Positions 1 through 64,000 of a stretch of 64,000 bases of DNA are shown here, in pieces. The stretch is taken from the NCBI GenBank assembly GCA_016218365.1, contig JACREF010000015.1, forward strand, positions 1-64,000, written 5' to 3'. Each line of letters begins with the position of its first letter. Position 1 is the first letter of the stretch. Under the pieces are notes generated by a model. That model made no database searches. It saw nothing but the letters and a program-made list of their open reading frames with translations, and was not told where the DNA came from. This DNA comes from Gammaproteobacteria bacterium. Its GTDB lineage: Bacteria; Pseudomonadota; Gammaproteobacteria; SZUA-140. The position numbers and the translations under genes were made by a program.

Positions 1-367
1 GCCCCGAACGGTGGTCAGGGAAAACCCGGAACTGGTCACCGATCGGCGCGGTCATGCTTAACCCGGATCGACTGGTAATGGAATGCCAAAAGGCAGCATA
101 ATGAAAACGGTTGACGCGACAACTACCCTGAAAAACGCCGGCTTCTAAGGTTGTCTGCCAGGCCTCGTTTTGAAACTCGACATGTTCTTTCGCTCGTTTT
201 TCAGAAATCAGTCCGTCCTTGAACATTTTCGCAATGCTTGCCAATCGTTGAGCGTACATCTTCGATTCGGACTCAAAGTACTTTTTCGTTGTTGGCCAGC
301 GGTCGTCGACAACACCTTTGGCTGCGGCAATCATGTCTTTAGTAATAACGTCAATATCCAAGCTCAT
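1..367 (-). CDS. Partial cassette ORF, 3' end beyond the left edge, probably interrupted
   Basis: The frame opens with ATG at 367, in an ATGA overlap with the stop of the lipoprotein gene and after an AAGGAGAT ribosome site. It reads without a stop to base 1. The first 70 or so residues are hydrophilic and helical (start MSLDIDVITKDMIAAAKG, later EKRAKEHVEFQNEAWQTTL) with no signal peptide. After that the composition changes (GSCRVNRFHYAAFWHS) and the DNA carries spaced GGTCA words like an insertion-sequence end, so the native C-terminus is probably lost. It may work with the co-translated lipoprotein. I do not recognise the family. Confidence 0.5.
   Translation of the reverse strand, partial: MSLDIDVITKDMIAAAKGVVDDRWPTTKKYFESESKMYAQRLASIAKMFKDGLISEKRAKEHVEFQNEAWQTTLEAGVFQGSCRVNRFHYAAFWHSITSRSGLSMTAPIGDQFRVFPDHRSG
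13..78. repeat. Spaced GGTCA words, possible IS21-type element end
   Basis: GGTCA occurs at 13-17, 34-38 and 50-54, with a related GGTAA at 74-78. IS21-family elements carry several such spaced words near their ends where transposase binds. The element body would lie left of base 1. This is an inference from the pattern only; no transposase is visible. Confidence 0.35.
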
Positions 368-891
368 TTCTTATCTCCTTCAGTAGATGGGGTTGGAGTA
401 CTGCCAGCCTTAGCTTTCGATTCATCGGTTTTCTCGCCGCGTTTCTTTGCCAGTTCGAATGTCAAGATAGCTGTGAACTGAGAAGTGAAGCCGCCCCTTA
501 AGCTGCCTTCAATCTCACCCTTCTTTAGCCCTTCCTTGTGAAAATTCTCTAGACGATCAAGATTTGCACGTAACCCATCCAACATCTTGACTGTCAAGCT
601 GTTGCGCTCGGTAGCATCAGCCCTCACCCGAAGTCCGCTAATTGAAACCTTGGCGTCTGCATAGAACTGCGGATGCTTTTTGTACTCCTCAACAAGGTCT
701 TTGGGTTTCTCCGCAGTTCCTTCAAGTTTGACAAGAAAGCCTTCCACGTCCTTTTGAAGCTGCGTAACGCCCTTGTCAATTTGTTCGTCGTAATCTCCAA
801 CTAACTTTACGGTAGCGCACGCGCTTAATTGCAAAAATACAAACATGGCGAGTAGCCATCCCCAACGGCTTGAAGAGATATTTACGATCAT
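364..891 (-). CDS. Predicted lipoprotein of an integron cassette
   Basis: The gene encodes 175 residues. An AGGAGGAG ribosome site precedes ATG 891. The longer frame upstream only translates the attC site. A signal peptide with hydrophobic core LLAMFVFLQ ends in a lipobox LSAC (Cys25), so the product is predicted to be lipid-anchored at the envelope. The mature part is Lys/Glu-rich and mostly helical (YDEQIDKGVTQLQKDVEGF) with a low-complexity tail (GSTPTPSTEGDKK). Its stop overlaps the next ATG by ATGA, so the cassette holds two coupled genes. The family is not recognised and the function is unknown. Confidence 0.75.
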   Translation of the reverse strand: MIVNISSSRWGWLLAMFVFLQLSACATVKLVGDYDEQIDKGVTQLQKDVEGFLVKLEGTAEKPKDLVEEYKKHPQFYADAKVSISGLRVRADATERNSLTVKMLDGLRANLDRLENFHKEGLKKGEIEGSLRGGFTSQFTAILTFELAKKRGEKTDESKAKAGSTPTPSTEGDKK

Positions 892-949
892 CTTTGTACT
901 CCTCCTAATTTTGTGCCGGGAAGCCGCCGGCGCGGCATGATGTAGTGAC

Positions 950-1021
950 GCCCAACGACCAAGCTGTGCGGTGCAAACGAAGCGCAGCGTAGTTTGCATC
1001 CGAACGAGCGCCTTGTTAGAG
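950..1021 (-). repeat. Integron attC site (second cassette)
   Basis: Read on the minus strand, the outer core CTCTAAC (1021-1015) and the recombination core GTTGGGC (956-950, a perfect GTTRRRY) bound a 72-base imperfect palindrome, with GCAAACTACG pairing with CGTTTGC around the centre. It closes the SH3-protein cassette and opens the lipoprotein cassette. The 5' core CTCTAAC is the complement of the GTTAGAG that starts the same cassette at 1967, as the cassette model requires. Confidence 0.85.
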
Positions 1022-1025
1022 CGTT

Positions 1026-1934
1026 TCACTCCTGGCCACCGGGAGTAATTGCCAATAAATATCGACTATGCGCCCACCCAACTACGTTTACGTTGTTAAT
1101 ATGATCAAAATATTCAACCTTTACCCAATCGCGGTCTCGTTCAAGCTCCATTAACTTTTGATTTCTAGAAATATTTCCGATGACATCATGATCCATGTCT
1201 GGGCCAGATCGAAGATTCAGGGATCGATCTGTCACTAGAAATAGTCGATCTTTTTCAATTTTATTTGCTTCGTTTAATTGAGTAGTAATTGTTTGTTCGA
1301 GGACGCTCATTCTTTCCAGTATTTTTTCCTCTGACTCTTTCGCAGACATTTGAGACAGATAGAAAAGAAATAGCGCTAGGATAAGGTTTATATAAAATTC
1401 CGCACTTAGAACCCCAAGTGGAGCACGGCCAGCCCTTTTCTGTACTTCTCCAGATAATACATCCAGAGCTTCAAGGTCTGGATGTTTCCCGTATTCGTCA
1501 GCAAGAAGTTCGTAAGCTTCTGAAAATGTCAGCGCTCCGTAGCCATGATTTATTTGCTCTGCAATCCTTGAAAAAGCCTCCATTGCAGAGCTTGTTTCAA
1601 GTGCCCGTAGAGCTCTTAAGGCAGGTGACTCCTGAAGTTGTTGGATGGCTTTGAAGTCTAATGATTCCTCAAGCCCCTTTATGGCCTTCAACGCTGGAGA
1701 ATCCTCTAGGTCACGCATCATTCGAATAGCAGGAGATTCTTCAAATTGACGAATAGCCTGCATTGCTGATGAGTTTTCAAGCTGGCGTATCGCTCGTGCG
1801 GCTGGCGATTCATTTGGCTCACGCATCATCCTTAAAGAGGGAGAGTCCTCTATGGCTCGAATTGCACGCATTGCGCCCGAGTCATCTAACGCTCTAATCG
1901 CCTTTAACGCAGGACTATCAAAGATATTTTTCAT
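1026..1934 (-). CDS. Dodecapeptide-repeat membrane protein with C-terminal SH3b domain (integron cassette)
   Basis: The gene encodes 302 residues from ATG 1934 (an in-frame TTG lies 9 bases upstream). Residues 6-125 are about ten tandem 12-residue repeats of the form S-x-A-x-x-x-I-R-x-L-E-D (for example SPALKAIRALDD). A linker follows, then one membrane segment (INLILALFLFYLSQMS, near 185-200), a coiled-coil-like stretch, and a bacterial SH3 domain near 235-300 (SLNLRSGPDMDHDVIG, ending VGWAHSRYL). SH3b domains often bind cell wall or peptide ligands, and the repeats look like a protein-interaction rod. Only about 30 bases separate the cassette boundary from the start. Function is unknown. 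Confidence 0.75.
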   Translation of the reverse strand: MKNIFDSPALKAIRALDDSGAMRAIRAIEDSPSLRMMREPNESPAARAIRQLENSSAMQAIRQFEESPAIRMMRDLEDSPALKAIKGLEESLDFKAIQQLQESPALRALRALETSSAMEAFSRIAEQINHGYGALTFSEAYELLADEYGKHPDLEALDVLSGEVQKRAGRAPLGVLSAEFYINLILALFLFYLSQMSAKESEEKILERMSVLEQTITTQLNEANKIEKDRLFLVTDRSLNLRSGPDMDHDVIGNISRNQKLMELERDRDWVKVEYFDHINNVNVVGWAHSRYLLAITPGGQE

Positions 1935-1960
1935 GATTAGCAAACACTATATTTTTACCG

Positions 1961-2023
1961 CTCTAACGTGAAGTTGAGGGGCTGCGCGCTTTTGCGCAGT
2001 CCCTCTCGAACGCCGGGTTATGC
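1961..2023 (-). repeat. Integron attC site (first cassette)
   Basis: On the minus strand the outer core GCATAAC (2023-2017) and recombination core GTTAGAG (1967-1961) flank a 63-base hairpin whose inner stem pairs GAGGGACTGCGC with GCGCAGCCCCTC. The last codons of the membrane-protein gene run into this site, a common feature of cassettes. Confidence 0.88.
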
Positions 2024-2775
2024 GGGCTATTATTCTGCTGATTGCGCTGAAAATCTGCCATTACAAAAAAGACAGCATACATTAAGCATACGTACAAAGA
2101 GAAGACAGGCAATATCAGCAAAAATTTCCATGAGTTTTTGAACGGCCTGAATATTCTATCTATGCTGTAAATCATGTTCCAAATGAATAGTGCGCTGGCC
2201 GAGATGATTACAAGAACGCCAAATATTTCGTTATCGCCAGATAACATCATGGCAAACGCATTGAACGTAGATATGTCTGCTGGCGTAAGCTCCCTTTTGA
2301 AATTCATTACTACAAAACCTGCGGCTATGAGAGCAACACAAATAAATAAATTTCGAAGACTGTCAAAGACGTGTTTGTACAGTGCGTCCTCAGCCGCTTG
2401 TTCTTCCTTCACTTCTTCGGGGGTTAATTCTCGTGGCTTGTTATTCTGCGCTTGGATATGTCGAAACCAGACTACGCTGATAATAATGACTAGATTAAAT
2501 CCGAAACCGAGCGCGATCATCACTGTAATGAATACAGTACGTATTTGCCACGGAATAGAACTAAGGAAATCAGAAGGAATTGAAAACCAAGGCCAAGTCC
2601 AAGGTAATGAACCTAGCACAGCGATAAGACTAGGAGTTTCAAAAACGGAATTGGGCCACAGACGATTCCCGATATAGGTAACGCAAGCCACCAGAGCACC
2701 AGCGAAAAATACAAGCCAGAGCGCACGGATGTGCTCTCTGTAGAAAGCTATAAACTGATCAATTACTGGACGCAT
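1963..2775 (-). CDS. Polytopic membrane protein of the first integron cassette
   Basis: The gene encodes 270 residues. About five hydrophobic segments can be seen, including LWLVFFAGALVACVTYIG, VFITVMIALGFGFNLVIIIS, LFICVALIAAGFVVM, VLVIISASALFIWNMI and FLLILPVFSLYVCLMYAVFF. A charged cytoplasmic-looking loop (RELTPEEVKEEQAAEDALY) lies between the second and third. The last 20 residues (NPAFERDCAKARS) are translated attC. The ATG lies inside the recombination core GTTATGC at the attI junction, so the start codon belongs to the cassette edge. The family is not recognised. Confidence 0.72.
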   Translation of the reverse strand: MRPVIDQFIAFYREHIRALWLVFFAGALVACVTYIGNRLWPNSVFETPSLIAVLGSLPWTWPWFSIPSDFLSSIPWQIRTVFITVMIALGFGFNLVIIISVVWFRHIQAQNNKPRELTPEEVKEEQAAEDALYKHVFDSLRNLFICVALIAAGFVVMNFKRELTPADISTFNAFAMMLSGDNEIFGVLVIISASALFIWNMIYSIDRIFRPFKNSWKFLLILPVFSLYVCLMYAVFFVMADFQRNQQNNSPHNPAFERDCAKARSPSTSR

Positions 2776-2828
2776 AACTACAATTAGACGGCAACAACGC
2801 CGTATAATACCGCGTCAACGCCGTATAA
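2772..2828. other. attI junction with two 13-bp direct repeats
   Basis: GCATAAC at 2772-2778 (GTTATGC on the minus strand) is the junction of the first cassette with the integron platform; it matches the outer core of that cassette's attC. Between it and intI, CAACGCCGTATAA occurs at 2795-2807 and again at 2816-2828, 21 bp apart or two helical turns. Directly repeated integrase sites are known in class 1 attI. That these are such sites is inferred. Confidence 0.7.
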
Positions 2829-2872
2829 CGCGGCGACTCATTTATAACCCATTGTTTCGCAAGGAGGCGTAT

Positions 2873-3898
2873 ATGGGAAACACGGCGTCTGATGCCGTTA
2901 TCACGGCGTCGAAACATCCCGGGCTGTTTCAGGTCATTCGGGAACATTTGAGAGTCAAACATTACAGCCTGCGCACCGAGCGCACCTATCTCGGCTGGAT
3001 CAGACAATTCATACGGTTTCACGGCAAACGACACCCCAGAGAGATGGGGGCGCCTGAGATCGAGGCTTTTCTCAGCTATCTTGCCACCCATCGCAATGTC
3101 AGCGCCTCGACTCAAAATCAGGCGCTGGCCGCACTGCTGTTTTTGTATCAAGCGGTGTTGGAAGTTGATCTGCCCTGGCTGGACAAGGTCACCCGCGCCA
3201 AGCAGCCTCAACGTCTGCCCGTGGTGCTTGCCACCAGTGAAATTGACCGCCTGCTTTTTAATTTGGCTGATGGTCATCAACTGATGGCCCGTCTGCTCTA
3301 TGGCAGCGGCATGCGCCTGATGGAATGCGTCAGGCTGCGGATCAAGGATCTGGATTTTGCCAACCGGCAGATCATGATTCGTGGCGGCAAGGGCAACAAG
3401 GATCGGGTGGCCTTGCTGCCGGGCTCGCTTGAAGGAGAGCTGCGGGATCAACTGACCAGGGCCCGGACGCTTTGGGAAGGTGACAGGGCGCAGCATCAGC
3501 CGGGCGTGGAAATGCCTGATGCCTTGGCGCGCAAATATCCGAACGCCGCGAAGCAATGGGGCTGGTTCTGGGTGTTTCCGGCAAGAGAAATGTCGCGTGA
3601 CCCGCGCACCGGAATTATCCGCCGACATCATACCCACGAACAGGCCTTGCAGCGGGCCATCAAACGGGCGGCGGCCGCTGCCGGCATCCCAAAGCCTGTC
3701 TCCACCCATACGCTACGACACTCCTTTGCAACGCATTTGCTCGAAAGCGGTTATGACATCCGCACCATCCAGGAATTGCTGGGGCACCGTGATCTGAAGA
3801 CGACCATGATCTATACCCATGTCCTGAATCGTGGCGGCCGGGGCGTAGTGAGCCCGCTAGACCGCCATCAATCATTTCAAACAAAACCATCTCAATAA
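2873..3898 (+). CDS. intI: Integron integrase IntI
   Basis: Tyrosine recombinase of 341 residues that inserts and excises gene cassettes at attI and attC. The start at 2873 is set by AAGGAGG six bases upstream. The N-terminal core-binding domain ([19 protein letters not shown]) is followed by the catalytic domain with the first Arg in [17 protein letters not shown], the box [15 protein letters not shown], and [15 protein letters not shown] holding the His and nucleophilic Tyr. The extra segment between them ([20 protein letters not shown]) is diagnostic of IntI over ordinary Xer/phage integrases. It is divergent to the cassettes, the standard integron layout. No frameshift is present, so it is probably active. 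Confidence 0.95.
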
Positions 3899-3990
3899 GC
3901 ATTCACTATGCCACAGAGATGAAAAGCTCGACAAGCTATCTTGATGGGATGGGAACAGGATTAATTACTTTGGGTGAGAGCAGGAAACCA

Positions 3991-4014
3991 CCCTCTCCCG
4001 CACGCGGGAGAGGG
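3991..4014. repeat. Palindromic hairpin CCCTCTCCC...GGGAGAGGG
   Basis: A perfect 11-bp inverted repeat with a two-base centre (CCCTCTCCCGC, AC, GCGGGAGAGGG). The corresponding hairpin at 5922-5945 keeps the outer stem but replaces the inner GC/GC by AC/GT, which preserves pairing. It looks like a short dispersed palindromic element. Confidence 0.65.
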
Positions 4015-4049
4015 TGCTAAAAAACCGTACCGCAGGGAGGTCAGTTGTA

Positions 4050-4232
4050 TTACGGCGCGGTGACAAGGATGTACCTGGCGGCGGAGCAGCCGTCAACAGC
4101 ATCCATCTGGCCGTAGGCATTCAGCGTCATGCTGGCGCTCAGCTCGATGTAGGCCAGCGGCTGCATGGCCGCCCAGCCACCGGTGGTCTGCGCCTTGAAC
4201 AGGCCGGTGTTGACGGCATCGTAATGGACTAT
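4050..4232 (-). pseudogene. Truncated 3' copy of the DUF4382 lipoprotein gene
   Basis: The last 60 or so codons resemble the C-terminus of the intact gene at 6018: MTLNAYGQMDAVDGC here against MTLNVYGQMDTVDGC there, both ending HILVTAP or YILVTAP before TAA. Homology stops near 4232, exactly where the stop codon of the KilA-N remnant begins. No start codon or signal peptide remains, so this is a fragment. Confidence 0.8.
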
Positions 4233-5035
4233 TCCTTGAGCTGCTTGACCGCCGACACGGAGGTGAGCACCTGCATCTGGCGGATGGCAATTTCGTTGAG
4301 GCGTTTGAGACGGTCCCCTTGTGACAGCCCCATGTGAATGAGTTCGGCATTCATGCCCTCGATATTGGCGAGCACCAGCAGCTGTTCGATGGTGGCGTAC
4401 TCGCGCATGTTGCCTTCCAGCTTGGGATTGGCGGCCCGCCATTGTTTGGCTGTTTGGCCAAAGAGGGCAACGTTGAGCATGTCCGCTTCATTGGCATAGG
4501 TGATGGCGGCCTGCGCGGGCGTAATCGCGGCCGGAATCAGGTGCGCCTTGATGGCGTCGGTGTGGATGTGATAGTTGAGCCTGGAAAGGGTACGATTCAG
4601 GTTCCAGGCGAGTGACAGGCGGCGGTTTTCATCCTCCTTGAGGCGCTGGAACTCCTTGATCAGGTAGAGCTTGAACTCAACCGATATCCAGGAGGCGAAT
4701 TCGAAAGCGATGTCTCTGTGGGCATACGTGCCACCGTAACGGCCGGCTTTGGAAATCAGGCCGATAGCGCCCGTCTTTTCGACCCATTGCTTGGCCGTGA
4801 GGATGAAGCTGTTGAGGCCAGACTGTTTTTTAATCCCATCGAATTCGATGGGATTAAAACCGGGGTTGTTGAGTTGCTCCCAGATACCGAGAAACTCAAT
4901 GGTGTTGCGATTACGCAGCCAGTTCTGGATGAGATAGTCGGTGCGCTCGGCATCACGGTAGCGGGCAATGTCTGTCAGACAGGCCTTTGCCTGGGTGGTC
5001 GACCCCCTTTCCTCGACAGCATTACAGATAACAGG
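4229..5035 (-). pseudogene. KilA-N domain protein, 5'-truncated
   Basis: From about 4978 down to the TAG at 4229 the minus strand reads about 249 codons without interruption. It begins LTDIARYRDAERTDYL and continues IQNWLRNRNTIEFLGIWEQ, GLISKAGRYGGTYAHRDIAF and EFASWISVEFKLYLIKEFQ, then helical C-terminal segments ending SVSAVKQLKE. This is the pattern of phage and mobile-element KilA-N DNA-binding proteins. The first roughly 25 residues, including the start, are missing: upstream the frame meets a TAG at 5036-5038 with no in-frame ATG. An expressed shorter form is possible but unlikely. Confidence 0.75.
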
Positions 5036-5040
5036 CTATA

Positions 5041-5153
5041 TTAACAATAATTATCCGCTGACCCCGGTTCCGCGCAAGATCGCCAAGGAACTGATCGAAG
5101 GCATAGCCATCAAGCACCAGGCCAAGCAGATGGTGAGCAATCTGGGCGACTAA
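5041..5153 (+). pseudogene. C-terminal gene remnant of unknown family
   Basis: The plus strand reads YPLTPVPRKIAKELIEGIAI and then KHQAKQMVSNLGD to a TAA at 5153. It looks like the C-terminal tail of a protein whose 5' part was lost at the junction with the KilA-N fragment. No promoter or ribosome site is evident and I do not recognise the parent gene. Confidence 0.35.
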
Positions 5154-5212
5154 GGCCGAAAAGCAAATAATCAATTATCGTTTTAGCAACCCCGTTGATG
5201 GAGGTCACAGCG

Positions 5213-5392
5213 ATGCAACCCTTGAAGAAAGAAGCGATGGATACCCTCGCCAATCTCCCCGATAACGCGGACATCGACGAGATCATGTATCGTCTGTATG
5301 TGCTCGATAAAATCCGCAAGGGTCGTGAAGCAGTGGAACAGGGCCGCACGATTACTCATGAGGACTTAAGGCGCGAGATCGAGCAGTGGTAA
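5213..5392 (+). CDS. Antitoxin of a ParE/RelE-type toxin-antitoxin pair
   Basis: The gene encodes 59 residues. GGAGG at 5200-5204 sets ATG 5213. The small acidic protein (NLPDNADIDEIMYRLYVLDK, then IRKGREAVEQGRTITHEDLR and EIEQW) has the size and C-terminal pattern of antitoxins paired with RelE/ParE toxins. It probably neutralises the toxin and represses the operon; the DNA-binding part would be the N-terminus. The end overlaps the toxin gene by seven bases, so the two are likely translationally coupled. Confidence 0.8.
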   Translation: MQPLKKEAMDTLANLPDNADIDEIMYRLYVLDKIRKGREAVEQGRTITHEDLRREIEQW

Positions 5393-5685
5393 TATGGTCG
5401 GAGCCCGCCAAGGCCGACCTGCGTCACATCTTCGAGTACATCGCTCACGACTCGCACCACTACGCCAGAAAGGTCACGCAGGAGATCATGGACAAGACCG
5501 CCGTCCTGAACGAGCTGCCCCGCGTCGGCCGGGCGGTGCCGGAAGTCGGTGACGACAGCGTGCGGGAGCTTTCGCTCTACACCTATCGCATCATCTACGA
5601 GGTCAGCGGGCCGGACGTGTATATCCTGGCCGTAGCGCATAAGCGGCGGGAGCTGAAGACAGGGGAGATTTCGCGCCAGCCGTAG
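5386..5685 (+). CDS. RelE/ParE-family toxin
   Basis: The gene encodes 99 residues from GTG 5386, overlapping the antitoxin stop; the ATG at 5394 is out of frame. The fold signature is clear: the N-terminal strand and helix (VIWSEPAKADLRHIFEYIA), the helical hairpin, and the conserved core RVGRAVPEVGDDSVRELSL, YRIIYEV and VYILAVAHKRREL. Family members poison gyrase (ParE) or cleave ribosome-bound mRNA (RelE); sequence alone does not decide which. The pair lies in a scar of mobile-element remnants beside an integron. It is intact. Confidence 0.88.
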   Translation: MVIWSEPAKADLRHIFEYIAHDSHHYARKVTQEIMDKTAVLNELPRVGRAVPEVGDDSVRELSLYTYRIIYEVSGPDVYILAVAHKRRELKTGEISRQP

Positions 5686-5921
5686 CTGGAAAACGGGACG
5701 GAGGGATTAAACTTTGAGCAGCATAATTGCTCCTTCCGCTTCCGGTATCGCCATTTCCGTGATGGCACTATGCCACAGCGGGCAAAAGTGCCACAAGCAA
5801 GCTTGATGGGCCAAGAAAAGGATTAATCCTTTGGCTGTGTTGTGGAAAGCACATTCCCCGAATTTCGCGCACTACGCTCAACCTGGGCTACGACAACACC
5901 CCCTACTGGCCCTCTCCCCAA

Positions 5922-5945
5922 CCCTCTCCCACAAGTGGGAGAGGG
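5922..5945. repeat. Palindromic hairpin, second member
   Basis: CCCTCTCCCAC, AA, GTGGGAGAGGG form a perfect 11-bp inverted repeat. It is the homologue of 3991-4014 with two compensating base changes in the stem. Confidence 0.65.
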
Positions 5946-5958
5946 AGAGCAATGAAGG

Positions 5959-5995
5959 CAAAAAAACCGCACCGCCGGTTGTCCGGACGGTGCGG
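5959..5995 (-). terminator. Rho-independent terminator of the DUF4382 gene
   Basis: On the minus strand CCGCACCGTCCGG and CCGGCGGTGCGG pair around a short loop and are followed by a run of seven T. It lies 23 bases past the DUF4382 stop. Confidence 0.85.
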
Positions 5996-6017
5996 AGGTG
6001 CTGCAGGGAGGTCGGTA

Positions 6018-7496
6018 TTACGGCGCGGTGACGAGGATATGCCTGGCGGCGAAGCAGCCGTCGACAGTGTCCATCTGGCCGTAGACGTTCAATGTCATGC
6101 CTGACAGCAGCTCGCTGTAGGCCAGCGGCTGGAACGACAGGCCGCCGTTGATCCGCACCGTGAACAGACCGGTGGTCGACGGGTCGTACTTGACGCACTG
6201 CGTACTGCCGCCTGTGGTATCCAGCGTCAGCTGGAACTGCAGCGGGTTCAGCGTATTCAACGCGCCGCTCAGTTCGGCGATCAGCGCATCGGTGTTGACC
6301 TGCAGGATCGTCGCCTTCAGGCCGGCCGGGGTCGTCATGGTGTCGAGCACGCCTTCAACCTTGACCGGCTGGCCAATCTGCAGATCAGCCAACACCAGTG
6401 GTGTACCGGTGTAACTGAAGATCGGTGTCTGCGCATCGAGCGTGACATGGACCGTGATACCAGCGGCCAGTGTGGGCGGCGCCGGCAGCATCATCGGCAT
6501 GACATCCGGGTGATATTCGCGCATCCATGACAACGTGATGTCGACGGTGCCGTCGCTGCTATTGATCGCGCTAACATGTCCCTTGAGGCGCGGGAAGGCC
6601 GAGCGTGGCCCGAGTTCGATGACACGCGCATCCAGGACTGCGTTGTCGACGCTGGCCTGCGCCGCATGGGCAAAGCGGCCGATCGCAACGACCGGATTGC
6701 CGATCACCAAACCCGCGAAGCCGCTGACCGCGCCGGCGGTGGTGAAGAATACGGCAGTGTCTGCCGCCTGCACGGTAACGCAGTGGTCGCCATAGGCATC
6801 ATGGCCGTCGCGGCTCAGCACGCCGTTGATCTCGGCATGGCGCAGTACATAGTCGTCATTGCACAGCGTGAAGGTCCGCGCCTGGTCATCAATGACGCCG
6901 ACCGTGCCGCTGACATGTACCAGCCGCCCCGGATAGTTGACGCCGAGCACATCGACGAAGATCACCGGACGGAAGATGTACTGGTTGCTGTTGCCGGCCT
7001 GGACGATGTGGATCGCCTTGCGGGCATCGAAATCGAGCTGCACATACATCGTCTGATCCGGCACCACCTCAAAGCGGCCATGCGGCACCAGATCGATCTT
7101 GCCACTCGGCAGCTTCGGATGGACCGTCGTGATGTTGCCCATGCTGTCATGACCGACCAGGTCGATATTCTTGACCTCCAGACGAATCTTGCTATAGACA
7201 CCACTCGGCACGCCGCCGGCGAACGAGAACAGATCGGAGTTGCTCGACAGCGCCAGCAGATCGAAGGTCTTGCCGACGCCGCTCGGATCCGCATAGACAT
7301 TGACGCGGCCCCGACCGCCGATCAGCTCGATGCCGGTCACGGTGACGTTGATCTGATCAAATTGATCAGACGGTGCATCGGTGACCAGCAGCGCGACCCG
7401 ACCGACGCCGGCGTTCTGCGCCGAGCCCTGACCACCGCCGCAGCCAGCCAACAGCAACGCGACCATCAGTACCGATAATAATGTGATCTTTTTCAT
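6018..7496 (-). CDS. DUF4382-domain lipoprotein
   Basis: The gene encodes 492 residues from ATG 7496; the longer frame upstream lacks signal features. MKKITLLSVLMVALLLAGC gives a lipobox with Cys19, so an envelope lipoprotein is predicted. Residues about 30-170 carry the DUF4382 domain (VALLVTDAPSDQFDQINVTV, GIELIGG). The remainder consists of beta-rich repeats resembling DUF5666 modules (VSGTVGVIDDQARTFTLC; VKVEGVLDTMTTPAGLKA). Function is unknown. It is monocistronic with its own terminator, and a truncated copy of the 3' end lies at 4050. Confidence 0.85.
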   Translation of the reverse strand: MKKITLLSVLMVALLLAGCGGGQGSAQNAGVGRVALLVTDAPSDQFDQINVTVTGIELIGGRGRVNVYADPSGVGKTFDLLALSSNSDLFSFAGGVPSGVYSKIRLEVKNIDLVGHDSMGNITTVHPKLPSGKIDLVPHGRFEVVPDQTMYVQLDFDARKAIHIVQAGNSNQYIFRPVIFVDVLGVNYPGRLVHVSGTVGVIDDQARTFTLCNDDYVLRHAEINGVLSRDGHDAYGDHCVTVQAADTAVFFTTAGAVSGFAGLVIGNPVVAIGRFAHAAQASVDNAVLDARVIELGPRSAFPRLKGHVSAINSSDGTVDITLSWMREYHPDVMPMMLPAPPTLAAGITVHVTLDAQTPIFSYTGTPLVLADLQIGQPVKVEGVLDTMTTPAGLKATILQVNTDALIAELSGALNTLNPLQFQLTLDTTGGSTQCVKYDPSTTGLFTVRINGGLSFQPLAYSELLSGMTLNVYGQMDTVDGCFAARHILVTAP

Positions 7497-7615
7497 ATTG
7501 TTTTCCCTGTGATTGACTGCCCCGCCGCCCGCAGCCGTGTCAGCGCCGGGCGATGGATAGGTAGCGGGTGACACGAAAAAACATCGGCCAGGGTTCCCTT
7601 GCAAGGGCCAGATGC

Positions 7616-7645
7616 ACAAACAGCGTGCCCGGGCACGCTGTTTGT
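7616..7645. terminator. Long palindromic terminator between rpoH and the DUF4382 gene
   Basis: ACAAACAGCGTGCCC and its exact complement GGGCACGCTGTTTGT form a 15-bp perfect stem. It lies 27 bases past the rpoH stop and could end transcription from that side. Confidence 0.7.
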
Positions 7646-7671
7646 TTGTTGCTGTCAGTCAATAACGGGGC

Positions 7672-8520
<849 letters not shown>

Positions 8521-8555
8521 CGGGCAGTACCCTCCTCCGTTCGAATAGCGTCAGT

Positions 8556-8582
8556 TTAGCACTCGAACTATAAGAGTGCCAA
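8556..8582 (-). promoter_or_regulatory. CIRCE operator (HrcA site) upstream of rpoH
   Basis: TTAGCACTC, nine bases, GAGTGCCAA: 17 of 18 arm bases match the CIRCE consensus TTAGCACTC-N9-GAGTGCTAA with the exact spacer length. It lies 35 bases before the rpoH start. A TATAGT word within the spacer on the minus strand could be a -10 element, so HrcA binding would occlude polymerase. HrcA control of rpoH has been predicted in some proteobacteria. Confidence 0.85.
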
Positions 8583-8654
8583 GACGGGGCAAAGTTCCCG
8601 GCCAGGGAATTCCAACATGAATTATCAGGGAGTTAGCCCGCTGGAGGTGGGTAT

Positions 8655-8682
8655 GGAGTGCGGTGACACGTCGCCGCACTCC
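8655..8682 (-). terminator. Hairpin after ftsX
   Basis: GGAGTGCGG and CCGCACTCC form a 9-bp stem nine bases past the ftsX stop. There is no T-run, so it is a weak terminator or an mRNA-end stabiliser separating ftsYEX from rpoH. Confidence 0.5.
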
Positions 8683-8690
8683 AAGCCAGA

Positions 8691-9737
8691 TTAAGTCGGT
8701 TCGATATCGCTCAGATGGCGGCCGACGGCCAGCCGGGCACCGAGCAGCCCCAGTGCCCCGCCATCGAGCAATAGCGCCAGCCCGCCCTGCAGATCGAGCA
8801 TCTCGAGCCGGTAGTCGCCGCCATAGAGCTGGACGAACTGTGACACCGGCTCCTTCAGAAAGGCCAGCGCCACATAGACCACCAGCCAGGCGATCAGCGC
8901 CCCGGACATGCCATACCAGCAGCCGGTATACAGGAACGGCCGACGGATATAGCGGTCGGTGGCGCCGATCAGCTTCTGGACCTCGATCTCGTCGCGATGG
9001 TTCTGCACCAGCAGCCGTATCGTGTTGCCGACGACAAACATCACCCCGAGCCCGAGCAGGCCGCCGAGCAGCCACACCGTGCGCTGGCCGATGTCCATCG
9101 CCGCCTGCCAGCGCCGCAGCCAGTCCATGTCGAGCTGGGCGGTCTCGACCTGTGGCAAGGCCCGCATCCGCACCAGCAGCGGCTCGATCGCCTGCGGCGT
9201 CGAATACATCGCATGCGGCATCACCAGCAACACGGCCGGGAACGGGTTAGTGTCCAGCACATCGACCGCCTCGTCGAGCCCGGACAGGTTGCGGAACTCC
9301 TGCAAGGCCTCGTCCGGCGTCACCACCTTGACCGCGACGACCTGCTGCATGCCTTGCAGCTGGCCGACCAGCGCCGGCAGCTCGGCCGCCGCGGTCTCCT
9401 TCTTCAGGAATAACGAGATCTGCGCGCTGTTGTCCCAGCCGGCGCTGATCTGCTGCAGGTTCATGACCGCGACATACAGCGTCACCGGCAAGGCCAGTGC
9501 GATGGCGATCGCCACCGCGGTCATCAGACTGGCCAGCGGGCTCTCGGCGAGGCGGGCAAAGCTGCTGCGGATCGCATCGAGGTGGTCATGGGTACGGAAC
9601 GAGAACCATGAACCGCGGCCGAACGCGGCCGGTTGCGGCGACGGGCCGGGCCCAGTGGATGGCTGGGCGGCCGCCGGGGTGGCCGGCCGGCCGGCCGGGC
9701 GCGCGACCGCGCCCTTCTTCGGACGACGCCTAAACAT
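8691..9737 (-). CDS. ftsX: Cell division protein FtsX
   Basis: The gene encodes 348 residues. It is the membrane subunit of the FtsEX complex that couples septal ATP hydrolysis to peptidoglycan hydrolase activation. It has a Pro/Ala-rich cytoplasmic N-terminus, a first membrane helix (SLMTAVAIAIALALPVTLYV) and a periplasmic domain with the conserved pattern QISLFLKKETAAAELPALVG. Three more helices follow after about residue 230 (TVWLLGGLLGLGVMFVVGNT, FLYTGCWYGMSGALIAWLVV, GGLALLLDGGALGLLGARLA). The start overlaps the ftsE stop by eight bases, so they are translationally coupled. Confidence 0.95.
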   Translation of the reverse strand: MFRRRPKKGAVARPAGRPATPAAAQPSTGPGPSPQPAAFGRGSWFSFRTHDHLDAIRSSFARLAESPLASLMTAVAIAIALALPVTLYVAVMNLQQISAGWDNSAQISLFLKKETAAAELPALVGQLQGMQQVVAVKVVTPDEALQEFRNLSGLDEAVDVLDTNPFPAVLLVMPHAMYSTPQAIEPLLVRMRALPQVETAQLDMDWLRRWQAAMDIGQRTVWLLGGLLGLGVMFVVGNTIRLLVQNHRDEIEVQKLIGATDRYIRRPFLYTGCWYGMSGALIAWLVVYVALAFLKEPVSQFVQLYGGDYRLEMLDLQGGLALLLDGGALGLLGARLAVGRHLSDIEPT

Positions 9738-10452
9738 CGGGCAGGCCCTCGAGGTGGCGTTCCAGTTCGGGTGATGTCATCAGCGTGCCGGTATCATTGA
9801 GCAACTCGCCGTTGTCCAGCGTCACCATCCGGCAGCCGAAACGGCGGATCAGGTCGAGGTCATGGCTGGCCACCAGCACGGTGACGCCAACCTGGTTGAA
9901 CTCGCGGAACAGCCGCATGATCTCGCTGGATAATTCAGGATCGAGGTTGCCGGTGGGCTCGTCGGCCAGCAGCAGCAGCGGCTTGTTGACAACGGCACGG
10001 GCGATGCCGACCCGCTGCTGCTCACCGCCGGACAGCATCAGCGGCCGCAGCCGTTCCTTTTTCAGCAGGCCGACCTTGTCGAGCGCGGCGCGGACCCGGC
10101 GCTGGATCTCGTTGCGGTTGTAGCCATGGATCAGCAGCGGCAGCGCGACATTGTCAAACACGCTGCGGTCCTGCAGCAGCCGGTGATTCTGGAAGATCAT
10201 GCCGATCTCGCGCCGGATATAGGGGATCTGGCCAGGTTTGACATGGTTGTAGTTCTTGCCGTTGACGATCACCGTGCCCTGGGTCGAGCGATCGATCAGC
10301 GCCAGCAGCTTCAGCAGCGTGCTCTTGCCGGCACCGGAACGGCCGGTCAGAAACACCATCTCACCGGCGTCGATGTGCATGGTGATTGCGCGCAGCGCAT
10401 CATAGCCGCCCTCGTAGCGCTTGCCGACATTGCTCAGTTGTATCAACGCCAT
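9730..10452 (-). CDS. ftsE: Cell division ATP-binding protein FtsE
   Basis: The gene encodes 240 residues. It is an ABC ATPase that partners FtsX at the divisome. Walker A is GRSGAGKST, the signature LSGGEQQRVGIARAVV, and Walker B LLLLADEPTGNLDP, with the switch His in VLVASHDLDLI. It follows ftsY by 14 bases in one minus-strand operon, the order seen in Escherichia coli. Confidence 0.97.
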   Translation of the reverse strand: MALIQLSNVGKRYEGGYDALRAITMHIDAGEMVFLTGRSGAGKSTLLKLLALIDRSTQGTVIVNGKNYNHVKPGQIPYIRREIGMIFQNHRLLQDRSVFDNVALPLLIHGYNRNEIQRRVRAALDKVGLLKKERLRPLMLSGGEQQRVGIARAVVNKPLLLLADEPTGNLDPELSSEIMRLFREFNQVGVTVLVASHDLDLIRRFGCRMVTLDNGELLNDTGTLMTSPELERHLEGLPDV

Positions 10453-10466
10453 GGCATCATGCCCCG

Positions 10467-11453
10467 TTACCCCGCAGCGCCGCGCTCGCTGTCGGCGAAC
10501 AGCGCGTCGACAAATTCACCGGCCCGGAACGGCCGCAGGTCCTCGATGCCCTCGCCGACACCGACAAAACGTATCGGCACAGCGAGCTGCTCGGCCAGTG
10601 CAAAGATGATCCCGCCCTTGGCGGTGCCATCGAGTTTGGTCAGCGTGATGCCGGTCAGGCCGACCGCGGCATGGAACTGACGGGCCTGGGACAAGGCATT
10701 CTGGCCGGTGCCGGCGTCGATGACCAGCATCACCTCATGCGGCGCCGCCGCATCGAGTCGGGCCAGCACCCGCTTGATCTTCTTCAGCTCTTCCATCAGG
10801 TTGGACTGGGTGTGCAGCCGGCCAGCGGTGTCGGCGATCAGCACGTCGATGCCGCGCGCCTGCGCCGACTGCACGGCGTCGAAGATCACCGACGCGGCAT
10901 CGGAGGCGCGCGGCTGGGCGATGACCGGCACCGCGTTGCGCTCGCCCCATACCGCCAGCTGCTCGACCGCCGCCGCGCGGAAGGTATCGCCGGCCGCCAG
11001 CATGACCGTCTTGCCCTGACCCTGCAGCTGCTTGGCCAGCTTGCCGATGGTCGTCGTCTTGCCGACGCCGTTGACGCCGACCATCAGGATGACATACGGA
11101 CGCACCCCGTCCGGGATCTGCAACGGCTGCTCACACGGCGTCAGGATCGCGGCCAGGTCGCTGCGCAGCGCGGCCAGCACGGCGTCGCCATCCTGCAACT
11201 GATGACGCGACACCCGCGCCGTCAGATCGTCGATGATGCGTCGTGTCGCGGCCACTCCGACATCGGCGCTCAGCAGCAACGTCTCCAGCTCCTCGAACAG
11301 TTCGGCATCCAGCGTCTTGCGGCCGCGCAACAGGCTGGCCAGCCCGTCGACCAGCGCATGACGGGTCCGCGTCAACCGGCCCTTCAGCCGTTCCAGCAGA
11401 CTCGGCGCCCGCGCCGGCCCGTCCACCGTGTCCTTGCTACCCCAGCCAAACAT
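10467..11453 (-). CDS. ftsY: Signal recognition particle receptor FtsY
   Basis: The gene encodes 328 residues from ATG 11453 (MFGWGSKD); the upstream extension of the frame overlaps the divergent promoter region and is not believable. The NG domain has the helical N part ([20 protein letters not shown]) and the GTPase G part with [50 protein letters not shown] and [10 protein letters not shown]. It receives ribosome-SRP complexes at the membrane. The acidic A domain of E. coli FtsY is absent, as in many bacteria. Confidence 0.97.
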
Positions 11454-11526
11454 GATGCCCACTGTATTTCTGTTTAGGTTGCGGTACATTATACGGCCAT
11501 CTCCCTGCAAAGACGAACCGGAAGCC

Positions 11527-12927
11527 ATGTCCATCCAGAAACTGTTATCGACGCTGCTGCTGGCGGCCGTGCCGCTGTCGCTGTCCGCCGCCACGGCGGT
11601 CGCGGAACTGACCCATGAATACACGCTCGACAACGGCCTGAAGCTGATCGTGCGCGAGGATCACCGTGCCCCGGTCGTGGTGTCGCAGATCTGGTACCGG
11701 GTTGGCAGCAGCGACGAGAGCGGCGGTATCACCGGCATCTCCCATGTGCTGGAACATATGATGTTCAAGGGCACCAAACGCCACGGCCCGGGCGAGTTCT
11801 CGCGCATCATCAGCCGCAACGGCGGCCGCGAAAATGCCTTCACCGGTACCGACTACACCGCCTATTTCCAGCAGCTGGAGCAGGGCCGGCTGGCCATCAG
11901 CTTCGAACTCGAGGCCGACCGGATGCGCAATCTGCTGCTCGACAAGGACGAGTTCGCCAAGGAGCTGCAGGTGGTCAAGGAGGAGCGGCGGATGCGCACC
12001 GAGGATGACCCGCAGGGCCTGACCGACGAACAGTTCCGCGCCGCCGCCTTCGTCAACAACCCCTATCACAACCCGATCATCGGCTGGATGGATGACCTCG
12101 ATCACCTGACCGTTGATGACCTGCAGCAGTGGTACCAACGCTGGTATGCACCGAACAATGCGATCCTGGTCGTGGTCGGTGACGTCAAGCCCGCTGCCGT
12201 CTACACCCTGGCAAAGAAACATTTCGGCGGCATCAAGCCCGCGGCGGCACTGACTGCCACCAAGCCGCGCCGCGAGATCGCCCAGCCGGGCGTACGCCGC
12301 ATCACCGTCAAGGCCCCGGCCGAACTGCCGTATCTGATGATGGGCTACAAGGTGCCGACGCTGGCCTCGCAGACCGCCGAGTCCGCGTCGGAACCCTACG
12401 CGCTGGAGGTGCTGGCTGGCATCCTCGATGGCAACGACAGCGCGCGTTTTGCCAAGGAACTGCGGCGCGGCAAGCAGATCGCGGCCGAGGTCAGCGCCGG
12501 CTATGACACCATCGCCCGCTATGACAGCCTGCTGCTGCTCGACGGCACACCGGCGCAGGGCCAGACCATCGCCGCGCTGGAACAGGCGCTGCGCGCCCAG
12601 ATCAAGGCGCTGCGCAGCGAGCTGGTGTCCGTGGATGAGCTGGCACGGATCAAGGCCCAGGTCATCGCCGACAAGGTCTATGAGCGCGACTCGGTCTTTT
12701 ATCAGGCGATGCAGATCGGTTCGCTGGAGAGCGTGGGACTGAGCTGGCGGGTGCTGGACAGCTATCTGTCAAATATCGAGGCGGTGACGCCACAACAGGT
12801 CATGGACGTGGCGCGCAAATACCTCGGTGATGACCAGCTGACGATCGCCGAACTGCAGCCATTGCCACCGGCCGAGGGCGCGGCCACACATGGCGCCGGA
12901 CACATCGGAGGACAACATGTTCGTTAA
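11527..12927 (+). CDS. M16 zinc protease, catalytic member of a pair
   Basis: The gene encodes 466 residues. A signal peptide (MSIQKLLSTLLLAAVPLSLS, cleavage near ATAVA) indicates periplasmic export. The inverted zinc motif HVLEH (in GISHVLEHMMFKGT) with the downstream Glu in the ELQVVKEERRMRTEDDP region identifies an active M16 (pitrilysin) peptidase. It runs divergently from ftsY and overlaps the next M16 gene by 11 bases. Pairs of one active and one inactive M16 protein form heterodimers in several bacteria. The substrate is unknown. Confidence 0.93.
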   Translation: MSIQKLLSTLLLAAVPLSLSAATAVAELTHEYTLDNGLKLIVREDHRAPVVVSQIWYRVGSSDESGGITGISHVLEHMMFKGTKRHGPGEFSRIISRNGGRENAFTGTDYTAYFQQLEQGRLAISFELEADRMRNLLLDKDEFAKELQVVKEERRMRTEDDPQGLTDEQFRAAAFVNNPYHNPIIGWMDDLDHLTVDDLQQWYQRWYAPNNAILVVVGDVKPAAVYTLAKKHFGGIKPAAALTATKPRREIAQPGVRRITVKAPAELPYLMMGYKVPTLASQTAESASEPYALEVLAGILDGNDSARFAKELRRGKQIAAEVSAGYDTIARYDSLLLLDGTPAQGQTIAALEQALRAQIKALRSELVSVDELARIKAQVIADKVYERDSVFYQAMQIGSLESVGLSWRVLDSYLSNIEAVTPQQVMDVARKYLGDDQLTIAELQPLPPAEGAATHGAGHIGGQHVR

Positions 12928-14389
12928 GGAACCTCTGATCAATTCAAGACCCCAACGGCCGTCATCCCCGCGCACGCGGGAATCCAGTGATTGCAGGCAT
13001 TTCCGGGTACCTGCTGGAACCTGTCCTCGTCTCCGCTCGGGGGCGGGCAGGGCGACAACGCGAATCAACCAGGGCTTCCTTGGCCGGATGTCACGGCTAT
13101 TGGCACCGCTGCTGCTGATTGGCACCATGCAGGTCGAGGCGGCGCCGCAGATCGAACACTGGACCACGGCCAATGGCGCCCAGGTCTATTTTGTCGCGGC
13201 GCGTGAACTGCCGATGGTCGACATCCGGCTGGTGTTTGATGCCGGCAGCGCCCGCGACGGCAGCGCCAGCGGCCTGGCGCAGCTGAGCAACTCAATGATC
13301 GGTGAGGGTGCGGCGCAGCTCGATGCCGATGCGATTGCCGAGCATTTTGCCCGGCTCGGCTCCCAGCTTGATCAGGGATGCGATCGCGACATGGCGATGG
13401 TGACCTTGCGCTCGCTCAGTGATCCGGCCAAGCTGCGGCCATCGGTGGCGATGCTGACCGGCCTGCTCGGAGACCCGAGCTTCCCGGACAAGGCGCTGGA
13501 GCGCACCCGCCGCCGCATGCTGACCGCACTGCAGGCCGAACAACAATCACCGGAACAGATCGCCGAGCGCACCTTCTATCAGGCGCTGTACGGCGCCCAT
13601 CCCTATGCCGCATCGCCACTGGGCAGCGCCGACAGCGTGAAGAAGCTGTCGCGTCAGCAGGTGCGCGACTTCTTCCAGCGTTATTATGTCGCGCACAACA
13701 TGCTGATCGCGCTGGTCGGCGACCTGGATCGCGACCAGGCCGGCAAGATCGCCGACCAGATCAGCGCCGCACTGCAGGCCGGTGAACCGGCCGCGGCGCT
13801 GCCCGAGGTGCCCGACCCCGGACCGGGACGCACTATCCATGTCGAGTATCCATCCAACCAGACCCATATCGTCATCGGCATGCCGGTCATGGCGCGCGGT
13901 GATGCCGATTATTTCAGCCTCTATACCGGCAACCACAGCCTCGGCGGCAGTGGCCTGGTATCGCGGATCAGCGACGAGATCCGCGAAAAACGCGGGCTGG
14001 CCTACAGCGCCTACAGCTATTTCATGCCACTGCGCCGGCCCGGGCCATTCATCGCCGGTCTGCAGACCCGCAACGACCAGGCCGCCGAGGCGCTGCGGGT
14101 GTTGCAGCAGACCATCAATGATTTTATCAGCGATGGTCCGCGTGCTGACGAGGTGCAGGCCTCGCAGCAGAACATCACCGGCGGCTTCCCGCTACGGCTG
14201 GCCGGCAATCGCAAGATCGTCGAGAACCTGGCGCTGATCGGCTTCTATCAGCTGCCGCTGGATTATCTCGACACCTTCAGCCGCAATATTGATGCGGTGC
14301 GACGCGAGCAGATCCGCGATGCCTTCCGGCGCCGCCTCGATCCGCAACGGATGATCGTCGTCACCGTCGGACCGTCCGCGATACCGTGA
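12917..14389 (+). CDS. M16 peptidase-like protein, inactive partner, N-terminus altered by a repeat
   Basis: The gene encodes 490 residues if started at ATG 12917, which has the strong site GGAGG at 12908. About 160 bases after that start encode no signal peptide and include a dispersed repeat (12961-12997). A plausible signal sequence begins only at ATG 13088 (MSRLLAPLLLIGTMQVEAA), which has a poor ribosome site. The zinc motif is absent: the equivalent region reads GLAQLSNSMIGEG. The C-terminal domain is well kept (EKRGLAYSAYSYFMPLRRPG). It is probably the structural partner of the upstream peptidase. Which start is used is uncertain. Confidence 0.88.
   Translation: MFVKEPLINSRPQRPSSPRTRESSDCRHFRVPAGTCPRLRSGAGRATTRINQGFLGRMSRLLAPLLLIGTMQVEAAPQIEHWTTANGAQVYFVAARELPMVDIRLVFDAGSARDGSASGLAQLSNSMIGEGAAQLDADAIAEHFARLGSQLDQGCDRDMAMVTLRSLSDPAKLRPSVAMLTGLLGDPSFPDKALERTRRRMLTALQAEQQSPEQIAERTFYQALYGAHPYAASPLGSADSVKKLSRQQVRDFFQRYYVAHNMLIALVGDLDRDQAGKIADQISAALQAGEPAAALPEVPDPGPGRTIHVEYPSNQTHIVIGMPVMARGDADYFSLYTGNHSLGGSGLVSRISDEIREKRGLAYSAYSYFMPLRRPGPFIAGLQTRNDQAAEALRVLQQTINDFISDGPRADEVQASQQNITGGFPLRLAGNRKIVENLALIGFYQLPLDYLDTFSRNIDAVRREQIRDAFRRRLDPQRMIVVTVGPSAIP
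12961..12997. repeat. Dispersed repeat with CCCGCG-CA-CGCGGG core
   Basis: GTCATCCCCGCG followed by CACGCGGGAATCCAG is the form of a short repeat common in proteobacterial intergenic DNA, with a small palindrome inside. Here it lies within the reading frame of the second M16 gene, between the well-placed start and the signal peptide. Confidence 0.6.
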
Positions 14390-14970
14390 CCCGCCGCGGC
14401 GCGCCCCAGCAGCTGCGGATCATCGGCGGCGCGTGGCGCAGCCGGCGGCTGCCGTTCGCCGCTACGGCCGGCGTCAGACCGACACCGGACCGGATCCGCG
14501 AGACGCTGTTCAACTGGCTGCAGGGCCAGATCGCGGGTGCGCGCTGCCTGGACCTGTTCGCCGGCAGCGGCGCGCTCGGCTTCGAGGCGCTGTCGCGCGG
14601 CGCCCGCGAGCTGGTGTCTGTCGATCAGGACATCCGGGTGATCCAGCAGCTGCAGGCCAATGCCGAACTGCTGGGCTGCACCAGCATATTGCAGCTGGCC
14701 TGGCAGGATGCGCTGGAATACCTGACCACGGCCAGCGGCCGCTTTGACATCGTGTTCATCGACCCGCCGTACCGTGACGAGATCATTGGTGAGTGCTGCC
14801 AGCGTCTTGAGACCCGGCGGCTGCTCGCGCCCGGGGCGCTGATCTATGTCGAATCGTCGACCCAGCACCCGGCGCCGCCACTGCCGGAAGGCTGGACGCT
14901 GCTGCGCGACAAACAGGCCGGCCAGGTCCATTACCAGCTCGCCCGCACCGCGGCGGCAGAAAGCCTCTGA
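14386..14970 (+). CDS. rsmD: 16S rRNA (guanine966-N2)-methyltransferase RsmD
   Basis: The gene encodes 194 residues from GTG 14386, overlapping the M16 stop. It methylates G966 of 16S rRNA on the 30S subunit. The conserved start LRIIGGAWRSRRLPF and RPTPDRIRETLFNWL, the SAM-binding motif LDLFAGSGALGFEALSRGA, and the catalytic motif DIVFIDPPY are all present at expected spacing. The gene is complete. Its TGA stop lies inside the first hairpin repeat of the downstream cluster. Confidence 0.95.
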   Translation: MTRRGAPQQLRIIGGAWRSRRLPFAATAGVRPTPDRIRETLFNWLQGQIAGARCLDLFAGSGALGFEALSRGARELVSVDQDIRVIQQLQANAELLGCTSILQLAWQDALEYLTTASGRFDIVFIDPPYRDEIIGECCQRLETRRLLAPGALIYVESSTQHPAPPLPEGWTLLRDKQAGQVHYQLARTAAAESL

Positions 14971-15245
14971 GTAGCAGCCCTGGCTGCGTATCGAAGGCCT
15001 ACTCACCACATTCGGCCCCCCGTTCATCCTGAGTAGCGCCGCGTTGCGGCGCGTATCGAAGGGCTTACCGTCCATGGTTCGATACGGCGCTTGCGCGCCT
15101 ACTCACCACGAACGGCTGGATAGAGCGCGTATCGAAGGAGCCTGCACCCACCACGAATTCCCCTTCCCGTTCATCCTGAGTAGCAGCGACAGCTGCGTAT
15201 CGAAGGAACCTGTCCTGAGTAGCGGCCTTGCCGCATATCGAAGGA
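14966..15245. repeat. Cluster of hairpin repeats (TCCTGAGTAGC-stem-GCGTATCGAAGG family)
   Basis: At least five units, in both orientations, fill the rsmD-coaD gap. Each has conserved arms TCCTGAGTAG and GTATCGAAGG enclosing a palindrome whose sequence differs from unit to unit: GCAGCC/GGCTGC, GCGCCGC/GCGGCGC, GGCGC/GCGCC, GCAGC/GCTGC, GCGGC/GCCGC. The structure, not the sequence, of the stem is kept. No gene is seen in this stretch. Confidence 0.85.
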
Positions 15246-15264
15246 CCGCATCCAGTCTCCCTAA

Positions 15265-15795
<531 letters not shown>

Positions 15796-15818
15796 TGGTG
15801 TAGTTGTAGAGGACTTAA

Positions 15819-16072
<254 letters not shown>

Positions 16073-16073
<1 letters not shown>

Positions 16074-17833
16074 TGCCGGCCAGCCGCCCTGGCAGGCTGC
16101 CAGCGCCCGCCGCACTGCGGTTACCGCCCGGGCCTTACCTCACGCTGTGCTGCATCCTTGCGATGCAGCTGTTTACTGTCCCGGCAATCGCCACGGCCGA
16201 GACGCCACCGGCCGCGGCGATTGCCTCGGCCCACCCGCTGGCCACCGCCGCCGGCATCGAGATCCTGAACGCCGGAGGTAATGCCTTCGATGCGGCCGTC
16301 GCAGTCTCGGCAGCCCTGGCCGTCGTCGAACCCGGCAGCTCGGGCCTGGGCGGTGGCGGGTTCTGGTTGTTACACCGCGACAGCGACGGTCACCAGATCA
16401 TGATCGATGGCCGGGAACGGGCACCGCAAGCGGCCACGCCCGCGCTGTTCATCGGGCCGGACGGCACGGTGCTGCGCGAGCGGCTGATGGATGGTCCGCT
16501 GGCGGCGGCGATCCCCGGTGTCCCGGCCGCGCTCGATCATCTGGCACGTCATTACGGCCGGCTGCCATTGTCACGCAGCCTGGCCCCGGCGATCCGGCTG
16601 GCCCGCGACGGTTTTGCCGCCGATGACAAACTGACCGCCATGATCCGCTTCCGCCTCGATGCACTGCGCCGCTCGCCGGCCGCCGCAGCGCTGTTCCTCG
16701 TCAACGATGGCCCACCAGCGCCCGGTCACATCATCCGCCAGCACGACCTGGCCGACACCTTGCAGCAGCTGGCGCAACATGGCCGCGACGGATTTTATCG
16801 CGGGCCGGTGGCCAGGCGACTGCTGGACGGTGTCCGGGCCGCCGGTGGCATCTGGCAGGACAGTGACCTGCAGCACTATCAGGTTGTCGAACGCGCCCCG
16901 CTGCACGGGGTGTACCGCGGCATCAAGATCACCGCGGCGCCGCCGCCGTCCTCGGGTGGCATCGGGCTGCTGACGATGCTGAACATCCTCTCCCGTTATG
17001 ACCTGGATCGCCTGCCGGAGGCGACCCGCATCCACCTGATCAGCGAGGCGATGCGCCGCGCCTACCGTGACCGCGCCCAGTACCTCGGTGACCCGGACTT
17101 CGTCGCGATGCCGGTCGAACGGCTGATCGATGCCGACCATGCCGCCGCTGTTGCGGCCTCGATCCACCTCGACCGGGCGACGCGCAGCACTGAGCTGCCG
17201 GAGGTCGCACCCACGACAGCCGGAGACGGGCCGGACACCAGCCATTTCTCGATCCTCGATCGTGATGGCAACCGGGTCGCGGCCACCTTGTCGATCAACT
17301 ACCCGTTCGGTGCCGCCTTTGTTGCCCCCGGCACCGGGGTGGTGCTGAACGATGAGCTCGATGATTTCGTCATCCAGCCCGGCACCCGCATTGGCTATGG
17401 GCTGGGCGGCGGCGCGGCCAACCTGATCCAGGGTGGCAAGCGCCCGCTGTCGAGCATGACCCCGACCTTTGTCGAATCGGATCACCAACTGGCGATCCTC
17501 GGCACCCCGGGCGGCAGCCGCATCATCTCGATGGTGGTGCTGGCGACGCTGCAACTGGCCGCCGGGCAACAGGCAGCCGCCGTGGTAGCGGCCGGCCGCT
17601 ACCATCATCAGTTTCTGCCGGACGTCATCAGCCATGAACCCGGGGCGATAGCGCCGGGTGTTGCTGCGACATTACAGGGTCTCGGACATCAGCTCGAGGC
17701 CACATCCCGGCCTTATGGTAACATGCAGCTGATCCTGTGGGACCGGCGGCAGCGGCGTGTCGAGGCCGCCAGCGACCCGCGCGGCATCGGTGCCGCGACG
17801 GTGATACCGGCCATTGCAGCGACTAAGCCGTGA
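16073..17833 (+). CDS. ggt: Gamma-glutamyltranspeptidase
   Basis: The gene encodes 586 residues from ATG 16073. It is a periplasmic Ntn-hydrolase that cleaves or transfers the gamma-glutamyl group of glutathione. A signal peptide (YLTLCCILAMQLFTVPAIAT) precedes the large subunit with GGNAFDAAVAVSAALAVVEP and GSSGLGGGGF. The autocatalytic cleavage site is the Thr in PDTSHFSILDRDGN, after which the small subunit begins. RPLSSMTPTF and the GTPGGSRI loop complete the substrate site. The longer frame upstream runs over the ferredoxin gene and is rejected. Confidence 0.94.
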
Positions 17834-17935
17834 CGAAACTCCGGGTATTGCACCGTCCCGGCAAACCGGCTAGACTGCTTCGGTCTGGGGCTGCGTACCC
17901 CGAAGCTGATACTATAACTGGGAGAGGAGAATAAT

Positions 17936-18037
17936 ATGTTTCCGGGTATTCTGGTTCCAATCGTACTTTTCTTTGGTCTGGCCGTGGTCGTTGCCACGAT
18001 GATGACCGGCAGCAGTCTGAGCAACATCAAGAAGTAA
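17936..18037 (+). CDS. 33-residue single-helix membrane protein
   Basis: ATG 17936 follows GGGAGAGGAG at good distance. The product MFPGILVPIVLFFGLAVVVA continues TMMTGSSLSNIKK: one hydrophobic helix and a short basic tail. A clean terminator follows 21 bases after the stop, so this looks like a complete transcription unit or the end of one. Similar tiny membrane proteins (CydX, CcoQ, CcoS) stabilise respiratory complexes, and a mini-oxidase-like gene is next. Homology to any of them is not established. Confidence 0.75.
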   Translation: MFPGILVPIVLFFGLAVVVATMMTGSSLSNIKK

Positions 18038-18058
18038 ACGGTTCACTCCGCGTTACTG

Positions 18059-18084
18059 AAAAGCCCGGTGTTGCCGGGCTTTTT
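18059..18084 (+). terminator. Rho-independent terminator
   Basis: AAAAGCCCGG and CCGGGCTTTTT form a stem around TGTTG with a following T-run, between the 33-residue ORF and the next gene. Confidence 0.9.
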
Positions 18085-18103
18085 CATTCCGGGAAGGTCA
18101 AGC

Positions 18104-18625
18104 ATGTCTGCACGCAACGAGTTGCGCTATCTGGTGAAATTTCCGTTCACGGCGGCGTTTTTCATGTTCGTCGGCACCATCCATGGCGTACTGCAGGTGC
18201 TGCCGCCGATCCGTCACTGGCTGGATTCGATCGGCAGTCCGTATGGCGGACCGGGCCACATGATCGATCCGCTGGCCCACGCCCACATCAATATCGTCGG
18301 CGGGGTCGTGATGATGACGATGGCCGCCGGTTATTACCTGATCCATGTCATCAGCGGCAAACCGGTATCGCTGCGGCTCGCCAATCATTCGTACTGGTGG
18401 CTGACACTCGGTGTGACCTCGTTCTACAGCACACTGCTGGTCTTCGGCTCATGGGAAGGGTATCACCTGCTGCACAATGATCCGCAGGCCATGGCCGAGG
18501 TTCACCACTATTACGGCATCTGCATCTCGATTGCATCGACGGTGATGGGCATGGGCTTCTGGACCTTCTTCGCCAACCTGTTCATCACCGGCCGTCGCAT
18601 GTGGCGGGAGCGCCATGCTGCTTGA
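18104..18625 (+). CDS. Mini heme-copper-oxidase-like membrane protein
   Basis: The gene encodes 173 residues from ATG 18104. Four hydrophobic segments are visible. The second begins with LAHAHINIVGGVVMMTMAAG, which resembles the CcoN helix carrying the paired heme ligands (HxH; VAHAHLALLG in the full-size gene at 29381). Thus it matches only the C-terminal part of a cbb3 subunit I; no CuB ligands are present. It may bind heme or pair with another subunit. It stands apart from, and opposite to, the main minus-strand respiratory cluster. Function is unknown. Confidence 0.7.
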   Translation: MSARNELRYLVKFPFTAAFFMFVGTIHGVLQVLPPIRHWLDSIGSPYGGPGHMIDPLAHAHINIVGGVVMMTMAAGYYLIHVISGKPVSLRLANHSYWWLTLGVTSFYSTLLVFGSWEGYHLLHNDPQAMAEVHHYYGICISIASTVMGMGFWTFFANLFITGRRMWRERHAA

Positions 18626-19124
18626 CTGTGGCTGCCCGGGCGAATACCCGGACTGGCACCGGCAGGACATCGACCTCGGCAACCAGTGCGCGCACACGCT
18701 GCCGATCCCGATGCTGCTGAGCATGCCGCTGGCCTACACGGTCTACCTGCAGCGCCAGCAGCACAATATTGATCAGCTCGAACTCAAGGAAAGATGGCCG
18801 GGGCTGGTGCTGACCCGCAGCGGCCTGTTTCGTGGCAGCCTAACCCGGCTGCTGGAAGACAGCCAATCCATGTCGCGTTTTGTCCGCTACCTGCCGGCGC
18901 CGTTTCAGGTCCACGGCTTGCTGCACCACGGCAATGTCAGCACCAGCGCCAAACCGATCCGCGCGATACAGCAACAGCTGCTCGACAGCGGCCGCATGCC
19001 GCATGAACTGTATCTGTGTCATCTGACCTGTCCGCGCTGCAGCCCGCAACGCGGCGGCGACCAGATCCTGCTGCTGCGCCGCTGGTCGGCCCATGCCCGG
19101 CTGCAACGCCGCGCTGGACGCTGA
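18615..19124 (+). CDS. Hypothetical protein with CxxC motif
   Basis: The gene encodes 169 residues and overlaps the preceding gene by 11 bases, so they are probably co-translated. It is soluble, with no signal peptide. Visible features are an N-terminal Cys pair (LLDCGCPGEYPDWH), a basic middle region, and CHLTCPRCSPQRGG near residues 135-148, which could bind a metal. The C-terminus is Arg-rich. I do not recognise the family. The context suggests a role connected to the mini-oxidase protein. Confidence 0.6.
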   Translation: MLLDCGCPGEYPDWHRQDIDLGNQCAHTLPIPMLLSMPLAYTVYLQRQQHNIDQLELKERWPGLVLTRSGLFRGSLTRLLEDSQSMSRFVRYLPAPFQVHGLLHHGNVSTSAKPIRAIQQQLLDSGRMPHELYLCHLTCPRCSPQRGGDQILLLRRWSAHARLQRRAGR

Positions 19125-19129
19125 ACCGC

Positions 19130-19205
19130 GGCTTGGCGCTAGGCAAACATCACCGTCTTTGCCTTGCAGATCGCAGAGGCCATGGACGGCCTGCTCAACA
19201 TCCTG
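19130..19205. repeat. Fragment of a dispersed repeat (AACATCCTGTTAA family)
   Basis: GAGGCCATGGACGGCCT followed by CAACATCCTGTTAA is closely related to the sequence at 62465-62515 inside lptA. Both have the small palindrome GGCC-ATGGAC-GGCC and CATCCTGTTAA. Confidence 0.6.
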
Positions 19206-19592
19206 TTAAGGATTTACCGCGGCTGGAAACTCAAACTGCAAACGCTGCTGCAACGCGCTGTCATGACGATTGCGCAGCGCCACTTGCAGATGCTGCGGCC
19301 CGTGATCACGCACTGCCAGCGCCTTGCGATAGACGCCGGTGTTGCCATCCTGTATCCCCTGGCCCCACGGTTGATCATCTGCCAGCCTCATCTCGACCAC
19401 CAGGTCATAGGCCGGCATGCGGTGCGGCCGGGTGGCCAGCACCAGAAACTCGTTCATCCCGACCTGCAGTGGCGCCGGCCGGGTCTCGACGACGATCTGG
19501 ATATCGCCCCACTGTTGCGGCGGGACCTGCGGGCCGCCTGCCGGTGCGCAGGCGCCGAGCAACAGTGTCAGCATGACCACCAGATAGTTCAT
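19206..19592 (-). CDS. Small lipoprotein, beta-sandwich-like
   Basis: The gene encodes 128 residues. The signal peptide MNYLVVMLTLLLGAC has a lipobox Cys at 15. The mature part (ALAVRDHGPQHLQVALRNRH and LVVEMRLADDQPWGQ) has the alternating pattern of a small beta domain like FixH/YtkA accessory proteins of copper oxidases, but the match is only suggestive. Last gene of the ccoG end of the respiratory cluster; it overlaps the cytochrome c gene upstream by four bases. Confidence 0.65.
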   Translation of the reverse strand: MNYLVVMLTLLLGACAPAGGPQVPPQQWGDIQIVVETRPAPLQVGMNEFLVLATRPHRMPAYDLVVEMRLADDQPWGQGIQDGNTGVYRKALAVRDHGPQHLQVALRNRHDSALQQRLQFEFPAAVNP

Positions 19593-19888
19593 CGCGCGGC
19601 ACCAGCATGCTGCTGCAGATAATCACTGATCACGGCCAGCGCCGGTGCCGGCATCAGGCCCATCCCCTTGGACAGCCGCCGCTGCTGCATCCGTTCCAGT
19701 ACCGCCGGCCAGTCACTGGCCTGATGGCTATCGGGTTGCGGCGCAGCATGGCACGCCGTGCAATATTCCAGATAGACCGCAACACTGTCCGGATCGCCGG
19801 GATACACGCGGCCGGACGGCGCCGGCGACGGTGAGCACGCACACAGCGTCAGCATCAGTACCAACAGGCTGCTATGTCTGGCTGTCAT
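19589..19888 (-). CDS. Monoheme cytochrome c lipoprotein
   Basis: The gene encodes 99 residues from ATG 19888. A signal peptide ends in LTLCAC (lipobox), then a short Pro/Ser linker, then the heme site CTACH in YLEYCTACHAAPQPDSH. The axial Met is probably in KGMGLMP. The arrangement (AVISDYLQQHAG at the C-terminus) is a small class I cytochrome c. It would sit anchored at the periplasmic face and pass electrons within this respiratory cluster. Confidence 0.85.
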   Translation of the reverse strand: MTARHSSLLVLMLTLCACSPSPAPSGRVYPGDPDSVAVYLEYCTACHAAPQPDSHQASDWPAVLERMQQRRLSKGMGLMPAPALAVISDYLQQHAGAAR

Positions 19889-20303
19889 CCGGCCCCTGCC
19901 GCGTGTGGTCCTGCTCGTTGTGCTGGTCATGATCGAGCCGGCCGCCGATGTGTGAGCCATACAGATTCACCATGAAATAGACAAAGGCCCCGGCCACGGC
20001 GATATACAGCAGCGCGGCGGCAAACCCCCAGTTGACCCAGCTGCGTTCATACCCGGGCCGATCGCCCCAGAACGGGAAGCTGAGGCCGACCGCCACCAGC
20101 AGCACCACGGCGATCACCGCCAGAAACCACTTCGGCACGCCACGCTGCGACTCGGGGATCTTCTCCAGCAGCTCCCAGTCCTCAAGGCCGCGCTTGGCCA
20201 GCCGTTCCTCGTCCGAGGCATAGCCGAGATGCTGGTCATCGGTCTTGCCCCAGTGTGATTCAACGGCCCCGAGCTTGTTGTCGTCCGGCTTTGGCTCATT
20301 CAT
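19872..20303 (-). CDS. Two-helix membrane protein with FPFWGDRP motif
   Basis: The gene encodes 143 residues from ATG 20303, overlapping the ccoG stop by four bases. It has an acidic cytoplasmic N-terminus, a first helix (VPKWFLAVIAVVLLVAVGLS) ending in FPFWGDRPGYE, a second helix (WGFAAALLYIAVAGAFVYFM) and a His/Asp-rich tail. The Pro-x-Trp entry and FPxWGxRP exit also occur in the 209-residue protein at 27752 and recall the N-terminal membrane part of CcoP. It probably is a subunit or assembly factor of the oxidase. Confidence 0.65.
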   Translation of the reverse strand: MNEPKPDDNKLGAVESHWGKTDDQHLGYASDEERLAKRGLEDWELLEKIPESQRGVPKWFLAVIAVVLLVAVGLSFPFWGDRPGYERSWVNWGFAAALLYIAVAGAFVYFMVNLYGSHIGGRLDHDQHNEQDHTRQGPDDSQT

Positions 20304-21619
20304 ACCTGACCTCCTGCGACATAATGCTGCACCTGGAAACTGTCCTGCCAGCCATCGTGGGCCTTGATCCTGACATGGAAGCGGTACAACCCCTTGGGCA
20401 AGGTGTTGTTGAGATGCAGCGCAAGATCGCTGCGGCCGGTGGTGGCGAAATGCAGCGTGTTGTGATCGAGCCGGTAATCGGCCGCTGCCAGGCCGTCGAT
20501 CTCGACCTGCAGGTCGGCGGGATGATAGCGCTTGTTGGCCACATTGATCCGGTATTCCAGCATCTGATTGCCCTGGGCGACATCCGCCCGGTAGACCGTC
20601 AGATGATACGGCTGATAATGCCACAACCCCCAGCCGAACATCACCAGGCCACCTGCCGCCAGCAGCGACGCCCAGCGCGCACGCCCCAGCAACGAGCCAA
20701 TGTTGATGAATGACTGACGGTCCGCAACCCGCTGATCGTGACCAAGCTCGAAGCCCAGTAACGAATCCCCGCTGCCGCGTGCGCTACGCACCTGGCGGCA
20801 GGCATTGATGCACTCGCCGCAATTGATGCAGCTGTCGTAGGTCTCGGTCTGTCGCGGGTCGATGCCGATGAAACAGGCGGTGACGCAGAAGTTGCAGCGC
20901 GCGCATTCCTCGCCCTGCGACGAATCATAGGCGATGCGCAAGGTCTGACGGGTCTTGAACGAGTGCTGCCATACCTTGTAGATACACATGAAGCGGCACC
21001 AGAAGTGGCGGATGAAGGCGACATCCAGCAGCACGATCAGCACAAAGATGGTATAGATCCAGTACAGCGACGGCGCCAGCCGGGCGTCGTCACGGAACGA
21101 GACAAACGACCAGATCACATCCGCCGGATAGAAATACAACAAGGGTATCAGCGCCGCCAGCAATGACACCGCGATGAACATCGCACCGAGCACCAGCCAG
21201 TTGAGGACCTTGTCCTTGCCGCGCGACACCTGCATCCGCTGGCCCTCCAGCGACACGTCGGCGCGCCGGCCCAGCCATTTATGGGTCACCAGGTTGGCCC
21301 ATTCCGACAAGGTGTTCTGCGGGCACACCCAGCCGCAGAAGGCAGTGCCCACCAGTGAATAGGTCATGACCAGCGCACACGACAGCGCCAGCCACAGACC
21401 GACGACGATGAAGAAATCGGAAAACCAGATCTGGCGATCGAGGACAACAAAGGCGCCGTCCACCGGATCGATGCGAAACAGCCCGGACAATGGCACCAGG
21501 ATCGCCAGCACGATGGTCGCGCCCTGCAGCAGCCGGCGGTTGCGATGCAGGTGGCGCGGCGCAACACGCTGCTCCGCCATCACCGGCACACCCCCCAGGG
21601 AACCTGATTGCTTCATCAT
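20300..21619 (-). CDS. ccoG: CcoG/RdxA iron-sulfur membrane protein, cbb3 oxidase assembly
   Basis: The gene encodes 439 residues. CcoG reduces copper for insertion into cbb3-type oxidases. Membrane helices (ATIVLAILVPLSGLFRIDP; SLVGTAFCGWVCPQNTLSEW) precede a ferredoxin domain with CARCNFCVTACFIGIDPRQT and CINCGECINACRQ, two 4Fe-4S sites. A C-terminal beta-sandwich (FixG C domain) ends the protein. Its presence supports a copper-containing cbb3-family enzyme as the product of this island. Confidence 0.93.
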   Translation of the reverse strand: MMKQSGSLGGVPVMAEQRVAPRHLHRNRRLLQGATIVLAILVPLSGLFRIDPVDGAFVVLDRQIWFSDFFIVVGLWLALSCALVMTYSLVGTAFCGWVCPQNTLSEWANLVTHKWLGRRADVSLEGQRMQVSRGKDKVLNWLVLGAMFIAVSLLAALIPLLYFYPADVIWSFVSFRDDARLAPSLYWIYTIFVLIVLLDVAFIRHFWCRFMCIYKVWQHSFKTRQTLRIAYDSSQGEECARCNFCVTACFIGIDPRQTETYDSCINCGECINACRQVRSARGSGDSLLGFELGHDQRVADRQSFINIGSLLGRARWASLLAAGGLVMFGWGLWHYQPYHLTVYRADVAQGNQMLEYRINVANKRYHPADLQVEIDGLAAADYRLDHNTLHFATTGRSDLALHLNNTLPKGLYRFHVRIKAHDGWQDSFQVQHYVAGGQV

Positions 21620-21623
21620 CCGC

Positions 21624-24230
21624 TTATCCGCCTATGCGCTGCGGCATCCTGCCGTAGGGGTCGAGCGCTTGCCAGCGCCGCTGATACTGCTGCGCGGCCG
21701 CAGTATTGCCGGCCTGCTGCTCCAGCTGCCACAAGGCACGCAACGCCTCGATATGGTCCGGTCGCACCTGCAACACCGCCTGCAGTGCCTGGCGCTCATT
21801 GATGCCTTGCCGGATCATCTGCGGCAGTGATTCCATCATATGATCCGCCAGCGTCACCGTCACCCAGCGATTACGGGGATCGGCGCTGTAGGCAAAACGT
21901 GCCAGCCGCGCCGCCTCGGCACCGCGCCCCTGCAGCATCAGCAGCCAGCTGCGCGCCGTCAGGTCCATGGCGATGTAACTGCGCTCAAACGGTGAACCTT
22001 CGCCCCCGTTCAGACCCAGCTGCTGTGCGGCGGCTGCCACCGGCGGACGCTGCGTCAGCAACCATTCCATTACCCTGACCATGTCGATGTCGCCACGATA
22101 GCGGGCGCGCGGCAGATCAAATTCCAGATGCGGTCGCCACTCATCCTCGACCCGGCCCGGATCATCGGCGATCTCACCCCAGTAGCGCCCCAGCCAGGGC
22201 ATGACACCTTCACCGCCGGTCAACGCGGCGCGCTGTGTCTCGGGCCACTGCTGCAACACCGCCAGGGCCGGCGCGGCGGAGAAACCGGCGCCATTGACCC
22301 CAACCAGCGCCAGACGGAATCCGTCGAGAAACAGCAGTGAATGCGGGAAGGCGCGTCTGAAACTGCGCAGCACACTGCGCAAGGTCGCGACATCAAACTG
22401 GTTCAGCGCCAGCCATTGCACCATCACCCCGTCCGCGGCCAGCCGGGCGCGACAGCGCTGGAACTGCTGGACCGACAGCAGCGCACTGCGTCCGATCTGG
22501 TCCGGATGAAAGACATCCCCGATGATGACATCATAATGCCCGGCATCTGTCATCAAAAAGCGCCGCACATCGCCGCGGATGATCCTGGCCTGTTGTGTCA
22601 CCTGGTCATTGACCCGCGGAAACCATGTGCCGGCGGCATCGATGGCACCCTGTGACAGCTCGACCGCAGTCAGGCGGGCCGGCATGGCCAGGCCGCCGGA
22701 TGCGGTGATACCGGTTCCCAGGCCGAGCAACAGCACCTGACGGGCCTGCGGCTGCAATACCAGCGGCAATCGTGCCTGATTACGCTGCAATGCCACCGAG
22801 GTCGGATCAGACGAGGCGTCCATGCGCTGCAGATCCGACAACAGCACCCGCTGTCCGTCCGGGCGTTCAACGACATGGGTGATCGACAGCGCATCCTCGA
22901 AACGGTACAGATCGACAGAATCGGCCTGGGCCGCCGGCAACAGGGTGCGGGTGGCCGGCCAGTCGCGCACCGGCCAGGCCGCAGCCATCAGCACGAACGC
23001 CAGCAGCCACATCCGCTGCACCGTGACCCAGACCATGCCGCAGCCAAACAGCAACAGACTGGCCAGCACAATCGATGCCGGTGTCCCGAGCAACGGGATC
23101 AGCACCAGTCCGCACAGCAAGGCGCCGGCGGCCGCGCCGAGCGAATTGACTCCATATAACCAGGCGCCATTGGCCGCCTCGTTGCCGAGCTGCGCCGTCA
23201 GCAATGGCAACCAGGCGCCAAGCACCACGGTCAACGGCAGGGTCACCACTGCCAGCAGCGCCCCCTGCACCAGCAACGCCCGGCCCAGCCCGGTGAATTG
23301 CTGCTGCTCCAGCACTGCCGACAGCCAGGGCAACAGCCACAGACTGATGATGCCAAAGCCTGCCGCGATCACCGGCATCACCGTCAGCCAGTGCCGGGAA
23401 CGCATACGTTGTGCCAGCAGGCTGCCCAGCGCAATCCCGGCGATGAAGATCGCCAGGATCAATGCCAGCACATATTCGGTACGCAGCATGATCATGCCGT
23501 ACAACCGCGTCCAGCTGATCTCGATGATCAGTGAGGCCGCCCCGATCCCGGCATAGGGCAGCCAGTGTTGCCAGCTGATATCCGGGTTGGTCGCCGCCGG
23601 CTGACGCATGACCTCGGCCTCATTGGCCTGGTAACGCCAGGCCAATGAGGCCACTCCGGCAGCCACCAGCAGGCCCAGCGACGCGATGAACTGCACGGCT
23701 GCGATCCAGCCGATGGCCGGCAACAGCCACAACACGATCAACGCCCCCAGCACCCCGCCGGCGGCATTGCCACCATAGATCCATGCCAGCGCATTGCTGA
23801 TGCCGTGCTGCTGGGCCGCGCGCAGCATCAGTGCAAAGCCCACGCCCATCAACACGGCGGGCAACAGCATGATCACCAGCAGCAACGTGCCCTGCAGCAG
23901 ATACCATGGGAACAGACCAATACCGGCCGAGATCGTCGTCAGACCGTTACTAAACAGCTCCATCAGCCACGGCATCAGCAGGCCATAGCCGGCAATCGCT
24001 GCCTCCAGCGCGGCAAACAGCCACAGCGCTGGCCGGCGCGTACGCTGGATCAGCCGCACGCCGTACAGGCTGCCGGCCCCGAGCCCGGCCATGAAGGCCG
24101 CCACGGTCACCACCACGGCAAAGCTGCTGGTACCGAACTGCATCGAGATCAGGCGCGCCCACAACACCTCATAGGCCAGACTGACCGTGCCGGACAAGGC
24201 ATACAGCGGGATCAGCAGGGCTGTGATCAT
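21624..24230 (-). CDS. Membrane-fused spermidine-synthase-like protein
   Basis: The gene encodes 868 residues. The N-terminal half has roughly a dozen helices (YALSGTVSLAYEVLWARLIS at the start; VLALILAIFIAGIALGSLLA). The C-terminal half, from about 455, resembles a spermidine synthase/methyltransferase fold: VLLLGLGTGITASGGLAM, TAVELSQGAIDAAGTWF and the DVIIGDVFHPDQIG region. A helical tail of tetratricopeptide type follows (EALRALWQLEQQAGN). Such fused proteins are widespread but mostly uncharacterised; polyamine synthesis is not proven. It lies between ccoG and the oxidase genes in the same direction. Confidence 0.8.
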   Translation of the reverse strand: MITALLIPLYALSGTVSLAYEVLWARLISMQFGTSSFAVVVTVAAFMAGLGAGSLYGVRLIQRTRRPALWLFAALEAAIAGYGLLMPWLMELFSNGLTTISAGIGLFPWYLLQGTLLLVIMLLPAVLMGVGFALMLRAAQQHGISNALAWIYGGNAAGGVLGALIVLWLLPAIGWIAAVQFIASLGLLVAAGVASLAWRYQANEAEVMRQPAATNPDISWQHWLPYAGIGAASLIIEISWTRLYGMIMLRTEYVLALILAIFIAGIALGSLLAQRMRSRHWLTVMPVIAAGFGIISLWLLPWLSAVLEQQQFTGLGRALLVQGALLAVVTLPLTVVLGAWLPLLTAQLGNEAANGAWLYGVNSLGAAAGALLCGLVLIPLLGTPASIVLASLLLFGCGMVWVTVQRMWLLAFVLMAAAWPVRDWPATRTLLPAAQADSVDLYRFEDALSITHVVERPDGQRVLLSDLQRMDASSDPTSVALQRNQARLPLVLQPQARQVLLLGLGTGITASGGLAMPARLTAVELSQGAIDAAGTWFPRVNDQVTQQARIIRGDVRRFLMTDAGHYDVIIGDVFHPDQIGRSALLSVQQFQRCRARLAADGVMVQWLALNQFDVATLRSVLRSFRRAFPHSLLFLDGFRLALVGVNGAGFSAAPALAVLQQWPETQRAALTGGEGVMPWLGRYWGEIADDPGRVEDEWRPHLEFDLPRARYRGDIDMVRVMEWLLTQRPPVAAAAQQLGLNGGEGSPFERSYIAMDLTARSWLLMLQGRGAEAARLARFAYSADPRNRWVTVTLADHMMESLPQMIRQGINERQALQAVLQVRPDHIEALRALWQLEQQAGNTAAAQQYQRRWQALDPYGRMPQRIGG

Positions 24231-24266
24231 CGTGATGCTCGCTGGCAGTGATTGCTGAACATGGGA

Positions 24267-24626
24267 TCAGAACGGAAAGAACCACACCACCGCCACGACG
24301 GCATGGGCAATGGCCAGTGTTACCGTCAGCCCTGCCGCAACCATATGACCGATGAACAACGGCTTGTTATAGATGGCCATGGCCACACCCAGGCTTGCCG
24401 TCGCCAGTACCAGCATCAACAACGCCGCACCCATATAAAACAGGATGCGATGTTTCTGCTGATCACCGATCTTGACGGCCTCACCTTCCTGTACCTGGTA
24501 GCGGTTGAACTGACTCAACACCTGGGTATCATTGCCAGTGACGTTCTCGGCAGCGGCTGCCCATGCCGGCAGCACCGGGCCCAGCATCATAGTGAGCAGT
24601 ACGATCACGCGCCCTAGCACCCTCAT
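24267..24626 (-). CDS. Secreted/membrane protein of the respiratory cluster
   Basis: The gene encodes 119 residues. A signal-like N-terminus (VIVLLTMMLGPVLPAWAAAA) is followed by a short periplasmic segment and two helices (ILFYMGAALLMLVLATASLG and VAAGLTVTLAIAHAVVAVVW). His and Trp residues near the ends of the last helices could contact heme, but this is speculation. The start overlaps the upstream 80-residue gene by four bases. The family is not recognised. Confidence 0.65.
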   Translation of the reverse strand: MRVLGRVIVLLTMMLGPVLPAWAAAAENVTGNDTQVLSQFNRYQVQEGEAVKIGDQQKHRILFYMGAALLMLVLATASLGVAMAIYNKPLFIGHMVAAGLTVTLAIAHAVVAVVWFFPF

Positions 24627-24865
24627 TCCCGCCCGCCCTCCTGGTCTTTGCCCGCCTGCTGCTCCGGGTTACGCCCGGCAAAGCGCCAGTACAATATTGC
24701 CATCAGGATGAACGGTGACAGCACAATCGGTAACAGCACCAGAAAGATCAGCCACGGGGTTTCGATCGAGACATGCAGAAATCGATAACTGTCCAGCGCC
24801 CAGCATGCCGGGGTCTGCACCACCATCATGAGTACCACAATGTATCTGAGTAACTGAATCATCAT
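24623..24865 (-). CDS. 80-residue membrane protein of the respiratory cluster
   Basis: ATG 24865 (or the adjacent ATG 24862) follows GAGGCGGG. It has a signal-like N-terminal helix (LLRYIVVLMMVVQTPACWAL), a short loop and a second helix (TPWLIFLVLLPIVLSPFILM), then a charged tail (GRNPEQQAGKDQEGGRE). The longer frame upstream overlaps the SUMF1 gene and is rejected. It is coupled to the next gene by a four-base overlap. The family is not recognised. Confidence 0.65.
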   Translation of the reverse strand: MMIQLLRYIVVLMMVVQTPACWALDSYRFLHVSIETPWLIFLVLLPIVLSPFILMAILYWRFAGRNPEQQAGKDQEGGRE

Positions 24866-24872
24866 CCCGCCT

Positions 24873-25940
24873 CTACTTGAGATCCTGGCCACAGCGAAAG
24901 CCGAAGAAATCTGACGCATAATGTGGCCAGGCAAAATTCCGATGGTAGACCGCCGTCGAGAACGGATCACTCTTCCATGATCCGCCGCGCAATACCTTGT
25001 ATTTTCCATCAACCGGGACCAGGTCAACGACCTTCATCGCCCGGTCCTGTGGCGAATTGGCCTGGGCAATCTTGCCGACAAACACCTCGGCAGGCGCATT
25101 ACTGCCGCTATAGGCCGCAAAGTCATCGGCCACCCATTCAGTGATGTTGCCCGCCATGTCCATGACCCCAAACGGACTGGCGCCCAGCGGATAGCGTGTC
25201 ACCTCGCTGGTTGAACCGACACTGTAATAGGTATTCAACCGCCCGGCATCCATCTGGTCGCCCCACGGCCAGCGCCGCTGATCGCGGCCGCGTGCCGCCT
25301 TTTCCCATTCCGCCTCGTGCAGCAGGCGCTTGCCGGCCCATTGCGCGTAACGGCTGGCGTCGTACCAGGACACCATCGTGACCGGATGCTGTTCCAGGCC
25401 ACGCGGGATCCGCCCCTTGATCCAGTGCAGCGGCGCACGATAACCCGTCGCCGCGACAAACCGCGCATACTGGGCATTGGTTACCGGGTATTTGTCGATG
25501 CGGTATCTGCCAGTCGTCACTGTATGCGCAGGGCGGTCATACGCATCACTGCGCGCCCGTCCGGTGCCCATGATGAAGGCCCCGGCCGGGATCGCTATCA
25601 TGCTGTCCAGCTCCTGCCACTGCTCGGCACTCAGCAGGGCCTGCGCCTCCTCGACCGTGTACCCACCCGCTGCCGGCAGCGCGCGGCGCTTGCCTTGCTC
25701 TTCATTGATACGGTTCAGCGTGATGTCTTCACCGGCGGCGCGGATATGGCGGCTCACCTGTTTGAGGTCATATGAAGAGCGGTCACGCATGTCTGCCATC
25801 CTGTTGGCGCCCAGCTTCAGTACATGCAAGGTCCCGCCCACCATCGCCAGTGCCATGCAGGTGATCAACGTTGCGTGTAAAAATCGCTTGCGCCTGAGGC
25901 GCTCGGCGTCAGTTACCGCTATCGAATATCTTTTATTCAC
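24873..25940 (-). CDS. Membrane-anchored SUMF1/FGE-fold protein
   Basis: The gene encodes 355 residues. An N-terminal anchor (FLHATLITCMALAMVGGTLH) is followed by a helical linker, then from about residue 115 the formylglycine-generating-enzyme fold: IPAGAFIMGTGRARSD, YRIDKYPVTNAQYARFV, PVTMVSWYDASRYAQWAGKR, LLHEAEWEKAARG, MDMAGNITEWVADDF and LRGGSWKSD. The catalytic cysteines of FGE are missing after GGSW, so formylglycine formation is unlikely. SUMF1 proteins such as NirV accompany nitrite reductases; a structural or maturation role for the oxidase complex is inferred. Confidence 0.85.
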   Translation of the reverse strand: MNKRYSIAVTDAERLRRKRFLHATLITCMALAMVGGTLHVLKLGANRMADMRDRSSYDLKQVSRHIRAAGEDITLNRINEEQGKRRALPAAGGYTVEEAQALLSAEQWQELDSMIAIPAGAFIMGTGRARSDAYDRPAHTVTTGRYRIDKYPVTNAQYARFVAATGYRAPLHWIKGRIPRGLEQHPVTMVSWYDASRYAQWAGKRLLHEAEWEKAARGRDQRRWPWGDQMDAGRLNTYYSVGSTSEVTRYPLGASPFGVMDMAGNITEWVADDFAAYSGSNAPAEVFVGKIAQANSPQDRAMKVVDLVPVDGKYKVLRGGSWKSDPFSTAVYHRNFAWPHYASDFFGFRCGQDLK

Positions 25941-25951
25941 AGGCTACTTGA

Positions 25952-26413
25952 TCATGACTCAGGTTTGTCGCTGTCCGGGCGGCCTTGATCCTTGTGATAC
26001 AGATGGCGCGGCATCCTGCCGTAGGTCTTTTTGATCATGATCTCGCCTGCCACCCCGCCAAAGGCGGCGGCCTCGATGGTCAGAATGACAAAAAATCCCC
26101 ACCAGCCCATCGGCATCAAGGATGCGCCGTCAGGAATCACCGCAAACTTTGCCAGGTAGAAATAACTGAACAGACGCACAATCAACGGCGGGAAATAGCA
26201 CAACCATTTGCCGCCCAGGCCAAAGATCAGACCCACCACCAGCCCGGCGATCAGCGGCACAACGAACATGTCGATGAACCACAGGGCGTCAAAGGTCTGC
26301 AGCCCCCAGAACAGCTCGATATTCACACCCAGCGCCATGTCACCGAAAAAATTGATCAGGCATCCGGCCAGGATGGCGACGGCCCCACGGGCGTATCTGG
26401 GCTTCTGTGCCAT
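25952..26413 (-). CDS. Four-helix membrane protein of the respiratory cluster
   Basis: The gene encodes 153 residues. ATG 26413 shares its A with the preceding TGA stop (TGATG). Helices include AVAILAGCLINFFGDMAL, FVVPLIAGLVVGLIFGLGG, a middle segment with WLCYFPPLIVRLFSYFYLA, and GWWGFFVILTIEAAAFGGVA. The tail is basic and polar (YHKDQGRPDSDKPES). I do not recognise the family. It is co-transcribed with the cytochrome c and SUMF1 genes. Confidence 0.65.
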   Translation of the reverse strand: MAQKPRYARGAVAILAGCLINFFGDMALGVNIELFWGLQTFDALWFIDMFVVPLIAGLVVGLIFGLGGKWLCYFPPLIVRLFSYFYLAKFAVIPDGASLMPMGWWGFFVILTIEAAAFGGVAGEIMIKKTYGRMPRHLYHKDQGRPDSDKPES

Positions 26414-26895
26414 CAGCAATCACCGCCGGTCAGTTTGCTGCATTCGGCACGCCGGGTTTCGTCCAGATACCAGTCCTTGACCTTCAGGCTCGCCAGATAG
26501 GCCACCAGCGTGTCGCGTTCCTGCGCTGCCATGGCGGCATAGGAAGGCATGCGGTATTCCGGCTTCAGCCGGCTGGGCACGATCTGCTGCGGATTGGCGG
26601 CTGACAGGTAATCATTCAACCACTGCCGGGTCTTCAATGAGCCAATGCCGTCCAGCGCCGGCGCCGGCACCGACTGCAGCATATCACTCATGGTCCATAA
26701 TTTGTGGCAGGCCTTGCAACCATACTTGTGATAGACAGCCATGCCGCCGGCATTCAGTTTGTTGTCAGCTGTGGTATAAAACGGCAGCTCGGTGGCCCCT
26801 TTGCCCGCATCCTGCTGCCGCATGCCGCTGTACAGCATCGCCGCACCCACCACCACGACGATCAGGATCAGGATCGCCTTCTCACCTTTTCTCAT
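26413..26895 (-). CDS. Membrane-anchored monoheme cytochrome c
   Basis: The gene encodes 160 residues. One N-terminal helix (AILILIVVVVGAAMLYSG) anchors a periplasmic cytochrome domain with the heme motif CKACH in YHKYGCKACHKLW. The region PEYRMPSYAAMAAQERDTLV likely gives the axial Met. The pattern matches the soluble part of CcoP or a cbb3-linked cytochrome. It overlaps the upstream 95-residue gene by 14 bases. Confidence 0.85.
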   Translation of the reverse strand: MRKGEKAILILIVVVVGAAMLYSGMRQQDAGKGATELPFYTTADNKLNAGGMAVYHKYGCKACHKLWTMSDMLQSVPAPALDGIGSLKTRQWLNDYLSAANPQQIVPSRLKPEYRMPSYAAMAAQERDTLVAYLASLKVKDWYLDETRRAECSKLTGGDC

Positions 26896-27169
26896 GACGC
26901 TGCTGCTTGATCCGCGCCTGCTCGGCCAGCCATTCCTCGCGGCGCTGCTCCTGCTGTTTATTGACCGCCTGGCTTTTCTTGAACTCGTCCGGCGTCATCT
27001 TGTCGCGGTCATTCTCGTCAAACACCAGATATTTGATATCTTCATCAAACTGCTCGTTGTGGTGCGCCCAGGCGATGCCGTAGATGGCCGCGGCGATGAT
27101 CAAGCCCCCGGCAACCATCCACACATATATGGTCCAGCCATCGGGCAGTGATTGAAAGAACTCGGTCAT
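26882..27169 (-). CDS. 95-residue single-helix membrane protein
   Basis: It has one membrane helix near the N-terminus (TIYVWMVAGGLIIAAAIYGI) followed by a highly charged, probably cytoplasmic helical tail (HNEQFDEDIKYLVFDENDRD; VNKQQEQRREEWLAEQARIK). The shape recalls CcoQ-like subunits with a longer tail. It is coupled to the cytochrome c gene. The family is not recognised. Confidence 0.65.
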   Translation of the reverse strand: MTEFFQSLPDGWTIYVWMVAGGLIIAAAIYGIAWAHHNEQFDEDIKYLVFDENDRDKMTPDEFKKSQAVNKQQEQRREEWLAEQARIKQQRHEKR

Positions 27170-27180
27170 GACTCACCTCT

Positions 27181-27522
27181 TTAGAACAGATAGCCCTGCA
27201 ACAGTTGTAGCGCACCGAAGATCACGGCCGCCGTGGTGCCCAGTATAATCCAGATGAACATCACTTTCTCGCCCAGTTTCAGCTTGCTGCCCTTGCCATC
27301 CCCGCGCATGAAGCGATAGATGATGGCGGCAAACACCAGCACCCCGGCCATCATAAAGATGAAGATACCCACACTGAACTGTTGGCTGCGCATCCCTTCG
27401 ATGGTCCAGTAATCGACCTCGGAGGCTGACGTGGCATCCTGCACCATCATCGCTGCCTGGCCGCTGGCCGGCTGGAGTGGCGGCGCACTATCGTGGGCTG
27501 TCTGTTGAATTTCGTCTGCCAT
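27181..27522 (-). CDS. 113-residue two-helix membrane protein
   Basis: A polar Ala/Gln-rich N-terminus is followed by two helices (FSVGIFIFMMAGVLVFAAII and KVMFIWIILGTTAAVIFGAL). The loop between them is basic (RFMRGDGKGSKLKLGE). It begins the second half of the respiratory operon, downstream of a hairpin terminator. The family is not recognised. Confidence 0.65.
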   Translation of the reverse strand: MADEIQQTAHDSAPPLQPASGQAAMMVQDATSASEVDYWTIEGMRSQQFSVGIFIFMMAGVLVFAAIIYRFMRGDGKGSKLKLGEKVMFIWIILGTTAAVIFGALQLLQGYLF

Positions 27523-27545
27523 AGTGATTCAGTCACTTCTCAAAA

Positions 27546-27578
27546 ATGACAATGCCGCCCATCAGGGCGGCATTGTCT
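27546..27578 (-). terminator. Hairpin within the respiratory cluster
   Basis: CAATGCCGCCC and GGGCGGCATTG form an 11-bp stem followed by TCATTTTT on the minus strand. It lies 20 bases after the 41-residue ORF. It probably attenuates transcription between the oxidase core genes and the accessory genes. Confidence 0.75.
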
Positions 27579-27597
27579 GTCCGGCTTTTCCAGTCAA

Positions 27598-27723
27598 TCA
27601 ATCACGGATCTGCGGCTTGCCCTTGTCGTAGTTATCTACAAAAAAGCTGTAGATAAACGGAAAGACAAACACGATCATGATCGGAATCAACAGTGCCAGT
27701 GGCGGGTTGTCTATATCAATCAT
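27598..27723 (-). CDS. 41-residue single-helix membrane protein
   Basis: AGGAGATAAC precedes ATG 27723. The product is one helix (LALLIPIMIVFVFPFIYSFF) with an acidic N-terminus (MIDIDNPP) and a polar tail (VDNYDKGKPQIRD). It lies directly after the CcoO-like and 209-residue genes, where canonical operons carry the small subunit ccoQ. A CcoQ-like role is inferred from position and size. Confidence 0.75.
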   Translation of the reverse strand: MIDIDNPPLALLIPIMIVFVFPFIYSFFVDNYDKGKPQIRD

Positions 27724-27751
27724 TTGTTATCTCCTCTATCCGGTTACAGTC

Positions 27752-28381
27752 TCAATGACCTTTGTGATGATCAGGCTGCCATGCGAAGTTTGGCAGACGC
27801 TTGATGGCGATCAATACCGCCACACAGAAGTAGATCACGTAGAAGATATCGATGGTGTAGCCCTTGTCCCACCATGGCTGCTTGCGCTGCTTGGTGCCAT
27901 CGGCCTTGATATTGCCTTCGAAGTTGGCCAGGACCACCCTGTTACCTACCACGGTGTACTCTTCCAGATCGACACCGGCATTCTGCAGCTCGATGACCTG
28001 ATCCTTGATCATGCGCAGATCATCCATCTCCACCGGGTGACGCTCCTGCAGGGCCTCATACTGACCACCTTGCGCCTTCACCTTGTTGACGATGGCCTGG
28101 ACACGCGCCTGATCATCGCTTGCCGCCGCCACCTCAGGTGAGTCCATCTCGGCGACATAGGCCTGGTAGATCGCAGCGCTCGGTCTCTGCCCCCACAACG
28201 GGAAGGTGATCAGAAACGCCGTGATGATCGTTAAACCCAACAACCACACCACTGCCTGTGGCAGGCGGTTGTTGTCCTCGGTGATGCCACCGAGGCTTTC
28301 AGCTTCCCACAACTGCCTCGCCTTCTGGTTCTGAGCATCGTCAGTCAGGCTGTGCAGTATCTTGTCAAATTTCCAAGCCAT
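27752..28381 (-). CDS. CcoP-N-terminus-like membrane protein without heme
   Basis: The gene encodes 209 residues. After a polar N-terminus comes LPQAVVWLLGLTIITAFLIT ending FPLWGQRP, the same entry and exit motifs as the 143-residue protein at 19872 and reminiscent of CcoP. A periplasmic helical domain follows (YEALQERHPVEMDDLRMIKD; NAGVDLEEYTVVGNRVVLAN), then a second helix (YVIYFCVAVLIAIKRLP). There is no CxxCH. It may be a scaffold subunit replacing CcoP, with the separate cytochromes carrying the hemes. Confidence 0.65.
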   Translation of the reverse strand: MAWKFDKILHSLTDDAQNQKARQLWEAESLGGITEDNNRLPQAVVWLLGLTIITAFLITFPLWGQRPSAAIYQAYVAEMDSPEVAAASDDQARVQAIVNKVKAQGGQYEALQERHPVEMDDLRMIKDQVIELQNAGVDLEEYTVVGNRVVLANFEGNIKADGTKQRKQPWWDKGYTIDIFYVIYFCVAVLIAIKRLPNFAWQPDHHKGH

Positions 28382-28397
28382 GATTGCTGCTCCTCTA

Positions 28398-29348
28398 TTA
28401 CTTCAGGCTAAGGACGAAGTCGATCAGGTAGCGAGCCTCGCTGTCCGCAGCAGGTTCTGGAACCTCTGGCGGATAGACGCGCGCGCCGCTGACATAGGCA
28501 TTGTATTCATTCCGCCACTGGACGAAGTCGATCCGGTTGCCGGCAGCATCGTTGTCACCCCACAGATAATCGTACCGTGGCATGATCGAATGCGGCTGCA
28601 CCAGGCGCGGATTGAAGAAATGCATCATCATCCATTCGCGTGATGAATTACGCGAGCCGACATGCAGCAGGTCCGGCGCCTTGCGGTCAGAACCAAAGGC
28701 GGTCGGAGACTCACTGTTATAGTCACCGAGGCGCGGCGGTACGCCAAACACCTGCCAGTCCTGGGTCTCTTCCGGTAGCAGCGTGTGACACCACCAGCAC
28801 CCTTCACGGACAAACATGATCTTGCCCGAGCCGATGTAACGGGTGTTGGCATCGCCGGCAGCACTCAATACCGCATCCGGACTCCAGTTACGAGTCGCGG
28901 TTGCATTCTCGATGTAGCTGACGCTTTCGCCATTCCAGCTGCCCTCAGCAACGACGAACACCGCGCCACTGGCCTGGTTCGCCTCACCGATACGACCTTG
29001 CTCCAGACTCAGATCCTTGACGCCGGCGCCCAAGATGCGCGGATGGCGAATTGAGCTGGTGAACGGCGTACCTGCCTCATAGACATAGGCATAGACCGGT
29101 TCGATCGCCTGACCGGTGGACGGGTCCTGCGACAGCATGACCGTCTTCGGCTTACCTTCGCCCTGCAGGAACGGGTCCTCGACGCTAAAGCCACCTACAC
29201 GACCGTAGGACAGGCCCTTGCGCAGACCGGTTTCAGTGGATGCCACCTCAACGATGTTGAGGCTAGGCATGTAAAGCGTGATCATCATTGATCCGCCGAG
29301 TGCCAACCCGAACAGGCGGGCACCAATTTTATATTCTCTGAATGCCAC
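28398..29348 (-). CDS. ccoO: Divergent CcoO-like monoheme cytochrome c subunit
   Basis: The gene encodes 316 residues, longer than typical CcoO (about 200). The N-terminal anchor is FGLALGGSMMITLYMPSLNI. The cytochrome domain has MFVREGCWWCHTLLPEETQD, closely following the CcoO heme-site pattern, with downstream RLGDYNSESPTAFGSDRKAP and APDLLHVGSRNSSREWMMMH. The axial Met is probably in HSIMPRYDYL. The first half, about 140 residues before the heme site, is an insertion I do not recognise. It directly follows the CcoN-like gene. Confidence 0.85.
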   Translation of the reverse strand: MAFREYKIGARLFGLALGGSMMITLYMPSLNIVEVASTETGLRKGLSYGRVGGFSVEDPFLQGEGKPKTVMLSQDPSTGQAIEPVYAYVYEAGTPFTSSIRHPRILGAGVKDLSLEQGRIGEANQASGAVFVVAEGSWNGESVSYIENATATRNWSPDAVLSAAGDANTRYIGSGKIMFVREGCWWCHTLLPEETQDWQVFGVPPRLGDYNSESPTAFGSDRKAPDLLHVGSRNSSREWMMMHFFNPRLVQPHSIMPRYDYLWGDNDAAGNRIDFVQWRNEYNAYVSGARVYPPEVPEPAADSEARYLIDFVLSLK

Positions 29349-29380
29349 TTCTTAATCCTCCCTCTATTTATTCTTAAGGA

Positions 29381-30787
29381 TTAACGCTCGTAGGCCAATT
29401 CATGCGGCAGACGACCCGCAGGAATCACCGTACCCGCACGCGCCGTCATCCACATGTTGTACAGCCATACGCAGTTACCAGTGAAGACCATCGTGCCACC
29501 GACCCAACGTGCGATCATGTACGGATGCTCTGCGATCACCACATCGATGTATGGCACTTCGTAGATCTTGCCCGCACCCTGGATCAGACCGGCGATGGTC
29601 ATCGAGATCCAGTAGATCGAGAACCCGATCAGCAGGAACCAGAAGTGGAAGTTGGCCAGCGCCAGTGAATACAGTTTGCGACGCAGGATGGTCTGCAGAC
29701 CGTAGTACACCGCGGCACCCTCGAGGAATGTCGAGAAGCCCAGCAGCGCCAGGTGAGCATGCGCCACGATCCAGCCGGTACCATGGATGTACCAGTTGAT
29801 GGCGCGGGTCTGCTGGAAACCACCCTGCATGTTCAACGGGATTGCCAGCAGTACGCCGGTGATCGTGAACTTGGTTTCGACGTTATCGACGAAGTAGTGC
29901 CACTTGCCGGTCATCGTCAGCAGCAGGTTGGACACGAAGGCGATCGCCGGTACCAGGATCAACACCCCTTCTACCGAGGCGAAGGACTTCAACCACTCCG
30001 GCAGCGGTGCTGACATCAGGTGATGCGCAGCAGGTGTCGAGTAGAACACCACCACCGACCAGAAGTGCAGGTGACCGATACGATGTGAATACAGCGGGTT
30101 ACCGGTAATCTTTGGAATCGTGTAATAGGCGATCGCCGCGGCCACCGGGGTGATCCACAGCCCCAGCACGTTGTGGGCAAACCACCACGTCAGATAGGCC
30201 TCGGTCAAACCGGTCAGCTGGAAGTATTCCGGCGTGTTACCGACCAGCAGCACGATGAATACCATGAAGGTACCGGCCAGGAAGAACCAGTTCGTCGTGT
30301 AGATCCCCTGGGTACGGCGCTTCAGCACCGTCATCCAGACGTTCAGACCCAGCGGGGCCACGATGCCGAACAGGATCACCAGGTCGATAAACCACGGGAA
30401 GTCTGAGTATTCGCGACCTGAGCTCATGCCCGCCCACAGCAGCGTCAGCGCCAGCGACAGGCCGAAGTTCCACAGGAAGCAGTTCCACACCCCGAGCTTT
30501 TCGGACCACAGCCGGGTGTTACCCAGCGCCGGCGTGATATACATCATCGCCATGGCAAACGCCATTGAGATCCAGCCGAAGATCACCGCCATGACGTGCA
30601 CCTGACGCATGTGACCGAACGAGAACAGTTCGGAGCCGGTCACAAAGTCAGGAAACGCCAGCTTGGCGGCATTGAAGGAACCCAGTCCGGTTCCGATGAC
30701 GAACCACATAATGGAAGATATCCCGAAATACACGGCAGACGTGCCGTGCGGGATATCCTCGTTGCGCGCGAACAGGTACTTAAGCAT
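29381..30787 (-). CDS. ccoN: Divergent cbb3-type oxidase subunit I (CcoN-like)
   Basis: The gene encodes 468 residues with about twelve helices. Ligands align with CcoN: His64 (RQVH), His205 (WWFAHNVLGL), His255-His256 (TPAAHHLMSAPLPEW) and the pair His343/His345 (IVAHAHLALLG). Tyr249 lies six residues before the His pair, as the cross-linked Tyr does in cbb3 oxidases, which argues for oxygen reduction. The helix VI Glu typical of NO reductases is absent (HNVLG). A Glu conserved near the heme propionates in CcoN (before GPMMSIKAVN) appears replaced by Gln321. GGGGGAGG precedes the ATG. Confidence 0.88.
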   Translation of the reverse strand: MLKYLFARNEDIPHGTSAVYFGISSIMWFVIGTGLGSFNAAKLAFPDFVTGSELFSFGHMRQVHVMAVIFGWISMAFAMAMMYITPALGNTRLWSEKLGVWNCFLWNFGLSLALTLLWAGMSSGREYSDFPWFIDLVILFGIVAPLGLNVWMTVLKRRTQGIYTTNWFFLAGTFMVFIVLLVGNTPEYFQLTGLTEAYLTWWFAHNVLGLWITPVAAAIAYYTIPKITGNPLYSHRIGHLHFWSVVVFYSTPAAHHLMSAPLPEWLKSFASVEGVLILVPAIAFVSNLLLTMTGKWHYFVDNVETKFTITGVLLAIPLNMQGGFQQTRAINWYIHGTGWIVAHAHLALLGFSTFLEGAAVYYGLQTILRRKLYSLALANFHFWFLLIGFSIYWISMTIAGLIQGAGKIYEVPYIDVVIAEHPYMIARWVGGTMVFTGNCVWLYNMWMTARAGTVIPAGRLPHELAYER

Positions 30788-30856
30788 TACGACCTCCCCC
30801 TAACCTTTCCCGTTTCTTGAAATTAAAATTCTTCCTGACAAACCGTACCGATCCGA

Positions 30857-30946
30857 TCAATGCTTGCCTGGCATCATCAGATACCATGCAAACCACATAC
30901 TTGAGAATGCCAGCAGGATCCCGCAGATTGACGCAAACATAGCCAT
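30857..30946 (-). CDS. 29-residue single-helix membrane protein
   Basis: GAGAGGG precedes ATG 30946. The product MAMFASICGILLAFSSMWFA continues WYLMMPGKH: a single helix with several Met and Trp residues. It lies 69 bases upstream of the CcoN-like gene in the same direction. Size and place suggest a small oxidase subunit. Homology cannot be judged at this length. Confidence 0.65.
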   Translation of the reverse strand: MAMFASICGILLAFSSMWFAWYLMMPGKH

Positions 30947-30989
30947 AGTGAAAACCCTCTCTTTATATCTATACCCTAAACCCGTGACC

Positions 30990-31265
30990 TCAGGATGCCT
31001 TGGCTTCCAGCTCACCATGGCGGTTCATTGAGACCAGGATGATGACGGTGAACATCAGACCGAAGATGATCATGCACCAGTCTATGAACCCCATAAAGGT
31101 TGATGGGTCGTAGGACTGGGCGCCCCAGCCGCCCCAATCTGCAAAGCGGCCGCGACCCAGCGCGCACATCAATGCGGCACCGAATACACTGCCATTCCCC
31201 ATGCCGGTCGTCATACCGGCGATCAGGGCTGTCCAAAATGTCCTGGAATAAGTGAGTTTGTTCAT
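30990..31265 (-). CDS. 91-residue membrane protein at the head of the oxidase operon
   Basis: ATG 31265 is preceded by GGAGG at ideal distance, so the earlier in-frame start is not needed. Two hydrophobic parts are seen: a Gly/Met-rich one (FWTALIAGMTTGMGNGSVFG) and FIDWCMIIFGLMFTVIILVS. Between them lies ALGRGRFADWGGWGAQSYDP. Family is not recognised; as first gene of the operon it may be a dedicated subunit. Confidence 0.65.
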   Translation of the reverse strand: MNKLTYSRTFWTALIAGMTTGMGNGSVFGAALMCALGRGRFADWGGWGAQSYDPSTFMGFIDWCMIIFGLMFTVIILVSMNRHGELEAKAS

Positions 31266-31483
31266 GTTTTCCTCCACTCAAGCGCTTTTGATTCTGCCAG
31301 CAGCCCTTTGTAATCCGGCACTGCCATCCCCACGTCAAGCCGATAATGCCTGGGCATTTTCGTTGTTATTTCAACCCATTTTTGGCATGGGTTTAAAGGC
31401 ATCGCTGATATTTACACAGCGCTTTTTCTCCGTCAAGCATTTTTGTTTTGTTGACCTTTGCCGTCAGATATTTAGCGCGTTTC

Positions 31484-31512
31484 TTAACCAGCACGCCACG
31501 AGCTGCTACAAT
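31484..31512 (+). promoter_or_regulatory. Possible sigma-70 promoter for the 65-residue membrane gene
   Basis: TTAACC (31484-31489), 17 bases, TACAAT (31507-31512), ending 29 bases before ATG 31542. The -10 element is good and the -35 moderate. The rest of 31278-31541 is AT-rich regulatory DNA between divergent genes. Confidence 0.45.
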
Positions 31513-31541
31513 GATTAATCCGGCCAACATTGCGATCCGCC

Positions 31542-31739
31542 ATGAAAGAAACCCTGCTCTACAGCATCGCTGCGATCACCGCCTTGTTCATCCTCGGCTA
31601 TTCCGTGCACATGATCGCGGGCGGCTTGGTCAGCCCCGCCACCGAAAGGCTGCTGATCACGCTGACCTGCCTGGTCGGCGCAGCCGTCATCGCGCTGATG
31701 GCCTGGGACGTCATCCGCCGGCGCCGCAACGGCACCTAG
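31542..31739 (+). CDS. 65-residue two-helix membrane protein
   Basis: Start at ATG 31542. Helices are YSIAAITALFILGYSVHMIA and LLITLTCLVGAAVIALMAWD with a basic C-terminus (VIRRRRNGT). It is transcribed away from the oxidase operon. I do not recognise the family. Confidence 0.6.
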   Translation: MKETLLYSIAAITALFILGYSVHMIAGGLVSPATERLLITLTCLVGAAVIALMAWDVIRRRRNGT

Positions 31740-31769
31740 TATTTCGAGTCTTCGGTGCTACGGCCATGA

Positions 31770-32180
31770 TGTTCATGGTTCGATACGCGGCTCGCGCCGC
31801 TACTCACCACGAACGGAACCCTCTCCGCTCGTCCTGAGTAGCAATGCGGAGCATTGCATATGGTTCGATACGGTGCTTGAGCCTGCCCTGAGTAGCGCGC
31901 AGCGCGTACCGATGGGCACCTACTCACCACATTCGGCATCCATCCTGCAAGCACCACGCTCAAAGGGCCTGTCCTGAGTAGCGGCGCGAGCCGCGTATCG
32001 AAGAGCCTGTCCTGAGTAGCGATGCAACGCATCGCGTATCGAAGGGCCTGTCCTGCATAGTGCACGGCTACACTCAAAGACCGTCATGGTTCGATACGCG
32101 GCTGACGCCGCTACTCACCACGAACGGAACCCTCGCCGTTCGTCCTGAGTAGCGATGCAACGCATCGCGTATCGAAGGAG
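31770..32180. repeat. Second cluster of co-varying hairpin repeats
   Basis: Seven or so units of the family also found at 14966-15245, in both orientations. The stems differ: GCGGC/GCCGC, GCAATGC/GCATTGC, GCGATGC/GCATCGC and others, between conserved arms (GGTTCGATAC, CTACTCACCACGAACGG, TCCTGAGTAG, GTATCGAAGG). No gene is seen in this stretch. Confidence 0.85.
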
Positions 32181-32633
32181 CTACTTGAAGGCCGCCAGCC
32201 GGGCATTCAGGTCACGGTACTCGGCCAGATCGGCGAACTGACCGCGATACAGCACAAACTGGTGTCGCTTGCCCTCGCCATCGAGCCCCGCCAGGCCAAA
32301 CGACTTGCCGGCATAATCCGGGTAATAGCGCAGATCCTTGACCAGCACCACCTTGCCGCGATTCAGTTCCAGCGTCATCTGCTGGCGGTCCAGCTGCAGC
32401 GCGCGCGGCGAGGATGGCAGCAACATCAGACGGCCGCCCAGGATACGGTTGGCGCCCACCAGCGCAAAGAAACTGGCCATGAAAAACAGCACATAGGCCC
32501 AGGTCTGATCAGCGCTGAACCAGATCTTGGCACCGATCGACAACAAGGCAATTACCGTAGGTATATATAACAGCGCATCCCAGGTCAGCCCGCGCCGATC
32601 CTGTACCAGCTGATATCGATGGATGTCTGCCAT
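32181..32633 (-). CDS. Two-helix membrane protein with beta-rich C-terminal domain
   Basis: The gene encodes 150 residues. Helices LYIPTVIALLSIGAKIWFSA and AYVLFFMASFFALVGANRIL precede a soluble part (MTLELNRGKVVLVKDLRYYP, FVLYRGQFADLAEYRDLNAR) resembling a small PH-like or DUF-type cytoplasmic domain. It shares the last base with the upstream thioredoxin-like gene's stop. Function is not recognised. It is the last gene of the second cytochrome cluster. Confidence 0.65.
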   Translation of the reverse strand: MADIHRYQLVQDRRGLTWDALLYIPTVIALLSIGAKIWFSADQTWAYVLFFMASFFALVGANRILGGRLMLLPSSPRALQLDRQQMTLELNRGKVVLVKDLRYYPDYAGKSFGLAGLDGEGKRHQFVLYRGQFADLAEYRDLNARLAAFK

Positions 32634-33133
32634 CAGCCGCGGGCCCCCATCATCACCTGGCTGATCACCGCATCCAGCTCGCCGTACAACATGCGGCCGG
32701 CCTGTTTGTAGCGAACCACACCGTTTTTATCGATGATAAAGGTCCACGGATCGCCGATGACCTTGAAGGCGCGGAAGGCCTCGGGGTTCTGGTACTGGTC
32801 CATGTGCAGGAAGATCACCTCGCTTTCATATTTGCTCAGCATTGCCTTCATCATCTGCAGCTGGTTGTCGCATACCGTACAATGTCCAGGCGTGGCAAAC
32901 TCCAGCACCACCGGCTTGTGCAGCGCCAGCGCCTGATCCAGCGAGTACTGGTACATCCGGCCATCCGGGTAGCGATAGGTGGTGATGCGGCTGAAATCCC
33001 CGCCGACATCCTGCAAGGTCTTGGTCTTGATGGCCGGGGCGTTCATGCCCACCGTCACCGAGCTCTCGAAGTTGCAGCCGGCACTGATCAGCATCAACAA
33101 CGACAGTGCGGCCAAGGTCCCAAACCGGGTCAT
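32633..33133 (-). CDS. Thioredoxin-like lipoprotein (TlpA/Sco-type)
   Basis: The gene encodes 166 residues. Lipobox ISAGC (Cys19) anchors it outside the cytoplasmic membrane. A thioredoxin fold is evident: KPVVLEFATPGHCTVCDNQL with the redox pair CTVC, then YESEVIFLHMDQYQN and the cis-Pro strand GDPWTFIIDKNGVVRYKQAG. Such proteins reduce heme-binding cysteines or deliver copper to oxidases. It is located between a mini-oxidase gene and the end of the cytochrome cluster, so an assembly role is likely. Confidence 0.82.
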   Translation of the reverse strand: MTRFGTLAALSLLMLISAGCNFESSVTVGMNAPAIKTKTLQDVGGDFSRITTYRYPDGRMYQYSLDQALALHKPVVLEFATPGHCTVCDNQLQMMKAMLSKYESEVIFLHMDQYQNPEAFRAFKVIGDPWTFIIDKNGVVRYKQAGRMLYGELDAVISQVMMGARG

Positions 33134-33648
33134 TTGCCGGCCCAGCCCACACAGGTGCGAAATAGGTTGTAGGCCCAGATCAGGTTGGCCAGCAATACCA
33201 GCGAACCGAACATGCCCATCGTCGCCAGGAACGGCCGGATCGCCTGCTCAACCTCCTGCGGGGTGTGATCCATGCTGGCGCTGCCGCCGATGACCCCGGC
33301 CAGCGTAAACAGCACCACCATGCCGATCAGGCCGAAGTTATGGATCCAGAAATGGGCCTTCATCAAGCCGATGCTGTAGATCGGACGGTGGACGATGCGC
33401 GGGATGATGTAATAGACCGCAGCGAAGATCGCCATCTCGACCCAGCCCAGCAGATTGACGTGGGTGTGGGCGCGGACGATCAGGTTGCCATGCAGCCGAT
33501 GATCAACGAAATGGCGAAAGTCGGCGATCCCGCCCATCATCGCGCCCCACGAGAAGCCGATGATGCTGTAGACGATGCAGGCATAGACAAACCACAGCAC
33601 ATAGCGCCGGTAATCCATGTCCTCCAGCCACTGTTCGTTATTGCTCAC
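33130..33648 (-). CDS. Mini heme-copper-oxidase-like protein (CcoN C-terminal part)
   Basis: The gene encodes 172 residues with about four helices. RAHTHVNLLGWVEMAIFAAV, then YYIIPRIVHRPIYSIGLMKA and HFWIHNFGLIGMVVLFTLAG run parallel to residues 342-410 of the CcoN-like protein at 29381 (AHAHLALLGF, RKLYSLALANFHFW, IAGLIQG). The HxH heme ligands are His61 and His63. No CuB-binding helices are present. It may form a heterodimer or a heme-only electron-transfer subunit with the adjacent cytochromes c. Confidence 0.75.
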   Translation of the reverse strand: MSNNEQWLEDMDYRRYVLWFVYACIVYSIIGFSWGAMMGGIADFRHFVDHRLHGNLIVRAHTHVNLLGWVEMAIFAAVYYIIPRIVHRPIYSIGLMKAHFWIHNFGLIGMVVLFTLAGVIGGSASMDHTPQEVEQAIRPFLATMGMFGSLVLLANLIWAYNLFRTCVGWAGK

Positions 33649-34243
33649 TGCCTGTCACCTCTTTTGGAATGGAAGCGGGTTGCTGCCCCGGGTCCCTGAC
33701 ATCGCTGTATTTGTCCTTCCAGTCGTCCGGGGCAAAGGTCTTGACCATGCTGTCGATGAACTCGGACTTGCCGGCCGGCGGCATCGGCGCCGAGGCCGAG
33801 CCCTGGTCCGATCTCAGTTCGGACAGGAAGGTGGCGATCGCCATCAGCTCGCCCTGGTCCATGTACATGACATGGGCGGCCTCCTTCGGCGCTGCGCCAT
33901 GATCCACGGTCGCGGCACCGTAGGTCTTTTCCGGATCGGTCAGAAAGGCGTAGATCCATGCCACGTCGTGCCTGGAGCCCTCGGCATCCAGCGACAGGCC
34001 CATGTTGGTGCCATTGCGCATCGCGCGATGGCAGGAGGTGCAGCGTGAGGTACGAAACAGCTGCGAGCCACGCTGTCCGGCGGCCGACAGGTCGAAATGG
34101 GTGGTGACGGCATACATCGGCTTGGTGGAGCGATAGCGGATGACCTCCAGGATCACATAACTGACCACGGCCATCGCAACAAAGGCAATGACCATACCGA
34201 ACAGAATCTTCTCACCCTGCCGCAGCGGCTGCTTGCCTGCCAT
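33638..34243 (-). CDS. Membrane-anchored monoheme cytochrome c
   Basis: The gene encodes 201 residues. Anchor FGMVIAFVAMAVVSYVILEV, then a periplasmic domain with LFRTSRCTSCHRAMRNGTNM (CTSCH). Downstream AWIYAFLTDPEKTYG, HVMYMDQGELMAIATFLSEL supply the probable axial Met. The gene overlaps the mini-oxidase gene by 11 bases, so the two are likely subunits of one complex. Confidence 0.85.
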   Translation of the reverse strand: MAGKQPLRQGEKILFGMVIAFVAMAVVSYVILEVIRYRSTKPMYAVTTHFDLSAAGQRGSQLFRTSRCTSCHRAMRNGTNMGLSLDAEGSRHDVAWIYAFLTDPEKTYGAATVDHGAAPKEAAHVMYMDQGELMAIATFLSELRSDQGSASAPMPPAGKSEFIDSMVKTFAPDDWKDKYSDVRDPGQQPASIPKEVTGSEQ

Positions 34244-34293
34244 GTCTGTGATCCAGTGCCCTTGATTGCAAAACGGACGTTATTATACAAACG

Positions 34294-34322
34294 ACAAAGG
34301 GCGGGATAAACCCGCCCTTTGT
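34294..34322 (-). terminator. Rho-independent terminator
   Basis: ACAAAGGGCGGG and CCCGCCCTTTGT form a 12-bp stem with an ATAAA-type loop, in the gap between the diheme cytochrome gene and the next cytochrome gene. It could work in either direction. Confidence 0.75.
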
Positions 34323-34338
34323 TCGATCAGAACCAAAA

Positions 34339-35109
34339 TCAGTGGAACGAAGAGGTCCTGTCGAACAGCATGTACGGATGCTGCTCCGGTGTCCGGCTGT
34401 TGCCGATGGTGGTGTTTTCCGCATTGGCAGCCAGATAGGCCGCGACATTGGCAATATCCGCATCAGACAGCTGCGCCGCAACCTTGCGCATCTGCGCCAG
34501 CGGGTCGTTGGCGCGCGAACCGTCACGCCACTTGTTCAGCTGATTGACCAGATAGACATACTTCTGGCCGTTCAGCTTCGGATAGATCGGGTCAACACCG
34601 CGGCCGTTGTAGCCATGGCAGGACATGCAGGCCGGTACACCCTTGGCGACGATGCCGTACTGGACGATCTCCTTGCCGAGATGGGTCTCGCCGACCACGG
34701 TGCCGGCAGCCTTCAGTTCAGCCAGATTCGAGCGATCGGCCGCTGGCATCTCTTCACCGAGGCTGCTCACATAGGCCGCAACGTCACGGCGATCCTGCTC
34801 GGCCAGCCCCTTGGCGTTGGCGTTCATGACAAACATCGTGCTGTCGATGCGCTTGTCGGTGGCGAAGTCTTCGAGCTGCTTGACGACAAACTGGGACATC
34901 TGGCCGGCCAGACGCGGCGTACCCATCATGTCGTTACCCATGCCCTTTTCGCCATGGCATGAGTTGCAGGCCGGGACACTGCCCTTGCCTTCCTTGAAGA
35001 TCTTTTCACCGCTGGCCAGATTGGCCCTGACTTCACCGGCCGCCTGGACCGTCGCCGTGAACAGAACAGCCGCCCCGATTACCGAAGCCATTGCTGCAAT
35101 ACGTCGCAT
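34339..35109 (-). CDS. Diheme cytochrome c (c4-like)
   Basis: The gene encodes 256 residues from ATG 35109 (GGGAGGGGG upstream). A signal peptide (AAMASVIGAAVLFTATVQAA) precedes two similar cytochrome domains, VPACNSCHGEKGMGND and VPACMSCHGYNGRGVD, each followed by PRLAGQ or PKLNGQ and a Met-containing loop. It is a soluble periplasmic electron carrier of cytochrome c4 type, likely the donor to the cbb3-family enzyme. A strong promoter lies upstream. Confidence 0.92.
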   Translation of the reverse strand: MRRIAAMASVIGAAVLFTATVQAAGEVRANLASGEKIFKEGKGSVPACNSCHGEKGMGNDMMGTPRLAGQMSQFVVKQLEDFATDKRIDSTMFVMNANAKGLAEQDRRDVAAYVSSLGEEMPAADRSNLAELKAAGTVVGETHLGKEIVQYGIVAKGVPACMSCHGYNGRGVDPIYPKLNGQKYVYLVNQLNKWRDGSRANDPLAQMRKVAAQLSDADIANVAAYLAANAENTTIGNSRTPEQHPYMLFDRTSSFH

Positions 35110-35155
35110 AAAACGCCCCCTCCCAGTTCTTCTGTTATTTATGGGTAGTGTCCCC

Positions 35156-35183
35156 ATCATACGTAGGAGATGAACTTTGTCAA
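35156..35183 (-). promoter_or_regulatory. Strong sigma-70 promoter with overlapping FNR-like half-site
   Basis: On the minus strand TTGACA (35183-35178), 16 bases, TATGAT (35161-35156). It lies 47 bases before the diheme cytochrome start. TTGATGTTGACAAA (35189-35176) overlaps the -35 and matches the FNR/Anr consensus at 8 of 10 positions, with one perfect half. Regulation by oxygen is therefore possible but unproven. Confidence 0.65.
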
Positions 35184-35267
35184 CATCAAACACCGTCCAC
35201 CCCGTCTTTCCAGCCGCGCCTACCTGCGGCGCGCTCAACACCGATACCGCGGATCACTCCGCCTGCA

Positions 35268-35360
35268 TCAAGAACTCTTCTTCAACAGATATGCGGCCAA
35301 GCCAAACGCCAACACAAACCACACCGCATACAGAATCAGGATACTGCCTGAAGTAATCAT
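35268..35360 (-). CDS. 30-residue single-helix membrane protein
   Basis: TTGGGAGGGTATCTCGAG precedes ATG 35360. The product MITSGSILILYAVWFVLAFG continues LAAYLLKKSS, one helix and a basic end. It is upstream of and codirectional with the diheme cytochrome gene. CcoQ-like size; the family cannot be assigned. Confidence 0.65.
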   Translation of the reverse strand: MITSGSILILYAVWFVLAFGLAAYLLKKSS

Positions 35361-35415
35361 CTCGAGATACCCTCCCAATTAAACGAAAATCCGTTGCCCG
35401 ATTTGGAGGACTGAA

Positions 35416-35444
35416 TATATATCATGCACTTTCCATACAGGCAA
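35416..35444 (-). promoter_or_regulatory. Possible promoter for the 30-residue ORF
   Basis: TTGCCT (35444-35439), 17 bases, TATATA (35421-35416) on the minus strand, 56 bases before ATG 35360. Each element matches consensus at four of six positions. The surrounding gap 35361-35572 is AT-rich and otherwise empty. Confidence 0.4.
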
Positions 35445-35572
35445 GAAAAAATAAATGCTTAGGAAAAGGCTCAGGATTTATGGCTTAGCCCCTGTTTAAT
35501 TGCTAAGCAAATTTCTTCGCCCGCGACAATCGGCTAAGCTATGCCCTCTTTTGCAACCCCACAGGGCCTGAC

Positions 35573-36985
35573 ATGTCTATGCTTGCCAAGATCAAACCGC
35601 TGCACTGGGGACTGTTGACGCTGCTGGGCTGGGGCGCCGTTGTACTGGCCAGCGGCCTGCTGCGGCTCGACGACACCCAGCACATCAACGAGGGTGCCGC
35701 ACGCGCACTGCTGCTGGTATGGTCGGTCGCCGACCGGGTCATCAGCCCGATCGTCACGCTCGGCATCCCCGATTTCCGCGCGGTGCTGTTCATCCCGCTG
35801 GGCCTGTACTGGCCCGGCAGCATCATCGCCGCCAAGGTGTTCACCTTGCTGCTGGCCTTTGCCGCCGCATGGCTGCTGCATCGCTGGAGCAGCCGCCGCC
35901 ACGGCGCCGAGGCGGCGCTGATTGCCACCGGCCTGCTGCTGATCTCGCCGTTTGTGCTGACCCAGGTCGACACACTGGGGGCCGGGCCATTCCTGCTGCT
36001 GATGCTGGCGCTCGGCGCCTGGATGGATGAGCGTTACCGTCATAACACGCGGCCGCTCGGCGGCTGGTATTTCCTGCAGCTGATGCTGATCGTCATCGCA
36101 CTGACGCTGCATCCGGCGGCGCTGGCCTACCCGGTGGCGCTGGCCTGGCACTGGTATCGTCAGCCGCTCGACACCCGCCAGCAGCGTCATTATTTCATCG
36201 GCATCGCGCTGGCCACGCTGTTTGCGCTGGTGATCAGGGGCGGCTGGGATCTGGTGCCGTGGTTCAACAACCTGCTGACGGCCTTTGCCGATTCGATCCT
36301 GACCTCGCCCGGCGACACCTCACGCTGGCTGATCGGGGCGCTGGTGCTGGTGCCTTTGCTGGCCGTGCTGGTGGCCGAGCGCCGGGCCATCCGCGACGAC
36401 CTGATGACGCGCATCCTGGCGCTGGCGGTGCTGTGCGGCGCACTGGCCGCCGACGGCAGCTGGGTGCTGCTGTGCATCACGACCTTGCTGTATCTGGGCA
36501 CACAACGCCTGATCCTGCTCAACCAGTTGCTCGGCGCACAGAACATGCTCGGGCAGCGCGGCCTGGTGCTGGCCATATTGCTGGTGGTGACGACGCTGTT
36601 CATGCAGAGCGACAAGGCGCACCGCACCGCCATCCTGGTCAATGATATCCCGCCCGATGACCTGCTGATCATGACGCTGGCGCAGGAACTGGCAGACCTG
36701 CCGGCTGAACAGCAGATCCTGATCATGAGTCAGTGGCCGGGACGCACAATGCTGGCGGTGCGCCGCCCGGTGGTATCCTTGCCACCCGCCTATCCGGATG
36801 CCGCAACGCTGCAGAAAAACACCCGCGCCGCGACCCACCTGATCTTTGATCCGCGCCATCCTGCCAGCCGGGCGCTGCGCGATCAGCTGCTGGAGATCCC
36901 GGACTACAGCCATCCGCTGTCGATCCAGCCCGGCGGCGTGATCCTGAAGCTGCGTGACGACAGCACGGCGCCAACACGGGGCTAG
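35573..36985 (+). CDS. Polytopic membrane protein, glycosyltransferase-39-like in outline
   Basis: The gene encodes 470 residues. About nine or ten helices lie in the first 345 residues (WGLLTLLGWGAVVLASGLL at the start). A luminal-type loop with Asp pair follows the first helix (RLDDTQHINEG), a position where GT39/GT83-type membrane glycosyltransferases have catalytic acids. The C-terminal part is soluble (ILVNDIPPDDLLIMTLAQEL). It may be a lipid-linked sugar transferase, but no decisive motif is visible. Confidence 0.65.
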   Translation: MSMLAKIKPLHWGLLTLLGWGAVVLASGLLRLDDTQHINEGAARALLLVWSVADRVISPIVTLGIPDFRAVLFIPLGLYWPGSIIAAKVFTLLLAFAAAWLLHRWSSRRHGAEAALIATGLLLISPFVLTQVDTLGAGPFLLLMLALGAWMDERYRHNTRPLGGWYFLQLMLIVIALTLHPAALAYPVALAWHWYRQPLDTRQQRHYFIGIALATLFALVIRGGWDLVPWFNNLLTAFADSILTSPGDTSRWLIGALVLVPLLAVLVAERRAIRDDLMTRILALAVLCGALAADGSWVLLCITTLLYLGTQRLILLNQLLGAQNMLGQRGLVLAILLVVTTLFMQSDKAHRTAILVNDIPPDDLLIMTLAQELADLPAEQQILIMSQWPGRTMLAVRRPVVSLPPAYPDAATLQKNTRAATHLIFDPRHPASRALRDQLLEIPDYSHPLSIQPGGVILKLRDDSTAPTRG

Positions 36986-37124
36986 TATCCGGGCACTGCC
37001 GGCCCGTGACATTCATTTACATTCCTCTACACCGCCATGATTCGCAGCGGGCCAAGCCTGTCTTATTGTTGGTGCTGTCGGGATCTTCCCGATCCGGACA
37101 GGACAACATTACTCAGGAGTTACT

Positions 37125-37230
37125 ATGAAAAAAGTCATCGCGTTTGCCTCTGCCGCCACCCTGCTCGCCGCCTTCTCGATACCCGGCATGGGCGGCTGAA
37201 GCCGTGGGTACTATAGCCGGTAAATCCTAA
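37125..37230 (+). pseudogene. Frameshifted small secreted-peptide gene
   Basis: CAGGAG precedes ATG 37125. The frame reads MKKVIAFASAATLLAAFSIP GMGG and stops at 37199. Removing one G from ATGGGCGG (37188-37195) restores a signal peptide ending PGMAA followed by EAVGTIAGKS and a TAA at 37230, where a repeat-like sequence begins. It is probably a decayed gene for a short exported peptide. The stretch 37231-37383 holds no gene. Confidence 0.5.
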
Positions 37231-37383
37231 CAGCCTGCTGAAATCACCCAGGCAACGCCTGTTGCATGAAACGCCATACTGGCCTGGGCTATTGCCGCAC
37301 CGAAACGATGGCCGTTAAAGTGGCCACCTGTTAGACTGAGGCCGGCTTAAGACGCGTCGAGGCAACAGCCCGATATCAATTCC

Positions 37384-37443
37384 ATGAACACTGAACTGTG
37401 GGTTACCGCCGAGCAGGTCACGCAGCATCTGGGCATCACATGA
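37384..37443 (+). pseudogene. N-terminal remnant of an excisionase-type HTH gene
   Basis: The 19 codons read MNTELWVTAEQVTQHLGIT, then TGA. This is the first part of the winged-helix/MerR-type domain of small HTH proteins often found at the head of hsd operons. The rest is missing. The stop overlaps the next start by ATGA, so the fragment could still serve as a leader for translational coupling. Confidence 0.5.
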
Positions 37444-39077
37444 GCCAGGAAGGACAACTCCTCGACCAGAAGTCATTGCGGGCAGTGACCGGCAAGACGG
37501 CAGACTGGAACGAGATCGCCAAGGATTGCATTGCCTTTGCCAATGCAACGGGCGGTCGGCTGCTGCTGGGCGTCGAGGATGGGCAGGATGCGCCGCCGGC
37601 CGGTCAAACAATCCCCGCCGACCTGCCCGACACCGTTCGGCGCAAGCTGGCCGAGCGCACCGTCAACGTTGCCGCGCTGCCTGATATCGTCACCGCTCCC
37701 AATGGCGGCCAGTACATCGAATTGCGCATCCCGCGCGCCATGGCCGTAGCGTCCACCACCGATGGCCGGTACTTCCTGCGCGTGGCCGATCAGAGCAAGC
37801 CCGTCACAGGCGACGACGTGATGCGGCTGGCCAGCGAGCGTTCCGCGCTGCCATGGGAAACGCAGACCACCTTGCATATTCCTCGCGTCGAGGCGGATGC
37901 GGCCAAGCGCGACAAGCTGCTGCAGGCCTTGCGCGCATCCGACCGCGTCAAGGCTTCAGTCAAGGAAAAGACCGACGATGAGTTGCTCGATCACTATCAG
38001 CTCGCGCAAGGGCAGACTCTTACCAACTTGGGCGTGCTCTGCCTTGGCCGCCAGCATCACCGCGCCCAACTCACCACAGCACCGGTCATCCAGTTCATCA
38101 AGTACGACGAGCACGGCCAGAAGGTCAACAAGCTGGTGTGGGACGACCACACGCAAAGCCCGATGGAACTGATCGAGGCGATCTGGCTGGAGGTGCCTGA
38201 CTTCCGCGAGCGCTACGAACTGCCCGATGGCCTGTACCGCCAGAACGTGCCGGCCTTCGATGAAATCGTGGTGCGCGAACTGTTGGTCAACGCGCTGGTG
38301 CATCGCCCCTACACCCAGCGCGGTGACATCTTCCTTAATCTGCATCCGGATCGGCTGGAGGTGGTCAACCCCGGCCCATTGCCACTGGGCGTCACGCCGC
38401 AGAATGTGCTGCACACCACCGTGCGCCGCAACGAGCACCTGGCCCGCCTGTTCCACGACCTGAAGCTGATGGAACGCGAAGGCAGTGGCTTCGACAAGAT
38501 CTTCGAGGTGCTGCTGTCTCAAGGCCGCCCGGCGCCGGAGCTGATCGAAACCCACGATCGCGTGCAGGTGACCGTACGCCGCCGCATCCTGAAGCCCGAG
38601 GTCATCGAATTCATCGCCAAGGCAGATCAGACCTACCAGCTCACCCAGCGCGAACGTATTGCCCTGGGCCTCCTGGCCCAGCACGACGCACTGACCGCAC
38701 GCGAGCTGGCAACCACCCTTGAGCTGCCATCGGTCGAAGCACTGCAGCCCTGGCTCAAGCGCCTGCTGGACTGGCATCTGGTGCAGAGCGCCGGCCGCAC
38801 CCAGGCCACGCGCTATTTTGTTGATCCGGGCCTGCTGCGCAGTCTCAATTTCACCGGCGAAACCACCCTCAAGCGCATCGAACCACATCGACTGGCCGCG
38901 CTGGTGCTCGAGGACCTGCAGCGCTACCCCGAGTCCGCCATCGGCGACATCCACCGGCGCATCGGTGGCGAGATTCATTCCAAGCAAGTCAAGCGCGCAT
39001 TGGAAGAGTTGATAGAGCGCGGCGCCGTGCGCTTTGAAGGCAACTACCGCTGGCGGCGGTACTGGGCGGTGTCATGA
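37440..39077 (+). CDS. AlbA_2/Schlafen-type ATP-binding protein of the hsd island
   Basis: The gene encodes 545 residues from ATG 37440. The N-terminal AlbA_2 domain (SLRAVTGKTADWNEIAKDCI, AFANATGGRLLLGVEDG) is followed by an ATP-binding region of COG2865 type (FDEIVVRELLVNALVHRPYT, LMEREGSGFDKIFE). C-terminal winged helices follow (LTARELATTLELPSVEALQP). Such proteins recur beside type I restriction genes and are thought to regulate or assist them. Overlaps by four bases at both ends tie it into the operon. Confidence 0.82.
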   Translation: MSQEGQLLDQKSLRAVTGKTADWNEIAKDCIAFANATGGRLLLGVEDGQDAPPAGQTIPADLPDTVRRKLAERTVNVAALPDIVTAPNGGQYIELRIPRAMAVASTTDGRYFLRVADQSKPVTGDDVMRLASERSALPWETQTTLHIPRVEADAAKRDKLLQALRASDRVKASVKEKTDDELLDHYQLAQGQTLTNLGVLCLGRQHHRAQLTTAPVIQFIKYDEHGQKVNKLVWDDHTQSPMELIEAIWLEVPDFRERYELPDGLYRQNVPAFDEIVVRELLVNALVHRPYTQRGDIFLNLHPDRLEVVNPGPLPLGVTPQNVLHTTVRRNEHLARLFHDLKLMEREGSGFDKIFEVLLSQGRPAPELIETHDRVQVTVRRRILKPEVIEFIAKADQTYQLTQRERIALGLLAQHDALTARELATTLELPSVEALQPWLKRLLDWHLVQSAGRTQATRYFVDPGLLRSLNFTGETTLKRIEPHRLAALVLEDLQRYPESAIGDIHRRIGGEIHSKQVKRALEELIERGAVRFEGNYRWRRYWAVS

Positions 39078-39244
39078 ACAAGCTATCGGACAACTTGCGC
39101 CATATCGGCGATAGCTGGGCGATAGAGAGAGGGCGATACGCCGGCGCCGGCCCCATGAATCAAAGCGTTCTATCGCCCACCGACAGTGCGCTGTGGGCGA
39201 TAGCCGCGCAACCGAACCTCACGTATTTCAGGACGCACCCATGA
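39074..39244 (+). CDS. 56-residue ORF linking the AlbA gene to hsdM
   Basis: ATG 39074 overlaps the preceding stop (ATGA) and its TGA overlaps the hsdM start (ATGA). It begins MNKLSDNLRHIGDSWAIERG and ends AIAAQPNLTYFRTHP. No family is recognised. The DNA also holds five copies of GGCGATAG, so the reading frame could be incidental to a regulatory region, or be a leader peptide. The double overlap favours translation. Confidence 0.45.
   Translation: MNKLSDNLRHIGDSWAIERGRYAGAGPMNQSVLSPTDSALWAIAAQPNLTYFRTHP
39107..39203. promoter_or_regulatory. Cluster of GGCGATAG words before hsdM
   Basis: Direct copies at 39107-39114, 39118-39125, 39132-39139 (GGCGATAC) and 39196-39203, and one inverted copy (CTATCGCC) at 39170-39177. 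Five copies of an 8-mer in 97 bp is unlikely by chance and suggests an operator for a restriction-system regulator. Confidence 0.55.
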
Positions 39245-41373
39245 GCGCCAACTTCCAACAACTTGCCAACTTCATCTGGTCCGTCGCCGATCTGCTGCGT
39301 GGCCCCTACCGCCCGCCGCAATACGAGCGTGTAATGCTGCCGCTCACGGTACTGCGCCGCTTCGATGCCGTGCTGGCGCCGAGCAAGGAGACAGTACTCA
39401 AGCGCCATGCCGAATTGACCAGTAAGGGCATGGCCAACATCGATGCCATCCTCAACAACCTGGCCAAGGATGAAAACGGCACTCCGCTGGGCTTCCACAA
39501 CCACAGTCACCTCGACTTCTACAAGCTCAAGGGCGATCCGGACAACATCGGCCGCCACCTGGCCGACTACATCAACGGCTTCTCCGAGAATATCCGCAAG
39601 ATCTTCGAGCGCTTCGAGTTCGAGAAGGAGATCGAAAAGCTCGAAGAGTCGAACCGCCTCTACCAGGTGGTTTCCCAATTCGCGGAGATCGACCTGCATC
39701 CGCGCAAGGTCGACAACATCACCATGGGTCTGGTGTTCGAAGACCTGATCCGGCGCTTCAACGAATCCGCCAATGAAACCGCGGGCGATCACTTCACGCC
39801 GCGAGAAGTCATTCAGCTCATGGTCAATCTGTTGCTGGAGCCCGATACCAACGTGCTCACACAGGCAGGTGTCATCGTCACTATCTGCGACCCGGCCTGC
39901 GGCACGGGCGGCATGCTGGCCGAGGCGCAAAACTGGATACGCGCCCACAACGAACAAGCGACCGTGAAGGTGTACGGGCAGGATTACAACCCGCGCTCGT
40001 ATGCCGTGGCTGCCTCCGACCTCTTGATCAAGGGCCAAAAGGACAGTCGCGTCGAGCTCGGCAACACGCTCACTGATGATCGCTTTGGCGACATGCACTG
40101 GTTCGATTACCTGCTGGCCAACCCGCCGTTTGGCGTGGACTGGAAAGCCGAGAAAAAGGAAATCGACCGCTGGCCAAACTTCCGTGGCTACACCGGCAAG
40201 CTACCACGCATCAACGACGGCGCCTTGCTCTTCCTGCTGCACATGATCAGCAAGTTTGCGGACTATCAGCCGGGCAACAAGGATTTGCCCGGCTCGCGCA
40301 CCGCCGTGGTCTTCAACGGCTCGCCCCTGTTCGCCGGCAGCGCCGGCAGCGGAGAAAGCGACATCCGCCGCTGGATCATCGAACGCGACCAGCTCGAAGC
40401 CATCGTCGCCCTGCCCGAGCAGATGTTCTACAACACCGGCATCGGCACCTTCATCTGGGTGGTCACCAACCGCAAGGCCGAGCACCGCAGGGGCAAGATC
40501 CAGCTCATCGACGCCCGCGAGCGCTACACGCCGATGAAGCGAAGTCTGGGCAACAAGCGCCGCTACCTCGACCAGGCTGCGCTTGATGACATCACGCGCG
40601 AACACGGCGCCATGGAGAACAGTAAGACCAGTCGCGTGTTCGACAACACCGACTTCGGCTACCGCCGCATCACCGTGCTCCGCCCGTTGCGGCTGCGCTT
40701 CCAGATCACCGACGAAGCACGCGAGCGCTTCCTCAACACCTGTCCCGAGCTGTTCGATGCCCTTCAGGCCGTACAGGACGAACTCGGCACTGAGCCGCTG
40801 CTGGACTGGAACCAGGCGTGGAATTCGGTGCAGAAGGTGTTCAGGGATCTGCCGGACGACATCGAGGGCTGGGCCAAGGGGGCGAAGGGGGCCGCGCAGA
40901 AGAAGATCTTCCGCGACTGTTTCACCGTGGTCGACCCCGAGGCCGCGCCCGTCATCGACAAGCACCACAAGGTCGAGCCGCTCGAGCGCGCCGCACTATT
41001 CCCCGACCAGACGCTCCCCACCGACCTTGCGAAGGATGATCTCTACACGCTGCTGGGTCTGCACGCCGACGGCAAAGGCAAGCACATCGAGTACGAACCC
41101 GACCCGGCGCTCAAGGATGCCGAGAACATCCCGCTGAAAGAAGGCATCGCCAGTTACTTCCTGCGTGAAGTGCGGCCCTACGTGCCCGATGCTTGGATCG
41201 ACCGCGAGACGCTGGACGAGCAGGACGACGGCATCGGCAAGGTGGGCTACGAGATCAACTTCAATCGCGTGTTCTTCCAGTACCAGCCACCGCGGCCGCT
41301 CCACGAGATCGATGCGGAGCTGGCCGGTGTCGAGCAGCGGATTCTGGAGTTGCTGCGCGAGGTGACGCAATGA
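39241..41373 (+). CDS. hsdM: Type I restriction-modification methyltransferase HsdM
   Basis: The gene encodes 710 residues. It is an adenine N6-methyltransferase and forms M2S with HsdS for modification and, with HsdR, restriction. N-terminal helical domain (FIWSVADLLRGPYRPPQYER), then the SAM site ICDPACGTGGMLAEAQNW and the catalytic motif LLANPPFGVDW. The start at 39241 removes the upstream extension. It is longer than E. coli HsdM (about 530) through its C-terminal region (KHHKVEPLERAALFPDQTLP), as in a common subfamily. Confidence 0.95.
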   Translation: MSANFQQLANFIWSVADLLRGPYRPPQYERVMLPLTVLRRFDAVLAPSKETVLKRHAELTSKGMANIDAILNNLAKDENGTPLGFHNHSHLDFYKLKGDPDNIGRHLADYINGFSENIRKIFERFEFEKEIEKLEESNRLYQVVSQFAEIDLHPRKVDNITMGLVFEDLIRRFNESANETAGDHFTPREVIQLMVNLLLEPDTNVLTQAGVIVTICDPACGTGGMLAEAQNWIRAHNEQATVKVYGQDYNPRSYAVAASDLLIKGQKDSRVELGNTLTDDRFGDMHWFDYLLANPPFGVDWKAEKKEIDRWPNFRGYTGKLPRINDGALLFLLHMISKFADYQPGNKDLPGSRTAVVFNGSPLFAGSAGSGESDIRRWIIERDQLEAIVALPEQMFYNTGIGTFIWVVTNRKAEHRRGKIQLIDARERYTPMKRSLGNKRRYLDQAALDDITREHGAMENSKTSRVFDNTDFGYRRITVLRPLRLRFQITDEARERFLNTCPELFDALQAVQDELGTEPLLDWNQAWNSVQKVFRDLPDDIEGWAKGAKGAAQKKIFRDCFTVVDPEAAPVIDKHHKVEPLERAALFPDQTLPTDLAKDDLYTLLGLHADGKGKHIEYEPDPALKDAENIPLKEGIASYFLREVRPYVPDAWIDRETLDEQDDGIGKVGYEINFNRVFFQYQPPRPLHEIDAELAGVEQRILELLREVTQ

Positions 41374-42644
41374 CGCCCACCATTCCTGTCGGCCCCGAAG
41401 CGCGGCGGCTTCGCTTTATTTTCGAAACCAAATCGGGTGCAACGCCTTCGAGTGGCGTTGAGGAGTACTGGGACGGTGATATCAACTGGGTGACGCCGGA
41501 AGACCTCGGCAAGCTCGGAGATCGCTATGTCCGAGAAACTCGCCGCCGCATTACCGAGGAGGGCTACAGGAACAGCGCAGTCAGCCTTGCTTTACCCGGT
41601 TCAATAGTCCTCTCGAAGCGAGCGCCGATCGGTCAAACCGCAATCCTTGCGGAGCCCTCCACTTGCAATCAGGGTTGTTTCCTGCTGACCCGCGTTAACC
41701 GCGTAGACGAGCGCTTCTACTACTACGCCTTGATTCACTTGCGTCCTGCTCTGGAGGCCTTGGGTCGAGGTTCGACCTTCATGGAGCTGTCCGCTGATGA
41801 TCTGCGGTCAGTGCCGATGCCATTTCCGAGTCAAGTGGACCAGCAGCTCATCGCCGACTACCTCGACCGCGAACTCGCCCGCATCGACGGGCTGATTTCC
41901 GAGAAGGAACGGATGCTGGCGCTGCTGGAAGAAAAGCGCGCGGCCCTCATCAGCCGCACAGTGACCCGCGGCCTTGACCCCAAAGTGCCACTCAAGCCCT
42001 CTGGCCAAGATTGGCTCGGTGAGATCCCGGTGCATTGGGAAGTTCGTACGCTGAAGCGGTCTAGTTCGAGAATCGACACGGGAACAACTCCCTCCGCGTC
42101 ATTCATGGATGGGTCGCTGCCTTCAGATTTCACGTGGTTCACGCCAAGCGATTTTAAACATGGTGGCGTGATTACTGAATCAAATAGGAAAATTCCACAA
42201 CAGGCAGTGGATGAAGGAGAGGCAAAGGTCTTTCCTGCGCACTCGCTTATGGTTATAGGGATTGGCGCGACGCTAGGCAAGGTGGCTAGTTCTATTGCTG
42301 AGTTTTCGGCGAATCAGCAGATCAATGTGATCACGCCATCAGATTCAATTCGTTGGGATTACCTGCTCTATGTCCTGCAGGGGTACGAGAATGTATTCAG
42401 TGCACATGCAAACTCAGCCACGTTACCGATCCTCAATCAGGAGCGACTGGGCTTCATTCGAGTTCCTGTGCCGCCGCCTGCCGAACAAGACGCGATCGTC
42501 AGGAAGCTAAATGAGTCGCGCGCAGCCTACACAGAGGTCTATCGATCGCTTGGCGACTCAACCTCCTTGCTCAAGGAACGCCGCGCCGCGCTTATCTCCG
42601 CGGCTGTCACCGGCCAGATCCCACGGGAGGAGATAACTGGATGA
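41370..42644 (+). CDS. hsdS: Type I specificity subunit HsdS
   Basis: The gene encodes 424 residues, ATGA overlap with hsdM. Two target-recognition domains, each followed by a conserved helix: LIADYLDRELARIDGLISEK with ALLEEKRAALISRTVTRG, and later DAIVRKLNESRAAY with LLKERRAALISAAVTGQIP. The second domain begins at WLGEIPVHWEVRTLKR. The first lacks the usual leading segment and starts almost directly at the recognition domain. Base composition drops within the second domain (about 42050-42450), a sign of domain exchange. Confidence 0.94.
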   Translation: MTPTIPVGPEARRLRFIFETKSGATPSSGVEEYWDGDINWVTPEDLGKLGDRYVRETRRRITEEGYRNSAVSLALPGSIVLSKRAPIGQTAILAEPSTCNQGCFLLTRVNRVDERFYYYALIHLRPALEALGRGSTFMELSADDLRSVPMPFPSQVDQQLIADYLDRELARIDGLISEKERMLALLEEKRAALISRTVTRGLDPKVPLKPSGQDWLGEIPVHWEVRTLKRSSSRIDTGTTPSASFMDGSLPSDFTWFTPSDFKHGGVITESNRKIPQQAVDEGEAKVFPAHSLMVIGIGATLGKVASSIAEFSANQQINVITPSDSIRWDYLLYVLQGYENVFSAHANSATLPILNQERLGFIRVPVPPPAEQDAIVRKLNESRAAYTEVYRSLGDSTSLLKERRAALISAAVTGQIPREEITG

Positions 42645-43954
42645 AGCTTGAAACCCTTTCCCTGGCGCACTGCGGCGGGTTCGAGCAGCTCGACATCGCC
42701 TTCGAGCCGGATGTGACACTGATCGCCGGTGTCAACGGCGTGGGCAAGTCCACAGTGCTGCACGCGCTGACGGTTCTGCTGTCACGGGCAATGCCGGAGT
42801 TCACACCCTCGCGCTCGGTGCCGCTGTACTTCACCGATGACGACATCCACGGTGACAAGGACTCGTTGGAGGTGTCCGCGCGCATCCGGATCGATGGGCA
42901 GACCATCAATGCCGGGGTGCAGCGCTTGCGCGCGGCGGACGAGAAGGGCGACCGCTTCATGCTGCTGCGGCAGGCCGAATATGCCACCGGCGCCACCGAT
43001 TTCGCCCAGGCGCTGAGCGCCCGCACGCTGACCGGTGAGCTGGAAGCGGGCATGAAGGAGACCCGCGCCGCGCTGGCGACCCTGAAGAGCACGGCCCATC
43101 CGCCGCTGGCAGTGTATTTCTCGCCCAAGCGCCAGTTGCCCGGGCAGCCGCGCAGCCTGCCAGAGGCCAAGCCCTTCGAACCGTCCATCGCCTACGGCCG
43201 CGCTCTGCACGATCGCGAGGTGGAACTGCGCGAGTTCATGCACTGGTTCCGCACCCAGGAGAAGCTGGGCGCGGCCAGCGAGCCACGCCGACTCAAGGTG
43301 CTGGACGCGCTGTGTACCGTGGTCAGCGACCTCGTGCCCGAGTTCAGCAACCTGCGCATCCAGGAGCAACCGCGCCTCGGCTTCGTGGTGGACAAGCGCG
43401 GCCAGCCCTTCTACCTGCATCAGCTGTCCGACGGTGAGCGCGGCCTGCTGGCCCTGGTGTTCGACCTCACCCGGCGCCTGGCCATCGCCAACCCGGACAG
43501 CGACAACCCCATCGCCGACGGCGTGGCGCTGGTGCTGATCGATGAGATCGAGCTACACCTGCATCCCAAGTGGCAGCGCGATGTCATCAAGCGACTTCCG
43601 GCCATTTTCAAGAGCTGCCAGTTCGTCATTACAACACACTCACCCCAGGTGATCGGTGAGACGGAAGCGAGCTGCGTCAGACTTCTTTCCTGGTGTAATG
43701 GGAAAGTGGTTGTCGACACGCCTGCCATGGCCTATGGCACAGACTCGAATTGGATTCTCAATGTGCTTATGGGCGCAGACGAGATGAATGAGGATGTGGA
43801 GGCCGCATTGGAAACCGTCTCCCGACATATTGCTGAGCGCAGTCTCGATAAAGCGAGAGCACTGATTGAAACGCTGCGAAAGAATGTCGGCAACACGGAA
43901 GCCATTCAGCGACTGGCTTCAATGATCGAACGCGTCGAGCGGCTGGGAAAATGA
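42641..43954 (+). CDS. SMC/RecF-like AAA ATPase, PtuA-like
   Basis: The gene encodes 437 residues. Walker A LIAGVNGVGKSTVLHALTVL, signature HQLSDGERGLLALVFDL, Walker B VALVLIDEIELHLHPKW and the H-loop VITTHSPQVIGE mark an ABC-type ATPase of the OLD/RecF class with no TOPRIM domain. Followed by an HNH-type gene in ATGA overlap, it matches the PtuA/PtuB plan of Septu defence. It is inserted between hsdS and hsdR. It may sense DNA ends or phage products and license the partner nuclease. Confidence 0.82.
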   Translation: MKLETLSLAHCGGFEQLDIAFEPDVTLIAGVNGVGKSTVLHALTVLLSRAMPEFTPSRSVPLYFTDDDIHGDKDSLEVSARIRIDGQTINAGVQRLRAADEKGDRFMLLRQAEYATGATDFAQALSARTLTGELEAGMKETRAALATLKSTAHPPLAVYFSPKRQLPGQPRSLPEAKPFEPSIAYGRALHDREVELREFMHWFRTQEKLGAASEPRRLKVLDALCTVVSDLVPEFSNLRIQEQPRLGFVVDKRGQPFYLHQLSDGERGLLALVFDLTRRLAIANPDSDNPIADGVALVLIDEIELHLHPKWQRDVIKRLPAIFKSCQFVITTHSPQVIGETEASCVRLLSWCNGKVVVDTPAMAYGTDSNWILNVLMGADEMNEDVEAALETVSRHIAERSLDKARALIETLRKNVGNTEAIQRLASMIERVERLGK

Positions 43955-44667
43955 GACAAGTTGCCAAAGGAAATACACCCAATTGCCTGCAAGCATTTAT
44001 TGATGCGCAGTTGGCCATAAAACCGGAACCCGTCAATCTCACCTACCGAGACTTCCCTTATAAATCTGCCCTGTGCGAGACTCTGACCCGAGAGCAGTAC
44101 GGTCTTTGCGGATACACCGGCGCTCCAGTCGACGAGCGGATAACACAACTCCAACCGGCAGTTGCCGGCCCCAGCTTCAGAAACCATATCGAACACCTGA
44201 AATGTCAGCAGGCCTGTCGTGACGAGGTGACGGGCCGAGACGAAGAGTACGGCCGAGTTGTGGGCGACGATCTAAACTACCGAAACATGATCGCCGCATT
44301 GGAAGTGCGCGGAGCGGAAGTGGAACATTTTGGAGCGGTCGCCAAGGCCGCCCGCACTCTGCCTGTGCTGCCGACCCACGAGGACTGCGAAGAACGCTTT
44401 GTATTTCGTGAAGGGGATGGCAGCGTTGATGGACTGGGCGATACCGCGCGCACCTCGATTTCTGTGCTTGCACTGAATCACGACACATTGAAAGGCTGGC
44501 GCTTATCAGCTCTTTCGACATGGCTGGACCCGTTAATCGTCCAGACTCGGGAGGACTTCATGGATGTACTTCAGGCCGTAACCACGCCGAATAATGAACG
44601 GCTGCCAGAGTACGCATTTGTAATAGAGTCCGTAGCAAAGGGGTACATAAATGAAAATGACCTCTGA
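43951..44667 (+). CDS. HNH-type endonuclease-like protein, PtuB-like (TIGR02646-related)
   Basis: The gene encodes 238 residues. Features of PtuB-type HNH nucleases: YGLCGYTGAPVDE (zinc-knuckle-like start, though one Cys of CxxC is replaced by Tyr-Thr), NHIEHLKCQ (general base His), DLNYRNMIAAL (metal Asn), and ALNHDTLKGWRLSAL resembling the ILNLN region. Coupled to the upstream ATPase by ATGA and overlapping hsdR by 17 bases. Base composition is lower in GC than hsdR. The assignment rests on motif order, not on a search. Confidence 0.72.
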   Translation: MRQVAKGNTPNCLQAFIDAQLAIKPEPVNLTYRDFPYKSALCETLTREQYGLCGYTGAPVDERITQLQPAVAGPSFRNHIEHLKCQQACRDEVTGRDEEYGRVVGDDLNYRNMIAALEVRGAEVEHFGAVAKAARTLPVLPTHEDCEERFVFREGDGSVDGLGDTARTSISVLALNHDTLKGWRLSALSTWLDPLIVQTREDFMDVLQAVTTPNNERLPEYAFVIESVAKGYINENDL

Positions 44668-47600
44668 GGTGGCATTTGAAACCGCCATCGAGTCAGTCTT
44701 GCTGGCCGAGGGGTACACGCCCTTCAGCGCCAAGGGCTTCGACCGCGAGCGGGCGATCTTTCCTGATGAGGCGCTGGAGTTCATCCGTGCCACCCAGGCC
44801 AAGGTGTGGGAGAAGTTGGAGGCGCAGCACGGGGAGCACACGGGCGCGCGGGTGATGGAATCCCTGTGCAAGTGGCTGGACACCCACGGCACGCTGGCCA
44901 CGCTGCGTCACGGCTTCAAGTGTTTCGGCAAAACGCTGCGGATCGCCTTCTTCCGCCCGGCCCACGGCCTGAACCCGGAGCTGGAGGCGCGCTATCAGGC
45001 CAATCGGCTTGGGCTGACCCGCCAATTGCACTTCAGCCCGAAGTCGGAGAAGTCGCTGGATGTGGTGCTGTCGGTCAACGGTATTCCGGTGGTGACGCTG
45101 GAACTCAAGAACCCGTTGAGCGGCCAGACGGCGGCGAATGCCATCCACCAGTACCGCCACGACCGCGATCCGCGTGAACCGATCTTCGTGTTCACCAAGC
45201 GCGCGCTGGTGCACTTCGCGGTGGACACCGAAGAGGCGCACATGGCCACGCGCCTGGCCGGTTCATCCACCTACTTTCTGCCCTTCAACCGGGGCATGGA
45301 CGGTGGCGCTGGTAACCCGCCCGACCGTGGGGGGCGCAACTACAAGACAGCCTACGTCTGGGAAGAGGTCTTGCAACGCGACAGCCTGCTCGACTTGCTC
45401 GCCCGCTTTCTGCATCTCGATGTGGAAGAGAAGACCACGGACGACGGCAAGAAGCTGCGCAAGGAGAGCCTGATCTTTCCGCGCTATCACCAGTTGCAGG
45501 CGGTGCGCCAGATAGTGGCGGCCGCCGCGAGCGAAGGCGTGGGGCACAACTATCTGGTGGAACATTCGGCCGGCAGCGGCAAGAGCAACACCATTGCCTG
45601 GCTGGCGCATCGTCTGTCCAGCCTGCACAACGAGCGCGACGAGCGGCTGTTCGACAGCGTGGTCGTCATCACCGACCGCGTGGTGCTGGACCGCCAGTTG
45701 CAGAACACAATCTACCAGTTCGACCACCGCCAGGGTGTGGTGCAGAAGATCGACGAGGACTCGCGCCAGCTGGCTGAGGCGCTGGAAGCCGGTGTGCCGA
45801 TCATCATCACCACGCTGCAGAAGTTTCCGTTCGTCTCCGGACAGCTGGCCAAGCTGAGCGAGGAGCGCGGCGAAGGGGGAAAGAGCCACCTACCGACGCG
45901 CAAGTACGCAGTGATCATCGACGAGGCGCACAGCTCGCAGTCGGGCGAGACGGCGACCGAGCTCAAGGGTGTGCTGGGCGGCGCCGAGCTGCGCCGCAAG
46001 GCGCAGGAGATGGCCGAGGAGGAGGGCGAAGTCGAGCTGGAACGACTGTTCCGTTCCATGGCCAAGCGGGGCCATCAGCCGAACATGAGCTTCTTCGCCT
46101 TCACCGCCACGCCCAAGCACAAGACGCTGGCGATCTTCGGCCGCAACGGCGAACCCTTCCACCGTTACACCATGCGCCAGGCCATCGAGGAGGGCTTCAT
46201 CGAGGACGTGCTGAAGAGCTACGTCACCTACAAGACCTACTACAAGCTGATCAAGAAGGCCGAGGACGACCCCAACGTCGAACGCAAGAAAGCCGCCAAG
46301 GCGCTGGCCCGCTTCATGCGCCTGCATCCGCACAACATCGGCCAGAAGACCGAGGTGATGGTCGAACACTTCCAACACTTCACCCGACACAAGATTGGCG
46401 GGCATGCCAAGGCGATGGTGGTGACCGGCTCGCGGCTGGAGGCAGTACGCTACAAGCAGGAGTTCGACCGCTACATCCAGGAGAAGGGCTACCCGATCAA
46501 GAGCCTGGTGGCGTTTTCGGGCAGCGTTGAAGACGACAAGATTCCTTCGATCAGCTACACCGAAGTGGAGATGAATGGCGGACTGAAGGAGAAGGAGTTG
46601 CCGGACACCTTCGCCAAGCCGGATTTCCGCGTGCTGCTGGTGGCCGAGAAATACCAGACCGGCTTTGACCAGCCGCTGCTGCACACGATGTACGTGGACA
46701 AGCGCCTTGGGGGTATTCAGGCGGTGCAGACACTGTCGCGCTTGAACCGCACCCACCCGCTCAAGGACGACACCTTCGTGCTCGACTTCGTCAACGAACC
46801 CGGCGAGATTCAGGAGGCCTTCCGCCAGTACTACGAAGGCTCGGTGATGGGCGAGCAAGTGGACCCGGACAAGCTCTACGAGGTGAAAGCGGAACTCGAT
46901 GCCTCGGGCATCTACCTGCAGACCGAGGTCGCCGAGTTCGCGCGCGTATTTTTCGCACCAAAGCGCCGCCAGAGCCCCGGCGACCACAAGACGATGAACG
47001 CGATTCTAGATCAGGCAGTCGCCCGCTTTGCGCAATTGCAGAATAAGGAAGAGGAGGAGGCTGAGCTGTGGCGCGGCAAGCTACAGGCCTTCCGCAATCT
47101 GTACAGCTTTCTGAGTCAAGTGATTCCTTATCAGGACAGCGATCTGGAAAAGCTGTTCACGTATCTGCGGCACCTCGCGTTGAAGCTGCCCAAGCGCAAG
47201 AGCGGGCCGGGATACCAGTTTGATGCGGAGATCGAGCTCGACTACTACCGGTTGCAGAAAATCAGTGAAGGCTCGATCAGCCTCAATGAGGGCTATGCTA
47301 AACCGCTGGATGGCCCGCATGAGGTGGGGTCGGGCATGGTGCGCGAGGAGCATGTTTCGCTATCGCGCCTTATCGACATCATCAACCAGCGCTTCGGCGG
47401 CGAACTCAACGAGGCAGATCAGCTGTTCTTCGACCAGATCGCCGAGGCGGCCAGCCAAAGCGAAGCGCTGCAGAAGGCAGCCGAGGTCAACTCCCTCGAC
47501 AAGTTCCAGCTGGTGTTCCGGCAGGTGCTCGAGTCCCTGTTCATCGAACGCATGGAACTAAATGAGGAGCTATTCACCGACTACATGGGAAAGCCGGAGA

Positions 47601-47677
47601 TGCAGGAGCTGGTATCAAAGTGGCTCGGAAGCCAAGTCTATGATCGTCTTTCGGTGGCAAAGAGGAGCAGCCCGTAG
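44651..47677 (+). CDS. hsdR: Type I restriction endonuclease subunit HsdR
   Basis: The gene encodes 1008 residues. N-terminal nuclease region with SLDVVLSVNGIPVVTLELKN (the D-ExK site), then SF2 translocase: HSAGSGKSNTIAWLA (Walker A), YAVIIDEAHSSQSGE (DEAH box), FFAFTATPKHKT, and VQTLSRLNRTHP (motif VI). A C-terminal helical domain binds the M2S core. It cuts unmodified DNA after translocation. Complete and in frame. It ends the seven-gene overlap chain. Confidence 0.95.
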   Translation: MKMTSEVAFETAIESVLLAEGYTPFSAKGFDRERAIFPDEALEFIRATQAKVWEKLEAQHGEHTGARVMESLCKWLDTHGTLATLRHGFKCFGKTLRIAFFRPAHGLNPELEARYQANRLGLTRQLHFSPKSEKSLDVVLSVNGIPVVTLELKNPLSGQTAANAIHQYRHDRDPREPIFVFTKRALVHFAVDTEEAHMATRLAGSSTYFLPFNRGMDGGAGNPPDRGGRNYKTAYVWEEVLQRDSLLDLLARFLHLDVEEKTTDDGKKLRKESLIFPRYHQLQAVRQIVAAAASEGVGHNYLVEHSAGSGKSNTIAWLAHRLSSLHNERDERLFDSVVVITDRVVLDRQLQNTIYQFDHRQGVVQKIDEDSRQLAEALEAGVPIIITTLQKFPFVSGQLAKLSEERGEGGKSHLPTRKYAVIIDEAHSSQSGETATELKGVLGGAELRRKAQEMAEEEGEVELERLFRSMAKRGHQPNMSFFAFTATPKHKTLAIFGRNGEPFHRYTMRQAIEEGFIEDVLKSYVTYKTYYKLIKKAEDDPNVERKKAAKALARFMRLHPHNIGQKTEVMVEHFQHFTRHKIGGHAKAMVVTGSRLEAVRYKQEFDRYIQEKGYPIKSLVAFSGSVEDDKIPSISYTEVEMNGGLKEKELPDTFAKPDFRVLLVAEKYQTGFDQPLLHTMYVDKRLGGIQAVQTLSRLNRTHPLKDDTFVLDFVNEPGEIQEAFRQYYEGSVMGEQVDPDKLYEVKAELDASGIYLQTEVAEFARVFFAPKRRQSPGDHKTMNAILDQAVARFAQLQNKEEEEAELWRGKLQAFRNLYSFLSQVIPYQDSDLEKLFTYLRHLALKLPKRKSGPGYQFDAEIELDYYRLQKISEGSISLNEGYAKPLDGPHEVGSGMVREEHVSLSRLIDIINQRFGGELNEADQLFFDQIAEAASQSEALQKAAEVNSLDKFQLVFRQVLESLFIERMELNEELFTDYMGKPEMQELVSKWLGSQVYDRLSVAKRSSP

Positions 47678-47936
47678 TGTGTGCGTATTTTGCGTCGAGG
47701 CTAGCTTTCCGGAATTTCCGGAGAGTTGATTAGGCGGCCCGCAGAGGCCAGCGCGCGTGCTCGCAAGCTCAGGAAACCAGTCAGCGCATGGTCAACCATC
47801 CGCAACCAATATTGAAAGCCCCAACCGTTCTCGGTTGAACCAAAAGGTCATTTACTATCGTATAGACTGTGCCCCGCTGCGCGTCTGGTCTGGTATCCGC
47901 CGCTGCGTTCTCCGGCAGTGGCTGAACTATAGGCCC

Positions 47937-48752
47937 TTACTGCTGGCAATGCGGACAGTAATAACTCGCGCGCTGGCCCTGCCGCAGCGTTGCTATCGGC
48001 GTGTGACAGCGCGTACACGGCTCACCGCCGCGGCCGTAGACCTTCAGGTGCTGGCGGAAATAACCCGGCCGGCCGTCGCTGGCGGTGAAGTCACGCAAGG
48101 TGGTGCCGCCCTGGCGGATCGCGGCCTGCAACACCTTTCTGATCGCGGTCACCAGCCGCCGGCACTCGTTGCGCGTGAGCGTTGCCGCCTGCCGGCGTGG
48201 ATCGATACCGGCACCAAACAAGGCCTCGCTGGCGTAGATGTTGCCGACGCCAACGACGACATGGCCATCCATGGTCAGCTGCTTGACGGCGACACGGCGA
48301 CGCTGCGCCTGCTGCCATAACACCTCCGCGGTAAAGCCTGCCTCCAGCGGTTCCGGACCCAGCCCTTGCAGCAGCCGATGTTCAAGCGGATCACGCTGCG
48401 TCCACAGCAGCAGGCCGAAGCGCCGCGGGTCGCGCAGCCGCAACACGCTGCCATTGGTCAGCACGATATCGACATGATCATGGGCGGTGGGCTTCTCTGC
48501 GGCCGTGGTCAGCCGCAGGCTGCCGGACATGCCCAGATGCAGCAGCGCCGTGCCGGCGGTGGTGCGCAGCAGGATATATTTGGCGCGACGCTCGATCGCG
48601 GTGATCGTCGCGCCGCGCATCTGCTGTGGCAGCCGCGCCGGGATCGGCTGGCGCAAGCGGCGCTGGCGCACGATGACGCCGGCGATGCGCTGGCCCTGCA
48701 GCAGCGGACGGATCCCGCTGCAGGTCGTCTCGACCTCCGGCAGTTCAGGCAT
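47937..48752 (-). CDS. mutM: Formamidopyrimidine-DNA glycosylase
   Basis: The gene encodes 271 residues. It excises 8-oxoguanine and Fapy lesions. The N-terminal MPELPEVETTCSGIRP gives catalytic Pro1 and Glu2. Lys in ERRAKYILLRT, the helix-two-turn-helix (VGVGNIYASEALFGAGIDP) and the zinc finger CTRCHTPIATLRQGQRASYY-CPHC are all present. Monocistronic; the preceding gap 47678-47936 contains nothing that I can support. Confidence 0.96.
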   Translation of the reverse strand: MPELPEVETTCSGIRPLLQGQRIAGVIVRQRRLRQPIPARLPQQMRGATITAIERRAKYILLRTTAGTALLHLGMSGSLRLTTAAEKPTAHDHVDIVLTNGSVLRLRDPRRFGLLLWTQRDPLEHRLLQGLGPEPLEAGFTAEVLWQQAQRRRVAVKQLTMDGHVVVGVGNIYASEALFGAGIDPRRQAATLTRNECRRLVTAIRKVLQAAIRQGGTTLRDFTASDGRPGYFRQHLKVYGRGGEPCTRCHTPIATLRQGQRASYYCPHCQQ

Positions 48753-48761
48753 CCGGCCGCA

Positions 48762-49661
48762 TCACTGTACCGGCCGGGACCCCGACGGGGGTACCAGCGG
48801 CTCGGCGGCGTAATCGCGCGGCTTCAGCGCAAACATCTGTTCCCGCTGCACATCGGACAGGTGATAACCGACACCAAGATCCGGCCGGACCAGCACCAGC
48901 TCACCGCCGTCCTCGATCATGACGAACTGCAGTATCTGCCCGCCCTCCAGCTGCACCGCGACACGGCCCGCGGGTTTGCGCAGCTCATCGCTACCGTAGG
49001 CGGTGACCTGGACCCCCTGCGCCTGACGCCAGGCCGTGATGACATCGTTGATCTGGTCGGCGGACAGCGTGCGGCCGCTGGCCTGCCAGCCGCCGGACGC
49101 CTGGCGCACCAGCTTGAGGCCGGGCAGCGTGACCGCCAGCGGCTTTTGATCCGGGGGCAACAATTCCAGCGCCAGCAGCGCCGGCACATCGGTGAAGACC
49201 TGATAGAACGCGTCGTCGATCAGCGCCACCTCGCCACCGACCTGCACATAGCGATAATTATTCAGCGTCTCGGTGCCGCCGAACTGGACCGTCACATCAT
49301 CGACCCGCAACCAGGCCAGCGGTGGGGCGAGCTGATAACGGGCCAGATCACCCGCCACGGCCGGAAAGCGGCTGTGGGCCTGGGCCTGCAACAGGCGCAG
49401 TATCGCATCGACACGAAATGGATTGGCGCGACTGTCGACCGGCCGCACCACCCACCAGTAACCGCCGCGCCGCTGCAGGACGACCTCGGGCTTGCCGGGC
49501 TGTTGCAGTGTCACGGTTGAGGGCGTGGCCGGGGGCTGCGCCAACAGCGGCGCGGCCTGACCCGGCTGTTGTTGTGTGCTGCCGGGTCGGAAATAGACCA
49601 GCGCCGCCAGCACAGCGACCAGGACCAGCAACAACAGATTGATGATGGCACGGGAGCTCAT
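48762..49661 (-). CDS. DUF4340 protein of a Gld-type export cluster
   Basis: The gene encodes 299 residues. AGGAG fits ATG 49661 rather than the ATG nine bases before. One N-terminal helix (AIINLLLLVLVAVLAALVYF) and a long beta-rich periplasmic part (EVVLQRRGGYWWVVRPVDSR, DQINDVITAWRQAQGVQV). DUF4340 proteins regularly follow GldG-like and ABC genes, as here. Function unknown; it is probably part of the same membrane complex. Confidence 0.82.
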   Translation of the reverse strand: MSSRAIINLLLLVLVAVLAALVYFRPGSTQQQPGQAAPLLAQPPATPSTVTLQQPGKPEVVLQRRGGYWWVVRPVDSRANPFRVDAILRLLQAQAHSRFPAVAGDLARYQLAPPLAWLRVDDVTVQFGGTETLNNYRYVQVGGEVALIDDAFYQVFTDVPALLALELLPPDQKPLAVTLPGLKLVRQASGGWQASGRTLSADQINDVITAWRQAQGVQVTAYGSDELRKPAGRVAVQLEGGQILQFVMIEDGGELVLVRPDLGVGYHLSDVQREQMFALKPRDYAAEPLVPPSGSRPVQ

Positions 49662-49679
49662 CAGCGGCATCTCCTGTGA

Positions 49680-51041
49680 TCAGTTGCGGCGACGACGCCA
49701 CCACCAGGTCAACCCACCGCCCAGCAGCAACAGCGGCAGCACCAGCATGAAGCCGACGAAGATCGCGATCTTCTTGCCGTCGGACAGCTCCAGCGTCGGA
49801 TCGACCGTCACATGCACCGGTACATTGATCAGCTGTTCATCGCTGCCAAGCCAGTTGACCAGGTTCATCGCCAGCTGCATGTTGCCGCCGATACCGAGAA
49901 AACCATTGGACAGGAAGTCGCCGTCGGCGATCACCACCACACGCTGCGTGCGCTCAGCGCCGAGCTTGCGCTCCAGCGCCACGCCGAGCGTCACCGGCCC
50001 GAGGGTATCACGCCCCTCGTCATACCCGATCTTGCCGGTCGTCGGACCGGTCTCCAGCCAGGTATTGGTCATGGTCTGCAGCACCGGCTCGCTGTCCCAT
50101 TGCGCATCCTCATCGACCACGATGCCGCCGGCGAGCGGGAACAGCGTGTTGAACTGGAAGTTGCGTGTCACCGCGTGCTGGCCGTAGCGCGCCACCAGCG
50201 CCACCCGCGGGTCGTCGGTGCCAAACAGCTGCATGCCGACCTGCGAGACGTTGGGATCGATGACGATGCCGGGCAATAGCTGCAGTTTCAGCTGCCGGGC
50301 CAGCGGCTCCAGACCATACAGCGGGCCGGGGTCGGTCAGCCACAACAATGCACCGCCGCGCTCGATGAACTCGCCGATCTGTTTCATCTCACCCGGCAGC
50401 ACCGTGGCCTGCGGGCTGGCGATCACCAGCATGCTGACGTCCGCCGGGATCGCGCCACTGTGTCCCAGGTTCAGCTCCTCGGCCTTGAAGCCCTTGCTGC
50501 GCAGCTGGGTCGCCCAGCCGCTGAGATCATAACCGGCAGCGGCGGTGATGCTGCGCTCGCCGTGGCCGCCGAGAAACACAATGCGCCGCTCACCGCCCCG
50601 CACCAGACCCTGCAACAGGTTGCTGAGGCCGCGCTCGGTGATCTCCTGCAGCTTCTGCTGCCGGCCCTGGTACTCGACCACCATCTCGCCATCGACGGTG
50701 ATGCCCATCTCGCGCACCCGCTGCGGATCGCGATCCGGATTGACGATGGTCAGCTCGATATCCTGCTTGTGACGCCGGTAGTGACCAATCAGGTCGCTGA
50801 TGTGCTGGTGCAACACCCGGTTGTCGCGGGCAAAGGCGGTGATATGCACCGGCCCCTTCATCTGTTTCAACACCGCAACACTGGCCGCCGACAGCGTGTT
50901 GCGTCCGGTGGCCGTCCAGTCCGCCTGATAGTTGTACAGGCTGCTGACCCAGGCCAGCAGGCCCAGCAGCGCGGCAAACAATGCCACGAACACAACGTTC
51001 TGGATCCTGATCAGGCGCCGTGATCGCCGGGTCACCTTCAT
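49680..51041 (-). CDS. GldG-like substrate-binding membrane protein
   Basis: The gene encodes 453 residues from ATG 51041. First helix VVFVALFAALLGLLAWVSSL, then a large periplasmic ABC-type-uncharacterised domain (VHITAFARDNRVLHQHISDL, IVFLGGHGERSITAAAGYDL, LVIASPQATVLPGEMKQIGE, GALLWLTDP) and a C-terminal helix (IAIFVGFMLVLPLLLLGGGL). It matches the GldG part of gliding-type ABC systems, which in proteobacteria have an unknown cargo. Confidence 0.85.
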   Translation of the reverse strand: MKVTRRSRRLIRIQNVVFVALFAALLGLLAWVSSLYNYQADWTATGRNTLSAASVAVLKQMKGPVHITAFARDNRVLHQHISDLIGHYRRHKQDIELTIVNPDRDPQRVREMGITVDGEMVVEYQGRQQKLQEITERGLSNLLQGLVRGGERRIVFLGGHGERSITAAAGYDLSGWATQLRSKGFKAEELNLGHSGAIPADVSMLVIASPQATVLPGEMKQIGEFIERGGALLWLTDPGPLYGLEPLARQLKLQLLPGIVIDPNVSQVGMQLFGTDDPRVALVARYGQHAVTRNFQFNTLFPLAGGIVVDEDAQWDSEPVLQTMTNTWLETGPTTGKIGYDEGRDTLGPVTLGVALERKLGAERTQRVVVIADGDFLSNGFLGIGGNMQLAMNLVNWLGSDEQLINVPVHVTVDPTLELSDGKKIAIFVGFMLVLPLLLLGGGLTWWWRRRRN

Positions 51042-51078
51042 GCGTGCTACTCCTTGATTGATCAGCAGTGGTGATGGA

Positions 51079-51837
51079 TCAATGCTGCAACCGGTCGGCA
51101 TCGAGGCGGCGGATCGCCAGCACCAGGAAGCCGACGATGATCAGCAGGTAATACACCACATCGGCGCTGTTGAAGCTGCCTTGCAGCAACGCCTCGTAAT
51201 GACGGGTCATCGACAGGTAGCCGAGCAGGCCACTGCCGTCACCGTCACCGGCCGGGGCCCGGTTCCAGTCCACGATCCACAACAGCAACAGCACCCCGAA
51301 GGTGCTGATCGCGGCGATGGTCGGCTGGGTCGTCAGCGATGACATGAACAGGCCGATCGCGGCAAAGCTGCCGAGCAGCAGCAGCAGACCGAGCAGGCAT
51401 CCCGCCAGCATGCCAAAATCAAGGCCGCCCCCCAGCAGCAACGCCAGCGGCATCAGCGCCAGCAGCAGCAACATCAGCGCCAGAAAGCCGATCACACCGA
51501 GGTACTTGCCGAGCACGATCTGCGTCATCGACACCGGCGCCGACAGCAACAATGGCATCGTCAGGTTGCGGCGTTCGTCGCTGAGCAGCCGCATCGTCAC
51601 CATCGGCACCACCAGCAGCATCACCATCGCGGCGTTGCCGAACAGCGGCGACACCACCACCTCGGTCACCCCCGGCGCATTCTCCAGCCCGGCCAGCCGG
51701 GGCTGGATCTGCAGGAAGAAATCGACCTGGCCGAGAAACAGATAGGCCAGCAGCGCCTCGACGATGGCCAGGATCGTCCAGGCCAATGGCGACACAAACA
51801 GACTGCGCAGGTCCCGCGCGGCGATCAGCGGGATCAT
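51079..51837 (-). CDS. ABC-2-type permease
   Basis: The gene encodes 252 residues with six helices (SPLAWTILAIVEALLAYLFL; MVMLLVVPMVTMRLLSDERR; LGVIGFLALMLLLLALMPLA). The motif MRLLSDERRNLTMPLLLSAP is typical of GldF/NosY-like permeases. It overlaps the ATPase gene by four bases, so they act together. Confidence 0.9.
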   Translation of the reverse strand: MIPLIAARDLRSLFVSPLAWTILAIVEALLAYLFLGQVDFFLQIQPRLAGLENAPGVTEVVVSPLFGNAAMVMLLVVPMVTMRLLSDERRNLTMPLLLSAPVSMTQIVLGKYLGVIGFLALMLLLLALMPLALLLGGGLDFGMLAGCLLGLLLLLGSFAAIGLFMSSLTTQPTIAAISTFGVLLLLWIVDWNRAPAGDGDGSGLLGYLSMTRHYEALLQGSFNSADVVYYLLIIVGFLVLAIRRLDADRLQH

Positions 51838-52793
51838 GCTGCCTCCCCGTGCGCCAGCGGCGCTGTACTGTCACGGGTCGTGATCTCGACGAAGATCTGC
51901 TCCAGCGAGATCCGTTCCGCGGTCAGTTCGAACAAGCGCCAGCCGCGCTGCACCGACAACATCACCAGCTCCTCGGCCAGCTGCATGCCGGCGGCCACAT
52001 GCAGGCGGAAGCGTCCCGGTGCAATCTGTTCGACGCGCTCGACCCCCGGCATCCCTTCGAGGTCCACGACGGCCGGCGGGGCATGAAAACTGGCCAGCAG
52101 ATTGGCGGCCTGCATCCGCCGTTGCAGGCCCTCGAGGGTATCGTTCAACACCAGCGCGCCGCGGTGGATGATCTGCACCCGGCTGCACACCGCCTGGATC
52201 TCGGGCAGGATATGCGTCGACAGGATGACACTGTGCGCGGTGGCCAGCTCCGAGATCAAGGTGCGGATCTCGCGGATCTGGATCGGATCAAGTCCGACCG
52301 TCGGTTCATCGAGGATCACGATCTCCGGTTCATGGATGATCGCCTGGGCAATGCCGACCCGCTGCTGAAAACCCTTGGATAGATTGCCGATGACACGACG
52401 CCCGGCCTCTTGCAGGCCGCAGCGTTCCTTGGCGCGGCTCACCGCCGCCGCGCAGGCCTTGCGCGTCACGCCACTGAGCCGGGCGCAGAACAGCAGGTAT
52501 TCATCGACCGTCAGCTCGCGGTACAGCGGCGGCTGATCGGGCAGGTAACCGAGCGCCGCCTTGGCCTGGCGCGGCTGATCGAGGATGTCGTGACCGGCGA
52601 TCCAGATCCGGCCGGCACTGGGCGCCAGATTGCCGCTCAGCATCCGCATCGTCGTCGACTTGCCGGCACCGTTGGCGCCGAGCAGCCCCAGCACCTCGCC
52701 GCGCTTCAGCTCGAAACTGAGATCATTGACGGCACAGAAATCGCCATAATAGCGATACAGGTTCTCGACCCGAACCAGACTTTCCCCGCTCAT
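51834..52793 (-). CDS. ABC transporter ATP-binding protein, GldA-like
   Basis: The gene encodes 319 residues from ATG 52793; the longer frame lacks support. Walker A GLLGANGAGKSTTMRML, signature LSKGFQQRVGIAQA, Walker B IVILDEPTVGLDP and His switch ILSTHILPEI. The LSKG-F form and C-terminal extension are those of ABC-2 export ATPases. First gene of the four-gene minus-strand unit. Confidence 0.92.
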   Translation of the reverse strand: MSGESLVRVENLYRYYGDFCAVNDLSFELKRGEVLGLLGANGAGKSTTMRMLSGNLAPSAGRIWIAGHDILDQPRQAKAALGYLPDQPPLYRELTVDEYLLFCARLSGVTRKACAAAVSRAKERCGLQEAGRRVIGNLSKGFQQRVGIAQAIIHEPEIVILDEPTVGLDPIQIREIRTLISELATAHSVILSTHILPEIQAVCSRVQIIHRGALVLNDTLEGLQRRMQAANLLASFHAPPAVVDLEGMPGVERVEQIAPGRFRLHVAAGMQLAEELVMLSVQRGWRLFELTAERISLEQIFVEITTRDSTAPLAHGEAA

Positions 52794-52915
52794 GCTATTC
52801 CTTTCCGCTGTCACGACCCATCCGTACCCGGGCCTATGGTCACACAACCGGGCCGACGCTGTCATTGAAAACGTTTCTGCCACCGCCCTATCCAGGCGCA
52901 GCACCATCGCAAACA

Positions 52916-54262
52916 CTACAACAGAAACAGCGTCGCCAGCCCTAAAAACGCCATAAATCCTACCACGTCGGTCACGGTGGTCAACAGCACGCTGCCGCCC
53001 AGCGCCGGATCATGCCCGAAGCGCTTCAGCAGCATCGGCAGCAATGTCCCGGCCAGCGCGGCAAACAGCAGATTGATGACAATCGCTGCGCCGAGGATCA
53101 CACCGATCTGCGGGTTGTCGAACCACAACACCACGATGGCGGCGATGACCAGCGCCCACAGCAGGCCATTGAACAACCCGACCAGCAGCTCCTTCTGCAG
53201 CAGTTTGCGGGCATTACTCTCACCGACCTGGCCCAGCGCGATGCCGCGGATCACCAGTGTCAGCGTCTGGCTGCCGGCGATACCGCCCATGCTGGCGACG
53301 ATCGGCATCAGGATCGCCAGGATGACGATCTTGTCCAGCGCCCCCTGGAACAGGCCGATCACCCACGAGGCAACGATCGCCGTCAGCAGGTTGATGCCCA
53401 GCCACACCGCACGATGCCGCGCACTGACCAGCACCGGCGCGAACATATCGTCTTCCTCACCGATACCGGTCAGGCTCATCATCGAATGTTCGGCCTCGCC
53501 CCTGATGACATCGACGACATCGTCGATGGTGATACGGCCCAGCAGCCGCCGCTGGTCATCGATCACCGGCGCCGACACCAGGTCATGCATCTCGAACAGG
53601 TTGGCCACATCGCTGGCCTGCATATTGGCATTGATGCTTTCAATACCGGTCTTCATCACCTCGGCCACCGTCAGCGCCGGTGACTGGGTGATCAGCCTGC
53701 TCAGCGACAGCATGCCCAGGTAACGGTCATCACGATCGACGACGAACAATGTATCGGTGGTCTCCGGCAGTGCGCCGCGCAGCCGCAGGTAGCGCAGCAC
53801 CACATCCAGCGTCACGTCGGGGCGCACCGTGACGGTATCGGTGTTCATCAGGCCGCCGGCCGTGTCCTCGGGATAGGACATCACGGTCTCCAGGCGATGG
53901 CGGTTCTGCTCATCCATCGACTGCAGCACCTCCCTGATCACGGTGTCAGGCAGGTCACTGATGAAATCGGCGAGGTCGTCGGTCTCCAGCCCCTCGGTCG
54001 CCGCCACCAGCTCGGCGATATCCATGTTGCGGATCAGGTTGGCACGCAATTCGTCGTTGACATGCAGCAGCACGTCGCCGTCCAGCGCCGGATCGACCAG
54101 CTCCCACAGCAATTCACGCTCGACCGGCGGCAGCGATTCCAGCAGATGGGCGATCTCGGCCGGGTGCAGCCCGTTGAGCATGCGCCGCACATTGAAAAAT
54201 GTCCCGCTCTCCAGGGCGCTGGAGAAACTGCGCAGGCGTTCATTGTAGTTTTCGTTAGCCAT
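52916..54262 (-). CDS. mgtE: Magnesium transporter MgtE
   Basis: The gene encodes 448 residues from ATG 54262. N domain with superhelix (GLHPAEIAHLLESLPPVERE), two CBS domains (AGGLMNTDTVTVRPDVTLDV, APVIDDQRRLLGRITIDDVV), and five helices including the pore region (VASMGGIAGSQTLTLVIRGI). MgtE channels open when cytoplasmic magnesium is low. It sits downstream of the PTS-Ntr genes, a common arrangement. Confidence 0.95.
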   Translation of the reverse strand: MANENYNERLRSFSSALESGTFFNVRRMLNGLHPAEIAHLLESLPPVERELLWELVDPALDGDVLLHVNDELRANLIRNMDIAELVAATEGLETDDLADFISDLPDTVIREVLQSMDEQNRHRLETVMSYPEDTAGGLMNTDTVTVRPDVTLDVVLRYLRLRGALPETTDTLFVVDRDDRYLGMLSLSRLITQSPALTVAEVMKTGIESINANMQASDVANLFEMHDLVSAPVIDDQRRLLGRITIDDVVDVIRGEAEHSMMSLTGIGEEDDMFAPVLVSARHRAVWLGINLLTAIVASWVIGLFQGALDKIVILAILMPIVASMGGIAGSQTLTLVIRGIALGQVGESNARKLLQKELLVGLFNGLLWALVIAAIVVLWFDNPQIGVILGAAIVINLLFAALAGTLLPMLLKRFGHDPALGGSVLLTTVTDVVGFMAFLGLATLFLL

Positions 54263-54352
54263 CGGCCGCAGCCTGCCTCGGGAAAGGGACACGAAGCGGG
54301 CGAACACATCCAGCAATCACCCGGCAGCTATCTTAACAGGATTTGACGCCGA

Positions 54353-56101
54353 TCAAATGCCCACGTTGAGATTGTCGACCCCGACCGCAATCTCGTCGCT
54401 GTCGACCTTCTGCCACAGCTCCTGTACCCGCCGCTCGGTGTCGGCCAGCCTCGTGGTGAGGATGATCTGCTTGATCCGCGGCAGCATCGCCGGTGTCATG
54501 CTGAACTCGCGCAGCCCCATGCCCAGCAACAACCGGGTGTAACGCGGGTCGCCGGCCATCTCGCCACACAGCGCCACCGGGACCCCGGCCTCGGCCCCGG
54601 CCTGGATCGTCAACGCGATCAGGCGCAGGATCGCGGGCTGCAGCGGATCACACAGATAATTGACCTCCTCATCGAGCCGGTCTGCGGCCAGTGTGTACTG
54701 GATCAGATCATTGGTGCCGATCGACAGAAAATCCAGGTGCCGGGCAAAGACATCGGCCAGCAACGCCGCGGCCGGCACCTCGATCATGCCGCCGATCGCG
54801 AGCCGGGCATCAAAATCGATCCCCGCGCGCTGCAGCATGTCCTGCTGCGCGCGGATCAGGGCGCGGATCTGTATCACCTCGCCCAGGGTAGTCAGCATCG
54901 GCAACAACAGCCGCACCGGACCCAGCGCCGAGGCGCGCAGAATGGCCCGCACCTGGCACTGGAAGATCTCCGGCTCCTGCAGATACCAGCGCACTGCCCG
55001 CAGGCCCAGCGCCGGATTGATGGCCGCCGCGCCAGCGCGTGGTGTCTGCGCACCGCCCAGCGGTTTGTCGGCGCCAACATCCAGCGTCCGGAAGGTCACC
55101 GGCCGGCCGGCCATCTCCTCCACCACCCGCCGGTAGAGCGCAAACTGTTCCTGCTCGCCCGGTGGCTCCCGGCGTCCCAGAAACATCATCTCGGTACGGT
55201 ACAGACCGATGCCATCGGCATTGACACCGGCAATCATCTCGACATCCTCGGCCAGCTCGACGTTGGCACGCAACATGATCAGCTGGCCATCAACGGTACG
55301 GGCCGGCAGATCCCGCAACTGGCGCAGTGCCGCGAGTTCACGCTGTTGCTGCTGGCGACGCTGCTGATAATAGGACGACAGTGACTGATCCGGCGCGACA
55401 TAGATGATACCGGCGCCGCCATCCACGATCAGGTCATCGCCGTGGTGGATGCGCTGGCCTGCCTCATGCACCCCGAACACGGCACTGATGCCCAGACCGC
55501 GTGCCAGGATTGCCGAATGCGAATTCAGTCCGCCGGACTCACAGATCACTGCGATTACCCCCTGCTGATGCAGCGCCAGCAGATCGGTCGGCGAGATGTC
55601 CTCAACCACCACGACCGATGCGGCGCCTGCCGGCAGTGTTACGGCATCCGGCGCGGCGCCAAGGCCCAGCAGATTGCGCAATACCCGCTCGACCACATGC
55701 TCGACATCATCCTTGCGCGCCCGCAGGTAGGGGTCGGCAATACCCTCAAAGGCCGTCAGCAGCCTCTCGCGTTGCAGGTGCAGCGCCCATTCGGCATTGC
55801 ACTGCCGCTCCTTGATGATGTCAGCCGGCGCGGAGGCCAGCGCCGAGTCCTTCAGCATCAGCAGATGGGCATCGAGAAAATCGGCGATCCCGGCTGAATT
55901 GTCGGCGCGAATACGGCGCCGGATCTCCTTCAGTTCGCCGCGCGTCCTGCGCAACGCATCCTTGTAGCGATCGATCTCGCGTCCGAGCTGCGCCTTCGGG
56001 ATGAAATCCTCGCGCACCCGGATCCGGTCGCGCCGGATCACGTGAGCCTGTCCCAGCACCACCCCGGCCGCTACCGCCATGCCGCGCAATGTCTCGGTCA
56101 T
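54353..56101 (-). CDS. ptsI: PTS enzyme I (phosphoenolpyruvate-protein phosphotransferase)
   Basis: The gene encodes 582 residues. It takes phosphate from PEP and passes it to HPr. Phospho-His domain GGLNSHSAILARGLGISAVF, then the PEP-binding barrel (GADKPLGGAQTPRAGAA, MIEVPAAALLADVFARHLDF, LSIGTNDLIQYTLAADR, VALCGEMAGDP). There is no GAF domain, so it is PtsI rather than PtsP. No sugar permease is nearby, so it feeds a regulatory phosphorelay. Confidence 0.94.
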   Translation of the reverse strand: MTETLRGMAVAAGVVLGQAHVIRRDRIRVREDFIPKAQLGREIDRYKDALRRTRGELKEIRRRIRADNSAGIADFLDAHLLMLKDSALASAPADIIKERQCNAEWALHLQRERLLTAFEGIADPYLRARKDDVEHVVERVLRNLLGLGAAPDAVTLPAGAASVVVVEDISPTDLLALHQQGVIAVICESGGLNSHSAILARGLGISAVFGVHEAGQRIHHGDDLIVDGGAGIIYVAPDQSLSSYYQQRRQQQQRELAALRQLRDLPARTVDGQLIMLRANVELAEDVEMIAGVNADGIGLYRTEMMFLGRREPPGEQEQFALYRRVVEEMAGRPVTFRTLDVGADKPLGGAQTPRAGAAAINPALGLRAVRWYLQEPEIFQCQVRAILRASALGPVRLLLPMLTTLGEVIQIRALIRAQQDMLQRAGIDFDARLAIGGMIEVPAAALLADVFARHLDFLSIGTNDLIQYTLAADRLDEEVNYLCDPLQPAILRLIALTIQAGAEAGVPVALCGEMAGDPRYTRLLLGMGLREFSMTPAMLPRIKQIILTTRLADTERRVQELWQKVDSDEIAVGVDNLNVGI

Positions 56102-56129
56102 AACACGCTATCCCTGTGCTGTGCGCTGC

Positions 56130-56399
56130 TTACGCTGCCTCGCCGAATCGCGCGGCCACCAGTTTGGCGATCTCGTCGATCGCCTGTTGTTCATCGCCAC
56201 CCTCGGCGATGATGTCAAGCCGGGTACCCGGCACCGCTGCCAGCATCATCAATCCCATGATGCTCTTGGCATTGACGGTGCGCTCGCCATGCCGGACATG
56301 GATCTGGGCATCGAACCGTGCCGCCAGTGTCGCCAGCTTGGCCGCCGCACGGGCATGCAACCCCAGCCGGTTGATGATCTCAACCCGCCGACTCAGCAC
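56130..56399 (-). CDS. ptsH: HPr phosphocarrier protein
   Basis: The gene encodes 89 residues from GTG 56399, overlapping the EIIA gene by seven bases. Active His in INRLGLHARAAAKLA; the regulatory Ser region is KSIMGLMMLAAVPGT (Ser46 equivalent), the site HprK would phosphorylate. Transfers phosphate from enzyme I to EIIA proteins. The longer frame upstream is rejected because it overlaps EIIA in another frame. Confidence 0.93.
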   Translation of the reverse strand: MLSRRVEIINRLGLHARAAAKLATLAARFDAQIHVRHGERTVNAKSIMGLMMLAAVPGTRLDIIAEGGDEQQAIDEIAKLVAARFGEAA

Positions 56400-56806
56400 G
56401 CCCTGCCCTCCGTCACATCCTGGCACAACAGCACCCCGTCCGCGCCACCGCTCAAGGCCTTGTGCACCAATTGCTCCAGGCCCAGGTCGGGGTAATTCAG
56501 CACCCGGATCAACATCGGCAGGTTGACACCGGCCACCACCGCGAGACGCTGCGGTGCATCGGCCAGCGCCAGCGCAATGTTGCACGGCGTCGCACCATAC
56601 AGGTCCGTCACCACCAGCACCCCGGCCCCATCATCGAGCCTGGCCAGCAGGCCGCGCGCGCGGCTGATCATGATCTCCGGCGCCACGTCAAACGGCACCG
56701 CCAGCGCCGCGGCCTGCAACGGACACATCCCCAGCAGGCGACTGGCCGCCTCCAGCAGCACCTGCCCCACCTGCTCATGCCCGATGACGAGCAGGCCTGT
56801 CCTCAT
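56393..56806 (-). CDS. PTS EIIA, mannose family
   Basis: The gene encodes 137 residues. The phospho-His is in LLVIGHEQVGQVLLEAA near the N-terminus. The core DGAGVLVVTDLYGATPCNIA is the dimer and active-site loop. No EIIB/C/D genes follow, so it is probably a regulatory acceptor. Overlaps rapZ by four bases. Confidence 0.92.
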   Translation of the reverse strand: MRTGLLVIGHEQVGQVLLEAASRLLGMCPLQAAALAVPFDVAPEIMISRARGLLARLDDGAGVLVVTDLYGATPCNIALALADAPQRLAVVAGVNLPMLIRVLNYPDLGLEQLVHKALSGGADGVLLCQDVTEGRAC

Positions 56807-57660
56807 GACAGTTCCCGGTGCCTGATGACCAGATCCTGATACTGGCTGGCAAACTGTTCGGCCAGCCGTTCAACGATATACACCGAGCGATGGCGGCCGC
56901 CGGTACAGCCGACGGCAACGGTCAGATAACTGCGCCCGCCGCTGGCAATGCGCTCCAGCCAGCGCTGCAGGTATTGGCGCAGATCGGCCACCATCTCCGC
57001 CACCATGTCCTCACGCTGCAAAAAATGGATCACCTGGGGGTCCTTGCCGGTATACACCCGCAACTCGGGATCCCAGTACGGATTGGGCAGGCAACGCACA
57101 TCAAAGACAAAATCCGCGTCGGCCGGCACGCCTTTCTTGAAACCGAATGACATGAACTGCAATGACAGATTCTGCTGCTTGCCGATCACCCGGCTGTTGA
57201 TCAGACCACGCAGCTGATGCACATTCAGGTGGCTGGTCTCCAGACGCAGATCAGCGACGTCGGCCACCGGCGCCAGCAATTCCCGTTCCTGGATGATCGC
57301 CTCGACCAGCGGCACACCGCCCCGGGCCAGCGGATGACGGCGCCGGGTCTCGCTGAAGCGCTTGATCAGCACCTCGTTACTGGCCTCAAGAAACACGGTC
57401 TCATACGGGATGCCATGGCGCGCCACCTGCTGCAGGATGGCACTGATCCGCGGCAGGTCACCCAGAAAATTGCGGGCATCGATGCCGACGGCAAAGCCGC
57501 CGCCATCCTGACCACCGGTCATCCGCGCCATCTGTTCGGCAAACTGCGCCAGCAACGCCAGCGGCAGGTTATCGACACAGTAGTAACCCTGGTCCTCGAG
57601 CACCTGCAACGCAATACTCTTGCCGGCTCCGGACAGGCCGCTGATCACGATCAGTTTCAT
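56803..57660 (-). CDS. rapZ: RNase adapter RapZ
   Basis: The gene encodes 285 residues. Walker A VISGLSGAGKSIALQVLEDQ and the DNLP-type YYCVDNLPLALLAQF region; the C-terminal domain has KGVPADADFVFDVRCLPNPY and VAVGCTGGRHRSVYI, the conserved metabolite-binding loop. In enterobacteria it presents small RNAs to RNase E to control GlmS. Its place in the PTS-Ntr operon is conserved. Confidence 0.95.
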   Translation of the reverse strand: MKLIVISGLSGAGKSIALQVLEDQGYYCVDNLPLALLAQFAEQMARMTGGQDGGGFAVGIDARNFLGDLPRISAILQQVARHGIPYETVFLEASNEVLIKRFSETRRRHPLARGGVPLVEAIIQERELLAPVADVADLRLETSHLNVHQLRGLINSRVIGKQQNLSLQFMSFGFKKGVPADADFVFDVRCLPNPYWDPELRVYTGKDPQVIHFLQREDMVAEMVADLRQYLQRWLERIASGGRSYLTVAVGCTGGRHRSVYIVERLAEQFASQYQDLVIRHRELS

Positions 57661-57666
57661 GATTGC

Positions 57667-58611
57667 TCACTCCGCCATGTAACGCTTCTGCCGCGACACA
57701 AAATCCCGCGCCGCATCATAACCCTTCATCACCAGAATGTGATTCAGCGCCGCGCTTTCTGTCAACACCGCCAGATTACGTCCCGGGGCTACCGGCAAGG
57801 TCAGCTGCGGCACACCGACATCGAGGATGGTCCGGGTCTCGCGACAACCGTGCAGCAGATCGATACTGGCGTACTGCTCGGCATTCATACGCTGCAGATG
57901 GATAATCAGTCGCAGGTATTTGTTGCGCTTGACGGCGCGATCGCCAAACATCGCACCGATGTTCAGCACCCCGAGCCCCCGTACCTCGAGAAATCCTTCC
58001 AGTAACGGCGGGCAGATGCCATTCAGGGTATCGGGCGCAATGCGATGAAATTCCGGCGCATCATCGGCAATCAGCCGGTGACCACGACTGATCAGCTCCA
58101 GCGCCAGCTCGCTCTTGCCGATGCCGCTGTCGCCGGTCAGCAACACACCGATCCCCATCACCTCGATGAATACCCCATGCACCACCGCCCGCTCCGCCAG
58201 CATCGCCGACAGGTAATAATCAAGATTGCCCACCACCTTGTAACCGGGTAACAGCGAACGCAGCAGCGGTGTGGCGCTGGCCTCGGCCGCGCTCAGCACC
58301 TGCGGCGGCGGCTGTTCGCCATCGGCGATGATGACCATGGCCGGCGCTGCGGCAAACAGCCGCTGAATGGCCTGCTGCTGGCCCTCGTCATCGAGGGCGG
58401 CCAGATAGTCCAGCTCGGTCAATCCAATGATCTGGATCAGGTTGGGATGGCTGAGGTTCATGTAACCGACACGCGAGGCCTGCTGCTGATCGGCATCCTG
58501 GGTGGGTGCAAGCAACGAACGCCCGGCACCGGCGCGTCCGGCCAGCCAGCTCAGGGCCAATTGGGTGCGGTATTTCTCAAACAGCTCGGCAGTGGTGTGC
58601 AGGGCTGCCAT
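57667..58611 (-). CDS. hprK: HPr kinase/phosphorylase HprK
   Basis: The gene encodes 314 residues from ATG 58611. Walker A VLLTGDSGIGKSELALELIS, then HRLIADDAPEFHRI and the signature EVRGLGVLNIGAMFGDRAVK (the family loop). Phosphorylates HPr on serine. In proteobacteria with no sugar PTS it likely tunes the phosphorelay. Start is 11 bases after ptsN. Confidence 0.94.
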   Translation of the reverse strand: MAALHTTAELFEKYRTQLALSWLAGRAGAGRSLLAPTQDADQQQASRVGYMNLSHPNLIQIIGLTELDYLAALDDEGQQQAIQRLFAAAPAMVIIADGEQPPPQVLSAAEASATPLLRSLLPGYKVVGNLDYYLSAMLAERAVVHGVFIEVMGIGVLLTGDSGIGKSELALELISRGHRLIADDAPEFHRIAPDTLNGICPPLLEGFLEVRGLGVLNIGAMFGDRAVKRNKYLRLIIHLQRMNAEQYASIDLLHGCRETRTILDVGVPQLTLPVAPGRNLAVLTESAALNHILVMKGYDAARDFVSRQKRYMAE

Positions 58612-58621
58612 CGCGGCATCG

Positions 58622-59110
58622 TCAGCTCTGGACGGCCGGTTGCGCCGCCGATGACTGCCAGGTGGTAAGCAAGCTGTAAACGTCCGCTTCATTGTTCGCC
58701 GCATGCAAGCGGGCGCACAGCGTGGCGTCGTTGAACATCTCGGCCAGCTGCGCCAGCAGCACCAGGTGATCGGTCACGGCGCGGTCCGGGACCAGCAGCG
58801 CGAGGATCAGCGCGACCGGACGGCCGTCCACGGCATCGTAGGGCACACCCTGGCGCAGATGCAGAAAGGATGCAATCGGCTGCTCCAGATTCCTGATCCG
58901 GCCGTGCGGGATCGCCACGCCATGCCCGAGACCGGTACTGCCAAGGCGTTCGCGATCAAACAGACTTTCCAGCGCCTCGACCTGCGTCAGACCGCTGCCC
59001 GCTGCCGCCATACGCTCACTGAGCAGTTCCAGCGCCCGTTTCTTGCTCGACACCTGGGGTCGGCACACGACGCGCTGCGGCACCAGGATATCATTCAGTC
59101 TGATAGTCAT
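58622..59110 (-). CDS. ptsN: Nitrogen-regulatory PTS protein EIIA-Ntr
   Basis: The gene encodes 162 residues. Phospho-His in STGLGHGVAIPHGRI; the family core LERLGSTGLG and LILALLVPDRAVTDHLVLLA region follow. It is the output of the PTS-Ntr chain and in other bacteria controls potassium uptake and sigma-54 related functions. Codirectional with hpf and rpoN. Confidence 0.93.
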   Translation of the reverse strand: MTIRLNDILVPQRVVCRPQVSSKKRALELLSERMAAAGSGLTQVEALESLFDRERLGSTGLGHGVAIPHGRIRNLEQPIASFLHLRQGVPYDAVDGRPVALILALLVPDRAVTDHLVLLAQLAEMFNDATLCARLHAANNEADVYSLLTTWQSSAAQPAVQS

Positions 59111-59168
59111 AATCCAGTATTACCTCGCCACGGCCGTGCCCCGCTCTGATCCTGCTGCGCAACGCGGC

Positions 59169-59471
59169 CTAGATGATGCCGTTGCGGTGACTGCCCTGTT
59201 TTTCCTTGAACTTGACGACCTGGCGATCCAGCTTGTCGACCAGGGCATCAATCGCGGCATACATATTTTCAGACTCGGCATCGGCAAACAGGTCCTGGCC
59301 CCGGACATGGATCGTGGCCTCGGCACGGTGCACCAGCTTGCTGACTGTCAATACCACATGTACCTGGCCCAGATGATCAAAATGACGGGTCAATTTTTCG
59401 ATCTTCCCGGTTACGTAATCGCGCAGCGCAGGGGTGATGTCTACATGGTGCCCGGTCAGGTTTATCTGCAT
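59169..59471 (-). CDS. hpf: Ribosome hibernation promoting factor (short HPF)
   Basis: The gene encodes 100 residues. The start MQINLTGHHVDITPALRDYV, the middle HVVLTVSKLVHRAEATIHVR and NMYAAIDALVDKLDRQVVKF are conserved. Binds the 30S decoding centre in stationary phase. Position after rpoN is standard. Confidence 0.94.
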   Translation of the reverse strand: MQINLTGHHVDITPALRDYVTGKIEKLTRHFDHLGQVHVVLTVSKLVHRAEATIHVRGQDLFADAESENMYAAIDALVDKLDRQVVKFKEKQGSHRNGII

Positions 59472-59490
59472 GGTCGTTCCTCTTGAAAGG

Positions 59491-61029
59491 TTAAATCAAT
59501 CTCTTGCGATCACTGGAGGATGCCACCCCCAGCGCCTCGCGGTATTTTGCCACGGTGCGGCGGGCCACATTGATGCCCTGTTTTTTCAGCAACAGCGCCA
59601 GCTTGCTGTCACTGAGCGGTTTGCGTACATCTTCCTCGGCGATCAGTTTCTTGATCAACGCCCGGATCGCGGTTGCCGAACACTCCCCGCCACTGTCAGT
59701 GCCGACATGGCTGGAGAAGAAATATTTTAACTCATAGATGCCACGCGGGGTATGCATGAACTTCTGGGTGGTAACCCGCGAGATCGTCGATTCGTGCATA
59801 TTGATCGCGGCCGCGACGTCATGCAACACCATCGGCTTCATCGCCTCTTCGCCACGCTCGAGAAACTCCCGCTGCTGATCGACGATGCAACTCGCCACCT
59901 TCAGCAGCGTCTCATTGCGGCTCTGCAGACTCTTCAGGAACCAGCGCGCCTCCTGCAGGTGATTTTTCAGATAGACATTATCCGCGCTGTTGTCAGCACG
60001 GCGCACCATCCCGGCATAACCGCGATTGATCCGCAGCCGGGGCAGGGCCTCGGCATTCAGATCGATGCGCCAGCGCCCGCCAATCTTACGCACCACAACA
60101 TCCGGGACGACATATTCGGCGGCCTTGCCGGCCACCTGGCCGCCGGGCCGCGGATTGAGGGACTGGATCAGACGCAGTGCCTGCTCAAGGTCGGGCTGGG
60201 TGCAGCGGGCAGCACGCAGCAGCTGAACCAGATCCCGCTTGCCCAGCAACTCGAAATGATACTGCAGGATGCGGCGCGCCAGCTCCAGGCCATGCTGAGC
60301 CGGCAGTGACTGCATCTGGATCAGCAGGCATTCGCGCAGGTCGCGGGCCGCGATGCCCGGCGGGTCAAAATTCTGGATCCGGTGCAGGACTGCCTCGACC
60401 TCGTCGAGTTCGCACTCGGTATCCTGTATCGCCGCCGCCTGGAGGATCTCTTCCAGTGGCAGGGACAGATAACCGTCATCGTTGATAGCATCAATGATCG
60501 CCATGGCGATCGCCCGATCACGCTCGGAAAACGGGGTCAGCTCCATCTGCCACAGCAGGTGATCGCGCAGCGTCTCGACCGAGGAATCGCGGCTGTCGAA
60601 ATCAAAGGCCTCGCCTTCGCCGGTGGCACCGGTGATCGGCACCATGCTGTCGTAGGTGTCTTCCCAGCTGCTGTCGATCGGCAGGTCTTCGGGGATGTCC
60701 GCATCGTGGCCACTGTCACCGCTCAATTCCTGCAAGCCCTCGTCCCGCGAGGCCGGCTCGGTGGATGGATAGTCCGTCCCGTCGTCCGTGCCGCCGGCGC
60801 TTGCCTCGGCGGCTGCCGGGAGCGGCAGATCCGGCTGCTCGTGCTGCCAGTCATCTTCGGCCTCGACGGAGGCGTCCTCGACCTGCTCCAGCAGTGGATT
60901 GGACTCCAGCGTCTGCTGGATCTCGGTGCGCAGCTCCAGCGTCGACAGCTGCAGCAGGCGGATCGCCTGCTGCAATTGCGGGGTCATGGCCAGATGCTGC
61001 CCGATGCGTAGCTGCAGGGATTGTTTCAT
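59491..61029 (-). CDS. rpoN: RNA polymerase sigma-54 factor
   Basis: The gene encodes 512 residues. Region I is Gln/Leu-rich (LAMTPQLQQAIRLLQLSTLE), region II acidic, and the C-terminal RpoN box ARRTVAKYREALGV is intact with the HTH MHESTISRVTTQKFM. It directs transcription from -24/-12 promoters with enhancer-binding proteins. It is followed by hpf. Confidence 0.97.
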   Translation of the reverse strand: MKQSLQLRIGQHLAMTPQLQQAIRLLQLSTLELRTEIQQTLESNPLLEQVEDASVEAEDDWQHEQPDLPLPAAAEASAGGTDDGTDYPSTEPASRDEGLQELSGDSGHDADIPEDLPIDSSWEDTYDSMVPITGATGEGEAFDFDSRDSSVETLRDHLLWQMELTPFSERDRAIAMAIIDAINDDGYLSLPLEEILQAAAIQDTECELDEVEAVLHRIQNFDPPGIAARDLRECLLIQMQSLPAQHGLELARRILQYHFELLGKRDLVQLLRAARCTQPDLEQALRLIQSLNPRPGGQVAGKAAEYVVPDVVVRKIGGRWRIDLNAEALPRLRINRGYAGMVRRADNSADNVYLKNHLQEARWFLKSLQSRNETLLKVASCIVDQQREFLERGEEAMKPMVLHDVAAAINMHESTISRVTTQKFMHTPRGIYELKYFFSSHVGTDSGGECSATAIRALIKKLIAEEDVRKPLSDSKLALLLKKQGINVARRTVAKYREALGVASSSDRKRLI

Positions 61030-61104
61030 AACCGCATCAAACCCGGATCACGAATATACATGGTACATGGTTCATTCTACCGCAATCCGGTGGCCAGCCA
61101 TACG

Positions 61105-61857
61105 TCAGGCATGAAAATCCCGCCCCAGATAGACGGTCCTGACCTGTTCATTGGCCAGCACCGCCTGCGGCGGACCTTCGGCAATCACCTCGCCGCTGTT
61201 CATGATATAGGCCCGGTCGCAGATCCCCAGCGTCTCCCGGACATTGTGGTCGGTGATCAGCACCCCGATCCCCTTGTCACGCAGATAACTGATAATGCGC
61301 TGGATATCAATCACCGAGATCGGATCCACACCGGCAAAGGGTTCATCCAGCAATACGAACTTGGGACGCATCGCCAGCGTTCGCGCCACCTCGACCCGCC
61401 GCCGTTCGCCGCCCGACAGGCTCATGCCCTGGACATCGCGCAGGTGCCCGATATGAAACTCTTCCAGCAGCTGCTCCAGCTGCTGCTGCCGCTGCATACG
61501 GTCCAGCCCCGAGGTAAGCTGCAGGATCGCCATGATATTGTCGGCCACCGACAGCTTGCGAAAGATCGATGCCTCCTGCGGCAGATAGCCGATACCGAGC
61601 CGGGCCCGGCCATCCATCGGGTGCCGGGTCACATCACGGTCATTGAGGCTGATCTCGCCCTTGTCACAGGAGATCAGCCCGACGATCATATAGAAACAGG
61701 TGGTCTTGCCGGCGCCATTCGGACCCAGCAGGCCCACCACCTCGCCGCTGTTGACATGCAACGACACGTCACGTACCACATGGCGCGCCTTGAAACGCTT
61801 GGCGATATGGCGCGCTGCCAGTTGATTGGCAGCCGGGACAGCCGCTGCCGTGCTCAT
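61105..61857 (-). CDS. lptB: LPS export ABC ATPase LptB
   Basis: The gene encodes 250 residues. Walker [21 protein letters not shown], signature [16 protein letters not shown], Walker [17 protein letters not shown] and [10 protein letters not shown]. It powers lipopolysaccharide extraction with LptFG. Overlaps lptA by four bases. Confidence 0.97.
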
Positions 61858-62525
61858 GGTTTGGCGCGCTCCGGATCGATGACGATACGCACCCGGCCCT
61901 TGTCCTCGCTGCCCTTGCGGGCCTGTACCACCTCACGACCCACATCATATTCCAGCACCTCGCCGCTGAACTGGTGTCGCCCGTGTTTCAGAAAGGCATC
62001 CCCTTCCAGCAACAGCCATTTGCGCTCGGTCCAGTATTCCATATGCCGGGCGCGGGCCTCGGTCTGACCCTTGCCCTTGTCAATGTTCTGATGAAAGGTC
62101 GATGGCGCACCCTCGGCGATGATCTGCTGCACCTGATCAGTCCCGCCGGTGACCAGCACCAGCCTGTCGGCCTTCAGCACGATGCTGCCCTGGGTCATCG
62201 TCACCGCACCGATATACACGGCTCGACCGCGCTTTTCGTCCAGCTCCAGACGGTCAGATACGATATTGATCGGCTGCTGGCTGTCCTGTTTCAGCGCCCA
62301 GGCCAGCGCCGGCTGGACCAGCAGTACACATACCAGCGCCAGCCTGTTAGCAGGCTGTTGAAAAACAGCCTGTGTGCGGCGCAAGGATGCACCGCCATTT
62401 TTCAAGCCAGGTTTGTCTGCTTGAAAAATGGCGCACAGCAAACATCGCTTTTTTTGCTGTGCGGGTTGAAAAAGGCCATGGACGGCCTTTTTTAACATCC
62501 TGTTAACGTGTAATAAATGATTCAT
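61854..62525 (-). CDS. lptA: LptA with a repeat-derived insertion in its signal peptide
   Basis: The gene encodes 223 residues from ATG 62525 (a GTG lies six bases before). The mature LptA domain is normal ([54 protein letters not shown]). The N-terminus reads MNHLLHVNR, then about 52 unusual residues, then [16 protein letters not shown]. Removing those 52 codons joins a textbook signal peptide. The inserted DNA matches a dispersed repeat and TAACAGG flanks both sides. LptA bridges LPS across the periplasm, so how it is exported here is an open question. Confidence 0.9.
62350..62511. mobile_element. MITE-like repeat inserted in lptA
   Basis: On the minus strand a unit of about 156 bp starts after TAACAGG (62505-62499, overlapping the lptC stop) and ends at a second TAACAGG near 62350. 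It contains several inverted repeats, including GCCATTTTTCAAGC/GCTTGAAAAATGGC and GGCTGTTTTTCAACAGCC. The end sequence AACATCCTGTTAA recurs at 19200. Its length is a multiple of three, so the lptA frame stays open. Confidence 0.65.
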
Positions 62526-63129
62526 ATTCACTGTGCACCCTGGGTTGCAACGCCATCATCTTGGCAGACAAATCGGCGGTCAGACCGGCGGCCGTGGTCT
62601 GGCCATTGAAATGCCGGACCAGCACCGGGACCGCACTCTCCAGCCGCGAGTCGTTCGGATACAGCGTCATCTGCTCAGCGCTGATCTCGATCTGCTGTTG
62701 ACGTTGCGCCGCACCGCGTTTCACGACCACCCTCCCACGCAGGTCTACCCGCGCGCCATTGCCGGTCATCTCGGCACGGTCGGCCCGCAGATCCCAGTCA
62801 AACCCGTCCGCGGTGTCCAGCAACTGCAGCCGTGGCTGCTGCAACTCGGCGCGCTGCTCTGCAACATACTGCCGCAACAACGATGCACTCAGCCGGTAAC
62901 GCACGCCCTTGTCGGTCGACAGCATCTTCAACCGCACGCCTTCTATATAGTAGTCCGGCACCTGGGAAGGTTGGGTACGCCCCTGCGGCAGAACCGGCCC
63001 CTCCTGCTGCAATACCCACACGGTCAGCAATACCCCGAGGATCAGCAGGCCGGCCAACACCAGGCGCGAACGCGTCGCCTGCTGGCCATCCGCGGTCCGG
63101 CGGTTTGGTAGGCGCGCCTCCAGGCTCAT
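62503..63129 (-). CDS. lptC: LPS export protein LptC
   Basis: The gene encodes 208 residues. One N-terminal helix (SRLVLAGLLILGVLLTVWVL) and a periplasmic beta-jellyroll (DYYIEGVRLKMLSTDKGVRY, IEISAEQMTLYPNDSRLESA). It links the LptBFG machine to LptA. The C-terminal codons overlap the lptA start, and its TAA is the edge of the repeat insertion. Confidence 0.93.
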   Translation of the reverse strand: MSLEARLPNRRTADGQQATRSRLVLAGLLILGVLLTVWVLQQEGPVLPQGRTQPSQVPDYYIEGVRLKMLSTDKGVRYRLSASLLRQYVAEQRAELQQPRLQLLDTADGFDWDLRADRAEMTGNGARVDLRGRVVVKRGAAQRQQQIEISAEQMTLYPNDSRLESAVPVLVRHFNGQTTAAGLTADLSAKMMALQPRVHSEYESFITR

Positions 63130-63653
63130 CCTTCCAGGTAATGCGCCATCTGTGTCGCCAGCGTCCCCTGCGCCTCCATGATCAGGTCACACAGATCACG
63201 GGCTGCGCCCTGGCCACCCGATTGCGGGGTCTGCCAGTGGGCATGCCGTGTCACCAGCGGATGGGCATCCTGCACGGCCACGGCCAGACCCACCCGGCGC
63301 ATGATCGGCAGGTCAACGACATCATCGCCGACATAGGCCACCTGTTGCGGCTGCAACCCCAGCCGTGCCAGCAGCCCGAGATAGGCCGGCAATTTTTCCT
63401 TCTGGCCCTGATAGACATGCTCGATGCCCAGACTGGCCATGCGGTGGGTCACGGTCTCCGAGCTGCGTCCGGTGATGATGGCGATGCGCACCCCGCTGTC
63501 CTGCAGCATCTTCATGCCGTGGCCATCGCGGGAATGAAAGGCCTTCAGTTCCCGGCCGTCGGCATCGATATACAGGCTGCCATCGGTCAGCACCCCGTCG
63601 ACATCGAAGATCACCAAGCGAATCTGCGCTGCACGCGCCAGGATATCCTGCAT
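63126..63653 (-). CDS. kdsC: KDO-8-phosphate phosphatase KdsC
   Basis: The gene encodes 175 residues. HAD phosphatase: LVIFDVDGVLTDGSLYID (nucleophile Asp), IAIITGRSSETVTHR, and VAYVGDDVVDLPIMRRVGLA. It produces KDO for lipopolysaccharide core. It overlaps lptC by four bases. Confidence 0.96.
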   Translation of the reverse strand: MQDILARAAQIRLVIFDVDGVLTDGSLYIDADGRELKAFHSRDGHGMKMLQDSGVRIAIITGRSSETVTHRMASLGIEHVYQGQKEKLPAYLGLLARLGLQPQQVAYVGDDVVDLPIMRRVGLAVAVQDAHPLVTRHAHWQTPQSGGQGAARDLCDLIMEAQGTLATQMAHYLEG

Positions 63654-63663
63654 ACCATCCCCT

Positions 63664-64000
63664 TTAGATCACACCGGCGCGCAACAGATCGTGCATGTTC
63701 AGGGCCCCCACCAGCCGTCGCTCTGTATCAACCACCAGCAACGCGCCAATCTTGTATTGTTCCATCTGCTGCAACGCCTCGGCCGCCAGCATATCACCCG
63801 AGATCGTGCGACAGTTGGCGGTCATCACCTCACTGATCGGGGTGTCATGAATATCGATGCGGCGATCCAGCACCCGCCGCAGATCACCGTCGGTGAAGAC
63901 CCCCAGCAGCTGGTCGCCGGCGTCGACGATCGCGGTCATCCCCAGCCCCTTGCGGCTCATCTCCAGCAGCGCATCCCGCAACGTCGTCCCGGCCATGACC
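63664..64000 (-). CDS. kdsD: Arabinose-5-phosphate isomerase KdsD, C-terminal part
   Basis: The gene continues beyond the right edge; about 112 codons are seen. Two CBS motifs ([20 protein letters not shown], then [20 protein letters not shown] with [20 protein letters not shown]) are those of KdsD, and the order kdsD-kdsC-lptC is standard. The SIS isomerase domain lies outside the window. Confidence 0.93.

Follow-up and report, generated by a model that had tools for sequence, protein, structure and literature searches.

A Septu pair nested between hsdS and hsdR of type I restriction operons is recurrent and has its own PtuA lineage

In the 64,000-nucleotide stretch of DNA analysed here (the window), a Septu gene pair, ptuA and ptuB, is nested between hsdS and hsdR of a type I restriction-modification (RM) operon. 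This arrangement is recurrent and spreadable, and it has a Septu lineage of its own. It is fairly likely that this Septu lineage is specialised as cargo of a mobile type I RM unit, in which restriction would be the first line of defence and PtuAB the second.

Genes and junctions of the operon

The chained core of the locus, hsdM-hsdS-ptuA-ptuB-hsdR, occupies positions 39241-47677 of the plus strand, on which all genes described below are located; the hsdS-ptuA-ptuB-hsdR part spans 41370-47677. All frames were found at the positions given in the initial annotation, and its gene calls are right. The first gene, hsdM (39241..41373), encodes a type I N6-adenine methyltransferase of 710 aa (PADLOC MTase_I, 4.3e-257; Pfam N6_Mtase and HsdM_N). 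It is followed by hsdS (41370..42644) for a specificity subunit of 424 aa (PADLOC Specificity_I, 1.1e-82), which is matched twice by Pfam Methylase_S; HsdS has two target-recognition domains and varies strongly among relatives. The restriction/translocase subunit HsdR (1008 aa, 44651..47677) matches Pfam SWI2_SNF2, HSDR_N and ResIII, and its match to TIGR00348 (3.6e-61) lies under the model's own cut-off. With HsdM, an HsdS with two target-recognition domains and an HsdR with helicase and nuclease regions, the gene set is that of a type I RM system.

The pair between hsdS and hsdR had been described as Septu-like, and the defence-system HMM search proposed as a check bears this out. The ptuA gene (42641..43954) codes for a Septu ABC/SMC-type ATPase of 437 aa, which matches PADLOC PtuA over residues 1-435 (1.5e-118). 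Its Walker A (GVNGVGKS), signature (LSDGERG) and Walker B (ALVLIDEIELHLHP) motifs are all intact, and the three motifs are invariant across the PtuA alignment (A1). The sequence also matches PtuA chains of solved structures, namely those of retron Ec83 (2.9e-37) and of Septu (PDB 8ee4, 6.2e-29). Among the families listed by PADLOC and NCBIfam there was no PrrC/RloC match for this protein, and PtuA ranks first.

The adjoining ptuB (43951..44667) encodes a variant HNH nuclease of 238 aa, with a PADLOC PtuB match over residues 1-233 (2.7e-26). A profile of its alignment (A2) matches the solved PtuB of PDB 8ee7 (1.6e-25), and the His and Asn of the HNH core (H82 and N112) are invariant in the 18 sequences of that alignment. 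For a related E. coli PtuB, H75 and N91 are required for defence, as are K43 or D316 of the PtuA that goes with it (PMC13096335). The window PtuB reads CGYTG where most have CCYC, and the later cysteines are absent. There is no Pfam match for this protein, NCBIfam TIGR02646 matches only under its cut-off, and the AlphaFold2 model is poor (pLDDT 53). Five other RM loci share this variant, and plasmid Septu has a comparable CxYT type. Without the usual cysteine pairs, PtuB could have another substrate or a weak activity. With a PtuA ATPase bearing all three motifs and an adjoining PtuB with an HNH core, the pair falls by sequence into Septu type I, which would predict a PtuA hexamer with two PtuB, nuclease activity and protection against phage.

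Overlaps of four bases are widespread in bacterial operons. Within the core, ATGA overlaps join hsdM to hsdS (41370-41373), hsdS to ptuA (42641-42644) and ptuA to ptuB (43951-43954), and ptuB overlaps hsdR by 17 bases (44651-44667). The initial annotation had counted six ATGA junctions and one 17-base junction among seven consecutive frames, beginning with an AlbA_2 gene and a 'small ORF' upstream of hsdM. The 17-base junction at the end is correct, but the seven named frames have only five ATGA junctions. Six would require an eighth frame, which is a 19-aa frame at 37384-37443. Neither the AlbA_2 gene nor the 'small ORF' belongs to the conserved unit, and what remains of the chain is hsdM-hsdS-ptuA-ptuB-hsdR. 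Judging from this layout, its genes may be expressed as one unit. A scan of the region for promoters gave no sigma-70-like site, a result of little weight in a GC-rich host.

Recurrence, cassette exchange and slot content

A single PtuA scan of species genomes yielded 20 named loci, and in all of them hsdS is located directly upstream of ptuA. Both hsdM and hsdR are present in these loci wherever the contig is long enough, and HsdR is 85-94% identical in most of the named relatives. By record title the loci come from Accumulibacter, Nitrosomonas, Pseudomonas, Achromobacter, Thiocapsa and Cyanobium, among others; beyond Proteobacteria, metagenome-assembled genomes labelled Verrucomicrobiaceae and Bryobacter (Verrucomicrobia, Acidobacteria) are also represented, although such labels can be wrong. 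On a Ketogulonicigenium plasmid the gene order is identical. The order hsdS-ptuAB-hsdR also occurs on an Enterobacter plasmid (L139:1-17320), where the type I system is a more distant one. There, a gene for a SprT-family metalloprotease follows hsdR, and the RM and Septu genes directly adjoin genes for Tn7-like transposition. The nesting of the Septu pair between hsdS and hsdR, which had been pointed out in the window, is thus the same in many unrelated genomes. The notion that it is unique to this genome was rejected on account of this recurrence, and with matches to Septu as well, the locus neither lacks a defence family nor stands alone. No other PtuA was found in genomes of the same family, and the E. 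coli collection gave no match.

Septu as a whole is not tied to restriction. In unbiased samples, hsd genes adjoin only eight of 43 PtuA loci at the phylum level and two of six at the class level (window not counted), and a general RM linkage of Septu was rejected. The remaining loci of these samples are solitary or, in three cases, lie beside a reverse-transcriptase-like frame. In a PtuA tree of 71 rows, all members of one clade (29 of 29 rows, SH-aLRT 97, including one identical pair from the same genome in two collections) are found beside hsdS. Since four other RM-linked PtuA sequences fall outside this clade and branch elsewhere in the tree, the association between RM and Septu arose more than once. 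Of 28 loci, 27 retain the ATGA overlap between hsdS and ptuA.

A separate survey sampled loci by HsdR only and was therefore blind to PtuA. The three loci with HsdR at least 75% identical (G273, G498 and G777; 75-89%) all have ptuAB, as do three of six at 68-70% identity, while the remaining 32 loci of this survey all lack it. As many HsdR relatives, i.e. three of the six at 68-70% and the 32 others, do without ptuAB, the RM system works in its absence. PtuA is co-inherited with HsdR: distances of HsdR and of the PtuA core correlate with r 0.60, a value reached in one of 2000 permutations (relatedness uncorrected).

Within PtuA, segment-by-segment identities revealed separate histories for residues 1-335 and for the C-terminal stretch of about 100 residues (336-437; 43646..43951), which is exchanged together with ptuB. 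Two tail types match two PtuB types in 23 of 23 loci (Fisher 1e-5, relatedness uncorrected). The ATPase half pairs with either tail/PtuB type, and all four combinations were seen. At the DNA level, hsdM and hsdR of loci L017 and L029 are 79-98% identical, as against mostly 50-60% in hsdS-ptuA-ptuB. When the window is compared with locus L021, identity amounts to 83-93% before hsdS and falls to 53-67% within that gene; most of ptuA reaches 75-88%, the ptuA end together with ptuB 46-50%, and hsdR again 79-91%. From these mosaic identities it follows that hsdS and the unit of ptuA tail and ptuB are exchanged as cassettes within a conserved frame. The simplest reading of the linkage is that the PtuA tail probably docks PtuB.

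The slot between hsdS and hsdR resembles a cargo bay, and its content changes at least nine times on the HsdR tree. Elsewhere it holds IetAS, TIR (PDC-S35), FRG (PDC-S15), an OLD-like nuclease, GmrSD-type restriction, AlbA_2 proteins, DUF3800 or a D12 methyltransferase, and some loci hold nothing. In locus L094 (3167-7571), IetAS follows ptuAB in one slot; L097, its sister by HsdR, has IetAS alone. Extra genes are also found behind ptuB, namely zeta-like kinases in L013, L016 and L020 and an AbrB/PIN pair in L012. Duplicated gene ends occur beside cargo, of hsdR and hsdS in one case (L013:9941-10315) and of hsdM in another (L016:6566-6736). It looks as though incoming cargo brings along a copy of the gene end next to it. 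In L025 (3632-5527), ptuB is split by the transposase genes of an IS element.

Possible roles of the embedded pair and related systems

In the mechanism that we favour, the five genes hsdM-hsdS-ptuA-ptuB-hsdR would spread together as one mobile unit. HsdM, HsdS and HsdR would provide the first line, in which self DNA is methylated and unmethylated DNA is cut. Translation of PtuA would start at the ATGA overlap with the end of hsdS, and PtuA would form an oligomeric ATPase that holds the HNH nuclease PtuB, probably via the C-terminal tail of PtuA. If a phage survived restriction and disturbed the cell, PtuAB would be released and would cut nucleic acid, either DNA or tRNA as in other PtuAB systems, so that phage production would stop. 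The targets of PtuAB systems already described are phage DNA or tRNA-Tyr (PMC11555353, PMC13096335, PMC12948488). In retron Eco7, restraint by the retron is what keeps the pair from being toxic (PMC11555353). The operon in the window contains no reverse transcriptase frame, and the genome has a single RVT_1 match, which lies on a different contig (C11); a retron was thus rejected. Because the retron is absent, something else must restrain PtuAB here. This restraint could come from ATP or an intrinsic autoinhibition, which would be simplest, or from the RM complex.

Nested defence systems are usually read as the result of chance clustering in islands. The Septu clade described here is seen only beside type I hsdS with a fixed translational overlap, and it tracks HsdR over deep divergence while its nuclease end is exchanged as a module. 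It is quite conceivable, if not our preferred reading, that the slot is simply a tolerated landing place and that shared transcription is all that links Septu to restriction. The nine or more changes of slot content and the diversity of the cargo (IetAS, TIR, FRG, GmrSD-type, OLD-like, AlbA_2, DUF3800, zeta-like and PIN genes) agree with such hitch-hiking, and an insertion of DarTG2 between hsdS and hsdR is already known (PMC12255303). A random landing, however, leaves unexplained why this PtuA clade is never found elsewhere and why its ATGA overlap with hsdS is fixed.

A plausible but less likely alternative is a guard of the PrrC type, in which the type I complex would physically hold PtuAB silent until Ocr- or Stp-like phage proteins disabled the complex, so that restriction failure itself would be the trigger. 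The initial annotation had proposed that the pair might serve as a backup when restriction fails or might use the type I complex as its sensor, and the long and exclusive association and the example of PrrC lend this some plausibility. There is a precedent in PrrC: EcoprrI, which houses it, keeps it silent, and T4 Stp activates it (PMC2610378, PMC12707154), and an action on tRNA is also possible for Septu and retron PtuAB (PMC13096335, PMC11555353). The effector is likewise encoded inside the type I operon in the window. Some coupling between RM and Septu is favoured because the PtuA clade is exclusive to sites beside hsdS and is co-inherited with HsdR. On the other hand, independence of PtuAB from RM is favoured because unrelated systems interchange with Septu in the slot and because TgvAB, encoded in a type I operon of V. 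cholerae, needs no HsdR activity to protect (PMC11411939). Moreover, residues 1-215 of PtuA occur in very different versions within the same RM background, which would be unexpected with a tight fit to HsdM, HsdS and HsdR. We regard it as unlikely that the resident Septu lineage is a PrrC-like guard whose ATPase half senses the loss of restriction and whose tail and PtuB are swapped between nuclease types, in the way hsdS is swapped for specificity. Finally, it is very improbable that the locus is a decaying composite that is losing its function. One could cite the truncated HTH gene at 37384-37443, the lack of cysteine pairs in the zinc-less PtuB and the IS element in ptuB of L025, but every main frame is open, the Walker and HNH residues are intact, and the PtuB variant recurs in the five other RM loci, with its CxYT counterpart in plasmid Septu. 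We retain second-line cargo of a mobile RM unit as the preferred reading.

Embedding of other systems in type I operons is already known for PrrC, DarTG2 and TgvAB, as is Septu inside Hma. PrrC in EcoprrI likewise combines a nuclease with an ABC-type ATPase domain and is encoded within a type I RM operon (PMC12707154, PMC2610378), and it shares its ABC-ATPase motifs with RloC (PMC2610378, PMC12707154). It differs in being a one-protein anticodon nuclease with an unrelated nuclease domain, and the guard mechanism is proven for PrrC but hypothetical here. The RptR-RMS-DarTG2-M48 island of EPEC also has a second system between hsdS and hsdR and, as a further likeness, a small upstream regulator with repeat operators; its cargo, however, is the toxin-antitoxin DarTG2 and not Septu, and its authors regard the slot as a potential hotspot (PMC12255303). 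TgvAB of V. cholerae VPI-2 is, as here, a defence system of two genes within a type I RM operon, but represents HsdR-independent type IV restriction of the GmrSD type (PMC11411939). As far as the account of Hma cited in the EPEC study goes, a Septu is nested there in another defence operon, as here, but in a helicase/methyltransferase/ATPase system and not in type I RM (PMC8565338, cited in PMC12255303). Septu type I shares both genes, their order and the ATPase and HNH motifs with the window pair, which differs from it in its position between hsdS and hsdR, its own PtuA clade and a PtuB without the usual cysteine pairs. The effectors of type I-A retrons (Eco7/Ec78, Ec83) are homologous to PtuA and PtuB, but here the operon is without a reverse transcriptase. 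A literature search in which subscription journals were thinly covered yielded no paper that describes Septu between hsdS and hsdR, a slot-restricted PtuA lineage or a tail/PtuB cassette. The arrangement opens a direct test of whether the RM complex controls an embedded Septu, as EcoprrI controls PrrC. Furthermore, the tail/PtuB linkage predicts the place on PtuA where the nuclease would dock, and it provides natural chimeras for studying the choice between DNA and tRNA as target.

Insertion site and upstream region

The 470-aa gene to the left of the operon adjoins fpg, with the operon absent, in most genomes of the same family in which the locus can be read. Therefore, the window operon represents an insertion. 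In L128 the distance from the 470-aa gene to fpg is 69 bases, and the corresponding site in the window is 35573-48752.

Upstream of hsdM, the 19-aa leader frame (MNTELWVTAEQVTQHLGIT; 37384..37443) is the 5' stump of a gene for an HTH regulator of the excisionase type. In L021 the HTH gene (...PWVTASDVARHLGVVKDTVYRWRERKGLPAHKIGRLWKF...) is intact and immediately precedes the same AlbA_2 gene; in the window the rest of the HTH gene is gone. The ATGA between leader and AlbA_2 gene (37440-37443) thus looks like the product of a deletion, and the leader was rejected as a native coupled gene. The AlbA_2 gene itself (37440..39077) encodes a 545-aa protein with Pfam matches to SLFN_AlbA_2 (2.3e-9) and HATPase_c_4 (1.7e-19). 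Among the named relatives it is located upstream of hsdM only in L021, where it is 96% identical; it is accessory and probably regulatory.

The 'small ORF' of 56 codons (39074..39244) has an ATGA overlap with both the AlbA_2 gene (39074-39077) and hsdM (39241-39244), and it has no family match. Its differences between the window and L021 are distributed over the codon positions as 6/7/2, i.e. without coding constraint, and the homologous stretch in L016 is missing the start codon at the matching place. On these grounds it was rejected as a protein. It contains four GGGCGATAS sites within 87 bases (39117, 39131 and 39195 on the plus and 39170 on the minus strand), compared with six in the whole 64 kb and about 0.9 expected. 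The GGGCGATA(G/C) array (39107-39203) has both orientations just before hsdM, is kept in L021 and partly in L016, and resembles a repressor operator. The stretch 39074-39244 is thus probably an hsdM leader with a predicted operator. AlbA_2/HATPase proteins also occur as cargo in the hsdS-hsdR slot of other type I operons (L107:10082-12016, L110:11407-13275 and L101:3144-5036).
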